From Spirochaetales bacterium (GTDB lineage: Bacteria; Spirochaetota; JAAYUW01), in the NCBI GenBank assembly GCA_012797605.1, contig JAAZOT010000057.1, positions 1-34,159 of the forward strand: DNA of 34,159 nucleotides, written 5' to 3'. The notes below the pieces were generated by a model. It saw only the letters and a list, made by a program, of their open reading frames with translations, searched no databases and was not told where the DNA came from. This document shows, piece by piece, positions 1 through 34,159 of this stretch (position 1 is the first letter of the stretch; the number at the start of each line of letters is the position of its first letter). The translations under genes were made by a program, and so were the position numbers.

Positions 1-74
1 CCTCCAGTTATATGGAAAGGTTTATCATATTTATATTTTTTAAGTGTAAACTTAACATCTTTTATTTTTAACAT
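1..74 (-). CDS. Partial N-terminus of an enolase-superfamily (dipeptide epimerase / muconate cycloisomerase-like) protein
   Basis: An open frame starts with ATG at 74 and runs off the left edge after 24 codons. The Shine-Dalgarno-like AAGGAA (81-86) lies just upstream. The peptide begins MLKIKDVKF and continues with KPFHITGG. This resembles the first beta strand and loop of the enolase-superfamily capping domain in dipeptide epimerases, where an MKI...KPF...G pattern is typical. No catalytic residue is inside the window, so the substrate cannot be stated. The family call rests on about 25 residues and is tentative. That a gene starts here is more certain than what it encodes. Confidence 0.5.
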   Translation of the reverse strand, partial: MLKIKDVKFTLKKYKYDKPFHITG

Positions 75-103
75 TGTAATTTCCTTATTAATTTAATTAA
101 TAT

Positions 104-133
104 AGTTTTAACATTTTTAGTTTTAACATTTTT
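104..133. repeat. Perfect tandem duplication of a 15-bp unit
   Basis: AGTTTTAACATTTTT occurs at 104-118 and again, identical and immediately adjacent, at 119-133. It lies in the leader of the partial gene at the left edge. It may be a simple slippage duplication. On the minus strand each copy reads AAAAATGTTAAAACT. Confidence 0.8.
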
Positions 134-146
134 CATCCTGTTGTTC

Positions 147-175
147 AAAAAAAATAGATTCGCTCTATAAATCTA
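147..175 (-). terminator. Candidate intrinsic terminator of the YbjQ-cupin-methyltransferase operon
   Basis: Read on the minus strand, TAGATT and AATCTA (arms at 170-175 and 155-160) form a 6-bp stem with a 9-nt loop and are followed directly by eight U residues (147-154). It lies about 60 bp past the methyltransferase stop. The stem is short and AU-rich, so the call is moderate. The U-tract is its best support. Confidence 0.45.
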
Positions 176-233
176 ATTAAAACATTTTTAAATTCTCAAT
201 TTTACATAAGTTAAATAATTTATATTTTATTAC

Positions 234-857
234 CTAATTTATCTTTTTTTCCTTTTTTATTTTTTTGGGTAAAAACCTACCAGTTTTATTGCAATATTCT
301 TCCCATTGTAAGCCAAAATACGCACTTAAAACTTTCTCTTCTTTAGGTATTCTTTCGATTAATAAAATGGCAAGACCAAGATTAAAAATAAAAAATATCA
401 ATATATTAGAAAGAGCTATAGTTACTCCAAGATGCATAAGAATAAAACCAGAATATATTGGATGTCTTATATAATGATAGGGACCTTTTGTTATAAGTCT
501 ATGATTTTCTTTTAACTCTATGGTTTCTGAAAACTCACCGTCAAGTATATAACTTGCCCAACCAATTAATGATAACCCTAAAGACCCTAAAACTATACCC
601 AAATATCTAAATATGATGGGAATTTTAAAATCAAATCTATGAATAAATGGAATTTTTAATATATAAAAAGTTAGAAGAATCACCTCGAATATTATTAGAA
701 GAAATAGAATTATGGAATCCTTTTTTGCATAAGGATCAATAACTTCTTCAAGATTTTTTAGCTTTTGCCTTTTCGAAGCAGTTTTTTTAACAGATATTAG
801 AATAATGGTATAAATAATATAGATAAAACAGACAGAAAGAGTAAATACTCTATTCAT
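234..857 (-). CDS. Isoprenylcysteine carboxyl methyltransferase (ICMT)-family membrane protein
   Basis: A small polytopic membrane protein of about 207 residues. The C-terminal half has the ICMT/phospholipid-methyltransferase signature: GPYHYIRHPIYSG, then an EE...L...FG..W..Y run and a final F.P. In this family these residues bind S-adenosylmethionine at the membrane face. Hydrophobic segments lie near the N-terminus, at about residues 45-65 and 80-105, and around the RHP motif. I place the start at ATG 857, which has GGAAAG four bases upstream, rather than at the TTG four codons earlier. It is the third gene of a tight operon, 18 bp after the cupin gene. The bacterial substrate is unknown; lipid or small-molecule methylation is possible. 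Family confidence is high, function low. Confidence 0.8.
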   Translation of the reverse strand: MNRVFTLSVCFIYIIYTIILISVKKTASKRQKLKNLEEVIDPYAKKDSIILFLLIIFEVILLTFYILKIPFIHRFDFKIPIIFRYLGIVLGSLGLSLIGWASYILDGEFSETIELKENHRLITKGPYHYIRHPIYSGFILMHLGVTIALSNILIFFIFNLGLAILLIERIPKEEKVLSAYFGLQWEEYCNKTGRFLPKKIKKEKKIN

Positions 858-875
858 CAATCTTTCCAAAAATTA

Positions 876-1208
876 TTATTCAGTCAATCTGAATATCAAA
901 AATTCTGCTTTTATATCATGTTTATTTTCAACAGCTCGCTCTAAATTTTTAGGAACTTCTACACAATCATTTTCATGGATTGTAAATTTTTCATCATCAA
1001 TAAACAAATCGATACTTCCCTTAATAACATAAAAAACGACATCAACATCTGCCTTATGTTTTGAAACTCTTCCAAATGGTTCGACAGTGACTCTTGCAAT
1101 TTCTGGGCCGAATGAAGTCTTTATCTTTACAGCTTTGTATTTATCTTTTAATCCAGCTTCTTTAGAAATATCTTCTAAAGAATCAAAATGAAAAATATTT
1201 ATATCCAT
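876..1208 (-). CDS. Small single-domain cupin protein
   Basis: 110 residues, the length of a single beta-barrel cupin. The middle reads KHKADVDVVFYVIKGSIDLFIDD and continues to ENDCVEVPKNLERAVEN. This matches cupin motif 1 (spacing and a conserved G before the turn) and motif 2 (P, then a polar residue where a metal-binding His often sits). The usual metal-binding set H-x-H...E...H is incomplete: I see one His in motif 1 and none at the expected site in motif 2. It may therefore be a non-catalytic or ligand-binding cupin. It sits between UPF0145 (8 bp upstream) and the methyltransferase (18 bp downstream), so all three are probably co-transcribed. No specific substrate can be inferred. Confidence 0.75.
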   Translation of the reverse strand: MDINIFHFDSLEDISKEAGLKDKYKAVKIKTSFGPEIARVTVEPFGRVSKHKADVDVVFYVIKGSIDLFIDDEKFTIHENDCVEVPKNLERAVENKHDIKAEFLIFRLTE

Positions 1209-1216
1209 ATTTTTTC

Positions 1217-1534
1217 CTAATCTTCAACAATTATAGCTGTTCCACTTGCACTGACCATAAGCATGCTTTGTCCAATCGTTTCATAGTCAAGATCTACTCC
1301 CACAACAGCGTTAGCTCCCATCGAATATGCCTGCTGCATCATCTCATTTAATGCAATATCTTTCGCTTTTCTAAGTTCAGATTCATAAGACGCAGCCCTT
1401 CCACCAATGATATCTGTAATATTTGCAAAGAAGTCTCTGAAAATATTAGCTCCTAAAATAGCCTCTCCACTAACAATACCAAGATAATTTTTGATTTTTT
1501 TCCCTTCAATATTAGGTGTTGTAGATATAACCAT
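1217..1534 (-). CDS. UPF0145 / YbjQ-family protein
   Basis: 105 residues starting [14 protein letters not shown], the hallmark N-terminus of the YbjQ (UPF0145, formerly DUF74) family. Further family motifs are [10 protein letters not shown], a conserved R...R.GGR..SYE segment, A...M...A...GANAVVGVD and a C-terminal MVSASGTAI. Proteins of this family form small pentameric alpha/beta rings and are sometimes called heavy-metal-binding; no biochemical role is firmly established. I chose ATG 1534 because a near-perfect AAAGGAGG (1541-1548) lies six bases upstream. The longer frame to 1573 adds 13 atypical residues. It is the first gene of the three-gene operon with the cupin and the ICMT-type protein. 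Confidence 0.88.
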
Positions 1535-1696
1535 ATTAATCCTCCTTTGAGATAAAAAAATTTTGAATCTCATTCAATAAAAATATTAAGACTAAATTTT
1601 AATTTTACAAATAAAAATTAAAGTTAAATTTTCGATTTTGTAAATTTAGAAATTACTCAAAGAAATTTGGGGGGTATTTCAAGGATATATAAAAAT

Positions 1697-1767
1697 CTGC
1701 GGGCGAAGGATTTGAACCCTCACAAACAGAGCCAGAGTCTGTCGTGCTGCCATTACACTAGCCCGCA
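1697..1767 (-). tRNA. tRNA-Gln (anticodon CUG)
   Basis: A complete cloverleaf can be folded by hand on the minus strand. The acceptor stem is TGCGGGC/GCCCGCA (7 bp), the D stem GTGT/GCAC, the anticodon stem ACAGA/TCTGT with loop CTCTGGC, and the T arm GAGGG-TTCAAAT-CCTTC. The anticodon CTG is at 1735-1733 and reads CAG (Gln). The first base U and discriminator G73 (1697) agree with Gln identity. CCA is not encoded: the bases after G73 read AT. The gene stands alone between pdxJ and the UPF0145 operon. Confidence 0.95.
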
Positions 1768-1852
1768 TCTTTTATATAGTAAAGACTCAAGAATAAAAAG
1801 AAATGAAATAAAAATTCACTTTTTATATATAGAAGTAAATATATATGGAGCT

Positions 1853-1883
1853 AAAAAATCTATGGCAAAAAAATAAATGCCAT
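1853..1883 (-). terminator. Candidate intrinsic terminator downstream of pdxJ
   Basis: On the minus strand ATGGCA (1883-1878) and TGCCAT (1867-1862) pair across a 10-nt U-rich loop. The spacer AGA and a run of six U residues (1858-1853) follow. It begins about 20 bp after the pdxJ stop, where the long housekeeping block should end, and stands before the tRNA gene. Confidence 0.45.
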
Positions 1884-1903
1884 CTAATCAATTTATGTCA
1901 AGA

Positions 1904-2641
1904 TTATTTTCTATTTATCATCATCAATTGGCGCATTGAATTTATCGCATTTTCATATCCGATAAATAAAGATTTGCTGATTATTGAAAATCCTATATTT
2001 AATTCAAAAATTTGTGGTATGCTTGCAATCAAAGGTGTATTTTGATAATCAAGTCCATGACCAGCAGCGACGAGAAGTCCCTCTTCACTTGCTTTCTCTG
2101 CTGCAATTTTTACCCTTTTATACTCATGGATAACATCTTTTCCTCTTGCTCTGCTGTATCTTCCAGTATGAAGTTCAATGCCATCTACACCTAATTTTGC
2201 AGAAAGTTCAATCGTTTCAATATCTGGTTCAATAAATAAAAATGTTTCAATTTTGGCTTTCTTGTACTCTTTAACAAGTTCTTTTAACTGATCGAAATGT
2301 TTTTTTACATCCAGACCACCCTCAGTAGTAACTTCTTCTCTTCTTTCAGGGACAATAGTAACCTTATCTGGTTTGACATCAAAAGAGATTTTTATAACAT
2401 CTTCTCTTAAAGCCATTTCAAGATCTAAATCTTTAACAACAACTTTTCTTATAAGATAAAGATCTTCATCATTTATATGCCTTCTATCTTCTCTCAAATG
2501 GCAAACTACCATGTCTGCACCAGCTGAGATTGTCATAGTTGCCGCTTGGACTATGGAAGGAAAACCCTCTTTTCTTGCGTTTCTTAATGTTGCAAAATGA
2601 TCAATATTCACTCCCAAACGAAGAGGTAAAACTTTATCCAA
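1904..2641 (-). CDS. pdxJ: Pyridoxine 5'-phosphate synthase
   Basis: 245 residues, the normal length for PdxJ. This enzyme condenses 1-deoxyxylulose 5-phosphate with 3-amino-1-hydroxyacetone phosphate to give pyridoxine 5'-phosphate in the cytosol (DXP-dependent vitamin B6 route). Family motifs in order: LGVNIDHFATLRNAR near residue 8, ADMVVCHLREDRRHI near 42-56, VKPDKVTIVPERREEVTTEGG around 90-110, GIELHTGRYSRA around 153-164, and AAGHGLDYQN near 192. The phosphate-binding and catalytic His/Glu sites are therefore present. The start is TTG at 2641; AGGAGG stands at the right distance and no nearby ATG fits. Dxs, encoded in the same block, makes its DXP substrate. Confidence 0.96.
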   Translation of the reverse strand: MDKVLPLRLGVNIDHFATLRNARKEGFPSIVQAATMTISAGADMVVCHLREDRRHINDEDLYLIRKVVVKDLDLEMALREDVIKISFDVKPDKVTIVPERREEVTTEGGLDVKKHFDQLKELVKEYKKAKIETFLFIEPDIETIELSAKLGVDGIELHTGRYSRARGKDVIHEYKRVKIAAEKASEEGLLVAAGHGLDYQNTPLIASIPQIFELNIGFSIISKSLFIGYENAINSMRQLMMINRK

Positions 2642-2670
2642 TTTCTCCTCCTTTTCTATATAATTTATTC

Positions 2671-2798
2671 TAATTAAATGTTTTTTTTATTTTTAACTTT
2701 CAAATCTTGTACATACTTTTTTATTAATATTTTTTAATTAAATGTTTTTCTTGTTTTTAACTTTTCAATCTTGCACAATCTTTTCTATTTACTCATAA
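2671..2798. repeat. Two-copy imperfect direct repeat, 64-bp period
   Basis: Both copies start TAATTAAATG, at 2671 and 2735. About 43 of the first 50 positions match between them, including a shared TTTTAACTTT block and a later CAATCTTG-like block. The second halves are more diverged. The repeat fills most of the 192-bp gap between cdaR and pdxJ. It may duplicate a promoter or leader of pdxJ. I see no coding potential in it. Confidence 0.7.
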
Positions 2799-2833
2799 TC
2801 TTCTCAAATCTCTTTAGATTTTTGGTGATTTTT

Positions 2834-3808
2834 CTAATTTCCAGGTTCGATAAAACTTATTGTAAGCTGTATATATTCTGGTTTTGTGCTTAATATATTT
2901 ATATCTGGAATTGCTTTGGGTATTATTTTTAATGTATATACCCCAGGGGATTGAAAATATGTGCAATCAATAACAAAGATAAGATCAGATGAAGATATTT
3001 TATCTTGAATATCTTCTGTAACAAGTATGTCTGCATTAAATTTATTTATAGAAAGAGTATAAGAAAACTTGGAATTCTTGTTGGATAGTAAAATAGGAAT
3101 ATCACTTATTGTCTTATAGATACTTAACCGTCTTATATCTATAATAATTTGATTATCAGCTGGAGAAATAATTTTCAGTTGATCATTATCTAGTTTAATA
3201 GGTAAAATTAAGGGGAAATTTAATCCATCCACGGAAATTTCTGAAGTCTTAACTGTTTCAAGGCTAGAAAGAATTGAATAAGGTCCTTCAACAATAGCAT
3301 AAGGAGATTTTGTAAAAGTTAAAGAAGAAACCGAATAACCCTTTTCACACTTCCCAATAATATTTGGCTCGATTTTTAACCTTTTTTTAAATAATTTATC
3401 CAAAGTTATTTTAACAGATGACGGCTCAATTTTAACAACTCTAATATTATCTGGTAAATAAGAACTATCCACAACTACCTTATATGTATAATCTCCTGGT
3501 TTTTTTGCATCAATATTAATATAAGTTTTAATTATATCTTCATTTACAAGCTTTAAATCTTCTGTTTTTCCTCTTAAAGTTACTTTAATTTTTACATTCT
3601 TTTTATTAATTATGAATAGATCTGGAGAATTTATTTTATATTGAAGATCACCGACAACAAGTAGGCTCTGTAATCCAATGTTTGCAATATAGTAAAATAA
3701 CATTAAAGAAATAAGTAAAGAAATTATAAAAGGAACTGGATGTTCTTTAATATCTTTAAAAAGTTGATTAATAAAGTTTTTAATCCTTCTATCTTTAAGT
3801 AAAGGCAT
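2834..3808 (-). CDS. cdaR: YbbR-domain protein, regulator of diadenylate cyclase (CdaR-like)
   Basis: 324 residues. A single N-terminal membrane anchor (about residues 27-47) follows a short basic cytoplasmic stretch. The rest is extracytoplasmic and made of repeated beta-rich YbbR modules. I can see them at about 50-135, 137-215 and 215-320, each with a pattern such as ...V.I.G....L...D.....D...PG.Y...V. In Firmicutes CdaR binds the membrane cyclase CdaA and modulates c-di-AMP production. Here it lies 19 bp after cdaA on the same strand, the conserved arrangement. The start ATG 3808 has AAGGA upstream. The C-terminus ends soon after the last module, with no long disordered tail. Confidence 0.88.
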   Translation of the reverse strand: MPLLKDRRIKNFINQLFKDIKEHPVPFIISLLISLMLFYYIANIGLQSLLVVGDLQYKINSPDLFIINKKNVKIKVTLRGKTEDLKLVNEDIIKTYINIDAKKPGDYTYKVVVDSSYLPDNIRVVKIEPSSVKITLDKLFKKRLKIEPNIIGKCEKGYSVSSLTFTKSPYAIVEGPYSILSSLETVKTSEISVDGLNFPLILPIKLDNDQLKIISPADNQIIIDIRRLSIYKTISDIPILLSNKNSKFSYTLSINKFNADILVTEDIQDKISSSDLIFVIDCTYFQSPGVYTLKIIPKAIPDINILSTKPEYIQLTISFIEPGN

Positions 3809-3827
3809 CTTTAATCCTTTTTTAACC

Positions 3828-4745
3828 TCACTCTGTCCTTTTTTTCTTTATATCTTTCATTTTATCTTCTTCTTTGGCTTCTACTTCACTTTCTATTTTG
3901 CTTTGTATCTTGTTTTCATTATAGTCAATTTCCTCTTCAATCAAATCTATATTTTCTTCTTCTTTCTCTCTAAAAAGATGTTCAACAAAAGTTGCCTTAA
4001 GATTTTGTGGAGGGATGTTCATATAGGGCTTACCATCATCAAAGATAGAGATTTGCCCTGTTTCTTCAGAAACAACAATGGCTATAGCATCAGATTTTTC
4101 TGAAATACCAAGCCCAGCTCTATGTCTTGTCCCAATATGTTTTTCAAGAATATTTGAATCAGGTGTAGCATCTGTTAAAGGTAAAATAGCTGCAATAGCT
4201 TTTATTCTAAAATTTCTATCTATAATTATTGCACCATCATGAAATATTGATCTTTTATCGAAAAGAAAAAGTATAACTTCTTCTGAAACTTCAGCGTCCC
4301 ATGAAACATAGCTTGAAATAATATCGAAAAGATTTTCTTTCCTTGCAAAAACAAATATAGCTCCATCTTTCCTTTGGGCTAGTTTTATAATACTTGAAAT
4401 AATCTTTTGAAGAGCATCTTCATCCTTTTGAGAAGTCAAAATTTTTGAAGTATCTTTACCAACATTCATTAAAATTACTCTTATTTCTGGAGAAAAAAGT
4501 ATAATGATCAAAAGTAAAATATTGTACAAGAGCTTTTCAAATAACCACGAAATAACAGGGAAACCAATCAATTCCATAATGAAAAAAACTATAAGTATTA
4601 TAAACAATCCTTTTGCTAGATCAACAGCTTTAGTCTTTTGGATAAAAAGATAGACATAGAATATTACAAATGTCATTGTAATAATATCTAAAAAAGGAAT
4701 AATGAAATTGCGAAAAATAATTTCTAATGTTTTAATGAAGCTCAA
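3828..4745 (-). CDS. cdaA: Membrane diadenylate cyclase (c-di-AMP synthase, CdaA/DacA type)
   Basis: 305 residues: three N-terminal membrane helices (about 12-34, 40-60, 66-86), then a DisA_N catalytic domain. The signature DGA is at 170-172 (within FHDGAIII) and RHR at 207-209 (within GTRHRAGLGISE). Both are needed to condense two ATP into c-di-AMP. The frame starts with TTG at 4745, inside the folP coding end (14-bp overlap), so translational coupling is likely. GAGG lies upstream of the TTG, and the next Met is too far in. After about residue 262 a highly charged Glu/Lys-rich tail of some 40 residues follows, longer than in typical CdaA and probably disordered. cdaR follows directly. Confidence 0.94.
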   Translation of the reverse strand: MSFIKTLEIIFRNFIIPFLDIITMTFVIFYVYLFIQKTKAVDLAKGLFIILIVFFIMELIGFPVISWLFEKLLYNILLLIIILFSPEIRVILMNVGKDTSKILTSQKDEDALQKIISSIIKLAQRKDGAIFVFARKENLFDIISSYVSWDAEVSEEVILFLFDKRSIFHDGAIIIDRNFRIKAIAAILPLTDATPDSNILEKHIGTRHRAGLGISEKSDAIAIVVSEETGQISIFDDGKPYMNIPPQNLKATFVEHLFREKEEENIDLIEEEIDYNENKIQSKIESEVEAKEEDKMKDIKKKRTE

Positions 4746-5973
4746 ACCTATCTACCTCATATATCTTCTTTCGCAAAGTTTCCATCTGTATTGTTTCTTT
4801 AAAATCATGGACCCGTAAAATTGTTGCAAAGTTGGATGCTAAAAGATGTACTGCTAAAGAGCCATAAAGCCTATCCTCTGGATTAACTGGTTCTTCTGTT
4901 TTTGATAGAGCTTTTCCAATAAAACTTTTTCTTGATGCTGCATATAAAATAGGTTTTTTCAAAGTCTTAAAAGCTCCTAAATATTTTGTCAAAATTAAAT
5001 TATCCTTATATCTTTTACCAAAACCAATACCTGGATCTATAATAATATTATCTTCATCTATCCCATTTTCAATACAAAAGCTTATTCTTGATTTAAAAAA
5101 TTGATATATTTCATCTATTAAATTTTCATAAGTTGGATTTAGCTGCATATTTTTTGGAGTCCCTTTCATATGCATTAAAACTACTGGTTTCCCACTTTCT
5201 TTTACCACTTTTACCATATTCTCATCCATAGAAAGAGCTGAAATATCATTTATAAGATCTGCTCCTTTTTCGATGGCGATTTCAGCGACTTTTGCTTTAT
5301 AAGTATCTATCGAGATAGGAATATCTGTCAATTTTCTAATAAGTTCTATTACTGGTAATATTCTTTTAATCTCTTCTTCCGTAGTAACTGGTTCACTTCC
5401 TGGTCTTGTGGATTCACCACCGACATCTATAATATCTACCTTATTTTCTATCATAAGTTCAACAGTTTTTTCAATAGATTTCAAATCAATCTTTGAGCTA
5501 ATATAGCGAGAATTGGTATAAAAAGAGTCTGGGGTAACATTTATTATTGCCATTATGTAGCATCTATCATCTGGTTTTATCTTACATTTGCCTATTTCTA
5601 AGGAATTAAAATCTTTTGTTTCAACCAAATATTTAATATCTTTGCCAAGTTCTTTAAGCTTAAAAGGTTGATTCATCAGTTTGTCAGCAACTTTTTTAAA
5701 TTGTACTATGCTTCCACAAATCAAAACATCTGTTTTATTTGGATTCATGGTATATGTCTTATATGAAATAGCAGCGTCCATATCGCAGGATAAAGCCTCC
5801 TGCTTTAAAATATTTGCTGCTCTATAATCTAGATCCTTTATATAAAATCTTTTAAAATTGAATTTTGAAGCCATATAATCGACGACTTCTTTGCTTACTT
5901 CTATATTTGAAAGTTCAGCTTGCAGAGAATAGATATTTTTATCAGACAAATCGTAGATTGTATGGTAAATCAC
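4732..5973 (-). CDS. folP: Dihydropteroate synthase with N-terminal extension
   Basis: 413 residues against about 280 for a minimal enzyme. The C-terminal 275 residues are a full pterin-binding TIM barrel: MAIINVTPDSF (141-151), DVGGESTRPGSEPV (about 183-196), SIDTYKA, NDISAL, VVLMHMKGTP, IIDPGIGFGK, and AASRKSF near the end. It joins 6-hydroxymethyl-7,8-dihydropterin pyrophosphate to p-aminobenzoate in folate synthesis. Residues 1-135 form an extra domain of a kind I recall from DHPS proteins of anaerobic bacteria; its role is unknown. The start is GTG 5973 with GGAG five bases upstream. The 3' end overlaps cdaA by 14 bp. No other folate gene is nearby. Confidence 0.94.
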   Translation of the reverse strand: MIYHTIYDLSDKNIYSLQAELSNIEVSKEVVDYMASKFNFKRFYIKDLDYRAANILKQEALSCDMDAAISYKTYTMNPNKTDVLICGSIVQFKKVADKLMNQPFKLKELGKDIKYLVETKDFNSLEIGKCKIKPDDRCYIMAIINVTPDSFYTNSRYISSKIDLKSIEKTVELMIENKVDIIDVGGESTRPGSEPVTTEEEIKRILPVIELIRKLTDIPISIDTYKAKVAEIAIEKGADLINDISALSMDENMVKVVKESGKPVVLMHMKGTPKNMQLNPTYENLIDEIYQFFKSRISFCIENGIDEDNIIIDPGIGFGKRYKDNLILTKYLGAFKTLKKPILYAASRKSFIGKALSKTEEPVNPEDRLYGSLAVHLLASNFATILRVHDFKETIQMETLRKKIYEVDRFELH

Positions 5974-6062
5974 AAATACTCCAAAGTTATTTTTATTTCT
6001 CAGGATTTTGCTTGTTTCTTTTCTTTTTATAAATCTTTTTATTTTTAATTTATTTTATTATT

Positions 6063-8021
6063 TTATTTCTCTAATCTTTTTATTAAATTTACAAGTTCCT
6101 TTGAAGAAAAACCTACAAGGTCAAATAGTTGTTCCCTTGTACCATGAGTTATTAGTATATCTGGTAAAATAAAAGGTAAAATATTTATTTTAAGATTATT
6201 TTCCATTTTAACTTTTGATGAAATTTCGTTGAATCTCTGATAGATATATGAAGATGAAGGAGATTCATCAACAACAATTATCTTTTGATTGTTTGATAAA
6301 ATTTCATTTACATTGCTATCATTAAAAGGTTTTACTTGGCTTATATAATAAAAATTAAAATAGATTTTTTCTTTGAAAAGTTTGATAAATGCATTTTTGC
6401 AAATAGAAAATGAACTTCCTACTGAAATTACCGCTATTTTACTTTCATTATGACCATAGATTTTATTTATATCAAAAGGTTTATATTCTACTTTTAAATC
6501 ATCACCTATTTCATAAGACATCTTCTTTATTTCATCATAAAAAGAATTCGCAACATCCTTTGGATATTGAATAAAAACTGGTAATTTTGCATTTCCTAAA
6601 AGTGAAAAAGCAGATTCAACATCTTCGATAAAACCACAATTAAAAAGATTAATATCTGGAAGACCGCAAAGAAATGGATAAATATATAATCCATGATGAG
6701 TAGGTCCATCTATACCTACAAGACCAGATCTGTCGATAGCAAAAAAGACCGGTAGATGATTTAAAACAACATCATGATAAACCTGTGAAGCCGCTCTTAA
6801 TAAAAATATTGAATAGATGCAAACAACTGGCTTTTTCCCTATTTTAGCTAAACCTGCAGCCATAGATACCGCAAGACTTTCTGCTATTCCAACATCTATA
6901 AATCTATCAGGATACTCCTTTTCAAAACTATCAAGGCCACATCCATTTTTCATAGCTGCTGTTATTGCATAAATATCTTTATTTTCTCTTGCTTTTTCAA
7001 CAATAATTCTACCAAACAGGTTTGTAAAGGTATTAGTTGACAGTTTTACTTCTCCTGTCAAAGGATTAAAAGGTGGCGCCGAGTGAAAAAGTTCTGGATT
7101 TTCCTCTGCTGGCTTAAAACCTTTTCCTTTTATCGTCTTAACATGTATCAAAATAGTATGGGGAAAATTCTTAGCGAAACTAAAATATTCTATCAGTTCT
7201 TTAATATTATGCCCGTCTATTGGACCGACATATCTTATACCAAAATCTTCAAATATCTGTTTTGGAAGAATAAAGTTCTTCATTGAACGGAAAAATTTTA
7301 CAAGAGACTCTATAATTACTGAATGTCCCTTTTTTTTTAGTTTTTGCTCTAAACTTCCTCTTATATTTAATTTTGTGGCAAATAATGATAGCTTTTTAGT
7401 AATAGATGGAACTGTTCTTGATATGGACATACCATTATCATTTAATATAATAATGATCTTTCCATTTTTCCTATTTGCAATATAATTCAATGCCTCAAGC
7501 ATCGGTCCATTGGTAAGGGCTCCATCTCCCAAAAGAGTCACAATCTGTTTTTCGGGTTTTTTCTTATTTTTACTTTCATCTTTCTCTATATTCTTATCTT
7601 CAACCTTATTGGACTCTTCTTTGTTAAGTCCAGCACTTAATCCAAGAGCCAAAGGTAAACCACACCCCACATGCCCAACTTTAAATAAATCAAAATCTGA
7701 TTCTTCTGGATCTGGAAAACCAGAAAGCCCATTAAATTCTCGGATTGTTGGAAATCTGTCGAATCTACCAGTTAAAATTTTATATGTATATATTTGGTGA
7801 CCGACATCGAAGGTAAAAAGATCATTGGTAAAATCAAAAACTTTATTCAATGCTAAAAAGATTTCAACAGTTCCTAGATTAGATGCAAGATGAGTACTCT
7901 TTTTACTGCAAATTTTTATGATATATTTTCTTAAAAGTTCAGCGTAATTATTTAAATCTTCTATAGATAATGAATCGAAAAACTTCTTGTCTGAAAGTTT
8001 TTTTAGTTCATCATAGTTCAA
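6063..8021 (-). CDS. dxs: 1-deoxy-D-xylulose-5-phosphate synthase (divergent)
   Basis: 652 residues. This thiamine-diphosphate enzyme joins pyruvate and glyceraldehyde 3-phosphate into DXP, the entry to the MEP isoprenoid route and a precursor of vitamin B6. Seen motifs: HLASNLG (44-50), DVGHQIYTYKILTGR (72-86), the ThDP motif GDGALTNG (165) to NDNG (194), GPIDGH (266-271), KGKGFKPAEENPELFH (about 298-313), DVGIAE with the catalytic Glu (about 381), IYSIFLLR, DRSGLVGIDGPTHHG (about 430-444). Deviations: EQHAV reads ESLAV, and the usual GHSSTSIS reads GHVGCGLP. A Lys/Glu-rich insert of about 26 residues (133-158) precedes the ThDP motif. It sits 3 bp after miaA. Identity is likely despite the divergence. 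Confidence 0.88.
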   Translation of the reverse strand: MNYDELKKLSDKKFFDSLSIEDLNNYAELLRKYIIKICSKKSTHLASNLGTVEIFLALNKVFDFTNDLFTFDVGHQIYTYKILTGRFDRFPTIREFNGLSGFPDPEESDFDLFKVGHVGCGLPLALGLSAGLNKEESNKVEDKNIEKDESKNKKKPEKQIVTLLGDGALTNGPMLEALNYIANRKNGKIIIILNDNGMSISRTVPSITKKLSLFATKLNIRGSLEQKLKKKGHSVIIESLVKFFRSMKNFILPKQIFEDFGIRYVGPIDGHNIKELIEYFSFAKNFPHTILIHVKTIKGKGFKPAEENPELFHSAPPFNPLTGEVKLSTNTFTNLFGRIIVEKARENKDIYAITAAMKNGCGLDSFEKEYPDRFIDVGIAESLAVSMAAGLAKIGKKPVVCIYSIFLLRAASQVYHDVVLNHLPVFFAIDRSGLVGIDGPTHHGLYIYPFLCGLPDINLFNCGFIEDVESAFSLLGNAKLPVFIQYPKDVANSFYDEIKKMSYEIGDDLKVEYKPFDINKIYGHNESKIAVISVGSSFSICKNAFIKLFKEKIYFNFYYISQVKPFNDSNVNEILSNNQKIIVVDESPSSSYIYQRFNEISSKVKMENNLKINILPFILPDILITHGTREQLFDLVGFSSKELVNLIKRLEK

Positions 8022-8024
8022 TTT

Positions 8025-9098
8025 TTAATCCTTCATAAAATTAGCTATTTCATTTTTTAAGTATTCTACAACATTATTTTCTAAAATAAATTCATAGTAC
8101 TTAGTTGAATTAATAAATTCTTTCAGCTCGAATTCTATATTTTCAAAATTTAATCTATTTTTTTTTCTTTTAAGTTTTCCCTCATTAAAATTATCAAGTT
8201 TAATATTTTTTGCAATATCATATTCATTTTCATTTAGTAAAATAAGCCACTTAATATCATTATCTCTTTTAAACCAAGTTAACTGCCTTTTAGCATAATT
8301 TCTTGTTTTTTGTTTTATATTTTCTTTTGCCTTTTCTAAAGAGATTTTACCTTCGAAATATTCGAAAAGATCAAAATAACCAAGAGCTTTGAGTGCTGGT
8401 AAATCTTTGTTAATATATTTTTTATATAGTATTTCAGCTTCTTCAATAAAACCATTTTCAAACATTAAATCTACTCTTTTATCTATAGTATTATATAATC
8501 TTTTCCTTGGTAGGTAAATCCCAAATTTTTTATTTTGTAAATCCAAAGGTTCAATATCTTTTTCTTTATGAAAAAAGGAGAAAGGTTTTTTTGTTATTTC
8601 ATAAACTTCAAGTGCTCTGATAATTCTTTTTAGGTCATTTTTAGCAATTTTTTGGGAATATTCATTGTCAACTTCGCATAGTTTTTGATATAAGAAATCA
8701 ATCCCATTTTCTTTATATAAATTAAAAAGATTCTCCCTTATTCTTTTATCCATTGGTGGAATTTTAGAAAACCCTAAAGTAAGTCCATCGTAGTATAAAC
8801 CAGTTCCACCTACAATCAATATTAGCCTTTCGCTAACTTTTGATATGACCTCTTTTGCATATTTAATATACTGAGCTGCACTATAATGAAAATCAATTCC
8901 AATGATATCAATTCCAAAATATTTGATATTTTTTAATTCATCATATGATGGCTTACTGGTCCCAATATCCATTTCTTTATAGATTTGCATTGAATCCAGT
9001 GATAAAATAGGTATGTTAAAATGTATGGCTAAATTGTTTGATATTTTTGTCTTACCAGAAGCAGTAGGTCCTACAATATATACTAATTTTTCGACCAC
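8025..9098 (-). CDS. miaA: tRNA dimethylallyltransferase
   Basis: 357 residues; most MiaA proteins are about 300-315, and the surplus lies in the charged C-terminal 50 residues. It transfers the dimethylallyl group from DMAPP to A37 of tRNAs that read codons starting with U. Motifs: P-loop GPTASGKTKIS (10-20), SLDSMQIYKEMDIGTSKP (about 34-51), ILIVGGTGLYYDGL (about 94-107), ALEVYEITKKPFS, KALGYFDLFEY and the tRNA-binding KQKTRNYAKRQLTWFKRD. The start is GTG 9098, which gives the expected distance to the P-loop; its ribosome site is weak. dxs, which begins the pathway to DMAPP, follows after 3 bp, so precursor and user genes are co-transcribed. Confidence 0.96.
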   Translation of the reverse strand: MVEKLVYIVGPTASGKTKISNNLAIHFNIPILSLDSMQIYKEMDIGTSKPSYDELKNIKYFGIDIIGIDFHYSAAQYIKYAKEVISKVSERLILIVGGTGLYYDGLTLGFSKIPPMDKRIRENLFNLYKENGIDFLYQKLCEVDNEYSQKIAKNDLKRIIRALEVYEITKKPFSFFHKEKDIEPLDLQNKKFGIYLPRKRLYNTIDKRVDLMFENGFIEEAEILYKKYINKDLPALKALGYFDLFEYFEGKISLEKAKENIKQKTRNYAKRQLTWFKRDNDIKWLILLNENEYDIAKNIKLDNFNEGKLKRKKNRLNFENIEFELKEFINSTKYYEFILENNVVEYLKNEIANFMKD

Positions 9099-9139
9099 TT
9101 TTTTCTAAAGGTACTTATTAATTTTATTGTTAAATTTAT

Positions 9140-9397
9140 TTATTGATTTTTTTCTTTATCGGCATTGTAAAATTTGATTTTGTTTCGTAAGACCTCGGCC
9201 ATGGCAATTGCCTGAACTTTCATGTCTTTTCTATTATTATATTTATTTGAAGAAGCTATGTCAGCTTCATTTCCTTTCTGTTCTTCCTTCTTTTTTAAAA
9301 TAAGATGATAAGCTCTTAAAGAACAAGCTCTTACAAGTTCGTATCTATTCCCTTTGTAATTTATAATCTCATAAAGTGGGAATTTATCCTTCATCAT
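9140..9397 (-). CDS. rpoZ: RNA polymerase omega subunit
   Basis: 85 residues. The N-terminal half has NRYELVRACSLRAYHLI, matching the omega core motif (N-[KR]-[FY]-x-L-V-x-x-A-x-x-R-A), and the C-terminal part K.QAIAMAEVLRNKIKF matches the conserved K..x.A..E...GKI helix. Omega helps beta-prime fold and assemble. Between the two halves a Lys/Asn-rich linker of about 25 residues replaces the usual short acidic stretch. GGAGG precedes two consecutive ATG codons, so the start could be 9397 or 9394. Its place between gmk and miaA is the common bacterial order. Confidence 0.92.
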   Translation of the reverse strand: MMKDKFPLYEIINYKGNRYELVRACSLRAYHLILKKKEEQKGNEADIASSNKYNNRKDMKVQAIAMAEVLRNKIKFYNADKEKNQ

Positions 9398-9502
9398 CTA
9401 TCCTCCATAATTTTAATAATCTTAAATTTTTTCTTTTTTATTTTATTATTATAATAATGATTTTTATTTTATTTATACACAGAATCTACTAATAACTAAA
9501 AT

Positions 9503-10102
9503 TTATTGATTGATAATTCTATATTGTTTATAATACTCCTTTTGATAATTATTTATAACCTCTTCAAGTTTTTTATAAGATTCTTCAAGATTATCATTTA
9601 TAATAGTGTACTTAAAAATTTCCTTTTTTGACAATTCATTTCTTGCTTCATTTATTCTTTTTTCTCTTTCTTGCTGACTTTCTGTCCCTCTTAGACAAAA
9701 ACGCTTTATCAAAACATCCAAAGAAGGAGGAGCTATAAATATGGAGCAGCAATCTGGATATTTTTTTATTATATTCTCTGCTCCCTGCACATCCACTTCC
9801 AAAACTATAGGTTTACCATTTTCAATGACTTTTTCTACCTGACTCTTGCTTGTACCATAATAATTTCCATAAACTATTGCATATTCAAGAAAATCATTTT
9901 CAGAAATCCTTTTTTCAAATTCTTCAACACTAACAAAGAAATAATCAACCCCATCTTTTTCATTTGGTCTTGGTTTTCTTGTAGTGTAAGATATAGAATA
10001 AGTGAGTTCGGGATGATTCTGCAAAAGCATGGATCGTAAAGTAGATTTACCTGCTGCCGATGGACCAGAGATTATTATTAAAATAGGTAAAATTTTATTC
10101 AT
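9503..10102 (-). CDS. gmk: Guanylate kinase
   Basis: 199 residues, normal for the family. It phosphorylates GMP to GDP with ATP. Seen: P-loop SGPSAAGKSTL (12-22), the GMP-binding stretch YSISYTTRKPRPNEKDGVDYFF (starts about 35), FLEYAIVYGNYYGTS (about 72-86), VLEVDVQGAENI (about 97-110), and the lid with IFIAPPS and the conserved RGTES. It begins 34 bp after the end of the TRAP permease on the same strand, with only a weak ribosome site (AAGCAG). It may therefore be read partly from transcripts of the transporter, or from a promoter inside that gene. rpoZ follows after 105 bp. Confidence 0.96.
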   Translation of the reverse strand: MNKILPILIIISGPSAAGKSTLRSMLLQNHPELTYSISYTTRKPRPNEKDGVDYFFVSVEEFEKRISENDFLEYAIVYGNYYGTSKSQVEKVIENGKPIVLEVDVQGAENIIKKYPDCCSIFIAPPSLDVLIKRFCLRGTESQQEREKRINEARNELSKKEIFKYTIINDNLEESYKKLEEVINNYQKEYYKQYRIINQ

Positions 10103-10136
10103 CTGCTTGTTAAATAGTTATGTTTTTAAAATTATG

Positions 10137-12164
10137 TCAAGAAAAATTAATTTTTTTCTTCTCAATAAATTTTTGCCAGAATGCAATTATCAATATTATG
10201 CCAATTCCAATAATATCAGTAATTATATTAGGGTCTATAAGAAGTAGTCCAGCAAAAAACAAAACAACCGATTCTATTTTTTTAAGAGGTTTTATTAAAT
10301 AACCACTTAAGGCTGAACTTATTGAAATCATACCTATAACAGCCGTTGTTATAGATAGAATAAGATGCAAAAAGCTGCCTCCTAATAATAAAAGTTGAGG
10401 AGAAAGAACAAACATATAGGGGATGATAAATGCACCTATTGCTAATCTTGTTGCGGTAACGCCAGTTTTAAGTGGATTCGCTTTAGCAATAGCAGCTCCA
10501 GCATAAGCCGCCAAAGCCACAGGAGGTGTTATGTCAGCTACTATTCCAAAATAAAATACAAACAAATGGGCAGCAATTGGTCTAACTGAAAGCATTAAAA
10601 GAGCTGGTGCTGCTATAGTAGAAGTGATTATATAATTTGCAGTAGTTGGCACACCCATTCCAAGTATTATAGAAGTAATCATTGCCATAAAAAGCGTCAG
10701 CATAAGTTGAGTAGCATTTGTTGCATTTGTTGCAAGCTGCATTGCATTATGTATTTTGAAAAATTGATAAATCTTTCCAAGAATATTGCCAAAAGATGTT
10801 GCTGCATTATTTGCAACAACTATAAGAGCACTTGCAAGTTTTAATCCTATACCAGTTTTAGTAACAACTCCAACTATTATTCCAGCTGTTGCGCAAGCAG
10901 TCGCTACTCCTAAAGCTGAACGAGCACCTTTTTCTAAGGCTTCAAAAAAATCTTTAATAGTAATTCTTGTAGATTTCCTTATCATTGAAGCTAAAATAGC
11001 AATAACAATTGAACCTAATGCAACGGTTTGTAGAGAATAACCAGAAACAAGAAGATAGATAATAGCGATCAACGGAAGGAATAGATGTCCTTCCTGAAGC
11101 ATTATATATTTAAATTTTGGTAATTCATTTCTTGGCATGCCTTTAAGACCTAGCTTTTTAGCTTCAAAATGGACTCCTGCGAAAACTCCCATAAAATATA
11201 AGCATGCGGGGATTATTGCTGCTTTAACTACTTGAGTATATTTAACACCTAAAAATTCAGCCATCAAAAATGCAGCTGCACCCATTATAGGAGGCATTAT
11301 CTGTCCACCAGTTGATGCTGTGGCTTCAACTGCCCCTGCAAATTCTGGTTTATAACCTAGTTTTTTCATCATAGGTATGGTGAAACTTCCAGAACCAACT
11401 ACATTAGATACACTAGATCCTTCAACCATTCCTTCAAAAGCACTTGTAACAACTGCTACTTTGGCTGGACCACCAGAAGCCCAACCTGCAAGTGCATTTC
11501 CAATATCTATAAAAAGTTTACCTACCCCAGTCTTTTCTATAAAGGCAGCAAAAAGTAAAAACATAAATAAAAATGTTGATGATACTCCAACAGGAATACC
11601 AAAAATCCCTTCGGTAGTAAAAAAAAGATGATTTACTAGTTGTTTCACGGTAACATTTCTATGAGCTATAAGGTTTGGCATGCTTTCGCCAAAGAAAGCA
11701 TAAAGGATAAAAATTATAGCGATTATTACCATTGGAAGTCCAATAATTCTTCTTGCTGCTTCTAAAATTAGCAATATAGCAATACCACCAATTATTAAAT
11801 CTGCTGTATATGTTATACCAGCTCTCATTACAAGTTGTTTATAGAAAATTATTATATAGAACATACAGCAAAATGAAAATAAACCTAAAATTAGATCTAT
11901 TATAGATATCTTTGTTCTATTAGATTTTTTTGAAACTGGATAAAGAAGATAGACAAGAAGAAGAATAAAAGCAAGATGAACCGCTCTTGTTTGATGAGCA
12001 TCTATTCTAAAAATATTAAAGATATTTAATATTTGAAATAAGCTAAGGACGATACAAATAACAAATACCACCTTACCAGCAAAACCACTTAAATTTCTAT
12101 GAGTAGATTCTTTATCAACTTTTTCAAGAACCTTTTGTAATTCTTCATTATTGGTATCAGACAT
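10137..12164 (-). CDS. TRAP transporter fused permease (4TM/12TM, TAXI-associated DctQM type)
   Basis: 675 residues, almost wholly hydrophobic beyond residue 30. Four helices of the small DctQ-like subunit (about 28-140) are fused to the 12-helix DctM domain, the architecture that goes with TAXI receptors. Diagnostic stretches are TGGQIMPPIMGAAAF (about 286-300) and GMGVPTTANYIITSTIAAPAL (about 510-530), the two pseudo-symmetric hairpin signatures of the transport domain. It is a secondary importer driven by a Na+ or H+ gradient. The substrate is unknown; TAXI systems have been linked to glutamate and other organic acids. The start ATG 12164 has GAGGGGG four bases upstream. The TAXI receptor gene lies 161 bp upstream with a hairpin between them. 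Confidence 0.93.
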   Translation of the reverse strand: MSDTNNEELQKVLEKVDKESTHRNLSGFAGKVVFVICIVLSLFQILNIFNIFRIDAHQTRAVHLAFILLLVYLLYPVSKKSNRTKISIIDLILGLFSFCCMFYIIIFYKQLVMRAGITYTADLIIGGIAILLILEAARRIIGLPMVIIAIIFILYAFFGESMPNLIAHRNVTVKQLVNHLFFTTEGIFGIPVGVSSTFLFMFLLFAAFIEKTGVGKLFIDIGNALAGWASGGPAKVAVVTSAFEGMVEGSSVSNVVGSGSFTIPMMKKLGYKPEFAGAVEATASTGGQIMPPIMGAAAFLMAEFLGVKYTQVVKAAIIPACLYFMGVFAGVHFEAKKLGLKGMPRNELPKFKYIMLQEGHLFLPLIAIIYLLVSGYSLQTVALGSIVIAILASMIRKSTRITIKDFFEALEKGARSALGVATACATAGIIVGVVTKTGIGLKLASALIVVANNAATSFGNILGKIYQFFKIHNAMQLATNATNATQLMLTLFMAMITSIILGMGVPTTANYIITSTIAAPALLMLSVRPIAAHLFVFYFGIVADITPPVALAAYAGAAIAKANPLKTGVTATRLAIGAFIIPYMFVLSPQLLLLGGSFLHLILSITTAVIGMISISSALSGYLIKPLKKIESVVLFFAGLLLIDPNIITDIIGIGIILIIAFWQKFIEKKKINFS

Positions 12165-12237
12165 TATTCCCCCTCATAAATAGATCAATTTTCAAAATAT
12201 AATTTATGAAAATATGATTTATGATCTATTATCAATA

Positions 12238-12265
12238 AAAAGAAGGAGGTATTCCTCCTTCTTTT
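12238..12265 (-). terminator. Intrinsic terminator between TAXI receptor and TRAP permease genes
   Basis: A perfect 12-bp inverted repeat (arms 12238-12249 and 12254-12265, core GAAGGAGG/CCTCCTTC) has a 4-nt loop. On the minus strand the 3' arm ends in a U-rich run (CTTCTTTTTATT). It lies 60 bp past the receptor stop and 73 bp before the permease start. Incomplete termination here would give more receptor mRNA than permease mRNA. The structure is symmetrical and could also act on the plus strand. Confidence 0.85.
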
Positions 12266-12325
12266 CCTAAAAAGATAAATGAACATTTCCCAAAATTAGT
12301 TTATTAAAATTAGTTTATTTAATAG

Positions 12326-13264
12326 TTATTTACCTTTAAAATATTTTTCTGCACCAGGATGCATAGGTATTGAAATTCCAAATAAAGCATTTTCTTTTTT
12401 GATAAATTTTCCCATTTGATGAGCCACTTCAAGTCTCTGAAGATTTTCGAAAATAGCTTTTACTATAGAAAAGGCCAAATCATCGGTCATATCATCTCTA
12501 ACAACAAGCATGGCAAGTACAGCGAGAGATTGAATATCTTCGGTTACTTTTGGATATGTATCTTTTGGAATAACGGTTTTAATATAAAATGGATATTTTG
12601 AAATCAAGTCCTTTACAATATTATCTGGGATTTTAATAAGCATAATATCTTTTTGAGAAGCAATATCTCTAACAGCAGCTGTAGGAAGACCAGCAGTTAA
12701 AAATGCAACATCAAGTGTACCATCTCTTAAACCATTTGCAGCATCTGCAAATGAAAGATACTGTACTGCAATGTCTTTATATGTTAGGCCAGCGGCTGCG
12801 AGAATCTGTCTTGCGTTTACTTCTACTCCACTTCCAGCGGCACCTACTGCAACTCTTTTACCCTTTAAGTCGTATATTGTCTTGATCCCTTTATTGGCGA
12901 GAGTTACTATTTGAACAGTTTCAGGATATAAAGAACAAAGAGCTTTCATACCAGTAAATTTTTTATCTTGGAAAAACTCTATACCGTTATAAGCATAATA
13001 TGCAACATCATTCTGAACAAAAGCCATTTGAATAGAATTTTCCTTAAGCATATTTATGTTTGCAACCGAACCGCCAGTAGAAACAGCTGTAGCATTGACA
13101 TTTGTAAGTTTAGAATTCAGAATTTCAGCAATCGCGCCACCTAAAGGATAATATGTTCCTGCTGTCCCACCAGTACCAATATTTAAGAAAATTTTATCAG
13201 CAGATACAAAAAATGTAGCAAATAGAACTACTAAGATTAAAGTTATAAAATATCTAAGTTTCAT
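12326..13264 (-). CDS. TAXI-family TRAP transporter solute-binding protein
   Basis: 312 residues with a clear Sec signal peptide (MKLRYFITLILVVLFATFF, then VSA-D). The mature protein starts with a typical TAXI block, NIGTGGTAGTYYPLGGAIAEILN. Next come STGGSVANINMLKEN and MAFVQNDVAYYAYNG, then LKGKRVAVGAAGSGVEVNARQIL, and AAFLTAGLPTAAV-like text near residue 185. These are the family's ligand-contact regions. It should capture a small organic acid in the periplasm and hand it to the fused permease encoded just downstream. AGGAGG sits upstream of ATG 13264, and a good promoter (13308-13335) precedes it. Confidence 0.95.
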   Translation of the reverse strand: MKLRYFITLILVVLFATFFVSADKIFLNIGTGGTAGTYYPLGGAIAEILNSKLTNVNATAVSTGGSVANINMLKENSIQMAFVQNDVAYYAYNGIEFFQDKKFTGMKALCSLYPETVQIVTLANKGIKTIYDLKGKRVAVGAAGSGVEVNARQILAAAGLTYKDIAVQYLSFADAANGLRDGTLDVAFLTAGLPTAAVRDIASQKDIMLIKIPDNIVKDLISKYPFYIKTVIPKDTYPKVTEDIQSLAVLAMLVVRDDMTDDLAFSIVKAIFENLQRLEVAHQMGKFIKKENALFGISIPMHPGAEKYFKGK

Positions 13265-13307
13265 AAATACCCTCCTATATTAAGAGCTTTTACAAACCTC
13301 TTTTTTT

Positions 13308-13335
13308 ATTATATTAGAAGTTTTAAAAAATTCAA
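13308..13335 (-). promoter_or_regulatory. Sigma-70-type promoter of the TAXI-TRAP genes
   Basis: On the minus strand TTGAAT (13335-13330), a 16-bp spacer, and a perfect TATAAT (13313-13308) precede the receptor start by about 44 bp. The region is AT-rich, but the perfect -10, plausible -35 and position between genes support it. Confidence 0.65.
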
Positions 13336-13353
13336 AAGTTTTTTAATTATTTT

Positions 13354-14388
13354 TTACATTAAAACTATATTTGCCTTTTTGCAATTTTCTACTATCTCAT
13401 CAGTCCAGACACTTGCTTGGACCTCGCCTATATGAACTTTCCTTAAAAAAAACATACATAGTCTTGATTGTCCTATTCCTCCACCTATTGTCTGAGGAAG
13501 TTCTCCATTTAATAATCTTCTATGAAAAAGAAGGCTTTCTCTTTCTTTACAATTTCTTATTTCAAGTTGTTTAATAAGTGATTTTGGATTGACTCTAATC
13601 CCCATCGAACTTATTTCAAAAGCCCTTTTTATTATTGGATGCCACACAATAATATCTCCATTTAATCCTAGATATCCATCTTCATTTTCAGAAATCCAAT
13701 CATCATAATCTGGGGCTCTACCATCATGAGGATTACCATCTGACAAGGTGGCTCCAATCCCTATAACGAAGATAGCTCCATATTTTTCAGCAGCGAGATT
13801 TTCCCTTTCTAAAGGTGTTTTATCTGGATACATGTTTAAAAGTTCTTGACTATGAATAAAGGTAATCCTTTCTGGTAAAATTGGTCTAATCTTAGGATAG
13901 CTTTCATATACTAAAAATTCTGTTGCTACTAATGTGGCATATATTTTTTCAACGACATTTTTCAGAAAAGATAAATTTCTATCTTCTTCATCCATTACAA
14001 GTTCCCAATCCCATTGATCAACATATATAGAATGAAGATTATCAATTTCCTCATCGGCTCTAATAGCATTCATATCAGTATATAAGCCGTACCCTTTTTC
14101 AATCCCATAATCTGCTAGCATCATCCTCTTCCATTTTGCAAGTGATTGAACTATTTCAACATTTTCTATAATAGATTTTGGTTTAAATTTTACTGGTTTT
14201 TCTATACCATTTAAATCATCATTTAAGCCAGTACCTTCTTTTAAGTATAAAGGTGCAGTAACTCTTCTAAGTTTCAATTGTGCGGAAAGATAAGTCTGGA
14301 AAAAATCTTTGATATCTAAAATTGCTTTTTCAGTTTCTGTTAAGGAAAGGTAAGGTTTATAATCTTCTGGATAATAGAAAAAACCCAT
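13354..14388 (-). CDS. asnA: Aspartate--ammonia ligase (asparagine synthetase A)
   Basis: 344 residues, close to the 330 typical of AsnA. This class-II-tRNA-synthetase-like enzyme makes asparagine from aspartate, ammonia and ATP. Seen motifs: RRVTAPLYLKEGTGLNDDLNG (starts about 41), the block with KWKRMMLADYGIEKGYGLYTDMNAIRADE (about 85-113), DQWDWE, the long GAIFVIGIG...DGRAPDYDDW segment, and the C-terminal QTIGGGIGQSRLCMFFLRK. ATG 14388 has AAAGGA upstream. It lies 221 bp downstream of the hybrid kinase on the same strand, but no common function is evident. The ammonia-dependent form is common in spirochaetes and lactic acid bacteria. Confidence 0.97.
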   Translation of the reverse strand: MGFFYYPEDYKPYLSLTETEKAILDIKDFFQTYLSAQLKLRRVTAPLYLKEGTGLNDDLNGIEKPVKFKPKSIIENVEIVQSLAKWKRMMLADYGIEKGYGLYTDMNAIRADEEIDNLHSIYVDQWDWELVMDEEDRNLSFLKNVVEKIYATLVATEFLVYESYPKIRPILPERITFIHSQELLNMYPDKTPLERENLAAEKYGAIFVIGIGATLSDGNPHDGRAPDYDDWISENEDGYLGLNGDIIVWHPIIKRAFEISSMGIRVNPKSLIKQLEIRNCKERESLLFHRRLLNGELPQTIGGGIGQSRLCMFFLRKVHIGEVQASVWTDEIVENCKKANIVLM

Positions 14389-14609
14389 AAATTTATCCTT
14401 TAAATTAAATATTTTCGAAATAACAAATAAAAATCATCATTTTTAATAAATTTTAAATTTTCTTTTTTTTATCTATAAAAAAATTATTTATATCTTTCTT
14501 AAATCTTATTCTTTTTAAATTATTTGCTAAAATTTAATGTCTTTATTTTCGGATTTTAACTAAAAATTCCAAGGATCTTTAATTATTCTCTTTTTGCTAA
14601 TAATTATGA

Positions 14610-17087
14610 TTATTTTTCCTTTTTTGATATCTTCTCTAATAAAATTTTTATATCTTCAAAATCATAAGGTTTCTTTAATACAAAATCGAAGCCATAATCT
14701 TTATAATTTGCTAGTACTGGACTACTTGAATATCCACTTGAAACAATATAAGTAATAAAGGGATATCTTTTTTTTGCAATTTTTATAACCTCTTCGCCCC
14801 CTATTGAACTGGGTATTACTAAATCTAAAATGCAAATATCAAATTTATTGTTTTCTAATATATTGAAAAAATCTTCCGCATTTTTTGCGTATTTTATAGA
14901 ACAACTGAAATATTGAAATATCTTTTTAGCAGTATTAATAACTACTTCATCATCATCAAGTATTAAAATAGAAAAATTTTGAAAATTGCTTTCATTTAAT
15001 TTCTCCTTTTCTTTTGGTAAGATTTTTTCAGATGTGCAAGGGAATAAAAGATAGAAAATTGCACCTTTGGTATTCTTATTTTCAAAAAATACATAACCCT
15101 GATGATTCTTTGTAATAGTTTTTACAGAAGAAAGACCTAGCCCACTTCCATTTGTTTTTGTAGTAAAAAATGGATTGAAAATTTTTGTCATTACATCTTG
15201 ACTTATTCCACTTCCTTCATCTTCAACAGAAATTATACAGTAAATCTTTTTCTCTATCTTTTCTTCTTTGAAATTATCAAGTTCGTTAAATGAGGTACTT
15301 AAAGTTATCTTGCCATTTCCATCATTCGCTTGTATAGCGTTTATAACAAGGTTATTTAATGCTTGAAAAAACTGACTTTTATCAGCATAAATATAGTATC
15401 TATCTTCACTATCAATTTTAAGTTCATAATCGACAGAGGTGCCTTTTAATGAAAAATTGATAACAGATCTTATTATTTCAAGAGGATCAAAAAGTTCCTT
15501 TATTGGATCTCCTCCTTTTGCAAAGGAAAGAAGTTGAGAAGTAATTGATTTTGCTTGAAGTGAAACTTCTTTTGCATTTGTCAGTAATTCTTCGAGTTCC
15601 TTTCTATCGTCAATATATATTTGAGCTAAACTTAAATTGCCTATTATGCCAGTAAGGACATTGTTAAAATCATGAGCGATTTTTCCAGCCAAAAGTCCTA
15701 CAGATTCAAGTTTTTGTACCTTTAATATCTCTTCTTCAGCTTTTTTTTCATCTGTAATATCCTTTGCTAATGTTAAGACCCATTTTATATTTTTATATTT
15801 AGATTTGATAATAATTTTTTCTATGAGAAAAACCCTCTTTTTTAAGTCTATATTCAATATTTCAGATTCTCTTCTTATATTTTTTTCTGACTGTAAAACA
15901 TTCGGATCATCATAGGACAGTTGCTTAAACTGAGCAAACATTGGCGTAGGTAAATATTTTTCAATATTAAAATACGAAAGATTTTTTATTATTTCTTTCC
16001 TATCTTTATTTTCAAAATTTACAATATTAAAAAACTTAATGAATTCTTTGTTGTATTCCACAATATTTAAATTCTGATCGCAAAGGTAAATTATCATAGG
16101 AATTGAGTCTATTAATTTCCTTAATCTCTGTTCTGATGTCTCTTTTATCAACTTGGTTTCTTTTATCGTTTGAAAAAGAATAGTTGTAAGTACTATAATG
16201 ACAAAAAATATTATTATTAAAAAAATTGCTAATATTCTTATATCAATCTTTTCCTTTTCTTCAGCTTTGTATGAAACACCAATCCATTTTTTAGTTAGTC
16301 TATCTAGAAGTCCATTTTTTTTGGCTCTTTCAATTCCTTTATTTAGTATGCTAAGAAGTAGATTATTTCCTTTATGTAAACCAAAGCAATTTAATCCAAT
16401 ATATAAAGGCTCTCCAATGATTTTTACCTTATCCAGATATTTCATAGAAAATATATGGTACCAAACAACCTGTTCATCACCAATGACAGCATCGACTTCA
16501 TTTTCAACTATTTTATCTATAGCTTGGTAAAAATCATCTACATATACTATTTCACAATTTACATTATTCTCTTTTAAAAAATCTTGAGCATAATCACCTC
16601 TTTGCATTCCTATTTTTTTCCCATTTAAATCTTTAAAATTGTTAATATCATATCTAAAACTACTTTCAAAAATTGAGGCTGGAACTAAAAATACAGGAAG
16701 GGAAAAATCAAAAACTTGCTCCCTTTTTTCACTATAAAAAAGAGAGGATATGCCATCAGCTTTTCCTTCTAACACCATCTGCTGAGCTTCTTTGAAATTC
16801 GCTGGTGTAAAGGTTATATTAAAACCATACTCATAAGATATCCATCTTAGGAGGTCTATCATCATTCCATTATAATCTCCATTTTTATCAACAAATTCAA
16901 ATGGAGCGTAGTTTATCTGTCCTACAAAATGAATTGTGTTATTATTTTTAATAGATTCGATTTCTTTTTTATTTAAATCAGTTTCAAATTTATCTTTTGA
17001 TAGTGTCAAATATAAAAAAAAGCTAATTATAAGAAGAGTACAAATTATAGATAGTATAATTAAAACTTTTTTAGTATTTTTTTGCAT
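14610..17087 (-). CDS. Hybrid sensor histidine kinase with periplasmic amino-acid-binding domain, PAS and receiver
   Basis: 825 residues. Order: membrane helix (8-29); periplasmic SBP_bac_3 domain (about 45-270, with YAPFEFVDKNGDYNGMMIDL and a GKKIGMQRG hinge region); second helix (282-308); PAS domain (about 320-445); HisKA with phospho-acceptor His472 (AHDFNNVLTGIIGN); HATPase with N-box NNLVINAIQAN (578-588), G1 DEGSGIS and G2 GSGLGLS; C-terminal receiver with acidic DDD (711-713), phospho-acceptor Asp755 (LDLVIP) and Lys806. It should sense an amino acid or similar ligand and pass phosphate to its own receiver. No output regulator or HPt gene is adjacent, so the target is unknown. It is divergent from the CDF exporter gene. 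Confidence 0.92.
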   Translation of the reverse strand: MQKNTKKVLIILSIICTLLIISFFLYLTLSKDKFETDLNKKEIESIKNNNTIHFVGQINYAPFEFVDKNGDYNGMMIDLLRWISYEYGFNITFTPANFKEAQQMVLEGKADGISSLFYSEKREQVFDFSLPVFLVPASIFESSFRYDINNFKDLNGKKIGMQRGDYAQDFLKENNVNCEIVYVDDFYQAIDKIVENEVDAVIGDEQVVWYHIFSMKYLDKVKIIGEPLYIGLNCFGLHKGNNLLLSILNKGIERAKKNGLLDRLTKKWIGVSYKAEEKEKIDIRILAIFLIIIFFVIIVLTTILFQTIKETKLIKETSEQRLRKLIDSIPMIIYLCDQNLNIVEYNKEFIKFFNIVNFENKDRKEIIKNLSYFNIEKYLPTPMFAQFKQLSYDDPNVLQSEKNIRRESEILNIDLKKRVFLIEKIIIKSKYKNIKWVLTLAKDITDEKKAEEEILKVQKLESVGLLAGKIAHDFNNVLTGIIGNLSLAQIYIDDRKELEELLTNAKEVSLQAKSITSQLLSFAKGGDPIKELFDPLEIIRSVINFSLKGTSVDYELKIDSEDRYYIYADKSQFFQALNNLVINAIQANDGNGKITLSTSFNELDNFKEEKIEKKIYCIISVEDEGSGISQDVMTKIFNPFFTTKTNGSGLGLSSVKTITKNHQGYVFFENKNTKGAIFYLLFPCTSEKILPKEKEKLNESNFQNFSILILDDDEVVINTAKKIFQYFSCSIKYAKNAEDFFNILENNKFDICILDLVIPSSIGGEEVIKIAKKRYPFITYIVSSGYSSSPVLANYKDYGFDFVLKKPYDFEDIKILLEKISKKEK

Positions 17088-17246
17088 TACTTTCTCTTAA
17101 AAAAATATAATCTATTTAAAATTTTTAAATTCTCTTTAACTATATTTTCGTATTTTAGTTTATCTTATTCCAAAATTTTAAAATTGTAAATAGTGCTTTT
17201 CTTTTTTCTTAGTATTAATATATTAAAAAAAAGGATTGGACACAAC

Positions 17247-18248
17247 ATGAATAATTTAAATGATGAAATAATAAAAGAAAAAAACCACAAAAATAATGAT
17301 GAAAATCATTTATCTAAAAAAGATCATGATCATAGTCATAATCATGATTTAAATTTATCTGGAAAAATAGAACTAAATAGAAAAAAATTTTTTTTTGTGG
17401 TTCTTTTAAATTTTTTAATAACATTTTCAGAAATTGTTGGTGGAATTTTTTCAAAAAGTCTTTCTCTTCTTTCAGATGCTTTTCATAATTTTGGTGATAC
17501 GATGGCAATAGTTTTAAGTTGGTTCGCTCTTATTATAAGTAAAAAAGAAAAGGATAAAAATAAAACATATGGATATAAAAGAGCTCAGATAATTGTTGCT
17601 TTTTTAAATTCTCAGTTTCTTATAGTTCTCTGTATTTTATTAATCATTGAGGCAATTAAAAAATTTATAAATCCCGTTGTAATAAAAAGCTCAGTTATGC
17701 TTGTAGTTGCAATAATTGGATTTATAGCAAATCTAGTTTCAACACTTCTCCTTCATAGAGATTCAAATCATAGTTTAAACATAAGATCAAGTTATCTACA
17801 TCTTTTGGGAGACACTGTTTCTTCCGTGGGAGTAATATTAGGAGCAATATTAATAAACATTTTCAAAATATATTTTATTGACTCTATAATTACTATTATC
17901 ATTGCAATATATCTTGGTTATGAAAGTATTAAGATAATCATAAAAACGATAAATATTTTGATGCAAAGTTCCGCTGATCTTGATTATCAACAAATAAAGA
18001 AGGATATTGAATCTCTCCCTTCTGTAAATTCTCTACATCATGTCCATACCTGGCTTTCAGATGAAAAAACTATCTATTTTGAAGGTCATGTTGAATTGTG
18101 CGATATTCCTCTTTCAGAATCAACTAAAATTCTAGATGATATAAATAAAATTCTTTCAGAAAGATACAATATAAGTCATACCACAATCCAATTTGAGGTG
18201 GACAGAGGTTGCAATAAAGGAATTTTTAATATTAAAACTGATAAATAA
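17247..18248 (+). CDS. Cation diffusion facilitator (Zn/Co/Cd exporter, CzcD/ZitB type)
   Basis: About 333 residues from ATG 17247; a longer frame starts at GTG 17193, but the ATG has GGA six bases upstream. The cytoplasmic N-terminus is His/Asp-rich (HDHDHSHNHD-like, about residues 22-34), a metal-chelating feature of zinc CDF proteins. Six membrane helices follow. Helix 2 has SDAFHNFGD and helix 5 has SSYLHLLGDTVSS, the paired H-x3-D sites that bind the transported metal. The C-terminal cytoplasmic domain has HHVHTWLSDEK and a late CDF-type His. It exports divalent metal in exchange for protons. It is transcribed away from the histidine kinase, with 159 bp between the starts. Confidence 0.94.
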   Translation: MNNLNDEIIKEKNHKNNDENHLSKKDHDHSHNHDLNLSGKIELNRKKFFFVVLLNFLITFSEIVGGIFSKSLSLLSDAFHNFGDTMAIVLSWFALIISKKEKDKNKTYGYKRAQIIVAFLNSQFLIVLCILLIIEAIKKFINPVVIKSSVMLVVAIIGFIANLVSTLLLHRDSNHSLNIRSSYLHLLGDTVSSVGVILGAILINIFKIYFIDSIITIIIAIYLGYESIKIIIKTINILMQSSADLDYQQIKKDIESLPSVNSLHHVHTWLSDEKTIYFEGHVELCDIPLSESTKILDDINKILSERYNISHTTIQFEVDRGCNKGIFNIKTDK

Positions 18249-18264
18249 AAAATCTTTATAAAAA

Positions 18265-18302
18265 TATCAATTTGTTGATAATTTCCAAAATCATTTTATA
18301 TT
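18265..18302 (+). promoter_or_regulatory. Candidate promoter, with an overlapping palindrome, of the Lol-like operon
   Basis: TTGATA (18275-18280), a 16-bp spacer and TATATT (18297-18302) lie about 100 bp before the LolD-like start. The -35 forms the right arm of a short inverted repeat, TATCAA-TTTG-TTGATA (18265-18280). The repeat could be an operator or may be chance in AT-rich DNA. Confidence 0.45.
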
Positions 18303-18402
18303 AAAAGCAACTGACATATTTTAAAAGATCCTTAAAAAATTCTTAGGAAAAAAATTTAGTTTTTGAAATTAGCTTTTTAAATTGAAATTATTAGGAGTCG
18401 CT

Positions 18403-19074
18403 ATGAGTTTAATCAAACTTGAAAAGATTTCCAAAATATACAAGATGGGAAAGGTTAATGTTCAAGCTCTTTATGATGTTTCCTTAACAATCGAAAAAGG
18501 AAATTTTACTGGTATTGTGGGGCCATCAGGCTCTGGAAAAACTACTCTCCTTAATATTTTAGGTTGTCTTGATAAACAAGATAGTGGTAGTTATTTTTTT
18601 GATAACCAAAATATTTCGACTCTTTCTAATATTGAAACAACAATTTTTAGAAGAGAAAAGTTTGGCTTTATCTTTCAAACATTCAATCTTATACCAGTTC
18701 TCACAGTCTATGAAAATGTGGAAATACCTCTTGCTCTTTTAGGTGTTGAAAAAAGGGAAAGAAAAGAAAGAATAATGAACATATTAAAGGAAGTTGGTAT
18801 TGAAGAGACCTTCAATAGACTCCCCTCTGAACTTTCTGGTGGGCAACAACAAAGAGTAGCAATAGCAAGAGCACTTATAAAAAATCCTTATATAATATTT
18901 GCCGACGAACCTACAGCTAATCTTGATCATGCTACTGGATCAAAAATTATTGAACTTATGAAAAACTTAAATCAAAAACTTGGAATTACATTTGTTTTTT
19001 CTACACATGATAATAAAATAATGAATGCAGCAAATCAACTTTTAATTTTAGAAGATGGAAAAATTATCAGTTAA
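18403..19074 (+). CDS. LolD/MacB-type ABC transporter ATPase
   Basis: 223 residues from ATG 18403, chosen because AGGAG lies six bases upstream; the frame could open seven codons earlier at a TTG. Walker A is GPSGSGKTT, the Q-loop FQTFNLIPVLTVYENV, the ABC signature LSGGQQQRVAIARAL, Walker B IIFADEPTANLD, and the H-loop STHDN. The NLIPVLTVYENVE region and the short length place it in the LolD/MacB/FtsE-like group. This group powers conformational change in FtsX-type permeases instead of moving solute through a pore. Two such permease genes and a LolA-like protein follow on the same strand, so it is probably the motor of a lipoprotein or lipid transfer complex. Confidence 0.93.
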   Translation: MSLIKLEKISKIYKMGKVNVQALYDVSLTIEKGNFTGIVGPSGSGKTTLLNILGCLDKQDSGSYFFDNQNISTLSNIETTIFRREKFGFIFQTFNLIPVLTVYENVEIPLALLGVEKRERKERIMNILKEVGIEETFNRLPSELSGGQQQRVAIARALIKNPYIIFADEPTANLDHATGSKIIELMKNLNQKLGITFVFSTHDNKIMNAANQLLILEDGKIIS

Positions 19075-19174
19075 AATCCAAAAACTAGCGCAAAATTAAA
19101 TGTAAGTTTAATAAAAAAATATAAAAAGTTAAAAAGGGAAAGAATAAAACAAGAGTAAAAGGGAAAAAATAGTT

Positions 19175-20434
19175 ATGAAAAAGGATAATTACTTTCTTTT
19201 TAATATGTCTATTAAAAATCTACTATTATATAAAACAAGAACAATATTGACATTCTTGATACTTGGATTCGGTATTTTTACTTATATAATAGTAGAAGGA
19301 ATGCTTGATGGTATGACAAATCAAACTGTTGAGAGTATTATCCAGATGCAAAGCTCTGATATTCAAATTTATCCAGAAGGATATAATAAAGAAGAACAAT
19401 TTACAATATTAAACTTAAAAAATGAAGATGAAATAACAAAAATCCTAGATTCAAAAGATTATGTTGTTGCATATTCGAAAAGAATCACATTCACGGCAAT
19501 GTTAGAGCTATCTTCTGGAATGTCTCCTGTTAGAGTATTTGGAATAAATCCAGAAGAAGATGAAAAGACATTAAAATTAATGGATTATCTTAAAAATGAT
19601 ATAAAAATAGCATTTGCAAAAGATTTCGATGCCTTTTTCGATACTATTCCTGCTTGCATAGGTAAAGCTCTCGCAAATGAGCTTAACTTAAAAGAAAAAG
19701 ATAATATTATAATATCTTTCAAGACAAAAGATGGTATGTATAATTCGATTAATCTTGAGGTTTTTTCAATCTTTATGACTTCAGATTCATTTTTAAACTC
19801 TTCCTGTATAATAATACCTTATAATGTTGCCAAAAATTCTTTGAACATAGATTCTGCAACAAATATCTTAGTGAAAACTATGGACTTAAAAAAGGTTAAA
19901 AATTATACCTTCGATTTACAAAAATCTTTGCCATACACATCAATAAGTAATTGGATGGAAGAAGGTAAAGAAATAATCGAAATCTCAAAGACAAAAGGTA
20001 AATTTTCAGGTGTCTTCATAATCTTTATACTAATCATAGCATCAATAGGTATAATAAACACTATGATTATGTCTGTTCATGAGAAAACAAAGGAAATTGG
20101 AACATTAAAAGCACTTGGTATGAGTGAAAAAGAGATAAGAAAAATATTTTCTTATGAAGGATTTGCTCTTGGGTTATTTGGTTCTATTTTTGGAATCATC
20201 CTAGCTCTTCCTTTAAACTATTACTTAGCCAAAGTTGGATTGAATGTAGCTGCAATGATGGATATAAATATAATAGCTGAATTTGGTCTTCCGCTTGTTT
20301 TATATTCTTCATTTCCAATAAAGGGTTATATTAGTGCATTTATTTTAGGTGTTTTTGTTTCATATATATCTACATATTCGAGCGCGAAAAAAGCAGCAAA
20401 ACTTGAAATTACAAAGGCTTTAAGAACAATTTAA
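19175..20434 (+). CDS. FtsX/LolC-type ABC transporter permease (first copy)
   Basis: 419 residues with MacB/LolC topology: one N-terminal helix (about 19-43), a large extracytoplasmic MacB_PCD-type domain (about 45-270), then three C-terminal helices (about 275-300, 325-350, 380-405). The FtsX signature MIMSVHEKTKEIGTLKALGMSEKEI starts about residue 297 and contacts the ATPase. The periplasmic domain has GKALANELNLKEKDNIIIS, a conserved motif in LolC/E proteins. It follows the ATPase gene by 100 bp and has a weak ribosome site (AAAAGGGA). Its sister permease comes next. The two are paralogous but clearly diverged, as LolC and LolE are. Confidence 0.92.
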   Translation: MKKDNYFLFNMSIKNLLLYKTRTILTFLILGFGIFTYIIVEGMLDGMTNQTVESIIQMQSSDIQIYPEGYNKEEQFTILNLKNEDEITKILDSKDYVVAYSKRITFTAMLELSSGMSPVRVFGINPEEDEKTLKLMDYLKNDIKIAFAKDFDAFFDTIPACIGKALANELNLKEKDNIIISFKTKDGMYNSINLEVFSIFMTSDSFLNSSCIIIPYNVAKNSLNIDSATNILVKTMDLKKVKNYTFDLQKSLPYTSISNWMEEGKEIIEISKTKGKFSGVFIIFILIIASIGIINTMIMSVHEKTKEIGTLKALGMSEKEIRKIFSYEGFALGLFGSIFGIILALPLNYYLAKVGLNVAAMMDINIIAEFGLPLVLYSSFPIKGYISAFILGVFVSYISTYSSAKKAAKLEITKALRTI

Positions 20435-20567
20435 TGCAAAAAGAATATCAAAAAGCATGTTATAACTAAAGGAACTTAATAAAAATGCTTTTATATTTAG
20501 AAATGATTTTATTTAAAGCTAAAATCGATATAATATGATTAAAAAATATAATTAAAAAGAGGCATTT

Positions 20568-21818
20568 ATGATATTTAAACTTGCAATCTTAAATATAAAA
20601 AGAAATAAAAAGAGGTCATTCCTTTCCGCATTAAGTATATTTTTTGCAGCAATAATAATAATACTTGCTTGGGGATGGATAGATGGGATGCTACAGAACC
20701 TTATAGATACAACAATAGACTTTCAAACTGGTACGATAAAAATTGCAAGTGAATCATTTTTAAAGCAAGAAAAATTCCTTCCAATTGAATTTTATATTGA
20801 AAATAAAAGCGATTTTATAGAGAAGTTACAAAATAAGCTTTCAAATGATTATCCTAAAGTAAATTTTGAATATGAAGAAAGATTAAATATTGCAGGCATT
20901 GCCAGTAAAGGAGAACTTTCGATTCCTGCTCTTATAAACTCAATTTCGACAGAAAAAGAACTTACAAAATATCAAATCAAAAGGAGAAAAATCGAAGGTA
21001 ATCCAGAAATTGGAAATAAAAAGATAATAATTGGAAAGGATCTTGCAAAAAAGTTAAACCTTAAAACTGGAGAATCAATTTTACTTGTTACTAAAACATA
21101 TATAAGCGGATTAAATGGCATAAAAGCAACTGTAAGCAGCATTGTCGATTTTGGAATAGGTTCTTTCAATAAATCTATTATTTTAATGGATATTAATGAT
21201 GTAAAACAGCTCGCAAAGCTTAACGAAAATAGTTTCGTTCAACTATTGCTTTTTTTTGATATAAAATATGTTGATGATATTCTTAAAAGTATCAATAATT
21301 TATTAGTCAATTCTTTTCCTGAAACTGATTTAAAAGCAGTCCCTTTTAATGTAAGTATGGGACAAATATATGGCACTATGCAAATGATGAGAAAAGTTTT
21401 AATCATAGTATTTGCATTTATTTTGTTTCTTGCTTCATTTATAATAATAAATACAATGATGATGAATATCTTTGAAAGAATAAATGAACTTGGAACATTA
21501 ATGGCTATGGGAACAACAAAAAAAGAGATATTCTTGCTAAATTTCTACGAGGGAACAATTATAGGTATTTTAGGAGGAATCCCTGGTTCCATTTTTGGTT
21601 ATTTGATTGCATTTATTATGAATAAAATTGGTTTTGACTTTTCTAAACTTTTAGGTGGTTATAGTATGCTTATGAATTATATCATAAGACCATCCGCTTC
21701 TTTGGCCATATTTTTTGTTAGTCTCTTTATTTCATGCATTATCCCAGCAATTGCAACAATAATTCCTTCTAAATATGCATCGAAACTTTTACCTACAGAG
21801 GCTTTAAGACATCTATGA
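20568..21818 (+). CDS. FtsX/LolC-type ABC transporter permease (second copy)
   Basis: 416 residues with the same layout as the preceding gene: N-terminal helix (about 17-36), MacB_PCD-type domain with GKDLAKKLNLKTGESILLV, then three helices after residue 265. The FtsX motif MMMNIFERINELGTLMAMGTTKKEI starts about residue 294. Motifs align with the first permease, so this is a divergent paralogue and the two likely form a heterodimer with the LolD-like ATPase. ATG 20568 has AGAGG upstream. A TATAAT-like box (20529-20534) lies in the 133-bp gap, but no good -35 accompanies it. Confidence 0.92.
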   Translation: MIFKLAILNIKRNKKRSFLSALSIFFAAIIIILAWGWIDGMLQNLIDTTIDFQTGTIKIASESFLKQEKFLPIEFYIENKSDFIEKLQNKLSNDYPKVNFEYEERLNIAGIASKGELSIPALINSISTEKELTKYQIKRRKIEGNPEIGNKKIIIGKDLAKKLNLKTGESILLVTKTYISGLNGIKATVSSIVDFGIGSFNKSIILMDINDVKQLAKLNENSFVQLLLFFDIKYVDDILKSINNLLVNSFPETDLKAVPFNVSMGQIYGTMQMMRKVLIIVFAFILFLASFIIINTMMMNIFERINELGTLMAMGTTKKEIFLLNFYEGTIIGILGGIPGSIFGYLIAFIMNKIGFDFSKLLGGYSMLMNYIIRPSASLAIFFVSLFISCIIPAIATIIPSKYASKLLPTEALRHL

Positions 21819-21865
21819 TAAAATTTTGTAAAAATAAAAATTTGAAAACTTACAATTTATAAAAA

Positions 21866-21914
21866 TTATAATTTGTAAAATTATTATTTGTAAAATTTAT
21901 TATTTGAAAACCTT
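21866..21914. repeat. Short imperfect tandem repeat, 16-bp period
   Basis: Three successive units resembling ATTATTTGTAAAATTT fill the gap after the second permease. The last two (21883-21898 and 21899-21914) start with an identical ATTATTTG. The first copy and the third copy's tail are degenerate. Surrounding sequence is also AT-rich. It may be simple low-complexity drift. Confidence 0.5.
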
Positions 21915-22011
21915 ATAATAAATTAGAAAAATTCCTATTTAGAAAAACTTATCATAAAGGTGAAGAAATATATCATAATACTAATCATCAATAAACTTAA
22001 GAGGAGTTTTT

Positions 22012-22782
22012 ATGAATAAATTTAAAAAATCAAAGGAAATTAAGAAAATAAAAAAAATACACTTCATGCTTTTTTTTATTGCTTTCATAATTTTTATATT
22101 TTTAAGTTTTCAAAATGAAGAAGATATATTAAAAAAATTGGATGAAAATGTCACATTTGAGTCAATTCATTATACAGGAACTTTAGAAATAATTCGTAAT
22201 AATAATAAAATAATAAAAACCTTCGAATGCTGGGCTAAAAATGACTTATTTTTAATTATCTTTAAAAATCCAGAGGATAATGGAGTAAAATACCTAAAAA
22301 AAGATGGGAATCTTTATGTTTATTTTCCTTCAGCAGATGATGTTCTAACAATATCCAAATCTATGATGAAACAAGGTTTCATGGGTTCAGATATTTCGAA
22401 TGAAGATATAACAAGAAATCGAAAATTATTAGATGATTATTCTATTGTTTCATTTAATAAAATTATTGAAAAAGATAATATTTTTTATGAACTAACTTTG
22501 CAAGCAAAAACAAAAGATGTCCCATATTTTATGCAAAAATTGATCATAAATTCAGACTTTGTCGCCATTAAAACCGAGCAGTATGATTTGGCAAAAAGGC
22601 TTGTAAAAACAATTATAGTTGATGAAATAAAGAAATTTGGTTCAAGATATTACCCAGTAAAAGTAACAATCCAAGATGGTATAAAAACAAGTTATAAAAC
22701 AATTTTCTCGATAACTGATGTGAGTTTTAATATTCCAATAGATCCAAAGATTTTTACTATTCAAAATCTCTATAATAAATAA
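22012..22782 (+). CDS. LolA-like outer-membrane lipoprotein-sorting family protein
   Basis: 256 residues. A basic start is followed by one hydrophobic helix (about 17-37), a signal peptide or membrane anchor with no lipobox Cys. The rest is beta-rich, as in the LolA/LolB/LppX fold: YTGTLEIIR, TFECWAKNDLFLIIFKNPEDNGVKYLKK, LYVYFPSADDVLTISKSM, then a MQKLIINSDFVAIKTEQYD stretch and the ending VSFNIPIDPKIFTIQNLY. The pattern with PE..G..YL and the late P...FT matches the 'outer membrane lipoprotein-sorting protein' group often found next to LolCDE-type ABC genes. It likely carries lipoprotein or lipid from the ABC complex. ATG 22012 has AGGAG five bases upstream. Confidence 0.85.
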   Translation: MNKFKKSKEIKKIKKIHFMLFFIAFIIFIFLSFQNEEDILKKLDENVTFESIHYTGTLEIIRNNNKIIKTFECWAKNDLFLIIFKNPEDNGVKYLKKDGNLYVYFPSADDVLTISKSMMKQGFMGSDISNEDITRNRKLLDDYSIVSFNKIIEKDNIFYELTLQAKTKDVPYFMQKLIINSDFVAIKTEQYDLAKRLVKTIIVDEIKKFGSRYYPVKVTIQDGIKTSYKTIFSITDVSFNIPIDPKIFTIQNLYNK

Positions 22783-22887
22783 AAAACAAAACTGTATAAT
22801 AGTAAACTGTACAAATTTAATTTGAAAATAAAAAAGTAATAATATAGTAATAACATAGTCTCAATTTCGAAAAGTTAAAAATTTAAA

Positions 22888-24006
22888 ATGATAAAACAGA
22901 AAGCTTTATTAATATTTTTCTTTTGCATTTTGTTTTTTTTAATTCCAGTTGTAAGTTTAAGTCAAACAATATTTTTTAACCAATCATTTAATTCAATATT
23001 CTTTTATTCTTCTATAAGTGATACTTTTTCATTTGGAGCCTTAGAAAAATCAAATTTAATTTTTAAGATCAATAAAGATAATTTTATTTTCTATAGCTCT
23101 GCATACTTTATTAAATATGAACTTTTACTTCAAGATCTTACAAATTTACAATACTCTTTTTTTATCAATCAAATATGGTTAAGACTTCCTTTTGAATCTC
23201 TATTTATCGAAACTGGAATAAAAAGTGATTTTGATATTGAACAAATATCTATAGATCTTTTTGCACCATATAATAGGCTTATTTTCCAAACATTTTTTGG
23301 AATAAATTCATCTTCAAATAGATGGCAGGTTTCTTTTAAGTTGTTCTTATCTGAATATTCAATATTTACCATTAAATGGTATTTAGATAGCAAGTTTTCA
23401 AAAAATTCACTAAATATCTATCTTTTTAATTTTTACAATTTTTTTGATCCATTTCAAATAGAGTTGTTTGGAATATTTTATCAAGTAAGTGAAAAATCAA
23501 GATTTGGATTTTCATTAAAGTTTCCTATTTTCTTAAATTGGTTTTTAGGTGGATGCATTCATTTAGATTCAAATTTTGAATATAATTATTTTGAAACAAA
23601 AATGCAAGTTTCTTATTCTTTTTTAAATTTTTCATTTTCAATTTTCTGGTATTATACATCATATATTTTTAACTATATTGATTTTGTAAATATAATAAAG
23701 AATAACGATTTACTTTTAAATCTAGATGAACTTTTAACTTTAAATAACAATCTATTTTCAATAAATTTTAGCTACAACCCTGATCCTTTTTTTTCATTAA
23801 GCTTTTCAAGCATATTTTTAGTAAATCCTTTTGACATCTTTTTCAATTTGACCATAAATTTTCATTTTTCAAATTCATTAGACTTAAAGATTACATTTTT
23901 TAAAAATATTTATAAAACAGAAAATTCTACTATTCATGCCTATTGGATATGTTTTATGAACATTTATTCAGATATTTTTGTTATAGAACTTTCTTTTAAT
24001 ATATAA
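22888..24006 (+). CDS. Secreted aromatic-rich protein, probable outer-membrane beta-barrel
   Basis: 372 residues. I do not recognise a family. A signal peptide (about 1-26, ending VSLSQ) precedes a mature part very rich in Phe, Ser, Asn and Ile. It has many short stretches of alternating hydrophobic residues ended by turns with N or D, the look of an amphipathic beta-barrel of perhaps 14-18 strands. The last residues (IELSFNI) form a strand but lack the canonical terminal Phe. It is the last gene of the Lol-like run, 105 bp after the LolA-like gene, with no evident ribosome site at ATG 22888. Similar operons in other bacteria end with barrel-like genes. It could be the outer-membrane receiver, but this is inference. 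Confidence 0.7.
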   Translation: MIKQKALLIFFFCILFFLIPVVSLSQTIFFNQSFNSIFFYSSISDTFSFGALEKSNLIFKINKDNFIFYSSAYFIKYELLLQDLTNLQYSFFINQIWLRLPFESLFIETGIKSDFDIEQISIDLFAPYNRLIFQTFFGINSSSNRWQVSFKLFLSEYSIFTIKWYLDSKFSKNSLNIYLFNFYNFFDPFQIELFGIFYQVSEKSRFGFSLKFPIFLNWFLGGCIHLDSNFEYNYFETKMQVSYSFLNFSFSIFWYYTSYIFNYIDFVNIIKNNDLLLNLDELLTLNNNLFSINFSYNPDPFFSLSFSSIFLVNPFDIFFNLTINFHFSNSLDLKITFFKNIYKTENSTIHAYWICFMNIYSDIFVIELSFNI

Positions 24007-24082
24007 TAAATAGATTTTAACAATTTAAACAATCATTTTCTATACAAATATAAAATTTTTCAGTTTTTTTAATATTTTAAAC

Positions 24083-24110
24083 TTGACATAGAGAAATTTC
24101 ATACTATAAA
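24083..24110 (+). promoter_or_regulatory. Strong sigma-70-type promoter of the peptide/sugar ABC importer
   Basis: A perfect -35 TTGACA (24083-24088), a 16-bp spacer and TATAAA (24105-24110) lie about 100 bp before the binding-protein start. This is among the best promoters in the window. A transcript from here would carry the long hairpin at 24123-24182 near its 5' end. Confidence 0.75.
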
Positions 24111-24122
24111 AAAATTAAGCGG

Positions 24123-24182
24123 AATACTTTGTTAAAGATATTTATTTGCAACATTTTTTTTTATATCTTTTTACAAAGTATT
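24123..24182 (+). repeat. Long inverted repeat in the 5' leader of the binding-protein gene
   Basis: Arms 24123-24141 and 24163-24182 are complementary over 19 pairs apart from one extra A on the right and a near-central mismatch. Both arms begin or end with AATACTTTGT/ACAAAGTATT. The loop is 21 nt. It lies entirely between the promoter and the ribosome site (24201-24205) of the binding-protein gene. It may stabilise the mRNA or serve as a regulatory element, or the dyad may be a protein-binding operator. Confidence 0.85.
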
Positions 24183-24210
24183 ACTAAAAAGAATGTAAAT
24201 GGAGGAATTA

Positions 24211-26721
24211 ATGAAAAAGGTATCACCACTGCTTATTATTTCCATTATCCTTATTGCAGTGCTCTTTGCCTTTGGTCAATCAACAGTAAAAGGACCGATA
24301 GTAGATAATATACTTGTTGATGTCCGAATGCAAGAAGATATTGGCTTAAAAGACACTGCTGAAGGGAAGACAGATTTATTTTACTGGGGTGTTCAAGGTA
24401 ATGTTTTCAAAGCACTTCCAGCAAATGTAAGAGAGAAACTTGATGTTTATAAGATTCCATCAGGTTCTTGGTCTTTGATGATTAACCCTATTCCTAACAA
24501 AGCACCTTATACAGTAAAAACTAAAGACGGTGAGTTTTTCAACCCATTCGCTATTACCGAAGTTAGATATGCTTTGAACTGGCTTATAGACAGAAAATAT
24601 ATCGTAGATGAAATCCTTGGTGGAGACGGAGATCCATGTTTCACTCCTATGACTCCTGGTCAACCTGGTGTATATAAATACAATCTTATTGCATCTAAAC
24701 TTGGTATGACAGCTAAAGGTGATGAAAAGAAAGCTATTGCTGCTATTACTGCTGCTATGGAAAAAGCTGCTGCACTTCCAGAAAACAAAGGAAGACTCGT
24801 AAAAGGACCAAACTTCTGGCAATTTGATGGAAAAGATGTATCTGTTAAGATTCTTATTAGAGTTGACGACCCTCAAGGAAGACTTCTTGAAGGAAGATAT
24901 GTAGCCGATCAACTTGAAAAAGCTGGTATCAAAGCTGAAAGACTTGAGCTTGACAGAAGAAAATGTATCATGACAGCTTATTACAGCAATCCAGCTGATT
25001 ATCAATGGCATATGTATACAGAAGGTTGGGGAGCTGGAGCAACAAGAAGATGGTGGGATATATCATTAGTTCAGATGTATGCTCCATGGTATGGATATAT
25101 GGCTGGTGGTGCTGATCCTGCTAACTGGAATTATGAAAACAAAGAAATAGATGATATTACCCAAAAGACAATCAACGGTCAGTTTTTAGATGAAAAAGAA
25201 TATTGGGATATGAATCTAAGGGCTTTGGAACTTGGTATTAAAGATGCTTGTAGAATTTGGGTCTGCACACAACAACAGTATTATGCAGCAAACAAAGAAA
25301 GATTCTTAAGCAGAATGGCTTATGGTGTTGGTGATGGTTTAAATCACTGGTCAGTAAAAACTGCAGATGTAAAACCAGATAAAAATAAAGAAAAAACATT
25401 AAGATTCACAGAATATTCTGCCCGCGGAGCTCTTTTTATGAGTGCATGGGATCCTATTGGAACTGAAGGTTTCACAGATGTTTATAGCCGTGTTCTTATG
25501 GAGCCTATGAGAGATGGTGGTTCATTTGAATCTCCTTATTCTGCTGAAGATACACAATGGAGAGTCAATTGGGATCTTAAAAAAGTCATGACAAAAGTTG
25601 CTAAAGATAAAGATGGTAAACTTGTTGGTCAAATAGATGTTCCTGAAAATGCTGTTATTTATGACTCTGGTACAAAGAAATGGAAAGCTGTCGGTAAAGG
25701 TGTAAAAGCTTTTTCAACAGGTACTTATTCATTCAAATTCTCTAAATATCATAATGGTCAAATGGAGAGCCTTGCTGATATTCTTTATTCATTTGCCTTC
25801 TCTATGGAATGGGCAACCAAAGATGGAGATAATGATAAATACTTTGATGATGCTTTTGCAAGTGTTGTAAAACCTGGTCTTGATATAGTAAAAGGTTGGG
25901 TTATAAATAAAGACGGCACAATTACAACTTACTTTGAATTCAACTGGCCTATGGATAAAAACAGAGTAGCTGCAAGTGGTATTCCAGCTTGGACACCTTT
26001 GACACCATGGCCTATTTACGAAGCTTTAGCAAAGCTAGTTGCTGAAGGCGGTGCTGCTTCAAAAAGAGTATATAGCTTTACACCAAGTGGCGAAGAAGTA
26101 ACTGAACCTGATTTATTAGATGCAACATGTGCTTCTGATATTGCCGCAAAAATTGAAGAAATGAAAGCTGCTAAATACATTCCTGCATCAATCGCTGGTT
26201 ATAAGACATTGACTCAGGTAACTAGTGATTATGATCTTGCTATTAAATGGATCAAAGAAAAGAAACATGCATTTATTTCAGATGGTCCTTTCTGGATGCA
26301 AAGCTATGATGCTAAGAACAACCAGATGGTAATGAAAGCATTTAGAGATCCAACATATCCATTTACACCATACTATTGGAAAAACCTCTTTGTGGCACAA
26401 AGAACAAGAATAGATAAGATCGAAACTCCTGCTTCACCTGATAAGACAAAAGATACAGTTATTAATGTCAATGTTTCAATAATTGGTTATCCTTCAGATA
26501 CTGCAACCGCTGCATCTAAAGGAAATATTAAAGCTACTTTAGTTCTACCAAATGGTGAAAAAGTCTATACTGGTAAACTAGTAAAAACAGGTGTATTCCA
26601 AATTGTTATTCCAGCTAAAGATACAGCTACTTTACCTCCTGGAGCATATCTTGTTGTTATCGAAACTCAACTTACAACTGAAGCTCCAGCAGTTGAAACA
26701 ACTTTCTTAGTTTTCTTCTAA
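24211..26721 (+). CDS. ABC importer substrate-binding protein, large SBP_bac_5-like form
   Basis: 836 residues from ATG 24211 (GGAGG directly upstream; an ATG four codons earlier overlaps that site). A signal peptide (about 1-25) ends FAFGQ. Family-5 blocks are present, but their order looks swapped. ITEVRYALNWLIDR, normally mid-protein, is near 115, and RLLEGRYVADQLEKAGIK near 225. The usual N-terminal blocks come later: TLRFTEYSARGALFMSAWDP near 396, YSFKFSKYHNGQMESLADIL near 506. An Ig-like beta domain fills the last 90 residues. It should bind peptides or oligosaccharides for the permeases and ATPases downstream. Codon use is richer in G and C than in its neighbours, as expected of an abundant protein. 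Confidence 0.88.
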   Translation: MKKVSPLLIISIILIAVLFAFGQSTVKGPIVDNILVDVRMQEDIGLKDTAEGKTDLFYWGVQGNVFKALPANVREKLDVYKIPSGSWSLMINPIPNKAPYTVKTKDGEFFNPFAITEVRYALNWLIDRKYIVDEILGGDGDPCFTPMTPGQPGVYKYNLIASKLGMTAKGDEKKAIAAITAAMEKAAALPENKGRLVKGPNFWQFDGKDVSVKILIRVDDPQGRLLEGRYVADQLEKAGIKAERLELDRRKCIMTAYYSNPADYQWHMYTEGWGAGATRRWWDISLVQMYAPWYGYMAGGADPANWNYENKEIDDITQKTINGQFLDEKEYWDMNLRALELGIKDACRIWVCTQQQYYAANKERFLSRMAYGVGDGLNHWSVKTADVKPDKNKEKTLRFTEYSARGALFMSAWDPIGTEGFTDVYSRVLMEPMRDGGSFESPYSAEDTQWRVNWDLKKVMTKVAKDKDGKLVGQIDVPENAVIYDSGTKKWKAVGKGVKAFSTGTYSFKFSKYHNGQMESLADILYSFAFSMEWATKDGDNDKYFDDAFASVVKPGLDIVKGWVINKDGTITTYFEFNWPMDKNRVAASGIPAWTPLTPWPIYEALAKLVAEGGAASKRVYSFTPSGEEVTEPDLLDATCASDIAAKIEEMKAAKYIPASIAGYKTLTQVTSDYDLAIKWIKEKKHAFISDGPFWMQSYDAKNNQMVMKAFRDPTYPFTPYYWKNLFVAQRTRIDKIETPASPDKTKDTVINVNVSIIGYPSDTATAASKGNIKATLVLPNGEKVYTGKLVKTGVFQIVIPAKDTATLPPGAYLVVIETQLTTEAPAVETTFLVFF

Positions 26722-26731
26722 ACAAAACTAT

Positions 26732-26764
26732 AAAAAAGGGTGCTTTATGCACCCTTTTTTTTTT
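26732..26764 (+). terminator. Intrinsic terminator after the binding-protein gene
   Basis: A 12-bp stem (AAAAAAGGGTGC at 26732-26743 with GCACCCTTTTTT at 26749-26760), a 5-nt loop and a run of U residues to 26764. It starts 11 bp after the stop codon. Leaky termination here would lower permease and ATPase levels relative to the binding protein. Confidence 0.92.
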
Positions 26765-26783
26765 ATTAAGATTTAAATAAATA

Positions 26784-26810
26784 TTGATATTTTATATAAA
26801 TATGCATAAT
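26784..26810 (+). promoter_or_regulatory. Weak candidate promoter before the permease genes
   Basis: TTGATA (26784-26789), a 15-bp spacer and CATAAT (26805-26810) lie after the terminator and about 40 bp before the first permease. The -10 is imperfect and the spacer short, so the genes may instead depend on read-through. Confidence 0.3.
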
Positions 26811-26848
26811 CAAGTTAATGAGCTTGAACTAATATAAAGGATAGAAGA

Positions 26849-27898
26849 ATGTATAGAAAATATGTGATTAAAAGGCTCATCAATGCAGTTGTTATGTACG
26901 CAATTATCCTTATTGCGATATCAGCTATTTTCAACAATACTGCCGAAAGAGTTGTAAGACAGGATATCGATGATTTACTCAAAGCTGAATCTCAAAGGGT
27001 AATAAAATCAGGTAAATTTAATGTTGAGCAACTTGAAGAATGGAAAGCAAAAAGAAAAACTGAGTTGATCCATAGATATTATCTTGATAGACCTTTTTTA
27101 TTACGAGTCTTTTATAACGCTTACAAGGCATTTACCTTTAAATATGGTAATTCTATGATAATGAGATCATCTAAAGGTGATAGAGAAGTCTGGAAAATAC
27201 TAATAGAAGCCCTTCCAAAAACAGCTATTCTATTTACTACAGATTTTGTCATAGTAACATTTTTTGGAATTCTTATAGGCTTAAAAATGGCGAGAAAACC
27301 AGGTGGGGCACTTGACAGAACAGTTAGTTTCATAGCTTTGGCAAGTAATGGACTTCCACTTTGGTGGCTCGGAATGGTTTTTTTATTTTTCTTTGCATAT
27401 ACTATAAAATTATTTCCTTCAGGTGGCTTGCACTCTGTTCCTACTCCAACTGGATTTATGAATTTTCTCGATCTTTTATACCATATGTTTTTACCTCTTC
27501 TTACGCTTTTTATTGCAGGAATATGGGGTAGTGCCTATTTTATTCGTCAATTGGTTCTTGGAACGATGAATGAAGATTTTATAATGTCTGCAAGGGCTAG
27601 AGGTCTTTCAGAAAGTAAAATTCTTTATAAACATACATTAAGATCTGCTGCTCCTCCTATAGTAACAAATGTTATTTTGGGTTTATTTGGTTCCTTAGGC
27701 GGTGCTATAATCTTTGAAGGTATATTTAGCTGGCCTGGCATGGGAAATCTATACTGGATAGCACTTCAACAAAATGACCTCGCTGTTGTCATGGGAAACA
27801 CATCTTTGTCTGTTTTCTTATTTATGATGGGCCTTGTTTTACTTGATTTTATATATGGATTTTTAGATCCTCGAATCAAAGTTGGAGGAAAAGCATGA
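26849..27898 (+). CDS. ABC importer permease, DppB/OppB type
   Basis: 349 residues. The first helix (about 9-27) is followed by a charged extracytoplasmic segment (about 28-95, predicted helical, rich in K, E and R) and then five helices of the transport domain. The ATPase-coupling EAA loop is EDFIMSARARGLSESKILYKHTLRSA, starting near residue 237, with the conserved A-R-A-x-G-x-S pattern of DppB proteins. The late YEG-like FEGIFSWPGMGNLY is typical too. It pairs with the next gene product to form the channel. ATG 26849 has AAAGGA upstream. Its last codons overlap the second permease by 4 bp (ATGA), so translation is coupled. Confidence 0.94.
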   Translation: MYRKYVIKRLINAVVMYAIILIAISAIFNNTAERVVRQDIDDLLKAESQRVIKSGKFNVEQLEEWKAKRKTELIHRYYLDRPFLLRVFYNAYKAFTFKYGNSMIMRSSKGDREVWKILIEALPKTAILFTTDFVIVTFFGILIGLKMARKPGGALDRTVSFIALASNGLPLWWLGMVFLFFFAYTIKLFPSGGLHSVPTPTGFMNFLDLLYHMFLPLLTLFIAGIWGSAYFIRQLVLGTMNEDFIMSARARGLSESKILYKHTLRSAAPPIVTNVILGLFGSLGGAIIFEGIFSWPGMGNLYWIALQQNDLAVVMGNTSLSVFLFMMGLVLLDFIYGFLDPRIKVGGKA

Positions 27899-29295
27899 AA
27901 ATAAAAGAGTTATTTTCGGAAATCTTAGATTTTTTTAAAGATTTCGTTAAAGTTAAAACCGGTTTAATAGGTGTTGGTATAATTTTATTATTCCTAATTC
28001 TTTTAATCTTAGAGCCCTATATATTGGTCTATAAAGATACAAATACTCAATGGAGAAATATTACATACTGGCAAGATAATCCTGCTAATGCAGCTCCTGT
28101 ATGGACACAACTTTTTTCAAAAGATAAAAAACCAATAACAAAGTTTATCTTTGATAGTGAAACAGAAGAAGAAGATATGAATGGAGTTACAGTAAAATCG
28201 TACATTTTTGATTATAAATTTAATTACTCTGAAGCTCCTCAAAATATAATCTTCCATGGTGATGCAAATGGATTTTTAGGCCTTCAAATTTTTGTAGAAA
28301 GACCAGATGGAGAAAAATTTGAGATTTATCGTATTGCTCAAAACTTTTCTAATGAAAACATAAGAATGACAGCAAATACTGAAGCAAGAAAAATTGCCTA
28401 TGATTTCGGTAAGACTGTTGAAGATGAACAGACTCTTTTAAATATTGATCCAAACGACTTAAAAGCATTGGATGTTATTTTTGGTGAAAAAAAGACAGGT
28501 ATTTTAGTTAAACCAATTCCTCTCAAAGGTCATTATAAAATAATTGCCAAAGTTCTATTCTTAGATTCAGCAGCAACTTTTGAAAATCCTTATATTGTAA
28601 TAACTGGTAAGGTTTCTGGTTTACTTGGAACAGATAACTTAAAAAGGGATCTTTTTTCAGGTGTCATAGCTGGAATTAAGTGGGCTTTGTTAATTGGTGT
28701 ACTTACTGCTGTTATTTCGGTATTTATAGGGCTTTTCTGGGGTGTAACATCTGCATATTACGGAGGATTTATAGATGCGGCAATGAATAGAATATATGAA
28801 TTCTTTATTAATATGCCTATGTTACCAATTTTGATAGCTATTTCTGCAGTATTTAAGATTAACATCTGGATTTTAATACTCCTTCTATGTTTATTTAGTT
28901 GGACTGGTTCTGTCAGAACTGTTAGAGCTATTGCTTTACAATTAAAAGAGGAAGTATTTGTTGAAGCTTCTAAAGCACTTGGAGCAAACCATTGGAGACT
29001 TATTTTCAGACATATAATGCCACTTATTTTACCTTTGACTTTTGCAAATATGGCATTTTCTGTTCCTGGAGCTATTTTAACTGAAGCTGGGCTTAGTTTG
29101 CTTGGTCTTGGAGATCCTTCTATAGTTACATGGGGGGGGATATTGCATGATGCTCAAACAGGTGGTGCATTTATAAATAACCTTTGGTGGTGGATTATTC
29201 CTCCAGGTCTTATCATGGCTCTTTTGGCAAGTAGTTTTGTATTTGTTGGATGGGCTATGGATAAAATTCTTCATCCAAAACTTCGTACTAGATAA
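27895..29295 (+). CDS. ABC importer permease, DppC/OppC type, with large periplasmic insert
   Basis: 466 residues; ordinary DppC proteins are about 290. The N-terminal helix (about 22-43) and the transport domain, which opens with GLLGTDNLKRDLFSGVIAGI near 243, are as expected. The motif usually reads GTDxxGRD, here GTDNLKRD. Between them lie about 200 extra residues (45-243), beta-rich and hydrophilic, so presumably periplasmic. The EAA loop is EEVFVEASKALGANHWRLIF; later comes SLLGLGDPSIVTWGGIL. The insert may dock the large binding protein encoded upstream. A run of eight G (29132-29139) codes for the W-G-G in the last motif. The start overlaps the first permease by 4 bp. Confidence 0.92.
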   Translation: MKIKELFSEILDFFKDFVKVKTGLIGVGIILLFLILLILEPYILVYKDTNTQWRNITYWQDNPANAAPVWTQLFSKDKKPITKFIFDSETEEEDMNGVTVKSYIFDYKFNYSEAPQNIIFHGDANGFLGLQIFVERPDGEKFEIYRIAQNFSNENIRMTANTEARKIAYDFGKTVEDEQTLLNIDPNDLKALDVIFGEKKTGILVKPIPLKGHYKIIAKVLFLDSAATFENPYIVITGKVSGLLGTDNLKRDLFSGVIAGIKWALLIGVLTAVISVFIGLFWGVTSAYYGGFIDAAMNRIYEFFINMPMLPILIAISAVFKINIWILILLLCLFSWTGSVRTVRAIALQLKEEVFVEASKALGANHWRLIFRHIMPLILPLTFANMAFSVPGAILTEAGLSLLGLGDPSIVTWGGILHDAQTGGAFINNLWWWIIPPGLIMALLASSFVFVGWAMDKILHPKLRTR

Positions 29296-29318
29296 AATAA
29301 TATATATAAGGTAAAAAT

Positions 29319-30281
29319 ATGGAAAAAGCTCTTGTAGTAAATAATTTAAAGTTATATTATTACACCAGTGCTGGAATTGTAAAAGCCGTTGATGATATTT
29401 CCTTCGATCTCAATGAAGGGGAAACATTAGGTCTTGTAGGAGAATCTGGTTGTGGCAAAACTACTACTGGTTTTGCGTTACTTGGAATGCCTACACCTCC
29501 TGGCAAAATTTCTGGTGGTGAAATTATCATAGATGATCAAAATATAGTAAAATTTTCAGAAAATGAACTTAGAAAAAAAGTTCGATGGGAAAAAATTTCT
29601 ATGGTATTTCAAGGTGCTATGAACTGTTTGACTCCTGTTTATACTGTTGGAGAATTGATGACTGAAACTTATTTACAACATCGACCAGATACTCCAAAAG
29701 ATGTAATATATAAACAAATAATAAAGTACTTAAATCTCGTAGGACTTGCCGATGATATTTACTCTAGATACCCTCATGAACTTTCTGGAGGCATGAAACA
29801 GAGAGTTGTCATAGCTACTGCTCTTTTTCTAGAACCTAAAATAGTAATCCTTGATGAACCTACAACCGGACTTGATGTTGTCGTACAAGCTCAAATCTTA
29901 AACTTAATAAAAGAACTTAAACAAAATTTAAGTATTTCTTCTATTTTTATTACTCATGATCTTGCCACTGAAGCTGAGATTTCGGATAGAATATGTGTAA
30001 TGTATGCTGGTAAAGTCATGGAAATTGGAACAAATGAACAGATATACGGAAGAAAGAATTTACACCCATATACTGAAAAATTACTTAGTGCAACCCCACT
30101 TTTACATAAAAGAGTCGATGAACTTTCCTTTATCCCTGGTGTCCCACCAGATTTAATCGATCCTCCAAAAGGTTGCAGATTCTACGAAAGATGCCATGTT
30201 CATATGGATAAATGTAAAAATGAAGAACCAACAATGAAAGAAATAGAAGATGGACATTACATTTGCTGCTGGAGGTACTAA
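29319..30281 (+). CDS. ABC importer ATPase, DppD/OppD type
   Basis: 320 residues. Walker [11 protein letters not shown]-loop [18 protein letters not shown], signature [15 protein letters not shown], Walker [14 protein letters not shown]-loop ITHDL. The C-terminal oligopeptide/dipeptide-transporter extension has [18 protein letters not shown]; its cysteines may hold an iron-sulfur cluster, as described for several Opp/Dpp ATPases. The signature differs from its sister's (MKQR versus RQR), as is usual for the DppD partner. It starts 23 bp after the second permease. The ribosome site of the next gene (GGAGG, 30271-30275) is embedded in its last codons. Confidence 0.95.
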
Positions 30282-30282
30282 T

Positions 30283-31314
30283 ATGATAAACTCACAGAAT
30301 AAAGAAGTTTTATTAAAGGTTGTTAACTTAAAAAAATGGTTCCCAATGCAACATGGTTTAGCTTCATTATTTGCAAAAGAAATAAAATATGTCAAAGCTG
30401 TTGATGGGATTAACTTTGAAGTATATAAAGGTGAAACATTTGGAATAATTGGTGAATCAGGTTGTGGGAAAACAACAACAGGTAAATTGATTATGCGACT
30501 TTTAGAACCAACAGATGGAAAAATTCTATTAAATAATGAAGATGTCGCTCATATTAAAGGCAAAGAATTAAAAAATTATAGAAAAAATGTTCAAATGATA
30601 TTTCAGGATCCTTATGCTTCAATGAACCCTAGATTCAGAATAAGAAAAGTTCTTGAAGAACCACTTGTAATCCATGGAGTCGGAAATTCAAGGAAATACC
30701 GTGATGAAGTTTCAAAACAGCTTCTTGAGAGTGTTAAAGTGACTCCAGCAGAAGATTTCATGGAAAGATTTCCACACATGCTTTCTGGAGGTCAAAGACA
30801 AAGAGTTTCCATAGGAAGAGGAATTACCCTTTCTCCTTCACTTATAGTTGCAGATGAACCTGTTTCGATGATTGATCTTTCGACAAGAGCAGAAATACTT
30901 GCCATGATGAATAACTTAAAAAGAGAATTTGGTTTAACATACATTTATATTACCCACGATCTTTCAACTGCAAGATATTTTGCAGATAGAATAGCAGTAA
31001 TGTATCTTGGAAGAATAATTGAAATTGGATCTGCCGATGATATAGTGGATAATCCAATACACCCATATACTAGAGTTCTAATAAATGCTGTATGTGAGCC
31101 ACTTCCAGGAAAGGTTAAAGTAATGAAGGACATTCAAATTAAAGGTGAAATTCCAAGTGCAGCCAGAATACCTAAGGGATGTCGATTCCATACACGATGT
31201 TTATTTGCAACTGAAGATTGTATAAATAATCCTGAACCTGAACTTATTGATGCAGGTAATGGACACTATCATGCATGCTCTAGAGCTTCGTATCTTCCAG
31301 CATTTAAGTATTGA
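30283..31314 (+). CDS. ABC importer ATPase, DppF/OppF type
   Basis: 343 residues from ATG 30283, seven bases past GGAGG and one base after the stop of the previous gene; a frame opening at 30250 would overlap it and add 11 atypical residues. Walker [13 protein letters not shown]-loop MIFQDPYASMNPRFR, signature LSGGQRQRVSIGRGI, Walker B LIVADEPVSMIDLS, H-loop THDLS. FQDPYASMNPR and the C-terminal PKGCRFHTRCLFATEDC are typical of DppF/OppF. It forms a heterodimer with the preceding ATPase and powers the importer. It ends the plus-strand cluster. The next gene is convergent, 56 bp away, with no clear terminator between. Confidence 0.95.
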   Translation: MINSQNKEVLLKVVNLKKWFPMQHGLASLFAKEIKYVKAVDGINFEVYKGETFGIIGESGCGKTTTGKLIMRLLEPTDGKILLNNEDVAHIKGKELKNYRKNVQMIFQDPYASMNPRFRIRKVLEEPLVIHGVGNSRKYRDEVSKQLLESVKVTPAEDFMERFPHMLSGGQRQRVSIGRGITLSPSLIVADEPVSMIDLSTRAEILAMMNNLKREFGLTYIYITHDLSTARYFADRIAVMYLGRIIEIGSADDIVDNPIHPYTRVLINAVCEPLPGKVKVMKDIQIKGEIPSAARIPKGCRFHTRCLFATEDCINNPEPELIDAGNGHYHACSRASYLPAFKY

Positions 31315-31370
31315 TACTAGTTTTTGTATTTACTAAAATTTTATGCTATTTGTTGTCTAGTTTTTTATGG

Positions 31371-33422
31371 CTATTTCATCTTATTTATTAATAGATTTTT
31401 AATTGATGCAATATCATTAGCGGTGACTGTTGCATCAATTTTTTTTGTATCATAGACAAGGTCTTGCTCAGGGATTTCTTCAATAAATTCAGAAGGATAA
31501 GATGGAAATTTTTTCCCAAATTTACTCCTTTCATTGCAATAAGTGATAAAAAGAAATTCTTTTGCCCTTGTCATAGCAACATAAAAAAGTCTTCTTTCCT
31601 CTTCCAATTCTTTCCTATCAACAATCTTACTGGATGGTATTATACCCTTTTCTGCTCCTACAATAAAAACAACTCTAAATTCTAAACCTTTAGCACTATG
31701 AATAGTCATTAAATTTACACAATCTTCTTCTTTTTCTTCAATATCATTGTTCATTAAAAGTCTTAATCTTTCCCCTATCTTATAAGGATTTTGATAATCA
31801 TATTCATCATCTTCATCTTTATAATTATATAAAGAGGATAAAAAGCTTTCTAGATAACCAATTTTACTATCATAAGTTTTTTCATCATTATGCAATTTAA
31901 GATAATCTTTATAACCAATTTCCTCTATCATTTCATTGAAAATCACTGAAAAATTTTTCTCTTTTTGAAATATCTGTTGTCTATATCTAACAAGTAGTTC
32001 ATAAAAAGCTTTTAATGATTCCCTTTCATTCTCATTGAAAAAATTGATTAACATACTTTCCTTAAATTCATCATCATTTGAAATTATTTTCAAAATATCA
32101 AATATATGGATACCATTTTGTTTTGATTGAGAGATTAATTTTTCCAAAAGTTTTGTTCCAATCCCTCTCTTTGGGATGTTTATTATTCGGAGAAGTGAAA
32201 CCTCATCGTAAGGATTTAATAATGAAAATAGGTAAGCAGAAACATCTCTTACCTCTTCTCTTGCATAAAAATTGTAACCTCCCCAAACCTTATGCTTTAG
32301 ATTTTTTAAAATAAAAAGCTCCTCGAAACTTCTAGCAAGATGATTATTTCTGTACAATATCGCTATATCTTTGTATCTTATTCCATCCTTATATAGAAGT
32401 TGATAGATTTTTTCATATACAAATAAAGCCTCTTCTTGTGGACTATTTGCTTCAAATATGGTAATTTTACTCTTATATGGATTATCTGTCTTCATCTCCT
32501 TTATCTTTCTATTTTGATTATTTTTAATAACATTTTTAGCAGCATGAAGTATTGCTTGTGAACTTCTATAATTATTTTCTAGGCAAATCACCTTGCAACC
32601 TGCAAAATCATTTTCAAATCTAAGAATATTTTCTATAGTAGAACCTCTAAATGAATAAATACCTTGGTCATCATCTCCAACTATTGTAACATTATTATGA
32701 TTACTATTATTTTTAAGCAATTCTTTCACTATCATATACTGTAACTTATTTGTATCTTGATATTCATCGACTAAAAGATAAGAAATACTATCTCTTATTT
32801 TTTGTGAAGCTTCTATACAATTCTTATCTTTACTTGTTAATAAAAAGAATAGATTTAATAATAAATCATCAAAATCCATTGCATTGTGACTTTTAAGATA
32901 TTCAATATATTGTTTTATTATCTTGCTAAATTCATTTTCTTCTATTAAACTTCTGTATTCCTCAAATGAATTTATGGAATTTTTCATCGAAGCGATAGTA
33001 TAAAGAATAATATTAGCATCGATATCTAACTTTAATTCCCTCTTAATTCTGTTTATTACGCTAATAGAATCATCAAAATCATATATTGAGAAATTTTCCT
33101 TATATCCCAGTAATCCGCTATATTTTCTTAAAAGTCTTACAGAATAGGAATGAAATGTTGAAGCCACTATTGATTTTCCTTTTGTAGGAAGAAGATCGAT
33201 AATCCTTGATTTCATCTCATTAGCTGCTTTATTTGTAAATGTTAACGAAACTATTTTAGATGGATTTAGTCCAATTTTTTCTATTAGATACATTATTTTA
33301 AATGTTATGACTCTTGTTTTCCCTGAGCCAGCAGGTGCTAAAACAAGAATTGGAAAACCAAAACTGATTACAGCTTCTTTTTGTTTATCATTTAATTTAT
33401 TTATTAACGAATCTAGATTCAT
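31371..33422 (-). CDS. pcrA: Superfamily 1 DNA helicase, PcrA/UvrD/Rep group
   Basis: 683 residues, a little short for PcrA/UvrD (about 720-740), because the C-terminal end after motif VI is brief and lacks the usual Tudor-like tail. All SF1A motifs are in order: I LAPAGSGKTRV (about 30), Ia SLTFTNKAANEMKSR, II LLVDEYQDTN, III GDDDQGIYSFRGS, IV LENNYRSSQ, V VNLMTIHSAKGLEF, VI LFYVAMTRAKEFL. It unwinds DNA 3' to 5' in repair and replication restart. PcrA, UvrD and Rep cannot be told apart safely from sequence alone. ATG 33422 has a GGGG-type ribosome site. A palindrome (33461-33476) lies 39 bp upstream. Confidence 0.93.
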   Translation of the reverse strand: MNLDSLINKLNDKQKEAVISFGFPILVLAPAGSGKTRVITFKIMYLIEKIGLNPSKIVSLTFTNKAANEMKSRIIDLLPTKGKSIVASTFHSYSVRLLRKYSGLLGYKENFSIYDFDDSISVINRIKRELKLDIDANIILYTIASMKNSINSFEEYRSLIEENEFSKIIKQYIEYLKSHNAMDFDDLLLNLFFLLTSKDKNCIEASQKIRDSISYLLVDEYQDTNKLQYMIVKELLKNNSNHNNVTIVGDDDQGIYSFRGSTIENILRFENDFAGCKVICLENNYRSSQAILHAAKNVIKNNQNRKIKEMKTDNPYKSKITIFEANSPQEEALFVYEKIYQLLYKDGIRYKDIAILYRNNHLARSFEELFILKNLKHKVWGGYNFYAREEVRDVSAYLFSLLNPYDEVSLLRIINIPKRGIGTKLLEKLISQSKQNGIHIFDILKIISNDDEFKESMLINFFNENERESLKAFYELLVRYRQQIFQKEKNFSVIFNEMIEEIGYKDYLKLHNDEKTYDSKIGYLESFLSSLYNYKDEDDEYDYQNPYKIGERLRLLMNNDIEEKEEDCVNLMTIHSAKGLEFRVVFIVGAEKGIIPSSKIVDRKELEEERRLFYVAMTRAKEFLFITYCNERSKFGKKFPSYPSEFIEEIPEQDLVYDTKKIDATVTANDIASIKNLLINKMK

Positions 33423-33460
33423 TTATTGCCCCAAAATTTTAAATTAAAGCTGAATGTATA

Positions 33461-33476
33461 AAAGATCAAGATCTTT
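33461..33476 (-). promoter_or_regulatory. Palindromic operator-like site upstream of the helicase gene
   Basis: AAAGATC-AA-GATCTTT is a perfect 7-bp inverted repeat with a 2-base centre, 39 bp upstream of the helicase start. It does not resemble the LexA boxes I know. The rest of the 191-bp gap (33423-33613) is AT-rich with no gene that I can see. The site could also be chance. Confidence 0.3.
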
Positions 33477-33613
33477 GAAAAGATATATGAGATTATCAGA
33501 AAATTATTATTTTACAATATTGATTCACTTATAATTAAAAAAGAGGACATAAATCTTTGATTAAATAATCTAGAAAAATTAACTAGTTTAAATTTATTTT
33601 TTTCTGGAAAAAT

Positions 33614-34018
33614 TTAAAAAGTAATTGTTATATCGGTTGTTTTTTGTATCATCTCAATATCATGATCTGATAAATCGGCGGTGGAGTACTCTGGTACCAT
33701 AATATTAGTTAGATAAACTATAATTCTAACAATCTTTTTATTAACTATTATTACCTGTACAAATGGATAAGGAACATTTGGATCAACCTTAATAAAAACT
33801 ATTTCATTTAAAAACTTTATTGGTACATAGCATACTTTTGGATAACCGGTATAAGAATAATATATTATTTTAGCGCCATAACTTGAAAGTTGACAAAGTT
33901 TTAGCCTGAAAATATAATTTTCAACAGTATCAGTTGATTTTAATGTTGTAGTTTGACTGAAAATTACAGTTGTAAATATGAACAAAAACAAAAAAAGAAT
34001 AGAGAATACCTTTTTCAT
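33614..34018 (-). CDS. Small secreted protein of unknown function
   Basis: 134 residues. I do not recognise a family. A strong Sec signal peptide (about 1-21: MKKVFSILFLFLFIF, then FSQ) leads to a mature part of about 112 residues. This part is Ile/Val/Tyr-rich with several short beta strands (AKIIYYSYTG, FVQVIIVNKKIVRIIVYLT). It has two Cys (in LCQL and KVCYV), which could form a disulfide in the periplasm. No lipobox is seen. ATG 34018 has AGGAGGG upstream, and an excellent promoter precedes it, so it is probably well expressed as a single gene. The helicase gene follows 191 bp on. Function unknown. Confidence 0.75.
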   Translation of the reverse strand: MKKVFSILFLFLFIFTTVIFSQTTTLKSTDTVENYIFRLKLCQLSSYGAKIIYYSYTGYPKVCYVPIKFLNEIVFIKVDPNVPYPFVQVIIVNKKIVRIIVYLTNIMVPEYSTADLSDHDIEMIQKTTDITITF

Positions 34019-34071
34019 CTATTTCCCTCCTGGATAATTTAAGTTTTAATTAATTTTTTAACTTCCTACTT

Positions 34072-34099
34072 ATTATACTTTCGGATTTTTTAAGGTCAA
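34072..34099 (-). promoter_or_regulatory. Strong sigma-70-type promoter of the small secreted-protein gene
   Basis: On the minus strand TTGACC (34099-34094), a 16-bp spacer and a perfect TATAAT (34077-34072) lie about 55 bp before the start. Upstream (34100-34159) is AT-rich and could be an UP-like region; no gene is visible there. Confidence 0.75.
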
Positions 34100-34159
34100 T
34101 ATTGATTAAAATTTTTTATATATTATTATTTTTTAGCAAATTAATAACAGTATTTACTA

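Follow-up and report, generated by a model that had tools for sequence, protein, structure and literature searches.

The locus and its genes

The window, by which we mean the whole 34,159-nt stretch of DNA analysed here, is contig 93 of a 2.07 Mb genome assembled into 104 contigs (89.8% complete). One of the four SBP_bac_5 matches of this genome lies in it, a long substrate-binding protein gene directly followed by genes for two permeases and two ATPases of the DppB, DppC, DppD and DppF types (26849-31314), as listed in Table 1.

The open reading frame (24199-26721, forward strand) has 840 aa when the codons before the Met at 24211 are included. That Met, also the start in the original prediction, is the preferred one because the protein of a genus mate and other relatives align from the same position. 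Helix 10-24 of the predicted structure falls in the signal sequence, which is without the lipobox Cys that several relatives have at the same place. Directly upstream (22888-24006, forward strand) lies a gene for a 372-aa Phe-rich protein that by eye resembles an outer-membrane barrel; it returned no match in Pfam or NCBIfam, and tblastn found nothing related to it in the 79 loci described below.

Table 1. Features of the binding-protein gene and its importer neighbours (window coordinates).
Feature	Position	Strand	Size or evidence
Permuted long family-5 substrate-binding protein gene	24211..26721	+	836-840 aa
N-terminal signal sequence, residues 5-26	24211..24276	+	Read by eye
Residues 31-391, classic C-terminal part (7fi3 ~331-721)	24289..25371	+	vRxALNwLIDR block at 122-135; profile, phmmer, structure, blastp
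Residues 388-399, short loop from classic C terminus to classic N terminus	25360..25395	+	Model and blastp edges
Residues 397-735, classic N-terminal part (7fi3 ~4-322)	25387..26403	+	HxGxxxsxxDilY block at 516-532
Ig-like/macroglobulin-type beta-sandwich tail, residues 736-840 (predicted)	26404..26718	+	Structure prediction; MG2 below cut-off
DppB/OppB-type permease	26849..27898	+	PF00528, E 3.6e-34
DppC/OppC-type permease	27895..29295	+	~220-aa stretch between OppC_N and BPD_transp_1 matches
DppD/OppD-type ATPase	29319..30281	+	ABC_tran, oligo_HPY
DppF/OppF-type ATPase	30250..31314	+	ABC_tran, oligo_HPY

Two halves of one parent in exchanged order

The starting observation, made from the sequence, was that a block typical of the later part of family-5 binding proteins comes before the early ones, and PF00496, phmmer against 7fi3 and blastp against a classic-order archaeal relative all agree with it. 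Residues 122-135 hold the 'late' block, VRYALNWLIDRKYI, and the 'early' blocks follow at about 399-432 (KTLRFTEYSARG...DVYS) and at 516-532 (KYHNGQMESLADILYSF). PF00496 scores 53.6 bits against a curated cut-off of 32.4, which places the protein in SBP_bac_5, and aligns residues 109-282 to profile positions 209-351 only, an early stretch of the protein to a later part of the profile. The second half alone has no match in Pfam. It is the permuted order that leaves PF00496 recognising only a part of such long proteins.

Searching all PDB chains with the whole protein by phmmer returned a single match, 7fi3_A (E 3.4e-69), whose name, Thermococcus kodakarensis OppA, and ligand, an endogenous pentapeptide, we take from the PDB title. 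The match falls into three pieces: residues 398-726 on 7fi3 4-322, 44-315 on 331-602 and 324-389 on 656-721. Similarly, a profile of the second half built from 36 relatives found 7fi3 only in the PDB (positions 5-331 on 3-306, E 4.6e-60). In blastp against the classic-order archaeal protein L190, residues 33-391 match 347-752 and residues 397-726 then match 29-349, so that the matches stop at 391 and restart at 397. Profile-profile comparison with ordinary spirochaete SBP_bac_5 proteins (12 rows, from 15 loci) aligned residues 32-387 to columns 263-561 (E 1e-12), and the stretch with the HxG block gave a short match to columns 124-151 (E 1e-4). No profile aligned colinearly over the full length; they do so half by half only, with the halves swapped.

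Compared with 7fi3, with the Pfam profile and with ordinary relatives, the protein thus departs from the classic block order of SBP_bac_5 (cluster C): both parts are homologous to one parent, they stand in exchanged order, and homologues in the classic order exist. The protein is a true circular permutation of an SBP_bac_5 binding protein, and its order is real rather than a matter of chance. The classic ends are fused by a short loop (about residues 388-399), and the new termini are opened near 7fi3 322/331, right after the GPY block.

Predicted fold and Ig-like tail

The AlphaFold2 model, computed from 46 rows (the window protein and locus translations, unchanged), reached a mean pLDDT of 91.2 and a pTM of 0.88. 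VIA-align placed residues 31-396 of the model on 7fi3 336-757 (Z 31.2, 357 residues, 2.6 A) and also on the late parts of DppA (207-507), OppA, NikA and TM1223; among the matches listed for this first half, by structure and by sequence, only family 5 appears. Folded alone, the second half gave a pLDDT of 89.3, and its residues 12-339 align with 7fi3 39-345 (Z 32.9, 301 residues, 2.2 A). Its VIA-align list was filled by the Ig-like tail, so that besides 7fi3 ordinary family-5 proteins were barely compared with this half; Foldseek matched AppA to it weakly. Where the classic ends are fused, the model shows a helix (383-387), a loop and a strand (400-406). By these predicted models the protein has the family-5 fold, which the circular permutation would appear to keep. 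A structure prediction with such a comparison had been proposed from the start, and the model aligns half by half in the swapped order, not in the classic one.

An Ig-like domain after the permuted part had likewise been expected, and the structure prediction agrees. The last ~107 residues align with Ig-like and macroglobulin domains, among them CD109 and C5 MG4 (VIA-align, Z ~10, low identity), and the Pfam MG2 match in this region stays below cut-off.

Distribution of the swapped order

Among 60 genomes of relatives, the window genome included, 10 have matches; the complete ones are colinear with the window protein, the exceptions being contig-end fragments and one weak match. The wider genome collection gave 79 loci (from the best 80 of 123 matches), mainly from Spirochaetota (Brachyspira, Treponema, Rectinema, Gracilinema and MAGs), Thermotogota and Thermococcus. 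Further loci come from MAGs labelled Bacillota, Atribacteria, Halanaerobiaceae, Planctomycetota, Fusobacteria and Thermoplasmata, although such labels are possibly incorrect. Of the 103 genomes in the phylum of a Thermotogota MAG, 48 match at E <= 0.001, the weakest matches resembling ordinary family-5 proteins in range and length, and 26 places in 22 genomes cover at least 780 of the 840 residues in one piece (E < 1e-150). Only 2 of 116 genomes match in the phylum of a Thermoplasmata-labelled MAG, where the family is therefore marginal. An alignment-based scan of viral contigs found no relative.

Spirochaetota, Thermotogota, Thermococcus and a number of further bacterial MAGs all keep the swapped order; the mention, in the original prediction, of similar long proteins in archaea and Thermotogae was thus correct. 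Treponema putidum has two Ig-tailed gene copies in the window's order (order A below) within ~11 kb (L076 / L100, L106).

Several chain orders in Thermococcaceae

Matches are present in 88 of the 94 genomes from the family of Thermococcus sp. JdFR-02 (L093). The order of parts was read by cutting the ring into eight segments, a-d (residues 36-391) and e-h (396-735), plus the tail T, with segment HMMs rebuilt twice and applied to every ORF of at least 300 aa in the loci. We call abcdefgh order A, efghabcd classic, habcdefg order B and defghabc order C. The 177 complete ORFs comprise 94 abcdefghT, 16 abcdefgh, 37 classic, 19 B, 10 C and one tandem abcdefghabcdefgh; since the archaeal stretches were hand-picked among the matches listed, and some genes were counted twice via overlapping loci, these counts are not frequencies. 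The remaining ORFs are contig-end fragments, split frames and matches to a single or a few segments; two (L216 and L218) have the classic order without e and f, and L142 is a long ORF without e. Tail T was found with order a-h only in the loci examined.

An independent reading by blastp against the classic L190 returned no wrap in any of the 37 classic ORFs, exactly one in all 110 A, 19 B and 10 C ORFs, and two in the tandem. Median edges in L190 coordinates are 330 (end) and 347 (start) for A, 263/302 for B and 641/644 for C, with L127, labelled C, wrapping at 687. In phmmer, the classic L190 runs along 7fi3 in one piece (28-747 on 2-721), while the B protein L131 (45-519 on 262-723, 521-756 on 4-241) and the C protein L147 (150-746 on 12-615, 28-144 on 617-727) are broken at other points, and Pfam ranges move in step with the order. 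At least four orders of this one ring therefore exist in Thermococcaceae. Counting the tandem as a single order, 11 of the 72 archaeal genomes that gave a complete call combine two orders or more, and one genome (G083) holds A, B and C.

The ends of these archaeal proteins vary too. Five order-C proteins (L147, L148, L152, L153 and L146) end in an S-layer-like part and not in a membrane anchor; the PF05124 match at the L147 end is below cut-off. A protein-kinase-like part follows the ring in L145 (order A) and in L136, L150, L151 and L154 (classic), ORFs of 1281 to ~1455 aa except for L136, cut at 1128; kinase motifs were recognised by eye in L136 and L145, and the other ends are alike. It is possible that these ORFs are nutrient-sensing kinases.

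Outside the long family, a family-5 lipoprotein of ordinary size (606 aa) from the window's phylum (L274:2042-3859, forward strand, single-contig genome G020) is also permuted: within a single ORF, PF00496 277-366 matches upstream of PF00496 12-275, and residues 49-175 and 449-580 align with 5u4o 372-500 and 202-331, respectively. Permutation seems to be recurrent in family 5.

Origin of the permuted orders

The family holds tandem-duplicated forms of the kind that a passage by duplication would need. L140 is a 2085-aa ORF with two full rings in tandem on a 1.87-Mb contig, and L141, from another genome, has one and a half rings before its contig stops. L140, being order A twice, shows that duplication happens and does not make it the step behind the window gene. 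Within G083, L147 (order C) and L184 (order B) share 78.8% identity across 656 aligned residues, and L147 is 79.3% identical to L181 from another genome. Many classic, B and C members have alike signal peptides with alike preceding codons (RRQW-M..K.LxLFVMGLMLFS...) and alike C-terminal ends, between which the phase of the ring differs; such alike ends around a rotated ring fit duplication and trimming inside fixed ends.

The route that we consider likely begins with a tandem duplication of the mature ring, in frame, while the signal peptide and the tail around it stay fixed; loss of the two outer parts would then leave a permuted ring. In the window protein the classic ends are joined by a loop of ~12 residues, the new ends lie directly behind the 'GPY' stretch and the new C terminus is extended by the Ig-like domain; in Thermococcaceae the ring has been reopened at two to three other points at least.

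Trees of the rejoined segments (98 and 52 rows, unrooted) need at least 7 order changes where the least possible number is 3, counts that are rough because gene conversion is suggested in the family. Both include all archaeal orders and only 13 and 6, respectively, of the bacterial rows of a 150-row set, whose own tree, with Ig-tailed and tailless order A as separate labels, carried a long-branch warning and was not relied on. AU tests reject a single clade for C (p 1e-74; 4e-65 without L127) and for B (p 3e-42), p values that are optimistic given that the groups were named after seeing the tree. Identity between L147 and L181/L184 is uneven along the ring, 59-60% in segment b and 92-94% in c, and the sequences suggest that gene conversion may have acted among these B/C paralogues.

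In L190 coordinates the ring is opened at the classic ends, near 330-347, at 263-302, at 641-644 and, in L127, at 687, and its different versions carry an Ig tail, a membrane anchor, or an S-layer-like or kinase-like part. On balance we favour an ongoing and repeated permutation, in which the ring was opened at four or more points in one archaeal family, some of them repeatedly, by duplication and trimming inside like signal peptides and tails, yielding differently tethered or fused peptide catchers, one of which then spread to bacteria.

Natural circular permutations are usually viewed as single, old events, and the passage between orders is mostly inferred. Here the classic order, several permuted ones and a two-ring tandem protein coexist in close relatives. 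Together with rotated pairs that are 79% identical within one genome, this makes permutation by duplication a directly testable model. The protein family, with its bacterial and heat-loving archaeal members, is a natural record of protein rearrangement, and its series of orders lends itself to studying what the order of the chain does to folding, to tethering and to delivery of the ligand to the permease.

Importer partner and ligand

A DppB-like gene follows on the same strand within 1500 nt in 41 of the 60 loci (of 79) that have at least 1500 nt downstream. Such a partner next door is not universal, as none of the 11 Brachyspira loci with that much downstream sequence (L056-L062, L065, L068, L087 and L088) has a permease behind the gene. 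The window DppC has 466 aa, and complete DppC proteins next to Ig-tailed A genes have 422-677 aa (39 loci). The lengths beside other orders, classic 473-479 aa (3 loci), B 486 (1 locus) and C 486-497 (3 loci), are similar, so that in this small sample a change of binding-protein order does not go with another type of permease.

The closest solved relative, 7fi3, carries a pentapeptide, and with an OppA-like fold the window protein would most likely catch a short peptide in its cleft and hand it to DppB/DppC. Oligosaccharides, bound by other family-5 proteins according to PDB titles (TM1223, chitin binders), would be less likely ligands. Judged by fold, signal sequence and gene neighbours, the window gene very probably encodes the secreted binding subunit of the adjacent DppBCDF-type importer, circularly permuted by way of duplication and extended by an Ig-like domain, of which the substrate and the duplication are what we infer.

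Alternative explanations

An artefact, be it a faulty assembly or two adjacent binding-protein genes that a frameshift made look like one, might be suspected in a genome of 104 contigs and 89.8% completeness. The same order, however, runs uninterrupted through many independent genomes, single-contig ones included, and its presence on the contigs of so many others means that this contig was not wrongly assembled here. Neither half occurs more than once, the protein has its own signal peptide and the single model is of high confidence, so that this explanation is practically negligible. A convergent or chimeric origin, one half being taken from another gene and mimicking the missing half, could draw on the 397-735 half, which is too far from ordinary SBP_bac_5 proteins for Pfam and gives only a short profile match to them. 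That half nevertheless matches the N-terminal half of 7fi3 with the E-value given above, and relatives in the classic order have the two halves joined in a single protein; descent of both from one parent is the simplest account, and a chimera is very improbable. Scarcely better is the reading that two lobes were swapped in the sequence, in line with the impression voiced in the original prediction. Two sequence halves are indeed exchanged; however, the segments otherwise follow one another around the ring as a circular permutation would leave them, and in cluster C proteins, with the domain make-up of OppA and DppA, the lobes differ from the sequence halves. What happened is not an exchange of lobes: the classic termini are fused and the chain is reopened in another loop, with the fold kept in the models.

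Two further alternatives accept the circular permutation and concern its history and its use. The permuted order could be ancestral in the long family, with the classic order of 7fi3-like proteins a reversion, and order A does flank the classic group in the unrooted tree, with bacterial members on one side and archaeal ones on the other. The classic order is nonetheless that of ordinary family-5 proteins, and rooting on the classic branch, in a tree that is itself unrooted, fits with a single step from classic to A; we regard a reversion as unlikely, while granting it some weight. Improbable, too, is that the protein no longer serves transport and acts as a free or surface-held scavenger or as a sensor component, its Ig tail being used for docking. 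The Brachyspira copies without permease genes behind them and the kinase-like or S-layer-like tails of some archaeal relatives are in keeping with such a role, but importer genes follow directly in the window, as they do in most of the loci counted above. The preferred reading remains a permuted binding subunit of the adjacent importer.

Comparison with known systems

T. kodakarensis OppA (7fi3, family 5/cluster C) is the sole sequence relative in the PDB; both halves match it near full length, and its 732-aa chain is long too. It has the classic order and no Ig-like tail in the matched region, whereas the window protein is permuted and Ig-tailed. No paper devoted to 7fi3 was found in the open-licence literature. 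Ordinary SBP_bac_5 proteins (~500-550 aa) differ in size, in block order and in having no such tail. DppA, OppA, NikA and TM1223, whose late parts fold like residues 31-396, share the HxGxxxxAxD-type block with the window protein. The B and C proteins of Thermococcaceae are built on the same eight-segment ring, reopened elsewhere, and carry a Thr-rich linker with a membrane-anchor-like end, or an S-layer-like tail, in place of the Ig tail.

A search of the open-licence full-text literature, a scope outside which most subscription papers fall, turned up no account of permutation in family-5 proteins. Spirochaetes also have an ABC binding protein of another class that is circularly permuted in nature, TpMglB-2 (Tp0684) of Treponema pallidum, which belongs to Type I/cluster B (PMC4990184). 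According to the available parts of that paper, its order is conserved in other taxa, for which a subclass 'Ic/Bc' was proposed, and is possibly linked to membrane tethering; Brautigam et al. also weighed a convergent or chimeric origin for part of it (PMC4990184). TpMglB-2 differs in being a cluster B sugar binder with one permutation, those same parts of the paper reporting no rotation series (PMC4990184). A permuted binding protein of another class was thus known, and what seems to be new here is permutation in family 5.
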